64,000 bases of DNA from NCBI RefSeq assembly GCF_030704535.1, contig NC_081811.1:3612501-3676500 (forward strand), written 5' to 3'. Made by a program: the position numbers and the translations under genes. The DNA is from Vitis vinifera. Lineage: Eukaryota > Streptophyta > Magnoliopsida > Vitales > Vitaceae. Under the pieces are notes generated by a model, which saw only the letters and a list, made by a program, of their open reading frames with translations, was not told where the DNA came from and searched no databases. Positions 1-64,000 of this stretch are shown piece by piece; position 1 is the first letter of the stretch; each line of letters opens with the position of its first letter.

Positions 1-527
1 ATTATCTCAGAGAATATGTAGCTAAACTACCCCAAACCATTGTTGTTGTTGACAATCAAAACAAATATCATGGCACCAACAGTACAACACAAATAAATTG
101 ATTTACTACTACTGCTGGAAAAAGAGCCCTTTCATGTCATTCTTTCCAATTTATGAAATTTTGAGCAGCCTTAGTTTATTATAGAGAAAATTTTGAGGCA
201 AAGTTCTCTGAGACGCAAAATAAGAAATGGAATTCTCCTTATGATATCATATTACCATGTAATGTTTGGCATTTCAGAAGCAGACTCCTCCTTGAGATAG
301 AAAATCAAGGCCATTTAGTATCAAGACCAAGAAAAGCAATAACTTTTGCAAGAAAATGGTATAACATCTCAATTGTTGGTATTAAATCTATACTCAGGAT
401 TATTAACTTTTTAATGCAATTTCAAGGAAAATATAAGATTTCTACCGCAAGGATTCTTCACAAACTTTTTTAGAGTACAAAGAAACAGAAAGAAAAGAGA
501 AAATGTGCAGGAGCTCTTATAGCCTAC
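1..527. other. AT-rich non-coding DNA at left edge
   Basis: No convincing exon is visible on either strand. If the kinesin exon to the right belongs to a live gene, this is its downstream intron, because that exon ends with a GT donor pointing left. Confidence 0.5.
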
Positions 528-813
528 CTCCTTGTGACAACTCCAGGCTGAGTTCCTGTAACTAGCAAATCTCGTATTTGCTCATTATAAACTTCTAGGA
601 CACTAACAGATATATCATATCGGAATTGCTGCTGCCGCTCCTTGATAATGTGAAACAGCTCTTCAAGAGTCCTAAAGTTAACTCCACGAGCTTCATCAGT
701 GCCCTCCATTGTGAAAGTCTTCCCTGTTCCAGTCTGCCCATAAGCAAATATACAGACATTGTACCCATCTAGAACTGAGGCTGCAAATGGTGCAGTGTCT
801 TCAAAAACATCAG
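528..813 (-). pseudogene. KIN-14 kinesin motor-domain exon (partial gene or fragment)
   Basis: On the minus strand the exon encodes part of a kinesin motor: DVFEDTAPFAASVLDGYNV, then the ATP-binding P-loop GQTGTGKT followed by FTMEGT, then the KIN-14-like stretch VSVLEVYNEQIRDLL. It runs from a possible acceptor (AACAG, exon from 813) to a donor (AG then GTAGGCT, exon end 528). The family moves toward microtubule minus ends. No upstream exon (start of the motor, neck) or downstream exon (switch I and II) could be found in the adjoining sequence. An RPS12 retrocopy lies just upstream. It could be one exon of a gene leaving the left edge, or an isolated fragment like its neighbours. A TGA lies in frame just upstream of the chosen acceptor, so the acceptor choice matters. 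Confidence 0.6.
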
Positions 814-994
814 CTGTTCAAACATCCTGTGCGAAAACAGAAACAAATCCAAAAGATAAAAATTCAAATAAATACATTCTGAGCATGGGTGGCAGCATGG
901 GTATTAGGAAGTTTGGGGTATGAAGAGATGGATGTGAATGAGGAGTAATGAAATAATGGAATGGGTAAGGAAAAAACACGCAAAGCAGATCAGC

Positions 995-1282
995 CTATTC
1001 ACCAAGAGTTTTAGCACTAGGCACTGATATAAGGCTGATATTATGGTCAGCACAAAGCGCTTTGACGAGTTTAATATAGTCAGGCTGGTTGCAGTCCTCT
1101 GCCAATACACAGAGCTGGGCAGCATGTTTCTCAATCGCCTTAGCACCTTCATGGAGGCCTCGTACAAGTCCACCATTAGCCAATGATTTCCTCAGGACAA
1201 GTTGCAAGGCTGTCATGAGGTCCAAGGTCTCACCTGGAGGGGCACCAGCAGCCTCAACCATAACAGATTCATCTCCAGACAT
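995..1282 (-). pseudogene. RPS12 (40S ribosomal protein eS12) processed pseudogene, truncated
   Basis: The intronless minus-strand reading frame starts at 1282 and gives 95 residues typical of plant eS12, including LMTALQLVLRKSLANGGLV, HEGAKAIEKHAAQLCVLAED and NQPDYIKLVKAL. It stops at TAG (995-997), where the family has Trp in the GEWAGLCKID segment. Homology continues for a few codons after the stop and then decays. The family is about 140 residues, so the C-terminal third is lost. Absence of introns suggests a retrocopy, inferred because plant RPS12 genes usually have introns. No poly(A) or target duplication was recognised. Function as a ribosomal protein is unlikely. Confidence 0.8.
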
Positions 1283-1399
1283 TTTTCTCAGTGTAAGTTC
1301 ACAGATGAGAAGCGTCCTTCCTAGATGATCCTGGTATGCAAGCTCTGAACAACAAAATACAGATAGAGTAGCGACGAAGAATACTTCTTTTGTCCCCTT

Positions 1400-3389
1400 C
1401 AACTCATTTTCCGCTTAGACACTTTCTCCTCCTCTCATCCTCAGATGACCTTTCTTCTTTCAAGGGTATCTCTTCTCTTAGAACCCGTATAATGGATAGA
1501 ACAGAGGTGGCCTCAACAATGAAGAAAAAAAATGCATGAAAACAGAGCACGGAGGGAAACAAATAAAAAGGTCTTCAAAGGAAGATTCACATCATGAGTC
1601 ATCCGTGAACTTACCTCCCATCCAAAAGACATTCTGAGCATGCCACAGAACTTACCTCCCATTAAACAACACATCAAACCAACAAGCTAATCCATGCACT
1701 CGAGCCCACAAGGGATATGAACTTCAGTGGGATTTCAATTTCATACAACTCTTCTTCCTGCAGAACAAATCAAGAGATACCTGTGATGACTAGTGGAATG
1801 TTGTCAACCAACAAGCATAAAAAGGCAACCAACCTTTTTCCAGAGAAAATAAAAATGAATCAAGCAGCTCACTCCAAAAACACCAAGGCCATGGATCCAA
1901 GGCACTCCACTATGCTCCCATCTTTCTATTCAGCTTGATATTATCTTAAGATATTCAAAACTATGGGGGATAGGAGTTCACATGAAGTCGAGATAAGGCT
2001 ACAATTCTGTCTATATCAAAACAAAATCATTTAAACCCATAAAGATTTTCAGTAGCAGCAACACATTTGAATGCAACATAGATAAAAAATACTAGCACAT
2101 ATAAATATACAGGCAATGCATTTGGACCCTAGGATATTTTAAACGCAGCCATTTTCCCTCCTGCTCTGTTGCTGTTTGATTAAGACAGTGCACACTTCTT
2201 TGATCATTTATTCCAATTGAAAAAGAATCATGAAAAATTGTTAAACTATAACATGACTAGACATGTACTGGTTCAATTGCACAGTTCCTCAATACTATAC
2301 AGCAATACTTCTAGTATGTAACCAAATTACAACTGAATTGGTTTCACAATTGATAACACAACTTATCTTCTGATTTCACACATGCATCACACACAAGGAA
2401 GAAAACCTGATTGTTATACTTTGAAAATTCACATAGATACACATTTAAGTGACTTCAAGCATTAAATCAGCACCAATCTCTACCTCAACCCAGTTCTCTT
2501 AAAGCATCACATGAGCATTTGTCCTACAAGCTGTTTGACAATTTTTACTCTAGGGGTAAAATTTCAAATCTTATCAGACCAGGAAAAACAGTCTTCATTT
2601 TGGAAGTAAATTTTGTTTTGGATAAACATGAAACATAAGAACTAGCACCATATGTTGCCAGGACCACAAAATTTTTTCATCTGGGCTCAATCTCGAAGAA
2701 GGGAAATTCACATATAAAATAGATATGTGCAGTGAATAACAAGCTCAAAATTTCTTCATAAAGTAATCTAATACCTTTATTTTAGCGAAATCTATAGTGT
2801 GAGATATAGAAGGGGCCACCAATAACCTTGGATCAAAAGCATCTACTACTGGCTGTAGAAAAGTAAATTAAGACACAGTAAATAATTAGGCGGAAAAACC
2901 TAAATCATTGAATAGCAGTTACCATGAAAATATAACAGAAGAGCAGCATAGCAGTGATAACAAAATGTCATCCATGCACACCCTGCACCAGAGATTGTCA
3001 GTGATCACTTGCCAAGAACTTCTGCAGAAATTTCATTAAGCTTTGGAAAACCACCATCCAAAATAAATCTCCAAACTAATTTCATTCCAATTTTTCTACT
3101 ACTGACAAGGGGAAAATTTATTGAAAACTACTGCAATTGGGATCCATATTCTGATCAACTAAGCCAAAATTTTCTTCAATTTTGACAGTTAGTATGCAAT
3201 ATAAATCTAGCATGAAGTTTTTCTTCATCGATGTTACTACTAATACAACTCAAATTCCTAAATCCCCTTTAACCAAGCTGGACTTAGAAGGCCTGTTAAT
3301 GGCCTTTGGACTAGGCTGACCAGACCCACTTCCTATAACACAGGATGTCAATCTAAAAGAAAAGACCAGGTTCATTTGAGAATTTGTAC
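1400..3389. other. Intergenic or intronic DNA, no supported gene
   Basis: AT-rich sequence without a sustained coding frame. A minus-strand segment at about 2776-2858 is framed by AG and GT and open in one frame, but its 27 residues match no family I recognise. Another minus-strand open stretch at about 3255-3345 is equally anonymous. Confidence 0.4.
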
Positions 3390-3431
3390 CTTCCTTTTCA
3401 ACGCATTGTTGGCTTCAATTAGCATATGTTC
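3390..3431 (-). pseudogene. Isolated 42-bp MADS-box (SEPALLATA-type) exon
   Basis: The minus strand reads EHMLIEANNALKRK, exactly 14 codons. It is preceded by GTGCAG and followed by GTACAA, so the reading block is exactly 42 bp between splice-site dinucleotides. SEP/AGL2-clade MADS-box genes have a 42-bp exon at this place in the K domain, with residues such as EQMLxEANKALKRR (established knowledge). Just upstream a residue run QVQDLQ resembles the end of the preceding K-domain exon, but only about 31 bp separate the two, too short for an intron. No MADS domain or other exon is seen nearby, so this is a fragment. Confidence 0.55.
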
Positions 3432-3675
3432 CTGCACCCACATTTCCTTACAAGGACTCTACCTTGCAAGTCTTGAACTTGATTGTAAACAATGTGGTTC
3501 TTAGTTACAACCATGATAATTAACATCATAGAAGACATGCCAAAATATAATATCCAAAATTAAAATATATCCATAAGCTTAACAACATTGAAAAAAAAAA
3601 AAAAAGGACATTACAAAGACATTGTTAGCAAAAAAGAAAGATAAAATGTCTCTAACATCATCTTAAGTAAAAAAT

Positions 3676-5890
3676 CTAAAGCACAAGTAAATCATCATTT
3701 TCATCCATCATTGTGAGTTGGGGCTGCGAGTCATGAATTGATGAATCACCTAGTAAAAAAAAAAACACCAAAAAAAAAATTAGAAAACTTTACTAAATAT
3801 TTTAATAAAAAACAATTCATAAAATTGATAATTATGTAAATTGGTTACCTTCTTTTTCCTTCCATAACCAACTTTGAGCACACATTAAGGCCTCCAAAGT
3901 ATCTGGATGAAGCCTACTGCGATGTTTTGATACCACCCTACCACCCGTGCTAAAGGCTGACTCAGATGCAACTGTAGATACCGGAATAGCATAGATATCA
4001 CGAACAATCATTTGCAAAGTCGGATACTTTATACCATTTGTCTTCCACCAACTTAAAACATCAAAATTTGAATTCCTTGGCAGAATAGACTCCTCTAAGT
4101 AATAATCTAACTCCGACTTCGTATGACTTTCTCCAGTGGTACTATGAACAAATAAGTCAAACTTTGAAAGAGGATCTTGTTCATCATAGTTTAACTCCAA
4201 AAGAGTTGAACCTGATGAAGTACCATAGGATGAAGTTTTTTGCCCCAAATTAGACTTTGATTGATACTCAGACAGCAACTCATAACACATTCCACGGATT
4301 TTTTCTATCTCATTTGAAGCTTCAGACCCATACATTAGTGGAAAGTAAAACTCTAAAATCTTTATCTTGTATCTTGGGTCAAATATAGCTGCTATTGCCA
4401 TCACAATATGACACCCACTCCAATACTTGTCAAACTTTTGCAACATACTTGATGCCATCGTTTTCACAACATCATTTGAGCATATCAACCAATCATACAA
4501 TGCCTCTTTGATTTCACACACTTTGATGAAGAAAGTATTTGCAGTGGGATAATTTCGTCCTGAGAACAACTCTGTTATGTTGTAAAACAATTTCAATCTT
4601 CCACATATTTCCTTTGCCATATTCCATTCTTCCTCTGATGGCACAACCATGTAGTATTTTTCACGTTGCTTCAAACGTGGGAACACATCTTTATATGTTA
4701 TAGCAATTGATAACATCAAGTATGTGGAATTCCATCGTGTCTTACAATCAAGACTTAACTTCTTAGTGCATGGAATACGCAATTGGCGAGCTGCATCTTC
4801 AAACTTTTCCATTCTTGATGGGGTTGCTGACCAATATGCAACACTCTCACGAATTTTTTCAATTTCTACTTCAATGACATCCAAACCTTCCTTAACAATT
4901 AAGTTCAACACATGTGCCGCACATCGCATGTGGAAAATTTTTCCATTCAATAAGAGTGAATCGCTCAAAGATAATTTCTCCACCAAGATATTGATCATTC
5001 CGTCATTACTTGAGCAATTATCCACAGTGACTGTAGAAACTTTTCTATCCATATTCCAATCCAACAAGAAATCCATTAATACATCTGAAAGAACTTCTTT
5101 TGTGTGTGGAGGAGGCACATAAACAAACCTAAATTAAGAATAAAAAATATCATTAACACAAACAATATCATTAAAGGATCAAATAAAAAAACACTTTGCA
5201 AGTTAAAAAAAAAAAAAACATAACTAACCTTACAATATGATGGTGTAGTAACCAAGACTCATCAATGTAATGTACAGTGATAGCCATGTAGCCTTTCTTT
5301 TGATTTGATGTCCACATATCAGTTGTGATAGCAACTCTACTTTGAAGTTTCTCTAAGTAGCTAATCATCTTATCTTTCTCAACCTCATAAATCTTCATTA
5401 TATCACCCTTAATCGTATTGCGGGAAACCATCTTAAACAAGGGTTGGAGACTAGTAGCAAATTCTCTAAACCCCAGATGGTCAACGATTGAAAGTGGGTA
5501 CTCATGCAATATAATTGCACGTGCAAGCTTCTCTCTTGAGATTTCTTGATCAAAGGTAAAACCACCAATTTGAACTTTTCCATGACCTTTTCTCTCTATT
5601 GCCAAGAATTGTTGCCTAATATCAACATTTCTTCGTTTCATGCACCTATCTATGTGTACATGTAAGTGTTTTGTCCCATTCTTGCTATCGGCCTTAAGCT
5701 TTCCCTTACAATGCTTACAAATAGCATAATCTTGTCCATCTTCTATGATTTTATCAAAATCATTCCAAACAACCGAAGTCAACTTTCTTCTTTTAGATAT
5801 CAAGGTTCCATCAGTAGTTGAAGTACTGCCTGTAATTGGAGTTGAACCCGCACTTGGCATGGAAAAGTTTTCCCCTTCTTCTGATGTCAT
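3676..5890 (-). CDS. hAT-superfamily transposase (BED zinc finger, RICESLEEPER-like)
   Basis: Three minus-strand exons join in frame: 5229-5890, 3849-5128 and 3676-3749, giving 671 residues with no stop or frameshift. In order the protein has a Ser/Thr-rich N-terminus, a BED zinc finger (C58, C61, H79, C83), a hAT catalytic core with acidic residues D191 in TTDMW and D257 in TVDN, a conserved Trp in CKTRWNSTYLML, and the C-terminal dimerisation block with SELDYYLEE and IPVSTVASESAFSTGGRVV, which holds the expected catalytic Glu. Hydrolysis at element ends is the family reaction. Both introns are short and AT-rich. No terminal inverted repeats or 8-bp target duplications were identified, so this could be an autonomous element with unrecognised ends or a domesticated gene. 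Confidence 0.88.
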
Positions 5891-5899
5891 TTTTCTTAA

Positions 5900-6244
5900 T
5901 ATAAAATAAAGTCTATAAGTAAAACATTCAAACCTAAATTAATAACCTAAAGCTTGGATAAGGCTTGAAGCAAGGGTATTTAGGTTAACCTCCAAGAATT
6001 GCAAGATGTCAACATAGTTTCCATTAATAGGAAAATAAATGTAATAGAAAAGCATTGAGGGCAGTGCAACCGAAAGACACATGCAGTTTATATGGACAGC
6101 CCACAGCAAGTGAGAAGAAAATAAAAAAAACAGAAAACAAAACAAACAAAAGCAAACAAAGAATATTCTAAAAAGTAATAACCAGAAAACAAAACAAAAC
6201 ATTCCAAGAATCATTATACAAATTATCATGAGGCCATGCAAATA
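5900..6244. other. Non-coding spacer upstream of hAT gene
   Basis: A-rich stretch with many AAAACAAA-type runs on the plus strand. It should contain the 5' leader or promoter of the transposase and the right end of the element if one exists, but no inverted repeat partner was recognised. Confidence 0.35.
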
Positions 6245-6990
6245 AATTCTGCAAAACGAGATCACAGCACAACAGCTTTTGGTGCTGCAAAACGAGAAAC
6301 ATGAGCTTTTAGAGATGAACCGGCAGTTGGGGCTAGAAGTGAGCAAGAGAGACCACCTGGAGGGAGTAAAGTGTGATGTGGAGAGTTTATGTAAGAAGCT
6401 GGTAGACTTTCAGAGAGCCAACGTAGAATTGAAGGAAGAAAATTCGAAGGAGATTGAAGAAAATAGATATCTGTTTTAAAAATTATCAGATGTGAAGGAG
6501 GAGAAGTGCATGTTGGAATAGGAAAACAGTGTTATTCTCCATGAAACTGTTGCCCTCAGTAACCTGTCTTTGGTTTTGAACAACTTTTGGTCTGAGAAGG
6601 TAGGAGAACTAAATGCACTTGCTGAAGATTTTGGCAATCTCCATGGGGTTAACAGTGACATTGGGGAGGAGGTGGGAATTTTGACAGACAAATTGGGACT
6701 GCAAGAAACTGAAAATTTACATCTGAAAGGGCTTGTTGAGAAGTTGGACAAGGAGCTGCATGAAGTTACAAATTTAAGTGATCAGTTGAACAATCAAATT
6801 TCAGTTGGAAAAGATTTGCTAAGCCAGAAGGAAAAGGATCTTTCAGAAGCAAAACAAAAGCTCAAAGCTGCACAAGACTTGACTGCAGAATTATTTGGCA
6901 CTATTGAGGAATTGAAGAGGGAATGTGAAAAATCAGAAGTTCTAAGAGAAAATTCAGAGAAGCAGATTCTTGAACTATCTGAAGAAAGCA
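6245..6990 (+). pseudogene. NETWORKED1 (NET1/KIP1-like) coiled-coil fragment
   Basis: One plus-strand frame reads a long heptad-rich coiled coil of NET1 type. It begins about ILQNEITAQQLLVLQNEK and continues through segments such as LNALAEDFGNLHGVNSDI, NLHLKGLVEKLDKELHEV and ENSEKQILELSEES. NET1 proteins bind actin with an N-terminal NAB domain and carry a very long coiled coil of more than 1,500 residues; only about 250 residues are here and the NAB domain is absent. Two in-frame stops interrupt it: TAA near 6477 and TAG about 40 bases further on. Homology is lost after about 6990. It is a dead fragment. Confidence 0.8.
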
Positions 6991-7969
6991 TACAAGAAAG
7001 AAGGCCTATCAGGTGTGCTGAACTTCTGTATCATGTTCCAACTAGTAAGTCAGAATGTCAGGTTGCTTAAGGACCAATTCTCCATAGGCGCCTTTGCCCT
7101 TGAAACCAACCTAAGATATGACCCCTCTTTCTTATCCTTATCAGATACTTGTTTTGCACTTTAGAGCTCTTCATTTTCCCTTTTAAGGTAAGAGTTTAAA
7201 TGTGCTCTTCCTTTTCTTCCAAAGGCTTCTATTTTCATAACATGGTAGGTACTTAGTGAATTTTATTCAAGCCAAATATTTTTCTTTATATCAAATTGTT
7301 AGACCCAAGTCTACCCCATTAATGGTTAAATGAAAGGATGAAAGGATAAAGCATACAGAGCATAGACATTCTATTGTTAATAAATCCGTCCAACTAGGAA
7401 AAAGAGTTAATAATAACAATACCATGTATAGATGGCAAACTACCAGTGAAATAGTGTAATATACAAGAAATTTCATACATCACATACTTTTTTAAATTAC
7501 TTATTATCTTACAAATGAAAATGTGTTCAAACTCTAAAAATAAGTTTAAATATGTAACCATTCAACAGCAAAACAAAATGAATTGATTACCAAGATGAAC
7601 ATTTAGCGAAATTTGATACTTACATCACCTAGGGCAGGTTGATGAACTTGCTTGGATGCTTAAAAGGAATCCAATATAGGTCTCACAACAGTCGGAAGGA
7701 AGAGGCCTGAAATTTTCAGAATAGAAGACCAAGTAAGATGAGATTTTCTCCACCATAAAGGATAATATACACTCATATAAGATTAATTATAGAAACGGAT
7801 TCAAAACCCTAAATAGCAACCCGAAACCTAATAGAAAAAAAAAATCCTTCAATAATCTGAAACTGGAAATGGAAAAATCCTAAATCTCGTATCTCATTCC
7901 CGAATTAGAAACGGAATACAACACCAAATCAAGGCATCATTCAACCAAAAAATCAACAAAAAATCTTAC
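6991..7969. other. Non-coding DNA between NET1 fragment and leader-like exon
   Basis: No sustained reading frame. A minus-strand segment at about 7630-7707, framed by TTTTCAG and GTGATG, could be a second leader exon downstream of the one at 7970-8150. Its sequence has no recognised coding content. Confidence 0.35.
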
Positions 7970-8150
7970 CGGTTTGTAGATACGTGAAGATAACAGGTGT
8001 GATTCTTGATTTCTTGTGAATATGGGATAAACAAGGATGAATCGAGAGGAAATGGATTTTCGAATGGATTATCTGATGGATTTCTCCATTGAGTGGGAGG
8101 AAAAACCCTAGCGTCGACAGGAACGAGAACGGAGAAGAAGACCTAAAATG
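7970..8150 (-). promoter_or_regulatory. Possible minus-strand 5' leader exon with telo-box
   Basis: On the minus strand this CT-rich segment looks like a plant 5' leader. It contains CTAGGGTTTTTCC (an inverse telo-box, near 8101-8110), lacks a long frame, and ends in a strong donor (ACCG then GTAAGA). It faces RPL22 head to head about 420 bp away. Which gene it would start is unknown, since only gene fragments follow on that strand. Transcription is inference from composition and the donor. Confidence 0.35.
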
Positions 8151-8187
8151 AGGAGAGGAAACTAATATTTATAAGTGGGGGGTAAAG

Positions 8188-8379
8188 TAGTAATTTCATA
8201 TTCGGGGCGGGGCGGGGCGGGTCAAATTATAACTACACCCGGCCCCGGCCCGAACCCGATTCGGGTTTTTAAAACAATCCTGAACCCGGCCCATCCCCGA
8301 CTGCCATGTTCCTATACCCGTCCCAATAGGGGCGGGTCGGGGCGGGTGACCCGGGAAACCCGCGAATTTGCCATTCCTA
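8188..8379. mobile_element. hAT-like MITE, GC-rich, in RPL22 promoter
   Basis: A 192-bp GC-rich block in AT-rich surroundings. The left end TAGTAATTTCATATTCGGGG and the inverted right end TAGGAATGGCAAATTCGCGG form imperfect terminal inverted repeats, and TAGGRATGGCAAA is a familiar terminus of plant hAT MITEs. The interior is made of GGGGCGGG and CCCGGCCC repeats, also typical. No 8-bp target duplication is preserved. It carries a GGCCCAT site-II-like motif at 8288-8294. Confidence 0.6.
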
Positions 8380-8417
8380 TTCACGACTCATTCCCGACTC
8401 ACGAGTCACAGTCCCCA

Positions 8418-8444
8418 AAACCCTAGCTCCTCCAAAAACCCTAA
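8418..8444 (+). promoter_or_regulatory. Two telo-boxes upstream of RPL22
   Basis: AAACCCTAG at 8418-8426 and AAACCCTAA at 8436-8444 lie 126-152 bp before the RPL22 start codon. Telo-boxes (AAACCCTAA), often with site-II TGGGCY motifs, are established promoter elements of plant ribosomal-protein and other translation genes. A site-II core in reverse orientation lies in the adjacent MITE. Confidence 0.6.
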
Positions 8445-8569
8445 AACGCCCCTATCTTCAGCCGCTTCATTTTTCTCCATATTATCACTCGCGGCACAAA
8501 CCGAACCCTCTCTCTATCCCTCTTCATCTTCGTTGTTGATTCTGTGATTCGCAGAGCAGAGGCACAAGA

Positions 8570-9534
<965 letters not shown>

Positions 9535-11441
9535 AGATCTGGCCCCCATGTTAGTTTAGTTTATCCAGAGCTCCTTTTATGTTTTCAGCTCCCTCCTCTG
9601 CCCATTCATCATAGATGGTTTTGTGACAACACTTGAGCTGTTTTCCCGAAATTTTGTTTGCTGATGATTGGATTTGTCTGGGTTTCACAAAATTAAATCA
9701 TATTTGGTTGAACTAATAGCAATAGAATTTTCTTTCTAGTGGAAAATTAATGAATATTGTTGAGCTTTATTGCCATATTATGCGTGATTTGATTGAGGTT
9801 ATTAAAGAGTTTAACTCTTCTTGGGTTTGTGCCTTCCCAGCATCTTAACCATCAGTTATTAGATGCATGGGCAACTGTTATTGTATCACTAAATGCAACA
9901 TCTGTCATGGCTGCCATGGTTTAGTTTGCTTCTTTGGATCTTTGGTTGAATGGAAGCCATAAATATGGCACTGCGATGCTGATGGGCAAGCAGTGAGAGT
10001 GCAGGTAAAGCTGTGCTCTTTAATCAAAACTTCTTTAATGTCTATGGTAGCCAAAGTTTTTTAATGTACATTCCTAGGGAGCCTTCTATTTGATCTGCAG
10101 GTCACAAAGTTTCAGTGTAAAACTCTGCTTGGATAGAGTTTAATGTGTGAATCTAAGTCGTAGGTTGTTGAAAATTCATGGTAAGATCTGAGTTGTATCT
10201 TGCTAAAAATGCATGGTGAAAACTGAATCTTTGATAAAATTTGAATTTTTGAATAATAGTAAAAGGGATGAAACCAAGTACAAAGAGGCAAGATTTAAAT
10301 GTGATTCAAACTAATGAAAACTTCGTGTGAAGAGAGAGGAATGTTAGGATTTTTGAGGATACTAGGAAGCCTCAAGTTATTTTTAGGGCCTCTTGTGCTG
10401 ACGTTTCTAAAGCCATTCCCTGAATGTTATTTAGCTTAGTTGGCTTTCCAAATGTATCCCTCAGGGTTAGGCCTGTTTTGTGAGAGGCTAGATGAGCTTT
10501 TGGAGATGAAATACTGGTGTGGTCTTTTTTGTTCCTTTTATGCAAATCTTGTTGTGAAGTGGAGATTCTTTTTGGGTCTTTTGATCATGTTTGTACTTTA
10601 TGGAAGGATTTCTCATTCTTTTATTAGGGTAATTAATACATTTTTTGGTTCTCATAAGAAAAAGAAGGGGGAGGGGAATGAAAACTTTGGCATAAAGTGA
10701 TGGGATCCCATTTGTTCACATGACATTAATTGATTTGTTACCTAAAGATCTTTTAGGTGTTGTAGAAGCTTTCGAGGTTGTTCCCGGTACTGTGAATAGT
10801 GAAGTTGGTATTGATCCAAATTAGGATATCCTACATTGTTTCTGGAATTCTCGGGTGTGTTTACAACCAAACTCCAGGCACACTTCACATTGTTCTACTG
10901 CTGTGGATCGAAATAGAGCCATTTCTTAAAAGTTCTCCAAACTTTTGTCATTCGACTCAATTGATTAAGTTGATTGATAATGTGCGTTTGATGCATGGGA
11001 ATAAGAATGGAGGGGAATCATAGTATTACTTAGAAGAGAATAAATCTCCAGAATACAAATGGAGAATCATAATACTACTATGAATTTCTTATTGTTATTT
11101 TTATTTTAAAAACGTAAACATAATATTACCTAGAAGAGAATAATCTCCAGAATAAGAATGGGGGAGAAAATCATAATACTACTATGAATTTCTTATTGTT
11201 ATTCTTATTTTAAAAAGGCAAATCTAAAATTATTTTTTTTCATTCCCATTTTTTTATTTGAACGTTCCAAACATGGTTTGATGGTCTTTTTCTTTCTTTT
11301 TTTTGGGGATGATTTTTAGACATGATTTAGTTAAAGTAAGCCTAATTGATTGAAGGGAGTTAATTGGATAATTTTAAGCTCACACTCTGACCAGAAAAAT
11401 TCGTCACTTGACCTGGCCTTCCTAGGCTTGCTCAATCAGCA
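9535..11441. other. 3' flank of RPL22 and intergenic DNA
   Basis: The first 200-300 bp are probably RPL22 3' UTR. The rest is AT-rich with no supported gene. It includes a direct duplication at 11020-11218 and the short promoter region of the PPR gene. Confidence 0.5.
11020..11218. repeat. Direct tandem duplication, about 100-bp unit
   Basis: Unit 1 (about 11020-11117) and unit 2 (about 11120-11218) share ATTACYTAGAAGAGAATAA, a CTCCAGAATA block and the long run CATAATACTACTATGAATTT. The units differ by small indels and substitutions, so the duplication is moderately old. Confidence 0.75.
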
Positions 11442-13160
11442 ATGCTACTGCCCACAAGGCTCATATCCTCCACACACCCAACTCTTCATTTCTCCCATCC
11501 GACGCTCGAGTCCTTTCTCTGGAACACGCTCATTCGAGCCCACGTCCAAGCCAGGGCTCAGCCAACTGGCCCCACCCATTCTCCTATCTCCATTTTCGTT
11601 CGCATGCGCTTCCATGGCGTCCAACCTGATTTCCACACCTTCCCTTTTCTTCTCCAATCTTTTGCTTCTCCATCTCTCCTCCATTTGGGAAGAAGTGTTC
11701 ATGCTCAAATTCTCCGCTTTGGGCTCGCTATTGACCCTTTTGTTCAAACATCTCTCATCAGCATGTATTCCTCTTGTGGCAATTTGGGTTTTGCCAGACA
11801 AGTGTTTGATGAAATTCCCCAACCGGATTTGCCCTCTTGGAATTCCATCATTAATGCCAATTTTCAAGCTGGTCTAGTTGATATGGCTCGGAACTTGTTT
11901 GCTGTGATGCCTGAACGAAATGTGATATCTTGGAGTTGTATGATAAATGGGTATGTCAGGTGTGGCCAATATAAGGAAGCGCTTGCTTTATTTCGAGAGA
12001 TGCAAATGTTGGGAGTGAATGACGTTAGGCCCAATGAATTCACGATGTCTGGTGTTCTTGCAGCCTGTGGACGCTTGGGGGCGCTGGAACATGGGAAATG
12101 GGCTCATGCTTATATAGACAAATGTGGGATGCCGGTTGATGTTGTATTAGGGACTGCTTTGATAGACATGTATGCGAAATGTGGCAGCGTTGAAAAAGCA
12201 ACGTGGGTGTTCAGCAATTTGGGTCCAAACAAGGATGTAATGGCTTGGAGTGCCATGATCTCTGGCCTGGCCATGCATGGGCTTGCTGAAGAATGCGTTG
12301 GTTTATTCTCGAAAATGATAAATCAAGGCGTGAGGCCTAATGCTGTAACATTTTTGGCTGTTTTCTGTGCTTGTGTACATGGGGGTTTGGTGAGTGAAGG
12401 GAAGGATTATTTGAGGAGGATGACTGAGGATTACAGTATTATTCCGACCATCCAACACTATGGTTGCATGGTTGATCTTTATGGGAGAGCTGGTCGCATT
12501 AAGGAGGCCTGGAATGTTGTGAAATCTATGCCTATGGAGCCTGATGTGCTTGTGTGGGGAGCTCTTTTGAGTGGGTCTAGAATGCATGGGGACATCGAAA
12601 CATGTGAGCTTGCTCTCAAGAAACTAATTGAGTTGGAACCCACAAACAGTGGAGCCTATGTACTCCTATCAAATGTGTATGCAAAGAGAGGTAGGTGGGA
12701 GGATGTAAGGCATGTGAGAGACCTCATGGAGACAATGGGGATTAAGAAAGTTCCTGGGTGTAGTTTGATTGAAGTTGGGGGAGTCCTTCATGAGTTTTTT
12801 GTGGGAGATGATTCTCATCCAGAGACAAGACAGATACACATGATGCTTGAGGAGATCTTGGAGAGATTGAAGGTGGAAGGTTATGTAGGAAACACAAAGG
12901 AGGTATTGCTGGACTTGGATGAGGAAGGAAAGGAGTTAGCCCTGTCCCTTCATAGTGAAAAGCTGGCCCTTGCCTATGGCTTTCTAAAAACAAGCCCAGG
13001 TACACCAATACGTATAGTTAAAAACCTTAGGATATGCCGTGATTGCCATGTTGCCATAAAGATGATATCTAAGGTGTTTGATAGGGAGATCATTGTCAGA
13101 GATTGCAATCGGTTTCACCATTTTACACAAGGATTATGCTCCTGCAGAGACTACTGGTAA
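11442..13160 (+). CDS. PPR protein, PLS class with E and DYW domains (At3g62890-like)
   Basis: A single-exon gene of 572 residues. Tandem PPR motifs of the PLS type are visible, for example ARQVFDEIPQPDLPSWNSII, ARNLFAVMPERNVISWSCMI, EFTMSGVLAACGRLGALEHG and GTALIDMYAKCGSVEKATWV. E and E+ motifs follow (PDVLVWGALLSGSRMHGDIE; GAYVLLSNVYAKRGRWEDV), then a complete DYW deaminase. Zinc and catalytic residues are present: HSE at 504-506, CxxC at 532-535 (CRDC), and the terminal CSCRDYW. DYW proteins bind organellar RNA and catalyse C-to-U editing in mitochondria or plastids. Its sequence closely follows Arabidopsis At3g62890 (PCMP-H82) as I recall it. The target site is unknown. Organelle import is inferred and no clear targeting peptide was scored. 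Confidence 0.94.
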   Translation: MLLPTRLISSTHPTLHFSHPTLESFLWNTLIRAHVQARAQPTGPTHSPISIFVRMRFHGVQPDFHTFPFLLQSFASPSLLHLGRSVHAQILRFGLAIDPFVQTSLISMYSSCGNLGFARQVFDEIPQPDLPSWNSIINANFQAGLVDMARNLFAVMPERNVISWSCMINGYVRCGQYKEALALFREMQMLGVNDVRPNEFTMSGVLAACGRLGALEHGKWAHAYIDKCGMPVDVVLGTALIDMYAKCGSVEKATWVFSNLGPNKDVMAWSAMISGLAMHGLAEECVGLFSKMINQGVRPNAVTFLAVFCACVHGGLVSEGKDYLRRMTEDYSIIPTIQHYGCMVDLYGRAGRIKEAWNVVKSMPMEPDVLVWGALLSGSRMHGDIETCELALKKLIELEPTNSGAYVLLSNVYAKRGRWEDVRHVRDLMETMGIKKVPGCSLIEVGGVLHEFFVGDDSHPETRQIHMMLEEILERLKVEGYVGNTKEVLLDLDEEGKELALSLHSEKLALAYGFLKTSPGTPIRIVKNLRICRDCHVAIKMISKVFDREIIVRDCNRFHHFTQGLCSCRDYW

Positions 13161-15090
13161 ATTGGATTATGCTCTTCTGTCAATGGCCACTGGCAAGATA
13201 GTCAAATCCTATACATTTCAGCAGGCTGCACTCTAGGCGAAGTAAACTTCCAAGAAAAAACCCGGGTCCCTCGTTTTTTTTTTTTGGCTTTGGGATGGTG
13301 TCAACAAATTTAGAGATGGCTGTTTATTTTTAGCATTGAAACTTCATAACCCCCACACATGAAGTGTATTTAGCAGAAGAAATCTTTGGAAAGATCCCCA
13401 TTGTTAGGCTGGAGCTGAAGAATCCATTCAAGTGTTGACAAATATCTGAAAATTTCAATTGGAGGTAGATTCACTTCACTTCATGTACGTTTGCTTCTCT
13501 CTGTTAATCATTTGTATCATGGATTGGACTCCCTCCATGTGTGGTACAATTTTTTTTGTCTATTTGTTCATCATTCCTGTCATGTAAAAGGTCAGCACAC
13601 TCGCAGAAAAATGATGCTCGTAGCCGGTTGACGAGCCTTTTCCTTCTCCTTTATTGGAAAAATGAGTTTTCAATTACTCATATAAAAATAATCATAAAAT
13701 AAAAGTTTTTTAAAAATAATTTGAATTTCATGTATTCACCTATTAAAGTTGGTATCTAAAATGATTAAAGATAAGATTGATATCATTAAAAGGTAGTATA
13801 TCAAAGTTAGTATCTAAGATGATTAAAGGTAACACTGATATATTAAAAGGCAGTATCTGAATAGTCAAAAGTAGTACTTTTGATTAAAAAAAATATAAAA
13901 TGCTAATTATTTTTAAATATCTACTTAAAATTTATATTTTACAAATTTGGGTACCTATTTAATAGTTTTTTTTTCATATAAGTGTAAGAAATTACACTTT
14001 TCCCTTCTCTTTTTAATTTTTCTTAATTTTTTTTTTTTTTTGAAAAAACCATAACTGCACAAATATTTTTTTAATCAAAATTTGAGGGGGCATGTTCAAT
14101 GTGCCCCCTAAGCCTACCCTCCTCCACATTTTCCCTTTGTCTTCACCCTTTTTCTCGCATCTACAACTTATATATATAAGTTCTGAAGTCGACCCTCTCC
14201 CACCTTTGTTTTCACACCAATACATTTCTTTTATGCATAGGGATAGTATTCACATTTCCATCTGACCTTTGAATTGAGAAAATGAATGATGGATAGAGAC
14301 AAAAGGGTGGTGCATAAGCCGGAAAAAGCCAAAACCATTTGAATCAAGTAATGCAGTGATTCAAATGGTTGTTACAAACGGATTCAATCCATTTAGAGTC
14401 AAATAAACTAACATGACCCCTTGTAATGGAGTAGAAGTCTACATCCACCTGTCATTTCACGTGCCATGGTGGACCCTTATGACAACGGCGTAACGTATAA
14501 AAATCTTCCATTTGAAGATGGCATTTTCACATGATTCATGCTCCCTATGACTTGTTATCCAAAACTTATTTAATCATTTCCTAATTCACGCGTGTTTGAA
14601 AGTAAATCAACATTTTTTGCTTTTCAAATTTTCATCATTCTTGTACCGTATCCGATTGGCTACAAAATGCATGAGATTAGAACTAAGGTGCAAAGATTCT
14701 ATGAGTTTTTTGAACTCTTATTTGAAGCCGTATAAATGGGTTAATGGAACAATTAATATAGACAAATGTTATAGATTTATCGAAAATAAGTCTAATAAAC
14801 AATAAATTAGATCACATGATGGAAAGTTATACAAAAGGTGATAAGAGTTTTTTTAAACTTTGTTTGTATTACTTTTAGGTATATATCAAAAAACCGAGAT
14901 CAATTTCAGATCTTATCAATTTATTTATACTTTATATCATATATTTATATTATATTTATAATATTATCAGTTTCATTTTCAAGACTCTAAATGAGATGAA
15001 AAGATAAAAAATAAAATAAAATAATATATAGTAAAAGTTGCTTCGGATTTTTTGGTTTCATTTTCAAAAACCCAAGTCTTAGTGGAGTTG
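13161..15090. other. Intergenic region between PPR gene and MHX
   Basis: PPR 3' UTR followed by AT-rich DNA with no supported gene. A decayed tandem repeat of about 58 bp lies at 13745-13862, sharing AAAGTTRGTATCTAARATGA. A poly-T run is at about 14025-14041. The MHX core promoter lies at the right end. Confidence 0.5.
13745..13862. repeat. Degenerate tandem repeat, about 58-bp unit
   Basis: Two adjacent units start with AAAGTTGGTATCTAAAATGA and AAAGTTAGTATCTAAGATGA. Both continue through a GATTAAAGRTAA block to ATTAAAAGGYAGTAT. Confidence 0.6.
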
Positions 15091-15093
15091 TAA

Positions 15094-15103
15094 TATAAAT
15101 AGG
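15094..15103 (+). promoter_or_regulatory. TATA box candidate for MHX
   Basis: TATAAATAGG is a near-ideal plant TATA box. It lies 30-40 bp upstream of the probable MHX leader, which would start near 15125-15135 if the box is used. A short ATG frame of 10 codons (15124-15156) would be at or just before such a start site. Confidence 0.45.
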
Positions 15104-15129
15104 ATGTATTCACAATTTTGTTTATGAGA

Positions 15130-15271
15130 AATATATACCACATTTGCCGATTCTAGATTGTTGGAGACACTTAATCCGGTTCCCGAGGCCGTCGCATTCC
15201 GGGCCCGGCGAGTCTCCGCTGACGTTGGGATCGCTTTCTTACCTCTGGGACTGCACTGGGGAGGCGGTGCG
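15130..15271 (+). promoter_or_regulatory. MHX 5' leader, non-coding exon 1 (putative)
   Basis: A GC-rich segment (CGAGGCCGTCGCATTCCG and neighbours) in AT-rich flanks ends at GGCG followed by donor GTGCGT near 15272. The next acceptor is CTGTCAG at 16351-16357, giving a leader intron of about 1.09 kb. Arabidopsis MHX is known to have an intron in its 5' UTR that boosts expression, so a conserved leader intron is plausible. The exact start and donor are unverified. Confidence 0.45.
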
Positions 15272-16360
15272 TATTCGTTGTTAATCTGTTTTCTTTTAGT
15301 TTTTGTTCAGATGAATGAGCGATTTTGAGTGTCCAACACTCGATTTTGGAGTTGGGTTTTCTTTTTTTTTAGATTTTTTGAAGGTGAATTGTCCAATTTT
15401 GTAGTGATTTATGTGGGTATTGTGTTACTTATGTTAGGAAGCTGAACAATGAAAGTATTGAAACATGTCGAGTGAGTGAAGGATTGGCTGCTTTGGCTGG
15501 TAGCCCTTGTCCTTCTTGGGATAGTTTAGGCTATACTCGAAGAAATCTGGGTAGCGACCCTTTTCCTCTTTTGGTTTCTCCAGAGTTTGAAACTGTGAAT
15601 TATGGATTTCTCCCCATTACCAGAGATGGTATTGAGCTTTGATGGCGAGGCTAATTTTGGAAACTGGAGTATAATTGCCATGTTTGTTGATGTTCTTGTT
15701 ATTACCATGTTAATGATTATCTAGACTATCTGGTGTTGATATGATTTCTGAAGTAGCATGTATAGAATTTTTATCGGTCTCGAGGAAGGACTCAGATTTA
15801 TTTTCTTAGAACGAGCTTGTTTCTGAAATCAGCTGGTGAGGGTGCCATTTGTTTTGGCCAAAAGTTGTTTATGGGAGAGATGGAATAGTTTAAGTTGTAC
15901 GAAAAGTGCTTTCTTACTGCTGATTGAAGAGACAGAATTGACTTTTCCCAAGCTTTACTGTGAAGTTCCTATTGTGATTGACCCCTTTTCACTGGTAAAG
16001 CTTGTGAAAGAAGTGAAGATTTGTCAGTAACATATAAGTGTTTCTATATTTAATTAAGCTGCATTTGTTAAACAAAGTGTGCTCCTCAAAGAATGTTCCT
16101 AGGGTAACTTCATTTAGTCTTGATGCATTAATTTGAAACTTGGGAAAGTTTTATCACGTCTTTTTTGCTGGATTCTGGATAGTTATCACTTCATCCCTGA
16201 AGTTATTTCCTTGAGAAGGTTTCTCAATTCAATAATTCTTTCCCAATGATCAGAGCTTTTGTTGCTAACTGGATGTTGTGGCAAACCATCTTGAGTGATA
16301 AAATTTTGTTTATGCTTCTGTACTTGGTTTTCTGATGCTTTATCTCATGTCTGTCAGGGA

Positions 16361-16366
16361 ATGTAA
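16361..16366 (+). promoter_or_regulatory. Minimal AUG-stop uORF in MHX leader
   Basis: The first ATG after the acceptor at 16356-16357 is ATGTAA, a start codon followed at once by a stop, 58 nt before the MHX ATG. AUGUAA minimal uORFs are known to stall ribosomes in plant mRNAs (NIP5;1, boron control), and Arabidopsis MHX translation is known to be restrained by a uORF. Activity here is inference. Confidence 0.5.
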
Positions 16367-16424
16367 ATATTTTGCAAGAAGGTCTGTTGTTTCATTCTTG
16401 AACTGTGATTTGGGAACACTTAAG

Positions 16425-19400
16425 ATGGCTTGGGTACATGAGCAATTACCAGGGAACATTCTTGAAGCTTATAATATTTCTGTGCGTGAAAAATGTGAAA
16501 GCTACTTACTTTTTTCTGGTGAAACGTCCCTTGGAGATGGATTTCGAACCTTCTTGTATTTTCTTGGTCTCGCATATTGTTTTATTGGATTATCAGCTAT
16601 AACTGCCCGTTTTTTCCAGTCTATGGAGAATGTTGTTAAGCACAAACGGAAAGTGGTGAAGATAGATCCTAGATCAAATACAGAGATTAGACATGAGAAG
16701 GTGTGGAATTACACAATTGCAGACATCACTCTATTAGCCTTTGGCACTAGCTTCCCTCAGATCTCTCTAGCTATTATCGATTCTATACAAAACCTTGGGA
16801 GCCGGTATGCTGGAGGTTTGTTTTCACTTTTCCCTGCTGTGAAATTGTTGAAACTAAGGTGCTGATTTTATGCAGATGTTTGTTATGTTTTTTCTTTTGT
16901 GTTTCTCCTGAGACTTTAATTCCTGCACATACTTACCTTGTCTCATAATCATGTTTTGCTTCTAAATGCCTTTACCTTTTTATTCTTGTTTCATTTTTAT
17001 GTTTTCTTCTCTTTTATCATGATTTTTTTTCTCAAGTTATTTAGTTCTCATAATTATAGAAGCTATGCTACCAGTACCCATTGTTAAATACTTTACTGTT
17101 TTCTTTATCTTTTCATTTTATTTTGGTAGGCAAGTGATTTCAAAATGCCGGTTGCTTTCATTGGTGAAGAGTTTTCACCCTGGTCTGTTGGTTTTCCTCA
17201 ATAAATGTTGCCAATTGGGAAACAAAATATCATATAAGGTCACCCATTTTGATATTTAGTACTATAAAACATTCACTAGGCTTCTCCATTTTAGTATTTG
17301 ATATCATAAAATGTTCACCAACTTCCTATAGTTCATCTATCCATTTGTTTTTTGCTTTTTGATAAGCTAACTTCCTGTGGTATATTGGTTTGTAAATGAA
17401 GATTCTCTTCTGCATTCTATCACTTCTTTTTCACTAACAAAACTACCATCCCAAGAAGTAAGGTTGGATTTAGCATGATTCTTCAGGTAGTATTTACAGC
17501 TATATATTTCAATGATCCTTTGAAAGGAATGGTAGGTGAGGGGTACAGGCTTGTGGTAGGAGAGTAAACAATCATAACTTGAAGAAATAGTTAAGTACAA
17601 AGGTTGAGGTTTTTATTAGAGAGGGAAATTATCAGTATCTCACAAAAAATCTCTCTACAAGGAGATGGTGAGATGGGGACCAGACAATTCTCTTGCCTAA
17701 GAGATTTGGGGTCCTGTGTTTCCTATTAAGGTGACATAATTTTGCAGGGGCAGCTGCTGGGGCAGAATTTTAACCGTTGACCAAGAAGACAGTAAATCAT
17801 TCAAAACTACTGTTGCATGTGTAGTTTGGATGGGTAAACCCTGGATCATTGGTTACTTTATTGCATGATGGCTGATGTCTTGGGTCCAATTCTTTTCTAT
17901 ATTAAGGGTTCACTGGGTTAGCTGGGAAACAAGCAAATGTTAGTGGCTTGGCAAGGCTAGTTCGTTGGGAGAGGGAGGAGATTCTAGATGTGAACCTCAT
18001 GGGTATTTCTTTTGTAGGAGGAGGGGAGTATGGGTGGGGGGTTGGTTGGCATGGAAAGAGAAGTCCCCTTTTTCTGCAGTTCTTGGCATTGATTGAGGAG
18101 TGTTGAAGCTATATTTTAGATTTTAATAAAGACATGGAAAGGATTCTGCTGTAGGACAACCTCAGGGTGGCTCTCTTCAATTAAATGAGGTAGGCTAAAG
18201 CTTCACTCTTTTATGAAAAATTTAGGATTTCAGGAAACATGAACCAGGGTTATGGCAGCAGGAAAAATAAAATAAAAGTGAGAAAAATAAAGAGATGAGA
18301 AATTACAACTTATGCATAAAGATATGTATTATTCATCATGAATCTCATTTTGCAGCAGTTACCATGAAAAAAGAAACTTGACCTATATAAAAACTTATTA
18401 GGACTCTTAATGCTTTCCTAAAACTCTTTAATCTTCCAAATAATGAAATTGAAAAGAAAATAGAAACTTTGTTTTCAGAATAAAAAACTTAAACCTTAAT
18501 AAAAACTTCTTGTAATAAGCGTTTATAGTAAAAATGACTTTCTAGATTCTAAAAATGATTCAAATAGAAACTTTAGAAAAATAGGATTTTAGAAAATGGA
18601 AAGTTTAGAAATATTCTGCTTCTTTTAAGGAGAAATTTTAAATAAAAAAATTCTCAAATTCTTAATGAGACTCAAATAACCAACTATGTACTAATTACGA
18701 CCCTAAAGAACCTAAATCAGAAAAAAATTTCCTTTTCTTCCTTTCATGACTGGAGGACTCATTTCCATCAAGTTTGAATTGTAGTTCATTGTTTGGAGCT
18801 GTGTCTTTTGTTTTTGTTCCACTTTTGGATGTTTCTTTCTGTTTTTACTTCCATTTTCCCTTTGGGGGTTTCTTGTATACACTGTGTGTACTACCACTGC
18901 CCTGTCTGCTCGTTCAGTAATGTTATTGTTATTTTTGCTTGTTTGAAAAGCTCTCCATTTGTTTGTGAAAATGTAGTGCAATCCTCACTTTTAATGCATT
19001 AAGACCTGATAGCCAATTCCTCTTTTGAATCTAGGTGTTAATGGAATGCATTAATTCTTGCATTTAGATGTTAATAATACATCATTTAACCTTGTGATTT
19101 GTTTGTCTCCTAGTCTAGATACATCAGCAAGTTACGCATGTGTGATCTCTACCAATTGGTGCACTTTCTCATACATCTTGTTTACATATTTCTGAAATTC
19201 TGTATTATCATCTAACCTATAGGTTTGGGTCCTGGAACACTTGTCGGTTCTGCTGCATTCGATCTATTTCCCATCCATGCTGTTTGTGTTGTAGTTCCAA
19301 AAGCTGGGGAATTAAAAAAGATCTCTGATGTAGGAGTTTGGCTTGTAGAGCTCTTTTGGTCCTTTTGGGCTTATGTCTGGTTATACATAATCTTGGAGGT

Positions 19401-22400
19401 AACATAATTTGTTTAAATAATGCATTTGCTTTTCTCCTGTACATCATGATTCTGTAATTCTTTGCTTTGATGTGAAGATGCTCATATGTTGTACCAATAA
19501 GAAACAATGATGATAACACTTCTCTAAAAAATGATGATGAAATTCATCTTCTAGTTCCTCCTAGGAGCATAAGTGACATGATGACTATATCCTTTGAAGG
19601 TTTGGGAAGTAAAACTAGAGGCAAAATTGCTTGCCTCACTTTGATTCTCAATATAATTTAGCTCAATTGGAATTCTGTATGTGAATCATAAGGGTCAAAA
19701 TAGTTAAGCTTTGAGCAAAGTTTTAGTTATAAGGAGTGGAGTAGCCTTCTAGCATATATTTCTTTTGGAAATATATTAAGGTATAAGTTTTGTATCGTAC
19801 TTTGGGGAATTTATCCATGTGCTCTAATTGACCAGAGTTTTGTGTCTTCGTGAAATATATTTGAGCTATGTTTAGTTTTGGAAAATTTTGAGGGAAAATG
19901 TGAGGAAAAGTAAAAATAAAGAAAAAGCGAAGAAAAATAAAAAATAAATTTAAAGTTGATAAATTATTTGTATATACCACTTTAAGTTCATTTAACTTAT
20001 TTTAACTCTTTTATATAAGGATTAAATAATTTATAAATGCATATGATAAATTATTTGTATATTATCAAGCTCATTTAACTTATTTTAACTATTCTGTATA
20101 AAGTTTAAATAGTTTATAAATGCATAAGTTTTCAACTAAATTTAATTATATTTAATTTTCTCCCATATTTTCCATGGTAAAACCAAAGATGAGAAAATAA
20201 TTTTTCCTTCACATTTTTTTTTATTTCCTTTGCACTTTCTGGAAACCAATCATAGTGTTGAGAAATATTCCCCCTTTTTTTGGAATGTTCCATTTTAAAC
20301 AATTAAATTGTTCTTTTTAATGTCTTAATTTTTTTTTAAAAAAAATTGATTTTTAGCTTGTTTGGTTTTCCTTTTTTGTATGGCAGAAATGTGGTAGCAC
20401 AGATCACATGTACACGTAGATCATATGGTTTATTTATTCCATCTTTGAGCTTTTAAAACTGTGCTGTGGACAAGAAATTGTCACTTGATATTGCTGAAAA
20501 ATGCCCCTTTTTTTTTAAATGCTCTGAATTTGTAAACAAATATGATTTGTGGTAATTTTCAGTTTTCATACTCAGCATTTCATTGCCTCTGTGCCATTTA
20601 ATAGTACTTGGTTTCACACAGCTTAAAACAACCAAAGAGGGGAGTTTAGGTCTCAATTAACAAAGATAAGATTGATCCTAAAAGCCTTTGTTTTGAAGAA
20701 AGAAGGAAATATAAATGAAGTATTTCTGGGCAAACATATGTATCTTTCCATATGATTTAGGACCTCCTTAGAAGAAATTTCTTGATGCATTTCTTCCTAG
20801 TCCGTTTGAATTAAGTCATGCTTGATGGATCAGAGAATAATGATCCACCTAACTTATTTCACCTTCTTGACATAAACTTGCTGCTAACTGCAGATACGGG
20901 AAGTGGATTATCTTGATTATGGTTTAACCACACATTAACAACTTTGTCATGAAAAGGTTTTCCTTTACTATCCAGGTATGGACCCCAAATGTGATTACAA
21001 TTTGGGAGGCGTTGTTGACAGTGCTGCAATTTGGATTACTACTGATACATGCTTATGCTCAAGACAAGCAGTGGCCCTACTTATCTCTTCCTTTGTATGT
21101 TTTTGCTTTAGACTATTGCTTTGGATGTAAATCTGGCTCGGGTTAAGCCTGAAAAATGTAGTCTAGTCTTGATACTGAGGGTTGATGCTTTTTGTATATC
21201 TTAGGCCAAGAACTGAGAGGCCAGAGGACTGGGTTCCTGATGAGGCTGCTTCACGCAAACAAGACAAAATTGCTGGTGATGAGTGCTCTGAGTTATTTCA
21301 AGAAAATGGGAACATTGTTGATATTTTCTCCATCCATTCAGGAGATGGGTCAGGTAACACTCTCAGTCCTTAATGTAGGGATATACAAGTCTATCTGAAG
21401 TAGTGGAAATTTACTTACATAGTAGTCTTTTAGTTGCCCTTTTATGGAAGCACCCATATGAAGTGGACCATACTTATTCTAGAAATTCTTGTGATCATTC
21501 ATCAAGAAATTATAACTTGTGTGTAAGGATGGCTGTTAAGATTGTTTTTTCTATTTTATTCCTTGTTTGGGTTTTGGAGCTGCTCTAAGATATTGATGAT
21601 ATTTTTATGTTCAATAGATTATGGGGTTGTATTGAGGATGCCAATGACTAGAATGAAGTGTATTTGAATTGTGTGTATTCATAAGAAACAAATTGCCCTT
21701 GAGGCCTCTTAAGTGGTAAAGAGTTGGGGTGGGTTTATGAGAGGTTCCAGGTTCAAGTCCCAATGGGGACAGAAAAAAGGGAAAAAAGGAAAAAGAAAAA
21801 ATTACTTATCAAAAAAATAATTTGTAAGAAACAAATTACTGTCATTTGCAGCCAATGCAAATCACTTGGATTTAATATATGATCATGATATGTATTACAA
21901 GAATGTGAAGGTAGCGTCCGTCTACCACTATTTTGTTATGCACATCATAGATAACTTCTTAAAGATCGCAAAGAGTCTGAATGAAAAGAGTCTTGAGAAA
22001 GACATATATGTGGCGTAAGTGGAAATAATAACACAGTAATTCATAGCTTTCAAAACTTCATTGTAAGTTAGGTACAATGGACTGAGAGAAAACTGTCTAC
22101 TGACTTATTAGGACCAGGGAGTTTTAGCAGAGCATGATGACACTAGTTAAAAGTGGGAGCATTGCTTTTAGAGCTCATAAAAGCTGTTCAATAAGAAAAT
22201 AAAAGTGTGAAGGCAGAAGCCATAGTATGACTGAAGAATTGAGGACTGTGAAATTTGGGAAGCTTAGATGAAAATTGTAAAAGGTGCTAAATGGTATTCC
22301 TCTCAAGGTTGGGAAGTTTATGGACTATGATTGTGCAGTTTGGTTAACCATCTTGTTCAGCAAGGTTGTACACCCTAAGAAAAACAAGATGAATGGAGAA

Positions 22401-25400
22401 AAGCATCTTTTTACATATAAGATTAACGGAGATATTCAGGTTGCACTATCTACCATTTCATCAAACTTGAGTCATACCATGAACTGCAGTTGCAAGTAAT
22501 TAAGCAAAGATGAACAACTGAAACTAGAATACCGGAAAATTAGTTTGACTTCAAGATTGAGACCAATTATTAGAGCTATTTACTTTTGGATTTATGGAAA
22601 GATTTGGAGAGGACCCAGGCAAATGAGGTGGTGCTGATATGTTCCTAGTTTTCTAGCAAAAGTAAAGACGTCACACATTGATGCATCAATTATGCATTGC
22701 ATATCATATCATGGGGTTGAAGAGCGTTTTCGTAGAAGGCTTGCTATGTGGAAGAGGCAGTACATATCTAAAGGGGGAAGACTCACCCTAATTGGAAGCA
22801 CTATGTCCAGTATGCCTATTTATTTGATGTCTCTCTTTCATTTGCCTAGAAAAGTGAGGTTGAGATTGGAGAAAATTCAGAGGGATTTTCTGTGGGGTGG
22901 GGGAACTCTAGCCCATAAACCTCACCTTGTAAGATGGAACTTGGTATGCTTGGAGAAAAGAAAAGGTGGACTAGGGGTGAGAAATTTATCTTTGATGAAT
23001 AACGCCCTTTTGTGTAAATGGAATTGGAGGTTTGCTAATGAGAGAGAGGCGTTGTGGAGGAGTGTAATTAGCCTCAAGTATGGCATAGAGGAGGGGGGCT
23101 GGTGTACTCGGGATGTGATGGGAAGAAACAGAGTTGGGCTTTGGAAAGCAATTAGGAAGAAGTGGGGGCTGTTAGATGGCAGGGTAGCTTTCCATTTGGG
23201 TAATGGGCAAAGAGTGAAATTTTGGAAAGACAAGTGGTGTGGTGAGGGGCCTCTTTGTGAGTCCTTCCCATCTCTTTTTTCCATGTCCATGTCGAAGAAT
23301 GCTTGGGTTTCGGAGGTGTGGAATCCTGTTGGTGATGGGGTTGGTTGGATTCCTCTCTTTGCAAGGGCGTTTAACGATTGGGAGATTGATTTGGTGGAGC
23401 GGTTGTTGCAGAAGATCCAAGCTTTCAGGGTTCAAAGGGAGGAGGAAGATAGAGTGATATGGACATCTTCAAATGATGGGGCTTTCTCAGTTAGGTCCCT
23501 TTATTCTATGATGGAGCCGGGGGGCCTTTCTATGTTCCCTAGCGAAAGAATTTGGAGGGCAAGAGTGCCTCCCAAGGTAGCTTTCTTTGCTTAGGAGGCT
23601 TCTTGGGGTAAAGTTTTAACACAGGAGCAACTTCAAAGGAGGGGGTTCTCTTTGGCAAACAGGTGCTTTCTCTATCTATCTGAAGAAGAAACAGTGGATC
23701 ATCTCCTACTGCATTGTGTCAAGACGCGAGTCCTATGGAACCTCCTTTTCTCTCTTTTTGGTATATCTTGGACTCTCTCGTGTACAGTGAAGACAACCCT
23801 TCTTGGGTGGAATGGAGGGTTTGTGGGAAAAAGACGTAAGAAGGCTTGGCAAATGGCGCCTTTATGTATTTTTTGTTCAGTTTGGAAGGAGAGAAATAGG
23901 TTAGCGTTTGGGGATGAGGATCTTTCGCTTCAAAGGTTGAAATATTCTTTTGTATGTAATCTTTGGTCTTGGGTCAGGGGTTCCCTAGCAGAGAGTCATT
24001 CTTCTCTTGTAAGTTTTGTAGACTAGATAGGCTCCTAGTTAGGGAAGGTGGTGTGTATACTCCTTGTATACTTAGAGGGCACCGGTTTTTGGTGTTTCCT
24101 CTTCTCGTTTAATATACTTCTTTTACTTATCAAAAAAAAAAAAAAAAAAAAATCACGTTATGCTTTATAGCATAATGAAACTTTCTGCATTACTTGGATC
24201 TTCACATTAATTCTGATCATCTCTCTCATGATATAACTTTGCGGGTCCAGTGTATCACAGGATCTCTGGCAGTGAAGTTGCTGAACCCTCCAATGAACAT
24301 TTTCAGAAAAACATTATTTTAGAAGATTCTCATTTGCTATCACTCTGGAAGCAGCAATTTGTGGATGCTTTTACGGTACTATATTTCTTGATGCCATCCT
24401 CTATATGAATTCATTTGAACTTTTCTTTTGGAATGAATCATAGATTACCTTATGCTTATGAGATGAATTATAGTAGGCACTTTTGGAATGAATCATAGAT
24501 TACTTTATGCTTATGAGATGAATTATAGTAGGCACATACTCTCTCTGTCACGCGTACTTGCACATACACACATAGATCCACTCTATAGGTGATGATTTAA
24601 GTTTAAGAATGGCTTGGGAAAATATACTTTCGTGTTTACATCATTTATGTAACGACTCACTTCCTTCCATGTAGATATTGTCTAGTTTGAGCTCAAGGCT
24701 TGTATCGCTTTAAAACTCATCTACACATTCATGCAGATATTGTCCAGTTTGGATAGAAAGTCTGCATTGCTCTAAAATGCTCATACACTGTTAAAAGGAG
24801 CATACTACATAGAAAGTGCCAAAAACTTCTCTTCATATCCAGTGTGGAATCTGAAAATCATCCCTCCATATAGGTACAACATCCTCGTTGTGTCTCATGG
24901 GATTGTCGGCTAGATAGACATTTGGCCAAAAGTCAACTTTGATACAATTTATAATGACTCACTCTCTTGCATGGAGATATTGTCCACCTTCAACCTAGAG
25001 CCAATGATCTGCATTTTCCCATGTAGATATGTCTAATTTGGGTCAACGTCCACATGACTTTTCATGCATTTATCACAATTACCTCTATGCAAGCATGACC
25101 TGCTCCCTCTTATATAAATGTTGTCTCTTTTGGGCCTAAGATCGCATAGCTTTAAGACGCATCTACATAGTTAATAGGATCCCACTACATATAAAGTGTC
25201 AAGGACTTTTCTCTCTAGCCAATGTGGGATCTTTCAATCACCTTTTTATAGAAGCATCGTTCTCGTTATTTCATATGGGATTGCAATCCAAATAGAGTCA
25301 CACACCCGATGGATTATTATTAATGGCATCAGAATTGATCCTTGGCTATGTGTGTGTCTATCTAGCCCACAATCCCAAGAGACACGATGAGGACACCATG

Positions 25401-26909
25401 CCTGCATGAAAAGAGGAGGCTTGATAGTAGGATCTCACATGGACAAGAGAGAAAAGTTCTTGACACTTTATATGCAGCGAGCTCCTCCTCTTAACTATGA
25501 AGACACATTTTAATACCATGTTGGACTTATGTCCAAAGCATACAATATCTAAATGAAAGGGAGAGAATTGTTACAAATTATTTGTCTTTTCCTTGTAGTA
25601 TGTCCTTCTTTTGGCATGCATAGCATCTCCTTGTTTCCCCTTAAATTATGTTTTTCAATTACATGACAAAAATTAAATATTTCTGCACTATTCTAATTTT
25701 CAGTGTTATTAAATAAAAATAAGAATTTTGAGTTGTATGCCCCTGCATTAAGAGGTTTAACTCCCTTCTTCATGCTTTTGCCCTTTAATTTAAATCTTGT
25801 ACAGCTTGTGCAAACTACATCAGAATATTATTACCCTGGAATCCTAGTTAATTCTTCTTCTTTTTGCCTCTATACAGTTGAATTCAAGTGTATCTGACTT
25901 GTGGAACTTCACTGCAGTATTTCAGTTTTTATTTTTTATTTCTGGATTGGCCACATTGTGTTGGGAATAATTTCTAGTCTTTTTAACAGTTGGAAAGCTC
26001 AGAATCAAGAAAATTGGACAACATCTATCTATGGGTAGCTAGAATTTTCTGGCAGTTGCTGCTTTTGCCTTGGAGATTTCTGTTCGCTTTTGTGCCTCCT
26101 CCTCATATTGCTCATGGATGGTTTGCCTTCATTTGCTCTCTAATTTTCATCAGTGGGATAGCCTACATTGTAACCAAGCTTACAGATCTAATAAGCTGTA
26201 CCTCAGGTTCACCTTGTCTCTTGAAATAAAAACCAGCTGTCTCTCCAGTTAACCATGATATCATTCTGCCAGAATCTTGTTAGTAATCCGATGTATGCTT
26301 TTTGTTCATACACTTATTTTGTTGCAGGAATAAATTCTTATGTCATAGCATTCACAGCATTAGCAGCTGGAACTTCATGGCCAGATCTAGTGGCTAGCAA
26401 GATTGCTGCTGAACGCCAAACAACAGCAGATTCTGCCATTGCAAACATCATTTGCAGGTTCTATTCGTCAACTTCTGTTTCACTTAACAGCCTTGTTCCC
26501 CTCTTACAGTCGGTGTTATTATAGTATAGAGTACCTGCATCTTTTAGTTGTGGACTAAGTGAAAAACCTTGATATGAATTTTCTTTTCTTGTTCCTTTTT
26601 TTTTTTTGTAGCAATTCTGTGAATATATATATGGGCATTGGCATTCCATGGCTGATTAACACAACATACAATTTCATTGCCTACCGGGAGCCATTAGGGG
26701 TTCAAAATGCAGAAGGGCTTAGCTTCTCTCTGCTTGTTTTCTTCTGTACTTCTATATGCTGTATTGGCGTTTTGGTACTCAGGCGTCTGACATTGGGTGC
26801 CGAGTTGGGAGGGCCGAAGATTTGGGCCCGTCTCACATGTGTGTACTTCATGTCACTTTGGATTATTTTTGTTGTGCTCTCCTCCCTCAAAATTTATGGC
26901 ATCATATGA
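16425..26909 (+). CDS. MHX: MHX: vacuolar Mg2+/Zn2+-proton exchanger
   Basis: Eight coding exons join in frame: 16425-16815, 19223-19398, 20976-21094, 21205-21353, 24251-24375, 25990-26206, 26328-26457 and 26612-26909, giving 534 residues (Arabidopsis MHX 539). The protein has the two alpha-repeats of the cation/Ca exchanger superfamily: [10 protein letters not shown] (103-112) and [20 protein letters not shown] (403-422). Several hydrophobic spans flank a central hydrophilic loop (exons 4-5). It ends [13 protein letters not shown] is an established tonoplast antiporter exchanging protons for Mg2+ and Zn2+. The start at 16425 is the first ATG in frame downstream of the leader acceptor that matches family length. 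Introns are large and carry a SINE, a LINE, a MITE and a compound repeat. Confidence 0.94.
19866..20255. mobile_element. MITE-like element in MHX intron, with internal 87-bp tandem repeat
   Basis: Ends CTATGTTTAGTTTTGGAAAA (left) and, inverted, CTATGATTGGTTTCCAGAAA (right) form imperfect terminal inverted repeats around about 390 bp of AT-rich DNA. Inside, two 87-bp units start at 19958 and 20045, both with GATAAATTATTTGTATAT and CATTTAACTTATTTTAACT. No target duplication was found. Superfamily not assigned. Confidence 0.55.
21695..21824 (+). mobile_element. tRNA-derived SINE in MHX intron
   Basis: A 130-bp insertion bounded by a perfect 13-bp target duplication TAAGAAACAAATT (21682-21694 and 21825-21837). 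It has an RNA polymerase III A-box-like stretch (TTAAGTGGTAAAGAGTTGG, from about 21709), a B box GGTTCAAGTCC (21750-21760), an A-rich body, and a 3' tail TTACTTATC followed by A residues. The tail equals that of the LINE in the same intron, which suggests mobilisation by that LINE family. Confidence 0.88.
22709..24152 (+). mobile_element. 5'-truncated LINE (non-LTR retrotransposon) in MHX intron
   Basis: One plus-strand frame encodes the C-terminal part of a plant LINE ORF2, after the main reverse-transcriptase motifs. It starts [15 protein letters not shown], continues [20 protein letters not shown] and QRDFLWGGG, and includes the zf-RVT region ([15 protein letters not shown], later [20 protein letters not shown]). 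A TAG at 23592-23594 replaces the Trp normally following FFA, so it is dead. The 3' UTR ends TTTTACTTATC and a 21-nt poly(A) at 24132-24152. Endonuclease and most reverse transcriptase are missing. A weak, diverged target duplication may exist (TCAATTATGCATT-like before, TCACGTTATGCTTT-like after). Confidence 0.9.
24426..24535. repeat. 55-bp tandem duplication
   Basis: Two head-to-tail copies, 24426-24480 and 24481-24535, each starting TTTTGGAATGAATCATAGAT and ending TATAGTAGGCAC. They differ at a single base (ACCT versus ACTT), so the duplication is recent. It lies in an MHX intron just after the exon ending at 24375. Confidence 0.9.
24647..25560. repeat. Compound dispersed repeat with inverted copy
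   Basis: Several imperfect copies of a known plant dispersed-repeat style occur here: TGTAACGACTCAC or ATAATGACTCAC starts, a GATATTGTC core, a CTTTAAAAC block, and a CCAATGTGGGATC end. The segment at about 25150-25235 reappears inverted at about 25431-25513; for example GTGTCAAGGACTTTTCTCTC faces GAGAGAAAAGTTCTTGACAC. It fills most of an MHX intron and encodes nothing recognised. Confidence 0.7.
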
Positions 26910-28502
26910 TTGATTATGCTTTTTCACTTCCCCTTGGTCATTTGTTTCCATGTTGCCCTTTTCTTATTGGCATACAACCAATTGTATTTCCCTTCCAAGT
27001 AGCGTATGGTGGTAGGAGCTTCATTGTAAATTGAACTCTACATATTGGGCCCATAATTGTTAGCATACCGAGCTTAACAGACGGTAGATCGACCCATAAA
27101 ATGAGGTTTGGGAGTTTGAAGCTGGAATGGCAAGAGGTATAAAATGGTTTGGGGCTTTGTCTGAAAGAGTCAAGTACACTATGGATGTAAGATGGATGAA
27201 GATCTGAACCCTTTGGTGATTTATGATTTCCAGTGAAACTGAAAAAAGAGATGAATTTGTGCTTGTTCCTGGAATGGGCCGGGCCAGGTGGAGTTGGAAG
27301 TCTTTATTGTTGCTTTCTTCATCAACTTTGGCGAGTCTGCTATTATTCATATGGCCCATGTACTTTGGGCCTGGTTTCAAATAAATTATTAGAAATTTTG
27401 TATTGAAAACATTAAGCCCTCTTTTGCCTCTTAACACTGCTTCTGTAAATTGATGATGTACGTACACCTCAATTCCCATTTCTTAGGAGAGATGAATGGC
27501 TTTTACTACTGACGTATTGTTGGGTTGGGGTTTCCATGGGCATCCCTCTTAATCATAATTGCAGGATATTCAAAAATTTGTTGTAAAGATAATTAAAAAT
27601 AATAATAGGAATAATTTAGAAGTGTTTTAGAAATCAAAAATTTTATTAAAAAAAATGGAGAAATTAAAAAAAAAAATGTATATTTCCTGATGTCAAAAAA
27701 TTGGGTATGGAAAGTATGTTTGGAAGAATAGTTGTAAACACATTTAAGGATATCCAATAAGGTTTAACATTGAAAATATGTCTGAAAGTATAGCTTTAAA
27801 CAGCCTTAAGGTTATCTAGAAGTATATTTTTAGATATTCTTAAGTATAATCAAAAGTATAATTTCGAACGATGCTAACAATGCTACTACAGATCACTGAT
27901 CCTTGCAAGTCTTTCCACAAGACTTCAAGTTTGGCATTTGTTGCCTCTTTCCAACACAGTCAGTCCATCCCCCAACCACCACAAAAAGAAAACACGCAGG
28001 GAGATTCCAACTTTAGGTGCTCCCATCTATTTTGCTTGCTACTGTCTCAAACAGATGAATGACCTTAGATTTTGACCCATCATCCTTCTTCCATTTTTGG
28101 GACTTGGCAGAAGTAAACATCAAATAGATGTTGAAAGCTGCAGTTCATCTTAGTAAAGTTTAAATGGCAAGCTGATATGCTTGATTCCAGGGAACAGTAG
28201 TAATAGTAATTCCTTTAGAACCATTAATCCTAACAACATAAGAGTATAAACCAGGGGTGGAGAAACATAAAGGGTCTGTTATTCTCACAGGAGGGGTGAT
28301 GACAATGCACAATGATTGAGCCAGAAACTGGCCATTTCATGTAAAGGGACAACGCTTTATATTTATTTAATAGTGAGAACAAAGTCCAACAAGGAACAAC
28401 CCTACTTCAACATGTAACTGCTACAGCTTGGAAAACCAAAAAGAAAGAAAGCAGCTTGCCTCCTGAAACAATTTCCCGTCTCACCTTCAATTAAGTTCTT
28501 GC
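26910..28502. other. Convergent intergenic region, MHX to PHR2
   Basis: It holds the 3' ends of MHX (plus) and PHR2 (minus). No other gene is supported. The stretch 27690-27860 contains loosely repeated phrases (GTATGTTTGGAAGAATAG, ATATGTCTGAAAGTATAG). Confidence 0.5.
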
Positions 28503-31063
28503 CTAAGCAAGGGCACCCGTACAAGCTGTAGCTGGAGCAGCGTCAACCTGCTTCGTGGCAGAACTATACTTCTTGGTGATGAATCTGAAATGGACAGTGG
28601 CACAAGACATTAGTGAAACAGTACCAATTGAAAGTCAAATTATGTAGTATGTGTATCAAGAAAGCAGGGGAAAGAAAGATAAATAAACCTTTAATACAGG
28701 AACTACTAGTTCTAGTGTGACACAAGCTCTATGATTTTTCAAGTTACCTGAAGAAATCCCTCCACATCAATTCAAACATCAACCAGTTCATTCCGGTGTC
28801 AGATTGGCCACTGCCACCATCTTTGGATGTTGAGGCAGAAATAGTCCTACAAATCATATAATTTCACTCTGAAGTGAGAGGGCAATCTTATAAACAAGAA
28901 CACTGCTTAAAAAAAGGATAAGGAAAACAAACTGATGCGTAAACTTAAGCATACTACCTGCTGGCAGATTTCTTTATCTCATCAAACATCGAGCGTGGAG
29001 AGAGACATCCCATAGCTAGCCATGGAGAGATTTTGCAAGAAAAGTTTGCACCATATATGCTATCATTTGCAGCTCCCTTAGGTGGTTGTGCTTGGCATTC
29101 AGCTGCAAATTTCTTCAGCCTCTGTAGCGCTTCGGTCTCCCCTCCCACAAGAGAACCATTAGCAGTTGACATCCCATTCTACATGACAAGAGATGAACAT
29201 ATTGTCAATCAAAGCATAAACAAGCAATGCTCCAGAGGGCTCACTTTCCAAATAAAAAAGCAAAGGAATATTGATGAAACTAGATGCTCTTTTGATACAA
29301 AAAGGTGCACTACCATCTACAGGCAAATGAGAATGGCTGGAAAAACAGGCCAGTTGGAGATGAGAAATAAAGGTGACACAAAGCTCAAGTGTGCATATCT
29401 ACAAATAGTTTTACCAATATTCATAGGTACATATGCTTAATGGCAAATGAGTGAGTACATGGAGGCTTCATGTATGAATATAGATTTCCATTAAAATGTT
29501 AAACATTGCTGCATATCTTCAAGAATTAAACAAATATAAATTTCCATTCCAATTCTAATTTAGCAGCCCAAAATCTATTCCTAGGCCTTATATTCTCAAA
29601 AGGTTAAAAGGCACAAGAACTATTGAATTAAAACCTAATAAAATGAATAAATGGTTAGAGTAAAAATGAAGGCAGGGCCATAAAACATCAAGAGTCCAAT
29701 GGAAAGCCACACCCCTGCATGATTAAGGGTTTTCAGACTATTAACAAATTTATTCATTTATAGGATAATTTAAGTTGTTTTCCACTAATTGGAAACCAAA
29801 ACAAGAAGCTAAATGGCCTACTGCATTCCTAATCTACTTAGAATTCGAAATTGATAAAATATGTTAAAAGGATCTCCATGTCTCTGTTCTTTAAAGTATT
29901 CTTGTACAGCCCTCAAAAATAAATCCAACTCAAACTTTACATCTCCCAATATAGAATATCCATCCTAAAACTGTTTTCCCTAAATTTTTTATCCAATTCA
30001 ATTTAGCAAACCAACATGGACTCAAAATTTTCGACAATGTCCAAAACACAAACAGACAAATGCAATAATCAAAATATAAAATAGCCAAACGAAACCAAAC
30101 CTGAGGTAATGTTGCAGATGGGCTAAGACCCAGATCCAACAGAGATGGAATCTCCCCGGCCTCAACATCCCCTCTCGCCGGAAGCCCCCTCAACTGGTCC
30201 AATGTGGCGATAGTCTTCCTGATTTCCAAACCCTTCACTTTCTCCTTGAACCCGCCGTAATTCGTGGGCATTTGCTCCATTTTGAATGGCAAATCATCAA
30301 CATGGTACAATGTACTTCCCCAGAAGTACTTCAACTCCACGCCCTCCTCCTTCATGGCCGCCTCAATCTTCTCCTCTCCCTTAACCTCATCGTGAGAAAC
30401 CTCTCTGTGAGCATAAATGGCATCGGCACCGACTGCCTTCGCCAGCTCCACTAGCACCGTCTCAGGCTTCCCAATTCTGACCACCAAATCAGACCCTCGT
30501 TTCTGGAGGTTCTGGCGGAGGTCGGAAACCGACTCAATCAAGAACGAGGCACGGTACGGCCCGGTCTTATCGAACCCAGACGACGATTTCCCGTAATCCC
30601 TCGGATCGAAACAGTAAACGGGCAACATCGACATGGACTCATTGCTGGCAGAGTTGAGGCACTCGTTGTCGTGAACACGAAGGTCATTTCGGAACCAAAC
30701 AATGCAAGATCGACGGATTCCAGCAGCGTTGGAGGGATCTGAGGAGCGGCGAGGCCCCAGAAACAGAGGACTCTGGAGAGGGGAAGAAGAGATGGGGGTA
30801 GACTTGAAAAACGACTTGGGCTGGTTTAGAGACGAAGAAAGAGAGAGGTGAGCAAGAGAAGCCGCCTGGGATGGAATTCTGACCTTGCTTGGATGGTGGG
30901 CAAGTAGGGAAGAAATCTTGGGCGGGAGGAGAAAGTGGGTAGGTAGAACCGCAGACAGAGAAAGAGAAATAGAAGCAGTGGGAGGAGCGATAATGGCGAG
31001 TTGGGTTTGCTCATCTGACGATTGGGTTTCTGGGTTTTCAAGGGTTTGAAGATTAGGATCCAT
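28503..31063 (-). CDS. PHR2: PHR2: photolyase/blue-light receptor family protein
   Basis: Four minus-strand exons join in frame: 30101-31063, 28958-29178, 28748-28846 and 28503-28584, giving 454 residues (Arabidopsis PHR2 447). A Ser/Pro-rich N-terminus of about 115 residues precedes the photolyase N-terminal alpha/beta domain, which starts CIVWFRNDLRVHDNECL near residue 120 and includes YCFDPRDYG and GADAIYAHREVSHDEVKGEE. The C-terminal part, from PWLAMGCLSPRSMFDEIKKS to MWRDFFRFITKKYSSATKQV, is a shortened flavin-domain segment and ends ATACTGALA. The family uses FAD for light-driven DNA repair or signalling; PHR2's exact role is unsettled. The Ser-rich start resembles a plastid transit peptide, which is inference. 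Confidence 0.93.
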
Positions 31064-32750
31064 TTTTTTGTGGGTTGAAGAAGATAAGCTCTGCTTGAAG
31101 CTCCTCCTTTCTCTTTCTCTCTATTTCTCTCTGTGCCGTTTGGGTGAGAGAGAGTGCGTGGGGGGGTTTTAAAGCCGTTGTGAGTATTGTCTAGCGCATT
31201 GCCCCAACGGCTGCACCTAACATCTTCTTCCACTAACTTTCAAGTTTTCAACCCTTCTCCTTAGCCTTCAGTCCAATTTTGTAGGTTCTTTTGGTATTTT
31301 CCCCTTCAGGGTTGGTGGATTCCTTTGTTTATTTGTTTCGTTTTTTCCTTTCTTTTTTCTTTTCTTCCGAGGTATTTGGTAATTTCCAAAATGCCATTAC
31401 CCAAAAATAAAAAAGCCCTAATTTAAAGGATGGATTTTTATGCTTCTTACCAAAAATGACAAATTTCCCTTTACCCTTATTACATATCAAGTTTGATACC
31501 CTTGGAAGTAATTGAGATTATGGTGATTAGAGCACTATCAAGCTTTAAAGAGCAAAAGTTTAATCATTTTTATTTGTTGCCTGAAATTTCTTCTTCCTTT
31601 TCTAGCATAAATGGGTTTTCTCATTTTTAAAACTTAGGGTTTTTAAGCAATATTGTAAGAACGTTAATTTTTATTAGAATTCCGAATCCTAATTCTATTA
31701 CAATTTAATTTTTATTATAATCAGGTTTTTATAATTATTCTTATATATATATATATTCCTTAGGAATTTAGTTTTTATTAAGATTTAAATAAATTTTTCA
31801 ATAATAACCAAAAATAAAAAAATTCATAAAAAAACTACACATCGTATAACAGTACAAACTTACGAAACTCCATTAAAAGATATGTCTTTTATATGTATCT
31901 CTATAAGAGTTAAAGTAATTTTAAAAAGTGTTTTTAATTTAAAAATATTTTTATGAATTTTAAAAAATCGTAAAACACTATCAAATGCACTTTTAAACCC
32001 GTTTTCTACTTTCCCCGATATTTTATTTATAATTCTTTTAATTGATTATACATTTACTTATATTTGGGTTTACATAAACCACATGACATTACATTACCTA
32101 AATAATTTGGACGTGTGTCACGTCACGTTCCCTATTTTTGGGCAACGAAACACACAAACTCTATTTTCCTAAATCAATCTTAGTATCCAACTAACCATGT
32201 CGAATAACAATTCATCTTTCTTACAAAAGCGTCCTTTTTTCCTAGGAGGCTAGTTCAACGAGGGCCTTTGAAACTTGGCTGCACCCCCAAATTTTTTTAT
32301 CCACCGGAAAGCACGTGACGACGTGACGCTGGAGACCCTTGGGATATTGTCTGGTCCATGGTGTCAACATTTTGTTGTGACTTGTGAAAAGGTTATCAAC
32401 ACACAACAGCCGTGGCACTTTTTCTTCCTCACAAATGTTGTAATCAAGTACAGACGTTAGGGAGCTTTCTAGTGTTCGTCCATTAATTTCTTGCATGACT
32501 AGAGAATGAGATTCCTTGGTTATTTGTATCCTAATATGGGATATTTATTCATATTTATTTACCATATATTTTTCAAGATGAAGATTTAGAAGATGAATAG
32601 GGACCTTTTTCCGTTGGATGTAGGAAACAAAGTTGACGAGGTCGTAAGAGGAAGGCCTTAGATTATCATATGACGTGACGTGTGATACAGTTTATCCATT
32701 TCTTTCAGCAAAATACAAGGGACAGGGCTTCTTCCGTGTTGGAGCAAATT
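31064..32750. other. Divergent promoter region between PHR2 and methyltransferase
   Basis: CT-rich leader sequence of PHR2 lies just above 31063 (read on minus). The middle (about 31600-32060) is AT-rich, with an AT microsatellite near 31744. No gene was recognised. Confidence 0.5.
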
Positions 32751-34760
32751 ATGGGAACCAGCGTTTTCGTGGTGGGCATTCCACTGGCGCGGCTCACGGT
32801 TATAGTGCATCCATCACTAGCCAGGACCTGTAAGGCAAAGAAGACTGGGCGGCTGAGAGCAAAACTCAAAGACGACGATGACCCACTACTTCAGGCCGCT
32901 ATTCATGGCGCTTCTCTTCGTTTTCAAGAGACCTTTCGGCCGGGTAAGCCCACATTCTTCCTCTCTGTTATGTATTCGCGCTGAAAATTTAGGGACTTTC
33001 GGTAAAGTTCGTTCAGGCATTTTATCGAACAGTTAACTTAGATTGAAAACTATGGTTAAGTGTTGAAATTGGCTCAAGACTAGTGGGGTTGGTCCAACAC
33101 ATTTGGTTGTAAGTTTGAGTAGCTCATAGGGTGTGTGTTGGTACAAATTGGCTACTGGGCATTCAAATAAAAAGACAACTTCTATCATTGTTTTTCACCA
33201 CCTCCTCTTTTTCTTTTATTATCGATTCATGGATAGGTTTTTTCATTGATGTGGCAGTTGTAATGAGGTGAGATTATTAGTGTTATATGATGGCAAGTTA
33301 ATGCTTCAATTTGCAGAGCCTCTTTTTATTGATCCATATGCTGGGTGCTTTCTTCCTCCCAATGTTGAGAAGGACATGGAGCAATATCCACTCCATTATT
33401 GCCTTGCAACTAAGTTCATTGATGACAAATTGCTCAGTACCATGAACCATATTGATGGACTAAAGCAGGTATTTTTGCCCATATCCAATCATAGGCTACT
33501 TGACTAGTATTTACCATTTTTGCTTAGCTCGTATTGGTCTCTACTCATATTGGGCAGGTTGTTTTATTAACAGATGGCATGGATACTAGGCCATACAGAC
33601 TCAGTTGGCCAACTTCAACCATAATATTTGATATATCCCCGGAAAGTGTGTTTAAAAGAGCAGCTCAAAAGCTCGAAGGTGTGTGGATATGGTTTAAGAT
33701 ATCCAAAGGAGATTAAATTTTTCAATGCTGTTCACCATGAGTATTTCAAAATACCTGTGGTTGACATAAGCAATGCATCAAGTTCTAACAGTATTTCTTT
33801 GATAAACCCTTAGGTGTTGGGGCTAAGATTCCTAAAAGTTGCCTGTTTCTTCATGTTCCATTGGAGTCTTCTGATATACTAGAAATTTTGCGCAGAAAAG
33901 GTTTCAATGGAAATCGACCTAGCATATGGGTCTTCCAGGTGGTTTAAGGTTTTTTAATCTCTTCAATGTTAATGTGTAACTTCACCAACTAGACATAAAT
34001 TTGGTGGTTTCTTAAATGGCTGATGAATTTGATTTGTTACCTATTTGCAGGGACTCTCCGTGACGACTTTGGCGGATTTTGACGAGCTTGTTTCTATTGT
34101 AAGTAGTTTAGCCATGAAGGGATGTCTCTTTCTGGGAGAATTGCCTGTCTGGTTGGCAGAAAGTGAAGTTGGAAGCAAGGTCAGTTTGCTTTAATATTTA
34201 GTTCTTATTTGTATTAACTTCAATCCTTATGTTCATTAAGAAAGGCACGTCTGTTTGATCTCTTGCACAGTCCAGTACAAAGCAATGGATGGACAAGCTT
34301 TTCATGAGCAACGGTTTCAAGGTGGAAATGATTCATTATGGTGAAGTAGCAACGAATTTAGGCAAGGAACTAGCATCAAGCGAGTGCGAGTACATACTTT
34401 TTGTTGCAGAACATTTGCGGTTTTCTGATGATCAGGTGAGACAGATTCAGTGATCAGAGTTCTGGGAATTTTGGATAAGAAGTTCCTAATAATTTGTTTA
34501 CTTTTCAGTAAGCAAATATAACTCGGTTCTTGTTATATCTTCCAGTGATTGAACCCACAAATATTGGAAATGATTCCTCAATCATTTACAAAATGCCCTT
34601 ATCATTCTGAGCCTTGTGGTTTCCCAGATACATTTATGGTTTTTTGTTATTAATTTTCTGGGTAGCTTACATTTCATCATCTTCACAGATGGAAACTTGG
34701 AGGAGAGAATTTCAGAGAATAGAGGAAGACGCAGATGAAGATGGGTTCGAGGAGCTCTAA
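32751..34760 (+). CDS. SAM-dependent methyltransferase, leucine carboxyl methyltransferase-like
   Basis: Seven exons join in frame: 32751-32943, 33317-33468, 33558-33678, 33814-33938, 34051-34179, 34271-34435 and 34689-34760, giving 318 residues. The pattern fits the LCMT-like SAM methyltransferase family: DPLLQAAIHGASLRFQETFR, then EPLFIDPYAGCFL, the SAM-binding motif I as VVLLTDGMDTRPYRLSWP (residues 116-133), the acidic second strand IIFDISPESVFKRAAQ, and later SIWVFQGLSVTTL with LADFDELVSIV. The C-terminus is acidic (EEDADEDGFEEL). Leu carboxyl methyltransferases act on protein C-termini, but this branch has no assigned substrate. Start 32751 is the first ATG in frame; the basic N-terminus (IPLARLTVIVHPSLART) may be a transit peptide. 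Confidence 0.87.
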
Positions 34761-35757
34761 AACACAAAAATTCTGTATTTGTCCATCGGAAACTTGCAAA
34801 TTTTCGGTCTCTGTTTACTTTCTTTGTTGATTTTCCTAACGAAATTCCACAAGAAGCCTGTGTGTAGGCCTCCACACCATGATGTCACGGATATACATCC
34901 TTGCCCTCGTTTGAATACTGCGATGTCCTTTCCTGGGTTAGACTGTTGGTATACTACAGAACAAATAAAGCACCATTTTTTCTGTTTTCATCGAACTCCA
35001 CACTTTGATAAGGAGAGGGTAGGTAAATGGAAACAATAAATAAATAGTATGACATAAGCTCATCTGATCATCCTTCTTTTCACATAATCATGTGTTTAAT
35101 TTTAAATAAAATAAGTTAATCTGTTCAAATCCCGATACAAATACAAAAATCATATATTTTACAGATAAAAAAACTTTGGTAGACGAAAATATTAGCACAG
35201 ACCAGCCGCCTCAAGGCAGCTACCATATTCGCTACCTAAATGCCAAGGGATGGTCAATGGACAGTAAAAAATGTGGAATAGCAGACACAAATAAGCATAA
35301 CCAACTACCACTACCATAAGCACAGTCTAATTGCGAAGGCATCTGGGAGTCAAACAAGCTATAAACAGATACTAAGAGACCAGCTACCAAAAGCAAGCAC
35401 CACATGACTGAGGTGATGGTGACTGGATGGTCATCATGCTGAGAAGCTAACAATAGACTGGAAAACCTCAATACAGCTACCAACAGCACCACCTAATTTG
35501 CCGGGGATGGTCAGTGGAGAATCGTCAAGCGGAGAATGGACATGCACATTCAATATGGCTACCAAATACGCAACCTAATTGTCAAAAACAACCATGCAAT
35601 AATATATGCTCATATATTATTGAACTGGTTCTGGTTAACATTTTTTATTTACCCTCTCATGAACAAGCGATGACAGAGTGCTCACATGGCAGTTGGCTAG
35701 ATTGGATCACATTAGCAGCTATGAGGCTTTTTTGGTAAATGAATGCTGCTGTTGCTA
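34761..35757. other. Convergent 3' region, methyltransferase to GCP4
   Basis: It contains 3' UTR sequence of both genes. A degenerate repeated motif occurs three times: GCTACCATATTCGCTACCTA at about 35218, GCTACCAACAGCACCACCTA at about 35475 and GCTACCAAATACGCAACCTA at about 35558. The first two are followed by a GGGATGGTCARTGG segment. No gene recognised. Confidence 0.5.
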
Positions 35758-38700
35758 CTAAACAGGAAGCGATGATGGTCGTGATCTAACAACATTAAGA
35801 ACACCTCTTGCAGTTGCCTATTGATATAGAAAAGAAATTATCTTTCAGAATGCTTAATTGTGGAGCTAAAATTAGAGGAACCATCTAGATGAGCCTTTGG
35901 AGTTTACCTCAAAGTAGGAATTGAAGTTAAGACGCAGAAGAAATCGCCTGAGAAATGGGGCGCGTTGACTCCCAGCAAGCCTGCTGCTGCGCAGTATAGT
36001 ATAAAGTGAGTTTGATTTCTTGTTGAATTCCTGGAAGAAGTTAAAATAAAACCAGAGAAATAAGGTGACAACAGAATAATAAGAAATAAGTTCTGTGATA
36101 ACGATAACAATAACAAAGAGGAGATGAAAGGAAACAAAGTGCACATTCATCGTGTCAAAGATTCAAAGACAGGCATGACAACCTTAATTGAGATAAATGC
36201 ATGACTAGTAAATTTGATGATCCATAATGCTCAATGAGTGGGCCAGTTTTGGAAATGCTATATTACAAAGAACATATGACAGAACAATTGCATTGATATG
36301 TGGAGGTTCCTTTAACCAGTGTCCACATATATGATGAGAATGCAATCAGTGAAATGGTAGTAAGCCCAAGAAAAAGAGCTGCCTATTTTCTTTCTCAAGT
36401 TGCACTAAGAGGTACTGTACTTCTCATGCGGGATATTTCATTAAGTATTACATATGGGAAATATCTATATTAGAACAATTCTTAAAGTTTCTCACTTATT
36501 TTGGAGCAATTCTCAGTTTCTTTCACTGTTATGCTTCGCACAGCTTTAACATCAAAGATTGAAGTCTGTTAAACAGCTAGAACTATCAGGTATATGGAAC
36601 AGCTTAACATATCTCCACTCATGTAAGAATTAAATGTTTCAGCAAATCGGTTCAACTCAATTTTATGGAAACACCAAGATAAGAAGATCCACAATGTCTT
36701 TGAAATGCTCACATATGCAGTATAAATTAGCAACAAGTGCAATGTCCAAATAATCATATGAGATAAAGATGAGAAAAAAGTACCTCTGTTATACGTTCCA
36801 GTTCAGACGTGTTTGAACTGCTTTCTTGATTCTCAATGTTCCAGCAGAATTGCAGGCAAAGTTTCATTATGCTGTCCAGTATCCGTGACACAGAACCAAT
36901 GTCCAGGAAAGACTGTGAAATCAGAGCAGATAAATACCTGCAGGCAATGTTACAGACAGACAAGTATTTTGCCACTATTAGTTATGTTTAAACTGTTTAT
37001 AACTTGGCAATCAGAAGAGTGCTAGCCACAGATTAATGGAGCAAAAATAAGAATCACAGTTTAAACTGATTATAATCTGGCAATCAGAAGACTGCTACCA
37101 GCAGGTTAATGAAGCTAAAATAAGAATCACGGAGCTGCAACAATGAATAATCTCATAAATTCTATGAAGAGGTAAAAAAGAACTTTCTTAGATTTGATTA
37201 GACTGTGCAAGATTCCAGAAATGTGTCTCACTTGATATGAATTTTCCCACACTCAAAATGTCCATCAACTTGCATCATTTCAGTGCAACCCAGTAGAACA
37301 CCAACCTTTTATAAATTCTTGGTCCTCCATGTAAATTAGTCTGAGATTTGGTCTGATCAACACCTTATGTGGTCAAAGTTACATATGCAGAAAAAAATAA
37401 AATAAATAGGGAGGGCCAGTGTAGGGGGCTCAGAACAAGTATAACTGCCTGAAGTCCCTAACATGGCAAACCACTGGTGATCCATCAAAATCTGCATCAT
37501 AGATTACAAAACATAAAATATAGGAGGAACTATGTTTTGCCTGTTTTGAAAATTCAGTTACTATGCATGCATTCTAACTGAAGTCAGATTTAGATGGTCC
37601 CCAAACTGAATCCAAGTAATGTGGAAAGTTGGATGACAATTCCATAACTGCGCAAAATTTGGGTAAGATAAACTGAGTAATAAAAATATCTGCAAATCAA
37701 GGGCATAAAAGTTCATATTTGCGTCAAAATATTGGCTTGTTAAACCAAAGGAAAAGAGGGGAAAAAGAGTTACCCTGTAGATATGAGACAACAAACAAGC
37801 ACAGACTATGAAATCATGAAATGTAATTGACACAAACAATACAATTTGTCTGGAATTTTTTTTTTAATGGATTATTTTGAATTGAAACCAGGAACATGCA
37901 ATTACAAAGGATAAAATTTCTCACAAAATGGAAATCCTACTTGCTTTGTACTTTTTCCACTAGGCATTCAATAAATATAGTTTGAAAAGTTTCTAGACAG
38001 AACTAGACAGCATAAAAGGATTCATGTAGCCACCCCCCTGTAGGTAGGATTAAGGCTTCATTAAGTCAAGTTAGTTGAATAAGTTGTAAAGGTTCCTGCT
38101 ATAGTCAATCCTTCATTTGATTACTAGTAAGTAATATGAAGAGACTAGTTACCATGAATTTCAACAGCTTATGCAGAGGGCATAATTCATTGGACAATGG
38201 CAAACCATGGTTTTGATCTTAACAAACCATGTGAGGATTGAGAAGCCAGATGCAGTCAGAAACTGTTATTTTACTTACTCTTGATGGAAGCCTACAAGTT
38301 CAGTGAAATCGTGAGACTCTTGAATATGAGCTTGCAGTACATTCCACTGAGATTCTATCACATCCACCTGAGAAAGAAGACAAGGGTTTTTAAATGGGAA
38401 ACAGAATCAACAGTGCAATCAATGGAAAGGGAATTTATGAAAGAAAACCTAAAAATAAATAAATAAAAGAACTAAGAAGCATTTTTTTTTTTGATAGATT
38501 AAAAACAGAACTAAGAAGCATCTCCACAATTGTTTGGAATCTATGCCCACTCCCCTAAGTCCCCATGAAGAGCTTTCCAATACATCTTGGTTTCTATTTC
38601 TCCTTTAATTAATTTATATGTATTAACATTATTTTAATATGTAGTTTGCTCATTTCCATGAATAAATATAGAGAAATAAATTATATGTATAATATAGTCA

Positions 38701-41700
38701 TGTCCCTATGCCAGGATTTTCAGGACATAGACACATGATAAAAGTGACCTTTACCTCTTGCTACAAACACCAAGAGATTAAGATACTGCAGAATAGCTTT
38801 TCATGCCTGGATTCTATAAAAAAATTTCCTGAAAGTAAACAAAAACAAAGTGCAGTTATACAGTATCAATTACCTGGATATAAAATTGAAGGTTTCTGAT
38901 CAAGAATGCCATATGCTCTCTAATGCGCCACATTGGCCTAGATCGTTGCCGTCGCTGCTGAGATACTGTGCAGTTTATATGGTCATTACGATGTTGGGCA
39001 AAATCTGTGTGATCTTGATGCATCACAGAAGCCCAGGACTTCTCCAATTCCATTTGTGTTCGCTTAAGTCGAAGCAAATATTGGAAGACCCTGCGATACC
39101 TGGAAAGGCCAATTGTTCAACAACTATTAACCATTTTGGCAGCTGCGTTCCCCTGTTTCAATTGGAAGCTTTCCAGGAAAAAGATTTTGTGGGCTAGGTC
39201 CAACTACATCAGTTCGAAAAAAGAATGGCCTGAACAAGTACCAGTTGCAATAGAGTTGATAAAAGAATGGTCTTAAGAAGTGATGATAGTAATAAACACT
39301 TACTTAGAGAGAACTTCTTGGGTAAAGAACAGCTGTAAGGGCCAATCAACAGAATATTCAAGAGCAATACCATCCCAGCCTTCAAGGGACATCTCTGAAG
39401 AACCCAAGATTCCATCAGCATAAGTTTTTTCCTTTGGTAAATCTGCCTGAGATGATTTTACTGTGATTCCAAATGAAGGCATCCTATTGTATAAACAGTT
39501 ATAATATTAATAATTGAAGCAATATGTAAAATGACTATATACGACACACAAATTAAAGTCAGACATTAAAATACCCAACATGGCTCTCACCTCAAGGATA
39601 CTCTTGAATAGTATTTGTCTTCATCACCAATAGTTTTTATCGCAGCCTACATTGCAAGTAATGCCAACAAATTCATTTGGATATCTTTAGTATGTAACTA
39701 TGCAAGTTGACATAGTGCATTCACCACATCAAGGACTTGGCATAAGGAAATAAAAAAGGCCCACACAAAACAAAATTCACATTGCATGCATTTAAAACTA
39801 ATTTAAAGGGAAATAAAAATGAAAAAGGAAATAATGGAGTTGATGATAGCAGTATAAATTCCGAGCATTGGCCACAGCCACAGCCATACAATCACCCATT
39901 CAATAATCCTAGTAATTAATGTTAATTCTTGGCTATTGCATATTGTTGAATGTATGGTTAAATGATCCAATAACATAATTTACCGTCAGCTTCATAATTA
40001 AAAAATGCAAATGTGCTTCTGAATGAAGAATACAATATTATAGATCTCTAGATTAAGACAGTCTAAGATATAGGACAGTAAAAGAAACAAGGAGATGAAT
40101 CCAATCATGATTCCTTTCAATTAACAACTCCTTTACCACAAGGTTTTTATTTGTAGGGTAACTGTCCAGATTCAATTGAGTAACAATGTTCGGGTTTAAA
40201 ATGGCTCTTTTGGACATAAATATATATTTGAGGCAAGTTTGAAACATTTTTTGGAAGTTGTCCGTTTCATTCTCATGCTTCATTTTTAATTTTCTTTTAA
40301 AAAAAATTGTTCAAAATCGCTGTTTGAATTGTGATTCCAGTATAGACTCAGAAACCATATTTTGAAACTATGATTTCAATATATATTTTGAAACTGTGTT
40401 TTGAAATTAAGGTTTCTAATTTATGTAGAAACCACATTTGGAAAATGTGGTTTCAAACTTTTTTTTTTAAATAAAAAATATCCCCAAAATCCATGTTTTG
40501 TTTGAGTAATGGGGCCAATTTGAACCAAAATTTCTTGAAGCCCAATCTTCCAACAGGATATGTAGGAACAACCTAAGCATGACCCTTAATACTACACAAC
40601 ACTTGCTCAATGAGGTCAAATAGTATCAGGAATTTACTGTACCACATCATGGAGTTATCTCTGTGTGTGTGTGTCTGTGTCTGTGAGTGAGTGTGCGCAT
40701 GTGATACACGAGAACAAGAAAAAGTGGAAAAGTTTGAAATCCTCTGTGATACTCCAGTCAACAAGAAAAAGTGGAAAAAATTCAAATCCAATGATTCCAT
40801 ACAAGCCATGTAAGGGCACTTGTGAAAGCATAAAAGAAACTTTCAATTAGTTGCTAACACAACTTCACTCTAAATCAGATTATACCTCCTTGACAAACAA
40901 ATATAAACATGTAAAATCCAGAAGATAATTTATGGAAAGGAAAAAATTAACAAATACTCTCTTGGCATTTTTAATTGATTTTGGATAAGATACATTAACG
41001 AAATTTGAGCAATTCCATCATTAAAAACACTAGAAATGATGAAAGCACTAAAAAGATAATGAAAGCATTCATATCCATAAGGAATCATCTCATGTTAAAC
41101 TTACCAGCTGAAATGGAACCATAAGATCAGCTTCAGCAGTTGATTGGCGAGGTGGTAAACGCATCATCTGGCGACTCTCCTCAAGGAAGCACTGGCATGG
41201 TAAATCGTCTCTTGTTAACAATATGTTCAATGTTCATAAGAGTCTAGAAGCATTAACAATATAGACAGTGTTTCCTAAACACACAAACTAAGGATTAATT
41301 CAAAAACAGCATATTCCCATTTTCCAAGCACTAGATGAGAAACACAATCTTCACCAGTAAATACCCAGTTCAATGGACACAAGTTCAGCAAAGGAAGGAC
41401 CCAACAGATTTTCCTAGAATGACAACTTGAAGTCAAACTTGACAAAATAAAATAAAATAAAATAAAAATAGGAGAATACAAGCATGACTACAGAGTCCAT
41501 TATTTACCATTAATTTTGTGTTATTTATGTTCATCAGCATGTGTTTGTGAAACACATGAGTTTACAGTGGGGGTATGCAAAAAAAAAAAAAAATCCTGTA
41601 CAAAATCAAACAGTCAAAATTTGGGTTACTAAGCAATTAGAAAATAGGGAAAACCACACAAGCATCATACACATCTGTATGCATCTCTTTGGAGTCTATA

Positions 41701-44700
41701 CAAATCCATATCTGACAATATAAAGGTAGATTGCCTAGGAACAGTTTAAAGTTTAGTAAGAGCATATCTTTTCCCAAGAGTGCATGTACATAATTATATT
41801 CAAGGTTCACAGAATCCACAGAAACCAAGGAAACTATTCCTACCTAGATGGTAATAGTCATCTCTAATGGCATAATCCTCTTAATAAAATGGAAGTGAAT
41901 CTGAAGAAAATAGGAATCAAAAAATCTGAGGACAACATTATCACCGAAAGGCCCAAAACTATTGTTGGTTCAATGGTCATCCAAACTGACTGAATGACAC
42001 TCGGAAGAAATGGAAATGGAAATAGCAATAAAGGTCAGGATCAGAGTAATGATCTTTTCCAAATTTAAATATGATATTTGTCAAAACATTTGAACTTGAA
42101 GCAGTGGTCTCCCTGACACTGAAGTGAATTTTCCCCACTGAGAGATTAAAAAGGCATTTTAATAAATTTCCTTTCAATAAGAGATAACAAAGCCAAATTT
42201 ATGCATTGTCCATCCCTACCTGGAAAAAATCTCCTTTTGCTAAAAGAAAGTAGTCTTTAAGGGCCTTCAGGTGTCCATTCAAGTCAGCACGTACAACCAC
42301 GAGCTGCAGATATAGAGGGAAACAGTGAATAGAAACTTTAGGAGATGAAGGAACTAATTTGTGACATTCAGCACCTGCCAAAGATGACTCGCTGCAATGG
42401 CCCTAATAGAGTCAACAGCACACTCGAATGATCTTTTGTGGAACTCAGATGATTCCTGCATGCAATTGAAACAAAAAATTAGCCCAACAGCTCATGCTGT
42501 AGTTCTACATCAAAAGAAACAGTTTTTCAGGCAGGAAATACAGAAGAAGTCTGTTAAGTGTTAACTCAGAGTGAAGAACTAAGTTTAAGTACAAATATTC
42601 TTCCCTGCAGCAGATATAACACAGTAAAAAAATTGCATAACATGGATATCTCCCACAAAATGGTTAAACAAGAAGTTATTTATAATGATAAAAAGTGAAA
42701 CCTTCAGCTCTTGAAGCATAGCTTCAATCTTATCAGCCTCGGATTGTGGAAGTAATTCTTCTCCAATCAGTTGCATATCCATAAAAGGCTCTTTCTGGAA
42801 AGAGAATCTTCCTGTAAGTCCTTGAACTCTGTGTGATCCTTTTGGTATCTGCTGATGATTTAAAGTATCCTGAAATCGAAATGCGGAACTTGGATTCCGA
42901 AGAACCCTGATTGCTTTACCAGCAAAAAGAATTGATTCTGCAACACGCATATGAATATAATCTGGAAGCATATCCTGAAAAAATAACATGGAAATGGATA
43001 ATAACTGGTAACAGAAATAATGTTTCAAAGGTCAGCTTCCAGACAGCAATCCAACTTAAAAACAAAAACAGCTGCATGCATGAAAAAAATAAAATAAAGA
43101 AGAAAAGGAAGAAGAAGAAAAAACACGCAGAACACCTTAAGTCTTGCAGAATATGAGACAGTACTTGTAGAAATGGCATGTATTTGATTGTTCTAGAGAG
43201 GGTCACAGGAAGAATATAAGCCAGAAGTGGCAGAGATCATCAATTTAATAATCAATATCAAGTATTCTACAATGAAGTATTAAAATATATTAAGAAATGG
43301 ATTACATGAAGAATGTAGAATCACAAGCAATGGACCCATCATCATCCATATTGTACCCTAACTCCCAATCTACAGTCAATCCAGATAGAATGATGAAAGA
43401 CTTAAAAAGTGTTGCCTTTTTTGGACTTTCAATTTAATACACTTTTACCTATTAAAAAAAAATTGATGAAAGACTTAAAAGAGGAAATTTAAAATGAACA
43501 ATAAGAAAATTGTAAGAGGGATATACCAAAAATATATGAAATCCCAAGTGCCAATCTGTTAAAGATGCATCATCAGTTGACATGCGCGCCAGCTTTTCAA
43601 CCATATCTGAAGGAGATGCCTCATGCTCTACATCCCTATCTTCCTGCCTGAAAAACAATACAACCACAAGGCCATTTCAGAAAAGTGTAATTTAAAAGCA
43701 AATCCAGAAAATCAAAATCAAATCATAAATAAGCGATCATCATCGAAACTTTACAAATTCTCATACCCAATCACTAGAAGAACAGATGACATCTTATAAA
43801 GTAAAGAAGTATGTTAACACACTATTTCATCATAGACATAACTTTATGAGGCCCATGGACTGCTCCTACATCCATCTATTTCATTTTCTTAAACAAGTAG
43901 AGTTGAATGATCATTATAGCAACATTAAATTGAAGGTGTAAATTTGAGGTCGAAAATCTTATCAGCCATAATAGGAGTGTATCTTAGTCATTACCTCCTA
44001 ATAAAAAACTCTCCATGCTGGTCTTGAAGAATTCCATAAACCATCCAAGAAGCAAGTTGGTTATACATGACTTGATGCCCATGCCAGAGAAGCCTATGCT
44101 TTGAGCACAGAAAGATAAATAAAGAACAATTAGTTTGGGTTTCATTTTCCCATCCAACAAACAAGAAGTTTTATTCAGGTAGCATCCCTCAATATCTCAA
44201 GTTAGTTTCTAATAGGTCACTTGTGTATTTTGTCCTGGCCACTCCAAAAGGTACACATGACTGGAAAAATAGAAGAACATCACAAACTATAGTAAAAAAT
44301 ACAGTACATACCTTTGAATGCATGCCTGCAGTTCAGGCACCCCACAGTGGCACCGTTTGTGCAAAAGGTTAAGAAGTTGTCCTCCACAGATATCATCACG
44401 CTCAATCTCCAAAATAAGCTCGTACAGAGGTGGCAAAAGAACAAAGAACTGGAGAACCAGGCATTTATAAATTATGAGAACATTAATAAAGAAAAAGTAC
44501 AAATATAAAATAATAAAAAATAAAATGTGACGATCCAAATAATTCACAAGCCAAGTGTGGTAAGAAGGTCATTTTTGGCAGTCAAAATGGTATCTCCAAT
44601 GCAAATAACCAACTCCATCTTGCAATAAACATTAAAATCATCACTTTCATCTTGAATTGAATTAAAACAGAGCTACTTTAATCATAATTTTGTTATGAAT

Positions 44701-46412
44701 CAATATGATTTTTTACATTAATAAATAAAATCATAAGCATCAACAATCAAGAATATGAGAGAGAGATTATGTGAAAAGGGCCAAATAATCTAGGTTCAAT
44801 TCCAAGCAACTAGACACCAAGACCACCAATTTAACCAAGTGTCTCCTTTAAAAGGCAATCTTCTCTCAATAATGAAATTTCAGATAGGTAGAAAAGAGGA
44901 ACTTTGAAACTAAGATCTAGTTACTTCTCCTCTTTCTTCATTTGCATCCTCATTGAGTATGCAAAAGTGTGGTTTCAAGTTGTAATATAAGAATCTGCAA
45001 ACCTAAACTATAAGAAAACAAAGAGCATAAAATTGATTGTATCTTCACAAGGGAAAACTTTACAAAAATTTTATGCTTGTTGATTGAGGTTTAGAAACCA
45101 ATTATTCCATCTAGAACATATAGAAGGGCAAAAGAAATACGCTCTTGAAAGCAAATCAAATAAAAGATCAATTGCATTTAGAGTTTCTCTTAAATGATCT
45201 ACAAGTGCCCTTCAGAAGTATTTCAACTTTGAATTTGAGGAAATAATAAAAATGAACACTAGAACCCTCATGTTCAAACTTAATTTCCACTCCTTGTCTC
45301 ACACATCAAATTTATGTATTCAAGGTATTCACTCATGCTTTTTGGAGCACCAAATCGAGGAGAAACCAGAAATGCATAATCTGTATGACAATTGGTAGAA
45401 CTTTAGAGCATCCATGCCTGTGAAACCTCACTTTAGGGAAATTGTCTCCCAAAAGTCAAAGATTTTTTGCAATGATGAAGAATATTTCATGATTGAAAGA
45501 ATTACCGTCTCATCAAAACTAGCAATGGGCATAGAATTTGACAAACAACCTTATTAAGACCTTGAATGACAGTTGCCAAGATAGGTGTAGGGTCGGACAA
45601 CAATATTTGCTCAATATGCAGAACAGCAGAACGGTATACTGACAGTATCTCAACAATGCCATTGGCAATGGCCCTCCCATACGCACTCGACTTCTGTGGT
45701 TTCCCTTTCAATAACTCAGATGTTCTCGACAAAGGAGAAACATTTGTAGACCTTATCCAACTCAAATCCCGAGACTTCGTTGCAAATCTATCAAGTTCCC
45801 TGTAGTAAAATCCTAAGGTAATGACCTTCTCAATAAGATCCCTGCATCACAACATATTCAACTCCAATAGTGAAAATCAAAGGTCCATTGCCAATACCTA
45901 AAAGCAGAAACCAAGTAAAACATGAATCCACAGCAAACATGAAGCATGTAGATATTTTACTTCATTTCTAAAACTCCTAACATTCTACATCAGGACATCT
46001 TCTCAAAATTTAGCCTCTTTTTCTCTCGCTGAGCTAAGTTTGGTAGCTGAGAAATCCGACGAAAAGAAAACAAAATAATTAAAATAAAAAAAATACTGAA
46101 TCTTACGTTTTGCATTGCAACTGTAGTAACTAAGGCAAAACATTTCACTTTATTTTTTTCTCGGCAACCAAACATAGTAGACAAAAAGGGAAAAGTATGC
46201 CCTAACAATGAAGATGAATTTCTATTGATTAGGTTTAAGAACCTTTCGCTAGGGTGGATGAAGGAGAGATCAGGAGCGAGCTTGAAGGTGCGATCCTCTG
46301 AGACAGGAGCATCGGGAGAGAGGTTGATACCGAGAGATTTGTGCTGCTCTCGTTCGTCGATTATGAGATCACCGGTGTAGCCCAAGAGTGCCAGCAATAG
46401 TTCGTGCAACAT
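35758..46412 (-). CDS. GCP4: Gamma-tubulin complex component 4
   Basis: Sixteen minus-strand exons join in frame: 46243-46412, 45550-45841, 44312-44448, 43995-44093, 43527-43647, 42702-42974, 42375-42455, 42220-42303, 41105-41191, 39591-39646, 39304-39483, 38874-39099, 38279-38367, 36784-36937, 35908-36030 and 35758-35817. The 743-residue product matches plant GCP4 length (about 745). It starts MLHELLLALLGYTGDLIIDE. The N-terminal GRIP1 region includes YELILEIERDDICGGQLLNL and LLWHGHQVMYNQLASWMVYG; the C-terminal GRIP2 region includes ALEYSVDWPLQLFFTQEVLS, YRRVFQYLLRLKRTQMELEK and MWRIREHMAFLIRNLQFYIQ. It ends ATARGVLNVVRSRPSSLPV. GCP4 is a wedge subunit of the gamma-tubulin ring complex that nucleates microtubules. 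The reading frame is intact. Confidence 0.95.
38483..38506 (-). mobile_element. 24-bp LINE/SINE tail nano-insertion in GCP4 intron
   Basis: A perfect 15-bp direct repeat AGAACTAAGAAGCAT (38468-38482 and 38507-38521) flanks only 24 bp. Read on the minus strand the insert is a short stretch ending ATCTATC followed by a run of A, like the TTACTTATC-An tail of the LINE and SINE elsewhere in the window. It is best explained as a very short 5'-truncated retroposition product. Confidence 0.7.
40428..40454. repeat. Perfect 12-bp-arm palindrome in GCP4 intron
   Basis: GAAACCACATTT and AAATGTGGTTTC are separated by three bases (GGA). It lies in a stretch (about 40310-40470) where GAAACYA and TTTTGAAACT phrases recur, all within the intron between exons at 41105 and 39646. 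Confidence 0.8.
41443..41467. repeat. AAAAT pentanucleotide microsatellite
   Basis: About five AAAAT units in a GCP4 intron. A simple repeat without assigned function. Confidence 0.85.
43408..43463 (+). mobile_element. 56-bp ultra-truncated LINE copy in GCP4 intron
   Basis: A perfect 17-bp target duplication TGATGAAAGACTTAAAA (43391-43407 and 43464-43480) flanks 56 bp that end in nine A residues. The insert, from GTGTTGCCTTTT to TTTAATACACTTTTACCTAT, aligns with the last part of the LINE 3' end in MHX (GTGTTTCCTCTT to TTTAATATACTTCTTTTACT). This is a dead-on-arrival copy retaining only the 3' tail. Confidence 0.85.
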
Positions 46413-46572
46413 CGCCTCCGATCTCTCTACAAACTCCCAACCAAGGCCAGAGGTTCGCAAATTGCCGCAATTCTATTGGATCCAAATTTAAATTCCATCT
46501 ACTTTAAATTGGCGCAGTTCGCAGACGTTTTTCAAGGCTTGAAATAAAATTAGGATTAAAAAATGCTAAAAA

Positions 46573-46573
<1 letters not shown>

Positions 46574-46603
<30 letters not shown>

Positions 46604-46604
46604 T
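46574..46604. repeat. ATT trinucleotide microsatellite
   Basis: About ten uninterrupted ATT units upstream of GCP4. Likely polymorphic. Confidence 0.9.
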
Positions 46605-46689
46605 AACTCAAATTGGTTGGTTAGATTTCATATTATCCAAAACCGAAAAAAGGAGAAACACATTTAGCAATTAGAAAACAAAAAATAAG

Positions 46690-46985
46690 GTCTTGTTTTT
46701 CAAAAATAGTTCTAAAAATAATTTTTTAAAACTTGAAATGTTTTTAATCAATTTTATATGTTTTTAAATATATTTTGAAAATAATTTTTATATATAATAC
46801 TTTATTTTAAATCATTATACACATTATATAATCATTTTCATTTGTTTTATAAAAATTGTTTTAAAAAATAATTATATAAATATGAAAAATATTTAAAAAT
46901 AAAACATTAAATATAAATTCATTTTTAAAACAGATTTTAAAACATAAAAAACATACATTTAAAATGATACAGCAAATGAGACTCA
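46690..46985. repeat. AT-rich interspersed repeat, copy 1
   Basis: It shares an AAAAAATAATYATATAAATAT segment and an ATAAAACAYTAAATATA segment, in the same order, with a repeat at about 58958-59325. Left-end phrases such as TTTTTCAAAAATAGTTCTAA resemble termini of plant MITEs. No complete inverted repeat was demonstrated. Confidence 0.5.
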
Positions 46986-47681
46986 AAACACAAACGATAG
47001 GATCAAAAATTGTATATATTACACCACCTAATGACTGATGCCTAAGCATTGAAAAAGTACCCATTGATACTGCAGACAGATCCGAAGGAAAAGCTTAGTT
47101 TTGATATTAAAGTCAAAACAAGGTTATGGCTTACGGCCAGATCAAATTTGTGCTTCCATTACATAACACAACCATTTGGGAAAAGGTTGTCTTACTTCTT
47201 TTTTTTTCTAGTTCTGCAGTGTCCTGTTCCACTGTTTGAAGCAAGCTCTGGGATACAAAAACAATCATAAATGTCAAAGAATCAATTTTATCCAACATAA
47301 GTAGGTTAGAATCGAATGTGAATCCAAATCCATCCCATACAAAAGTAGCCGTGAATCAACCTGGCCGGAATTAAAGTTAATCAACTCGAACTTCAAAAAA
47401 AAAAAATGCACAATAAAATTTGGGACATGGAATCATATCTCTATACCCACAAGGGTCCCATCTCTCTCAATATAGAAAAAAAAATTGTCCATCCCTCAAT
47501 CAAAACTTTGCCCCCAATGAAAAGCAATGGAGCATCTTTTACACCATTTTGCAGCCAGTAAACAAAGCAGAGGTGAATCTTGAACCCCATGCAACATTTT
47601 GAACCAGCATGCGAAGTCGAGGTGAATCTTGAATTGAATCTAAAAGGCCTACAATGGCGTACTAGCTGGTGGGGCATGTTA

Positions 47682-50600
47682 TCATCGCTTCAGATTGTTC
47701 GTCTTTTTTATAGTTTTGCCACCCATGCCTTTACTCTTCTTGGTATTCTGTTTTTTCCCGCCCTGCCCATGTTCTTCCACTCCTTCATGGGGATTCACAT
47801 CTTTGTATTTGATTGGTTTTATAATAACACCAGCCTTCTTCACCACCTGAATTGGAGGCAATTAAGGTAAGAAAAGAGAAAAGGATAACCCCAAATCAAA
47901 TTATTATTCAGGTTTTTCTTCTCCTTTCACACAAAGAGGTAAAATGATAATCAAATCTGCAAGAGTGAATCAAATATTCAATGCTGCAAAGTGGCTCTGA
48001 AACACTTACTTCTGGTCTATTAAGAGCTCCAAGGACTACCGCTGGATTGAATTCAGGTCCAATAGGCATTCGAATACTCTGTTCAAAAACTTCCTTAGAT
48101 GTGTATGGGAAAGGCAAAGTTTTGGTATGTAGTTTCTCAGCCTGTCAAATCATCAATCAACATATGAAAAAAAGCAAAACACATTTAAGAAAACACAACT
48201 TCATAATAAGAAACAGAGTGCCAACATGATTTTAACAACTGATTTTCCATACTTCAACAAATGGCAAAGAAAAACCAAACAGAAAAAGTAAACCACCAAG
48301 AGTAGAATCTCCTAAACCACATATATTTCTTTGGCGAAGCAGCAAAAAAGGCACATCCCATCCTTTATTTATTTTAATTTGAGTCATCTCCTTATCAGAG
48401 TGTTCAGTTTCATTTGTCCATTTAAATATTTTTTTGAGCTTGTAAGGAAATTAAAAGAGGAAAATGAATTTTTGAAGTCCTTATCCTCCCAAAACTTCAA
48501 TTCCATTCTGCTGCAAAATCATTCCACCAGTAAAAATTAATGTAGTAAAATTTATGTTGCACAAATGTCCCACTTTCAAGCATATTTCTTTTAGATTATG
48601 TGTTCTAAAACTTAAAACCTCATGACTCAGCAACTGTTTTATCTTGTCCAGTTGCCTGAGTTCCTCACTTCTGAAAAATAAACCAGCCATGATAAGGTTC
48701 GTCTCTCTTAGCACACTAATTCCTTGTATCCAAATTGGCACCTGGAATTCTAAATTCAATGAGGGGGATAAAGAAGCAATTAGGATGCATGATGAATCCT
48801 AAAGCAACATTACCAACCTTTTTATCCAACTTCTCAGAGACGATTACATGCTTAAGATGCGCATCCTTCCTCTTCTTAAGAGCTTCTTCCCTCTTTTTTT
48901 TGGCAATTTCATGCTCTTCAAGCATCCAAGAAGGTAACCCTTTCTTTTGCTGTACATGAGTCCATTGGCCCCAACCAGGAAGCAAAACAGGTTTTTCAGG
49001 TTCAGGATTTTCCCCTTTTAGAATTTCATCTTTATCCTTTTCAAAATCTTCCTCCACATCATCCCCAGCAAAAGCGCGGCGAATAAGCTCTGCTTGGGAT
49101 GGAAGTTCATAAGTTGCCTTCATGCCAGAAGACAAAGTGCCATCTACCATCTGTCCCTCATCATCTGTATCACTATCCCCACCAACTTCCTGAAAGGTTT
49201 CCAAGAAAGAAGTAAGAGAAGAAATCAATCAAATTAGAAGTAGCACAAATTTAAAAGATGTGGAAAGATCATACCCCTTGATCCTTATTATGCCTAGGAG
49301 GTTCCACAGATTTGGGAGGCTTTATGATATTGCCATTTGCTTCATTTTCACTCTTCATCTGCTCATTAAACACATTCTGGTTAGTAACAAAAGAACCTGA
49401 ATTTCTGTATGTAAAACAATAAAATACATAAATGGAAGGCAAACAACCTTTTTCCATGAGCCGGATGCAAACATTGCAACTTCATATGTTGTCTTGGGGC
49501 CTGGGTCTCTAACTATATCATTGAAACTCTGAACCACAAAACACAATGTCACACTTCTAGAAAGATAATAACTAAGAGGAAGTTTGGAAGTAAGCAAGGA
49601 ATCCATCACCTTAAATATAGGATCCTGACCAATCTCAGACTCTTCGCGAAGTAGACCAGCATCTATATCAACATGCTTTGGCAAATTATTATTCTGGTCA
49701 TTCGCAGCTTCAATATTTTCTTTGACCTTGAATTCATCTTCACTATCACTATTATTATAATGAGCATCTTTATTACTGAACTCTTGAATTTGCTTCTTAA
49801 CTGTGCCGAAAACACGTCTACCACTTGAAGCAGTCTCTTTTAGATTCTCAGCCCCACCCCCAAGCTCCATTTGCTTTAATGATGCCTCAAATTCATTGAT
49901 AGCAAGCTTACCTTCTTCATAAGCTGCCTCTTTTCTCTTCTTCAAGCCACGGACCTACACAGGGTCAAGCAGATACAACAAAAATAAATAAAACCAATTA
50001 ATAGATCAATGATTTGTCAGTTTCAAGATCCAAAGGAAGTTCTAATTTATCACATGATTCTTTTCTTTTTTCTATTTCTTTTTTAAATTCCATTTTAAAA
50101 CTTTCACCAGCTGAACTAGTCTTGCTTATACACATAAGTGAAGATCTTTGAGATTCCAATCAACAGGAATACTCTAAATATTACCATAAAAGGTAAAGAT
50201 AGCACTCCTGAGTCAGGGATTTTGTCCTCTTCTTCCAGCACTTCGAGTGTTTTCTCTTTTGCTTTCGCTAACAACTTGGATGCTCCATCCTCATCTGAAC
50301 CTGCTGAATTTTCATCAAAATCATCTTCATCACTACTTTCATCACTGCTAGTGTCCTTCATAGAGTGCATTTTTCTGGTCAAAAGAGCATGCTGATGGAG
50401 CTGCTCAGTTATAGCAGCTCGAGTTCCTTCATCTTGAACATCCAACCCACGCTTTAAAATGCGCTTTGCCCACTTGGAGCTGTTTTTGTGCTTCAAAGTC
50501 AAGCGTTCCTGTATCAAATCAAGTAAAGGAAAAAAAAGGAACAAAAAGTCAAGAACTTTTCTTTTGGTATAATCTAGAAGAGAACTTTTTTTTCAAAACT

Positions 50601-52779
50601 ATAGGAATTATTTAGCCCAATGAGAATGTCAATTACCTCTGCACGCTTGAACTCTTGTTTCATTGCAAGTTCCTTAGCAGCTTCTGGATCCATTTGTATT
50701 TCAGCAGATGCAGTTTTCAATCTATCCTTCTTCAACAAGCGGTGATATGTTTTGGACTTGATTTTTTTTATGCGTTTTGCCTTCATTTCATGATTGAAAA
50801 GAAGACTACGCATTTTAGCAATGCGATTATGACGTTCCTTGACATCTTCAACAGATATCTTCAAAGCATCATTCACAGAAGAGAGCAGAGTTCAAAAAGT
50901 TAGGATATTAAGCCATGCTGACAAACCAATATTGAACAAAGAGGAAAAATAAACGATGAACCTCCGTACCTTGTTCAGTTCAAGAAGCCTGGAACCATCT
51001 TGTCTGTGAGCTTCCAAAACCTTGTCATCATGGACTAATGAAGCAATTTTCTTCTCGAAATCAGTTCTTGGTTCAAATTCAGAAGCTATGGCCCCTACAG
51101 TTGAAAACCCCAAGTCTACATCTTCGTCAAAATAAACCGTAGGTGCCTCCCTATTCTTCTTGACTAATGGCTCCCACTTGGTAATGTCCTTCTTTGATTG
51201 TTCATAAGCCACCTTCCTCTCCAACTTTTCCCTATCCGCTTTTGGAAGCGGAGCATGAACAGACATGGACTTTCTTTCCACTTGATGCATTCTCTTTCTA
51301 AGTTTGCTATATCCGGACTTTCCATGGAGAGGGTCCAGAAGATCCTGAATGCTAATGCGACCATTGCCTTCCAGAACATCACGACTAGGATTGTATTCAG
51401 ACTCTGGGTATGCCTCGGACACAACAACATTATTTTTCCTTTTCTTACCTGAAGGTGACATACAATTCGATTTCAGTCTTGTTCTTTGAGTAATACTTAA
51501 AAGAATGGTCACTAAAATAATTCCTCATGGCTTATCTCGGGTTATAACTTTTGCTTCTGACTCTTTTGAGAACACTCAAAAACATGCTTTGTTATTTGAA
51601 AATGTTTCTTTCCAATAAAAATACAATGGCAACAATGTCAAAATCCATTTTTCAGTTGTTCTTATTCATAATTGCAAGAATTTCAGAGAGTCAGCATAGA
51701 AGGGGATTGAAACAGGTTGAGTAACTGTATTTCAGGGGTTTTCATCCTTAAGAAAGAAAAGGTATAATTTCTTCTAAGATGACCTTTAACATTGAATTCA
51801 GAGCAAATTGTGCAGTAAGCTTGGCTCAAAAACAATCCCATCAGGACAAGTTTAAATCTCGATCTTACCTTCAAAAGCCTCACTCGGCATTCCAGTGATT
51901 CCTTGCAGCATCCTCATATGCCTTCCATCATCTTCCTCTTCAACTTCATCACCAAGATGGCTCGAATTTTCACTTCGATTGTTTTCCTCATCTTCACCTT
52001 CAATGTCATCATCATCGGACGCAATGTTCTCATCCTACACAAGTAATACAACAACAAAAATAGCTTCATTAAAAAAACCAAAAATGCCATAATCATGCTA
52101 TATTGAACAAAGATTATTAGACACACAAAAAAAAGTCATAAAATTATCGTCATATTGACAATTCAATCAATATCCAGAAAATCCCATATCAATAGCATTG
52201 GCCCTAAACCCTAAACCCTAGACCCTAACCCCAGAACAAACCAGGGAGGAATATCAAAACTACATGTCCCAACTAAGAAAAGGAGACTACTAAAACCATC
52301 ACATGAATTTCTCACCAAAGCTTTCGCCTAAATTATAACTTTTTATATTCACTTTTCCACCCAAATCCATTTCCCCAATTTCTAAACCCACAAATAAACA
52401 AAACTTGCAAAATACATTCTTCAGAATCAATTAAACACCAAAAATTTGAATAGAAACTCACCTTGAAATCTTCCGGCAGCTCGTACTCGAAGTTCTCGAC
52501 CGAGTCGAAACGCCGATTCTTCTTGGACTCCTCTTCCGCCGCCGCCTCTTCATACTCGTACAGATTATTTGCCAGCAACTCTCCTTCATCGGAATTGATC
52601 TCTTCGTCGCCGCCACCTTTCAAAGGATTAGGATTAACGAGATCGAGCTCCTTTCGTAGCTTGGACGGCAGGCGAGGGCCAGTCCTCTTCTTTAGAGTTT
52701 TGGGTTTCGAATTCTTTCTCTTCTTCTGCAATCTACCTCCGCCGCTTTCTTCTTTCGATTTTCTCTTCTTCTCAGCCAT
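47682..52779 (-). CDS. UTP14: U3 snoRNP-associated protein UTP14 (SSU processome)
   Basis: Eleven minus-strand exons join in frame: 52462-52779, 51869-52034, 51448 to 50970, 50637-50858, 50185-50508, 49610-49954, 49448-49528, 49275-49376, 48818-49189, 48010-48141 and 47682-47846, giving 901 residues. The basic start MAEKKRKSKEESGGGRLQKK is followed by acidic stretches, the conserved core RISIQDLLDPLHGKSGYSKL, KWEPLVKKNREAPTVYF, the lysine-rich RIKKIKSKTYHRLLKKDRLK, WAKRILKRGLD, and the C-terminal LPGWGQWT motif near residue 750, with a final KKTNNLKR. UTP14 acts in the nucleolus in early 18S rRNA maturation and activates the helicase DHR1 in yeast. An in-frame upstream ATG at 52854 would add 25 residues; the 52779 start better matches family N-termini. 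Confidence 0.94.
52202..52229. repeat. Four telomere-type heptamers in UTP14 intron 1
   Basis: Plus-strand CCCTAAA, CCCTAAA, CCCTAGA, CCCTAAC in tandem. These equal the plant telomere unit, and contain telo-box motifs, inside the first intron about 550 bp after the UTP14 start codon. Telo-boxes near the 5' end are common in ribosome-biogenesis genes. Confidence 0.85.
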
Positions 52780-53039
52780 GGCTGCAGGGAGGGATTCTTC
52801 GCCGAGCGGCGAATCGTTTGGAAACAGGCTTGAGGTTGTTGATGGGCTGGTCACAGTCTATAGTCGCATACTCTCTGATATATATCATCGCCCTTACCGT
52901 CTATAGTCGCCTAATATATATGGGAGGGTCCGGAGGTTTGAGTTTATTAAAAAAAAATGCGTTTTAAAAATATTCTTTTTTAATATAATTTTTTAAAATG
53001 TTTAAAAAGGTTTTAGTTAAATAAAAGTTTATTTCTTGT

Positions 53040-53200
53040 ATCCTGTTTGATGATCGAACAACCGTGTAAATATTATTTGTTTTGAACTAAAATATCTCTC
53101 ACTTTAAAACACATCTATAAAGTTTAAAAGAACTTATACATATATAGTATTAGAAACTTTCTTCTCAATAACGATGTGGAACATCATAAGGGTGTTTGAT
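53040..53200. repeat. Relic of dispersed GATATTGTC/GTGGGAT-type repeat, copy 2
   Basis: The order GTRTAAATAYTATTTGYTTTGA, CTTTAAAACA, TATAARRTT-rich spacer and a final CGATGTGG resembles the repeat in the MHX intron and the copy at about 57612-57900. It is heavily diverged. Confidence 0.5.
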
Positions 53201-53900
53201 AAAATTTAATATTTATTACTTGATGACTTAAATTGACTTTAAATTAAATTATACTTTATTAATTTAAAACCTATTTCTTCATTTTTACTTTTAAGTTATT
53301 TGATAAAAATAATTTAAAAATCATTTTATATCGTCAAATTGACGTATTTATTCTCATAAATAATAATTACGGTAAAATAAGTCAAATAATAATGAAGGTC
53401 ATGGAATAACAAATGAAATTGTGAAGATAATTAGGGTAACCCATAAGGAAAAAAAGTAAAATGAAAATATAGACTTCAAATGAATTAATTATTTTTATTT
53501 ATTACTTAAAATTATTTTTTACTTTAAGTTATACTATTAAGTTATTTTACACTTAATTTACTATAAAAAAATATTTTAGGAATATTACATCTTATAAAAG
53601 TCTTTCTAACTCTTGCAAATATATATATATATATATATAATACTAATATTATTCCTATAAAATTATAAACTTTCTTTAGCTTCACATTGAACTTAAAAAA
53701 AAAAAAAAAATATCCTATAGTAGACCTAATTATATTTTTAATTTAATTCCATAGTAAAAAAATACCTTCTTTTTTTTTCTTTTTTTTTTTACAAAAACAC
53801 CCATTTCTTTTCTTATAAAAATAATCATTTTCTTTTAAAATGAAATATTAAATGATTTATGTTAAGAATTAATTATTTTTCATATTCAAATATTCAACGA

Positions 53901-54195
53901 CTTAGAGGGTGTTTGTTTTTTTAGCTTTTTGTTAGAAATAATTTTCTTTCAAATTTTAAATTATTTGTTTTTTCATTTTTTATGACTTATTATAATTTTT
54001 TTGCTTAATATAAAAAATCAAAATATTTAATATTTTTTAAATGAAAAAAGCAACATCCTGGTTTTTCTTTCCTTTTTAATACTTAATAAAAATAAAATGT
54101 CACAAAAACAAACAATCTAATATTTGACATTATTAAATATTATTTAGTTTTAATTTCTATTTAGAATTAAGTAAAAATAACAAATACCCTCTTAG
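53901..54195. mobile_element. MITE with AGGGTRTTTGTT terminal repeats
   Basis: The left end AGGGTGTTTGTTTTTTTAGC and the inverted right end AGGGTATTTGTTATTTTTAC bound about 285 bp of AT-rich non-coding DNA. Both ends are flanked by the direct repeat CTTAG (53901-53905 and 54191-54195), a candidate target duplication. Superfamily not assigned. Confidence 0.6.
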
Positions 54196-55477
54196 ATTTT
54201 TAAATTTAGGATCACTTCATCCTTTTACTCTATTAATTCTAAAATGTATTTATGTTATGTATATTAGTTGGATATTTGTGTTATAACTTATAAGATATAT
54301 TTGTGTCATCTCTTTAATAAAATATTATTACTGTGACTCCTTGCTTACCAACCACCCACTTATTGCTTAGCATAGACATGGGACAATGACAAACCAACTA
54401 TGCATCTTATTTCTAATATAAGAAAGTATGTTGATTTTAGTTCATTTTGAATAAATCAATATGTGAGTATTCTAGTTATTCCAAAACAACACCATACTAC
54501 TTATTTTTCAGCTTTTATAAAGCCAAATAATAATAATAATAATAATAAAATAATTTGACATGTTTCCACCAATTTAGTCGAATATCTTATGGAAATCGAT
54601 TAAACACCGTTAGTCATTCTTATGTTTTTACTGATATGATAACATTTAAAATTTTTTATCATTTAAGTGTTAGAAAAAGTAGAAACGTTTTTTAGAATCA
54701 CTTCTAAATACATTATTATTCTCAAGATTTTAGATGCACTATAAGTTTATAACGACTTGAAATTATGTTGATGGCAATGAAGATTAAAATTTACATTTTA
54801 GCTTTAAAGATCGAAAAAAATTACATTTTTCTATATTTAAGTCGATTGCTTTGTATATCATGTATAAATTTTTTGTACATGATGTGTTATTGCAAATTTA
54901 TTAAACATGATATGCAAGTATAAACAAACATCATTTCCCGATGGTCCAAGTTCAATCATCAACTCCGATCACTCTTATGAGAGAATGATATTAGAAAAGA
55001 AAAAATGGGATGCATTATACATTCAATACAAATGAATTACCAATTCACTATTATTTTAAATATTTTTTACTCTACATTCTCTTTTTTACCTTCTTTTTAA
55101 TATCGTAAATTTCTAAAAAATCCTGAACTTCTTTTATTTCATTGGTCACAAAAACACTGAAGCTAGCGTTTTTTGGTTGGGAGAGCTGCACCCAATTCAA
55201 TTCTCATACTCTAAAATGCAAAGAAAAAAAAAAAAATCAACATTCAATTTGAATCTTAGGCAGTAGCTCTAACTATAAATGGTCTCATTACTCAGAGTAA
55301 ATTCAGGTAGCTTAATACATTAATTCACTCTCTTTGACGAAGCAGTTGAAAATTTTTATGAATATTGAGATCATTTAATTGAAGACAGTCTCATACATAC
55401 ATGTGAAAACTGAAAACAAGCCAATTTGACAATGGGTGGGTTCCACATTTGAGGTTTTGCTTGTAGTTATATATGTA

Positions 55478-55510
<33 letters not shown>

Positions 55511-55940
55511 TGAAGAAACTAACGAACAGAGTTGATGTGGTCCTGTCATCTGAGCTCAGTACTGTTGATCAACTGCGAATGCTTCAGAAAAATCAGACGC
55601 ACGGAGCCCTGTTACAAAATCAAAAAACAGTACCATCTACTTTTTGGTTTTGCTTTCAGTTTGGCCGTATTGCTTCTCAGACAACATTACTTAAATATGA
55701 AATATCCAAGGCCTCCTGCAATTTATTATCTGCTAATTTCCATGGTAAATGATGGTTAGAAGTAGATAAAAATCTGCTTAATTTAAGTGGGAAATGAAGT
55801 GTTGTGCAACCAGAAGACAATACAGAACATAAATGAGGAATTAGTAAGAGAGGGGAGAGAGAAAATGAGAGAAAAGGGGAGAAAAGTGCATTACCCAAAT
55901 GAAGCAATAGCATGGAAATGGAGAGGGGTGAGGAACCCAT

Positions 55941-56041
55941 GTTGGAGAAGGGGAGCACGTGCAAGCCTGTGGGCGGTGGTGGGAGTAAAGAAGAAAAAAG
56001 GGGGAAAAGTGAGGCAAATCTGCACGTGCCCTGCTTCTCCA
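55941..56041 (-). ncRNA. MIR164: MIR164 precursor hairpin
   Basis: On the minus strand the mature miR164 lies on the 5' arm at 56041 down to 56021: it reads TGGAGAAG, then CAGGG, then CACGTGCA, identical to plant miR164a. The star strand is at 55961 down to 55941 (CACGTGC, then TCCCC, then TTCTCCAAC). The two pair over 19 positions with two central mismatches (miRNA positions 9-10), one G-U pair, and 2-nt 3' overhangs on both ends. The loop is 59 nt. miR164 guides cleavage of NAC-domain mRNAs (CUC1/2, NAC1-type, ORE1), controlling organ boundaries, roots and senescence. No long open frame explains the conservation of both arms. Confidence 0.97.
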
Positions 56042-56770
56042 ACAAGGAGCTACACACCCAGTGAAGAGCAGATAGTGTTTTCACCAATAATGGAGAGGGA
56101 GCGCTGCAAATTCAGTAGAGAGGAAGGGGGATGTATTTATAGGAGAAATGAGGGGGAAGAGAAAGAGAAAAAGAGAGCAATTGAGTAAGTTGGATTGGCG
56201 TGCAGTGAAAAACCCCTTTCTGCCATGCCATATGCCATCATCTCTGGTAACTGTAGGCAATTCATCAAGGAAAGAATTTCAAAGGGGAAGAGACCAGAAC
56301 AAGGGCATGTGTCGGCCTTACTTTCGCAAGAGCCCGCGAACTTCTTTTGTTCCTTTCAGGATTTATTGCACTGAAAGACAAGCACAATTACAAAAACCCC
56401 ATACATTTATATATATATTTATGATAAGTTGAATACTCCACACTGTGGTAGCTAGCCCATTGATCAAGAATCTGGAATAGTGATGATGGTGGGTAGGGTA
56501 CTCACCTTGTGGGTCACCTTTTTCTTTGGAAGAATTTGATGGGTGCAATTTGCAGAGGGAAGACAGAGAGAGAAAGAAAGAATAATGTAAGAGATGCACG
56601 TATGCTTTGCGTGTTGGGGTTCAAGATTTTGATTATGGAGTGGAGGAGAGTGTTGTTGTTGTTGAGAGAGAGAGAGTGGCACGAGAGAGATGGGAGTCTT
56701 TCTAGGTAGATATGATTCCCTACGTGTTGTAGGCATCAGCTTTCTCCCCAAAACTTAGGTTAGTTTCTCT
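56042..56770 (-). ncRNA. Probable 5' part of pri-MIR164 transcript
   Basis: Upstream of the hairpin on the minus strand, about 56500-56700 looks like a transcribed leader: CT repeats, CAACAACAACAACA, CACGCAAAGCATACGTGC, then CCCACAAG followed by donor-like GTGAGT near 56506. A spliced pri-miRNA is plausible. The segment is related to one at 59690-59880. Transcript limits are unknown. Confidence 0.4.
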
Positions 56771-57611
56771 TCTAACTAGTAACTTCTGCCCACATCACTA
56801 CCTCCTTTTTGGTCTAAAATTTACTTGTCATCTCTTTTTGAAACAGACTTTAAGTGTTTCCTAAACAGAGATAAAAGTATGGTCTTGTTTAAATTTATTT
56901 GTGATAGCATTTTGTCACGGGCCTAAGCATGAAACCCACTTGGGATAAGGGGAGAAAATAAGATTGAGAGCTTTTGTTTATGATGTTTTAAGCTTATAGA
57001 AGCTGGTGGGGGAATTTGAAAAAAAAAAAGAAGGCGAAATGGGGATGGGGAGATGTTGATTGTCTTGTGGAAGAAGAACATAGATTGTGGATGAGGTCAT
57101 TTTCAAATCTAGAGATATAAATACTAGCGTGTGGAGCAGCACTAGAACCGTGGTGCAGTAAATGCTTTATTTGGTCATACACTCATACGTGTTCAAAAGA
57201 GATTTTTTTTCCAAACTCAAAATCATGGGTTTGGAGAAGCCAAAATTCTACTGCACTCGATGCATATATTTGACTCTGCCTCACCCAAAAGGAATAGCAA
57301 CAAATCACAGGGGAGATGAGACCTGCATATTTATATATCTTTTATAACCTTTTGTCCAACTGTGCCCTGTTTGGGTACGATTACTCTTTTGCTTTTTGTG
57401 TTTCATTTTGACGATCAAATTTTGATCTCTGTGTCCCCTGCCTGTCACTGCCATTCAGCAGCTGATAGGCAAGTTCTTTACAATGACTAATACAACCTTT
57501 GATACAAGAGATATGTAAAACACCCCACCTTTTTTCTTTTTAAAATTTTTATACTTTAAAAAAAAAAAAAAAAAAATCCGTGACTTTTATTTATGAAAAG
57601 GAAAAAAATGT

Positions 57612-57900
57612 AATAACTCGTTTCCAATTGTATAAATACTATTTGCTTTGAGTTCAAAAGATTTTTACAACTTTAAAACAAATTTATAAGATTAAAAAGA
57701 GTTTATATTTATTTATCATCGATAATTTCCTATTTATTTGATGTAAGATATCACCATCATTTTTCATGTAAACATAATATCCTTATTATGTTTCATAGGA
57801 TTACAAGACCAAGTAGATAAATACTCATCACGAGATCAAGCAAATCCCTATATCAAAATCGGGAATCAATTCTAATATCATTTATAATAACTAACTTTTA
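57612..57900. repeat. Relic of dispersed repeat, copy 3
   Basis: It starts TAATAACTCGTTTCC, continues GTATAAATACTATTTGCTTT, CTTTAAAACAAATTTATAAG and an ATGTTTCATAGGATTACAAG segment, and ends ATCATTTATAATAACTAACT. This order matches the repeat of the MHX intron (TCTCATGGGATTG, ATTTATAATGACTCACT). Diverged, with no coding capacity. Confidence 0.6.
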
Positions 57901-58957
57901 ACTTAGGGCATGAAATCATCGTCGTACTTTTGCATATGACCATGCAATACAACAAGATAATAAGGTCTAACCTCGTGACCATATACTAATGCATGTGAGA
58001 AAACAATACAACAAATTCTTCATTCATAGTCTGATTTATATTTTGAAAAATCAATGGTCATCCACGGTCTGATATACAACCCGTGAAAGAAAGACAAGGA
58101 CAGCCATGTTAACCCACAAATGTAGCCTGTCCATCAAACCTAATGGACCACAAATATAGACTATATTTGTCCGTCAAATCTAATGGTTATCCTTGGCCTG
58201 AGGCATTCCACCAACCAGGGAAAGGGATGTTTCTCATCTTTTTAAAACGGTACGGGTTATGCATCAGAATAAATTTTTTTACATGTGACGCCATTTTTAT
58301 TTTCATTAATAGAAATAGCAGTCAAGATAAATTCAAGCACTCAATCGACAGTTATGGTGATTAGACAAATTTTCGATTGAAAGTTATATAAAATATGAAT
58401 TTTTTTCTTTTAGATATTTGGAAAAAAAAAATTTTAAATTATATATTAAATTTATAAAAAAATTAATAGAAATCTTTTTATAATTATTTTAATTTAATAA
58501 TGAATGAAATGTCTGTTTCACTCTTTATTTTCTCTGTCCAATAATACCTAAATTCAATCATCAAACGATTGTAAATAAATTTTAAATATCCATGGCTTGT
58601 CAGTCACTATTTTTTTTGTTTGTTTTTTTAGGATAAAAAAAAATTTGTTAATTTAAAAAACAAGTTTGGAAAATTGGGATTGAAAACAATGTTTTAAAAA
58701 AATTTATTCTAAAAATATGATAACTTTTAAAATAAAGTAAAAGAGTTTTGAAATTTTCATGGGTATGTATTGTGTTCTAAGGAACAACCGAAACATTGAA
58801 AATAAGTTGTAGCATTACACTACACATGATGATGTAATACTTCCTTAGAAAGCAGGTCAAAAAAATTATTTTTCAAAATAAAATTCCTAAACAAAATTTA
58901 ATACATAAAAACAATATATAACTCTACAAAATTAAGACCCATTCTCAAAACATTAGG

Positions 58958-59325
58958 GCCCATTTGAAAACTATTTCTCTAAAACAAGGGAAAAAATAAC
59001 ATGAAAACACGTCTGATTTTCTCTATTTTCTGTCTTTAAAAATTAAAAATATTATATTTTAAAATAATATTTTTTAATTGTTTTCAATAGTTTTTACGGA
59101 TTATTTTAAAAAATAATCATATAAATATATAATATGATTAAGAATAAAACACTAAATATAATTTTTTTTTTTAAATATTTAAAAAGAAATAAAAATATTT
59201 CAAGCTCCTAAACATATTTTTGTTTAATAAAACATCATAAAATAAATTTTAAAAAATATTTTCAAAAACTGTTTTTTTTATAACCGTTTCGAAAACAGTA
59301 ACCACATAGAGCCATTTTTTTTTAA
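58958..59325. repeat. AT-rich interspersed repeat (MITE-like), copy 2
   Basis: The left end GGGCCCATTTGAAAACTATT and a right end that reads inverted as GGCTCTATGTGGTTACTGTT resemble the termini of common plant MITEs. The middle shares two ordered segments with the repeat at 46690-46985. No target duplication found. Confidence 0.55.
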
Positions 59326-59689
59326 AATAAGTTTTACTTTTTACTCTGGCATACCTGACAATGTAAGGAAGTCAACCATTTAAAAGCTGACTTTAACCAG
59401 AGAAACAGCACAGTATGAAGTAAACCTATGCCATTTCATTTCCTACGCCATCATCCTTCCAATGTGTACATGAAAATTGGGAGAGATAACTAGGGAGGGA
59501 GGCCATACAAGACATGTAACCAACCCATTGTTCCCCTGAGGGTCCAAAAACACAGCAAGACAATCAGAAGCATTCAAAAGAACTGGCCTTTTTTGATCAA
59601 GAATGTTAGAACCCTGATACTGCACCCACTAACTTGTCGCACAGCTAGAGCTAGGTCACCCATCTGGGTGGGACCACCATGAGAGGGCA

Positions 59690-59880
59690 GGGCTCTCAGC
59701 CTCTCTCTCACCATTTTCTTTGGAAATTTTGATGGTGCAAGCACAGGAGAGTGTAACAGAGGTTAGGCTTTGCGTGTTGAGATCATGGTGTGTGCTGTTT
59801 GTGAGACTTGGGGCTGCCCCTAGGTAGATATGATTCTTTATGCAGTAGGTTCAGCTTTTTCCCCCAAAATTTATGGTTGT
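59690..59880 (-). repeat. Relic paralogue of pri-MIR164 leader
   Basis: It shares in order, with 56510-56770, CACCWTTTTCTTTGGAA, TTTGATGG-GTGCAA, GCTTTGCGTGTT, the run CTAGGTAGATATGATTC and CAGCTTTYTCCCC-AAAA. There is no miR164 or star sequence near this copy. It looks like a duplicated MIR164 upstream region that lost, or never carried, the hairpin. Confidence 0.6.
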
Positions 59881-60241
59881 TTTTACCAGAATCAAGACAC
59901 CAAAGTTTCAGAGCCCATGATAGCTAGGTAGATCATGTCCAGTGAACAGAGCAAAGCATGAAAGCATAGATGCACAAGATGGGTCCAGACCCCTATAAGT
60001 CTTTTTTACTCTAGTTCTGGCTAGGACTCATTTATCACCATATTTCCACTGGTTTTGAACCAAATAACAATGAACACATTAGACTTCATAATTTAGATGA
60101 AAAGCCCATTTTGATTTTCATAAATTATGATACATGCTACATCCTACATGCGATATGAATACTCTTTCACTAATTTATATGATTAATAGAAAAACAAGGA
60201 AAAGTAGTGAGGGAAAAATGGAGAATCGGTCGTCATACTGG

Positions 60242-63200
60242 TCATCTCTTGAAGTTGAAAGTCACTTGAACAACATAGCGCATCCTAATCTGATCCACAT
60301 TGTAAACTATGTACTCATTGTACAATAAACCACCCTGCAAGAATTTGAATGAGGCTTATTATGACAAAATCTGATAATACAATGAAAATTAGGTAGTAAT
60401 ACAATAAACCATACTGGAAGTGATTTGAATTAAATTTCTTAAATCCATCCTGCCTACCTTAGGGTCCGATCGCAGCTTTGGCTTTCCTAGGGGGACAACA
60501 ATACCATTTTCAAATGCTTGAGCTTCTGAGGGATCTGGTGCGGTTGCACCAATTCCTTTTGTGCTGCAGTGTAGGAATTATACTCCCATTAACTTTATAG
60601 CAATTGACAGGGAAGAGGGATACCACTTATGATTGGTCATGTGTCAAGCTAAAAATTAGATAAACAGCAAATTTGAAATCACTTCATAGGGAAGGTTCTC
60701 TTTGTTCCCAGCTTACAAATATTATCAAGTTCTGATCGAACTATTTTAATGATGAATAGTTTGTGTCAAGAAAATCAGGTTATTGTGACCCTGCAGGATT
60801 GGCAGGGAAAACTGCTGGCTTTCCTACGAGCTTTCACCTTCATGGTGGTAAATTAGAAAAGTTGTGCATGAAGATGCAATTCAGAACAGTGGTTACAAGA
60901 GCTTTTAGTATAGTGAATTTTCATGAAATTTAAATGCTAGCAATGGTACTGGGGAATTAACCATTAGCTCTTGCATTGAGCAATTTTACTTTATCAAAGC
61001 ACATCAGATAAACATTATCCAATGGCAACATCAAGAAAAAGAGTGAATGATACCTTAACTTTCCCTCTGGTAACTTATCAGCATTACAATTTGCAGTCAG
61101 AAGTTCAGCCATATCACCCAGTGCAACCTGAAAAACAGGGTTCAATAGTTTTACAAGAGCATCCAATTATGAGAAAGATGAGAAAAATCATTTGCCACAT
61201 CAGTACAAGAAAAGCTAGATTTTTTTCTTGGAAGAATATCTAAGCAATAATCAATGTATAATCTAGATGAGCATAACATCATCCTGATCAATCTGGAATG
61301 TGAGGCCAATCTTTTGCGTGGTTATCAAGTGGAAAATTCTGACTATTTCCTTCGGGACCTAAATAGCATGCATTGAGTGAAAACAGACGATTGATTGGGG
61401 CAATTTTATCTTTGTCAGGTAAATTTCTGTCACAAGTTCAATCACAGTTTTTTTTTTTTTCGTTTTTAATCATTAATGAGAAAAGACAATTTGTTTAAAT
61501 TGATAATTCAAAATCACATTTTTTATACTCTGTAATAAAAATAACTCTGCTGGACAAGTAACAACCTCGCATAAAACCAGCACACCAGTAGTCATAGCAC
61601 AGGATGGGTAGGAATAATTAGCACTTTTGGAGAACATATCGGCAAAATAAACCCCCTTTCCAAACATGTAACCTGTTGCAGGTGCCTCAGGAGGAGCAAT
61701 CCGCAAACCTGGTGGTTTGTTATGGAACAAATTGCATTTAGATCTTTTGCAAAATTCATGAGTATATACCAAAACAAAAAGACAAAAAGAATAACCTTGG
61801 GATAGAATGCCAGTCCAGTTTGTGAGTCGAGAACCATGCCATAGTAGCATTCTATTTTTTGTACTAGAAAACTGCCGACAAGAGTAAAAGGAGAGTTACA
61901 GCAGGCTTAAAACACTTGAAGTAACATTCTAGAAGCAACTGGAAAAACTATCACGGCTGTAATTATCCATAAAGATTGAAATAGATTATGAAGGGCATAT
62001 TTCATCTTGGACTAGCATTGTTCACCTTTCTGAAACGTTCAACTTCACCCTCTCTTGAAACCCTGAATATTTGGACAATATCAACAGTATAATTTGAATG
62101 TGTTTCTGCATGAGTGTTCTCCATATACTTGGCAATCTGATCACAGACACGAATAGTTTAGCAAGTTAGAGATAAAAGTGTCTAGCTGATTAACAAATGA
62201 ATTCCAAATGATAAAGCTTTCTTATTTCATATAATTTGTTGATCTATTTCAAGATCAAGAATAAAAGGCTGAACAGTAACATTCAACATTCCTATCACCA
62301 CCTCTTCCCAAACTTTCAACCCACACAATTTCTAATACCATACAAATAATGAACATACCATAGAAAATTCCTCAGAATTGACTTCAAGAGGAATCATTTC
62401 ACAATGAAGGCGTTGGTAATGCATATGTAAGGGATCTTCCTACAACAGTAGGGAAAAAAAAAATTAGAGAACCTGAAACAGAGCCTTTAAGCAGCTTAAA
62501 TGAGATAAGAGTGTATTCAAGAGGCTGTGTCTAATGAATCTATTTGTGATGTACAAGAACTAACATATCAAATAAAAAATGTATTAAGGAAACAAGACTT
62601 CAACAGAAAAGGGGCAAATTTATGTTACATGTCAAGTTGACATTCCAAAAACTTGATTAAGAACTAATAACTTTAGAACAAAATGAAATGAATGTGGTAC
62701 AATTCTTGATTGTCTAAAAAGTAAATGATCAAGTAAATTCAAATTATCATATGAAGTTTTTCTGTATTTAAGAGAAGGATGTGCTACAATTTTCAGTTAA
62801 AAGTTGATTCACGATGAAGTGCAAAAACTACTTTCAGCAATTTAAACTAACAAAAGCATTGCACGCAATAATAGGCACATCCATAAAATATTTCCAACAG
62901 TATATCTTGGATCCTGACATCCTGGATATCAGCAAAAAAAATAAAAAATAAATAAAGAGGTAAATGATATAAATATGCATTTTGCATCTGATAGAATGGT
63001 AGGTCTTTTACTCCTTGCAAACATGTTCTCAGGAGATACCTACAGAAGCAATATTCAGAATGCCACATAAAATCAGTCAATATGATAGAAGCATAGATAA
63101 AGAATACCTGTGTCCCAATATCATCCTTCAACAACTTTGTCGCAACCTCAATTTCTCCAAGGGCTTCAACCTTCATGGATAAAAGTAATTGAGCACAGTC

Positions 63201-63952
63201 TCTAATAAAATAAAAATAACTAAATAAATTTGCATTCATGAATAAAATCCACTAATAGATTGCTGTGGGAGATTATCAACTAGGATGGTACATAAAATCA
63301 GTAGGATCCAGAGATAAAGCTAATAAAGTTGTCAAGAAAATTACAATGGCAGGAAGGATTGGAAACACCACTCACAAATTTAAAAAGGTAAAAAGAAGCA
63401 TGGATTTAATAGAAACAGTATCAACACATGGCCAAAAAGAAAAAAGAATTACCATTTCCAACTTGTGTTTCAACTTCTGAGGGGTGTCAATGACAAAGTC
63501 ACCTGCCAGTATTTACATTTTTATATTTATTAGATACTGTTTTCTTTTTAATAAGATATATACCACCAATCACAAATTCTTATAATCCTCAGTGTATGAT
63601 TTGATAGAAGGATCAGAAAACACACACAAAAAAAAATAGAACGAAGACTCACGCATTTTCTTAAAACCAAAGTCATGAGGGATAACTGTGTAGAATTCTC
63701 TGCAAAAAAAACAACAATAAAAAATGGGACTCCAAGTATCTTTGAAGCTAGAAATTAGAATTAAGCGAAGCAGAATGGGAATATCCACATGATGAATATC
63801 AGCCCAAAGATGCAGTTAGAAATGTAAAGAAAATAGTATCGAGCAATCAAAGCCATGAAGCAACAGACAAATTCTTACCCACTCAATTGCTCAAGTGTCT
63901 TCCTATTTGACTGGCTAATCACATCAGCAATCCTCTTCAAAACATCATACCC
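60242..63952 (-). CDS. PARP2: Poly(ADP-ribose) polymerase, PARP2-type, C-terminal part
   Basis: Eleven minus-strand exons in the window join in frame: 63879-63952, 63653-63699, 63453-63502, 63108-63170, 62359-62439, 62026-62136, 61796-61871, 61566-61708, 61054-61127, 60458-60563 and 60242-60334, for about 305 residues; the rest lies beyond the right edge. It begins in the PARP regulatory helical domain ([48 protein letters not shown]) and continues through the catalytic domain. The H-Y-E triad is intact: H in [16 protein letters not shown] in [16 protein letters not shown] in [20 protein letters not shown]. It should use NAD+ to build ADP-ribose chains in the nucleus at DNA breaks. The [10 protein letters not shown] ending favours PARP2 over PARP1. 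Confidence 0.9.
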
Positions 63953-64000
63953 CTATATATATGTCCAAAGAAAGGTAACACGTTGACTGTTAAAATGGGA

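Follow-up and report, generated by a model that had tools for sequence, protein, structure and literature searches.

In the 64,000-nt stretch of grapevine (Vitis vinifera) DNA that was analysed here as a whole, hereafter the window (C7:3612501-3676500), an original prediction based on the letters alone had placed a complete MIR164 hairpin on the minus strand. The locus raises the question whether this hairpin is a microRNA gene, which member of the grape family it represents, whether this particular copy works, and on which strand it lies. We consider it very probable that the locus represents grapevine MIR164a and that this copy works. The analysis directly yielded the sequence, its fold and duplex geometry, the TATA box, the genomic copies and the match to a published locus.

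The hairpin and its surroundings

The elements on which the analysis is built are the following.

50116-52779, minus strand: Utp14 gene, flanking MIR164a
55926-56059, minus strand: predicted stem-loop with a long terminal loop
55941-55961, minus strand: miR164 star (3p arm), CACGUGCUCCCCUUCUCCAAC, with 2-nt 3' overhangs and two mismatches
56021-56041, minus strand: mature miR164 (5p arm), UGGAGAAGCAGGGCACGUGCA, an exact match, also in print for grape
56134-56141, minus strand: TATA box TATAAATA, 100 nt upstream of the mature 5' end
60242-61895, minus strand: PARP gene, flanking MIR164a

Plant microRNAs are recognised by a fold-back that pairs the mature with the star strand, by 2-nt 3' overhangs and by at most five mismatches in the duplex. 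In the hairpin at 55941-56041, the miR164/miR164* duplex carries two mismatches against the five allowed, at positions 9 and 10, and leaves 2-nt 3' overhangs, so the duplex geometry that had been claimed for the arms at 55941-55961 and 56021-56041 (minus) is right. The claim that the mature strand is identical to the consensus is likewise confirmed, as the 21-nt miR164 is matched exactly at 56041-56021 on the 5p arm of the hairpin, while a miR164 search allowing up to three mismatches gave no match across 100 shuffles of the window. The second match in the window, at 55943-55963 on the plus strand with three mismatches, is the star arm seen from the opposite strand. When 22 conserved plant miRNAs were scanned against the window (up to three mismatches), miR164 alone matched. 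The star at 55941-55961 also has an identical counterpart in the small RNA listed for Eucommia as 'Eu-miR56' (PMC5099690).

Folding of the minus strand of 55920-56060, the check that had been proposed along with the prediction, yields a single long stem that pairs both arms at -56.0 kcal/mol (z -6.27; equalled by none of 200 shuffles), with an imperfect stem of about 18 nt below the mature 5' end. The plus strand folds too (-53.3, z -3.64; again equalled by none of 200 shuffles), because the locus is a near-perfect inverted repeat. As both strands fold, the choice of strand is not given by the fold alone.

The hairpin is flanked by the Utp14 and PARP genes. From the Utp14 ATG at 52779 to the PARP stop at 60242 the distance is 7.46 kb, and none of the 23 stop-to-stop ORFs of at least 60 aa that lie wholly inside this interval has a Pfam match (E 0.01). 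Both figures agree with the description of a gene-empty 7.5-kb interval. The corollary that protein-based annotation would miss the gene stands only in part: there is no recognisable protein gene in the interval, but the locus is already catalogued as vvi-MIR164a. The Arabidopsis homologues of PARP and UTP14 (At4g02390/At4g02400) are also adjacent, and no MIR164 is known between them.

The same interval contains two diverged copies of a segment of 200-275 bp, at 56491-56766 and 59685-59882 (minus), 3 kb apart and about 78% alike in two blocks. The copy at 56491-56766, which has a donor-like CACAAG/GTGAGT close to its end, precedes the MIR164a TATA box by approximately 350-630 nt. A second MIR164 within the repeated segment was considered and rejected, there being no miR164-like match near either copy. 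A genome search with one segment copy returned the query alone; since the known second copy was missed too, other diverged copies may still exist. Elsewhere in the window, at 14322-14378 on the plus strand, the Rfam hairpin Plastid-ccsA-ndhD-1 is matched with 58.0 bits. This hairpin has further matches on several chromosomes and on C21 and C20, which are presumably organelle contigs; the longer ones reach 70-72% over about 120-130 bp, and their 38-nt core 92-97%. It is a small, old plastid-derived insert or a mobile hairpin.

Place among the grape MIR164 loci

The genome searched comprises 495.6 Mb in 21 contigs. The exact miR164 21-mer is present in three places, on C7 (minus), C8 (plus) and C14 (minus), and a variant ending in ACATGCT is found on C9. 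In the grape set described in PMC2831844, MIR164A, C and D have an identical mature sequence, listed as UGGAGAAGCAGGGCACGUGCA there and in the tables of PMC5050227, and B ends in ACAUGCU. The three exact copies and the C9 variant thus equal the published grape set of A, C and D plus B. Table 3 of PMC5050227, based on 12Xv1, assigns vvi-miR164a, c and d to chromosomes 7 (minus), 8 (plus) and 14 (minus), respectively, in agreement with the chromosomes and strands of the three exact copies. Moreover, the C8 copy encodes MEKQGTCITSSCTTNQ, an exact match to the sequence published as grape miPEP164c (PMC8523857).

The window locus, a grape locus on chromosome 7 and the minus strand, therefore belongs where vvi-MIR164a has been placed. 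Based on chromosome number, strand and mature sequence, which are as published for vvi-MIR164a, and on the fit of all copies, we have hardly any doubt that the locus is vvi-MIR164a, whether working or not. The published precursor spans 119 nt on 12Xv1 (PMC5050227) and its coordinate is 3.287 Mb vs 3.6685 Mb here, a difference that we ascribe to the different assembly. Already catalogued, the hairpin is an ordinary gene; its microRNA, which is encoded by several loci, is of ancient origin in plants and restrains NAC developmental genes.

Mature sequence, star and basal stem are common to MIR164a and vvi-MIR164d (C14, L003), and the two hairpins align in two blocks with 92-93% identity. Unlike MIR164a, vvi-MIR164d carries a tandemly duplicated segment of about 31 bp in its loop, repeating the TGCACGTGCAG edge of the stem, and an ATG at the mature 5' edge. 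In MIR164a a T replaces the A of this ATG in the frame of the miPEP164c type. Such a frame, beginning with ATGGAGAAGCAG, is present at C8, is possible at C14 (MEKQGTCSSQILICSARAVHKF) and is impossible at C7 and C9, and the grape copies thus differ in this respect.

Transcription and activity of this copy

The TATA box supports transcription of MIR164a from the minus strand. TATAAAT occurs in 7 of 1000 shuffles of the stretch from -200 to -60, and the same motif is also located upstream of the C8 (-160) and C14 (-143) copies, while it is absent at C9. RNA polymerase II would begin minus-strand transcription near 56110, some 30 nt downstream of the box. A miPEP encoded ahead of the hairpin was considered and rejected, as no ATG lies between this putative start (~56110) and 55940. 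The ATG at 55940, the earliest one after the start, begins an 87-aa frame within an ORF that has no Pfam match.

Plant miRNA genes give a Pol II transcript that is processed by DCL1 from its base, after which the miRNA is loaded into AGO1 and, in the case of miR164, NAC mRNAs are cut. This established biology supplies the start site, the processing and the target cutting in our model of the locus. Accordingly modelled, DCL1 would cut the hairpin from its base to give the miR164/miR164* duplex, and miR164 would enter AGO1 and direct the cleavage of NAC transcription factor transcripts (CUC/NAC1 type, with VvNAC33 in grape), by which organ boundaries would be set and ripening affected. NAC genes, and VvNAC33 by name, are given in print as grape miR164 targets.

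Expression of the MIR164a copy in particular is weakly supported, because its mature sequence is common to three loci. Published mature counts are shared accordingly: 198 each for a, c and d in the tables of PMC5050227, 495/499/495 for the three loci as listed for another grape dataset, and 7 each in leaf, where the star was recovered for none (PMC2831844). Mature reads at 56021-56041 are not proof of MIR164a, since the same 21-mer stands at three genomic places, and only star reads or offset reads with locus-specific bases can provide it. Reads with CACGTGCTCCCCTTCTCCAAC would separate a and d from c, and reads starting with TTGGAG would separate a from the others, the T ahead of TGGAG being found at MIR164a only among the four grape loci.

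These distinctions bear on an alternative in which vvi-MIR164a is a silent or decaying copy with an intact hairpin, and grape miR164 comes mostly from MIR164c. The berry table of PMC5050227 counts a star for c (976) and none for a or d, and in PMC2831844 the MIR164A precursor gave no significant transcript in leaf, stem, root and callus, whereas a leaf signal is present for the MIR164C precursor; both observations speak for such a silent copy. Conversely, MIR164a has an intact TATA box and two intact arms, which are also conserved in the C14 copy. In addition, the offset read TTGGAGAAGCAGGGCACGTGC is listed for miR164a in PMC3937062, with 43.02 in the control and 0.17 after GA3, and the T before TGGAG is unique to MIR164a among the four loci; 43.02 is also the value printed for miR164d, however, which may mean that the two share one count. 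Induction of vvi-miR164a by cold, as reported for Cabernet Sauvignon, points in the same direction, though the mature sequence is not unique to a. Taken together, we regard a silent or decaying copy as improbable and retain a working MIR164a gene as the preferred reading.

Strand and the Rfam family model

With default settings, Rfam reported no MIR164 in the window. In a relaxed scan, RF00647 matches both strands of the locus, each under the gathering cut-off of 64, with 58.3 bits on the plus strand (E-value 9.2e-12) and 40.4 bits on the minus strand (E-value 7.2e-07; 801-base search). The gathering score is reached at none of the four grape loci, yet these fit the published set by mature sequence, and the window locus is therefore still filed as MIR164. 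The cut-off characterises the model; membership of the MIR164 family does not depend on it. The model also differs from the window locus in having 24 positions between the aligned arms, vs 57 in the longer terminal loop of the locus.

That the true gene lies on the plus strand and yields UGGAGAAGGGGAGCACGUGCA from 55943-55963 is scarcely credible: the higher plus-strand score of RF00647, the plus-strand fold and the precedent of the grape miR172a and b precursors, once predicted on the wrong strand (PMC2831844), would favour it, but the miR164 sequenced from plants corresponds to the minus strand (as given in PMC5099690 and PMC2831844), the published vvi-miR164a locus is minus (table of PMC5050227), the TATA box sits upstream on the minus strand, and RF00647 favours the antisense strand in all three loci that it matches, C8 included. 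The strand preferred by the model is uninformative, since antisense is favoured even at C8, where the published table and miPEP164c establish the strand. The MIR164 gene on the minus strand, as originally predicted, is thus supported by the mature sequence, the strand of the published locus and the upstream TATA box.

The behaviour of the model can be followed in its printed consensus, which has UGGAGAAGGgGAGCACGUGCA as 5' arm and UGCACGUGCCCuGCUUCUCCAAC as 3' arm, the latter containing the exact reverse complement of miR164. On the four grape loci, three are matched and the best match is antisense in each.

L001 (the window locus): 58.3 bits antisense vs 40.4 sense
L003 (C14): 59.5 bits antisense vs 42.8 sense
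L002: 29.0 bits, antisense only
L004: no match

Since the 3' arm contains the reverse complement of miR164 and the best matches are antisense in three of three loci, RF00647 appears to be strand-inverted, as judged from sequence comparison with grape loci alone. Very probably the model was built on the antisense strand, and Rfam-based annotation of plant genomes would consequently assign MIR164 genes to the opposite strand and, at the default cut-off, miss long-loop members such as the window locus. In the parts of the literature that were examined no mention of the orientation or inversion of RF00647 was found, though it may have been reported elsewhere.

In summary, the earlier reading is correct, and the gene that it describes is ordinary and already catalogued; as a gene, the window locus adds nothing to the published grape catalogue. 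Its meaning is practical. A default Rfam scan misses MIR164a and RF00647 appears to give the wrong strand, and star or offset reads alone separate MIR164a from its two identical siblings.
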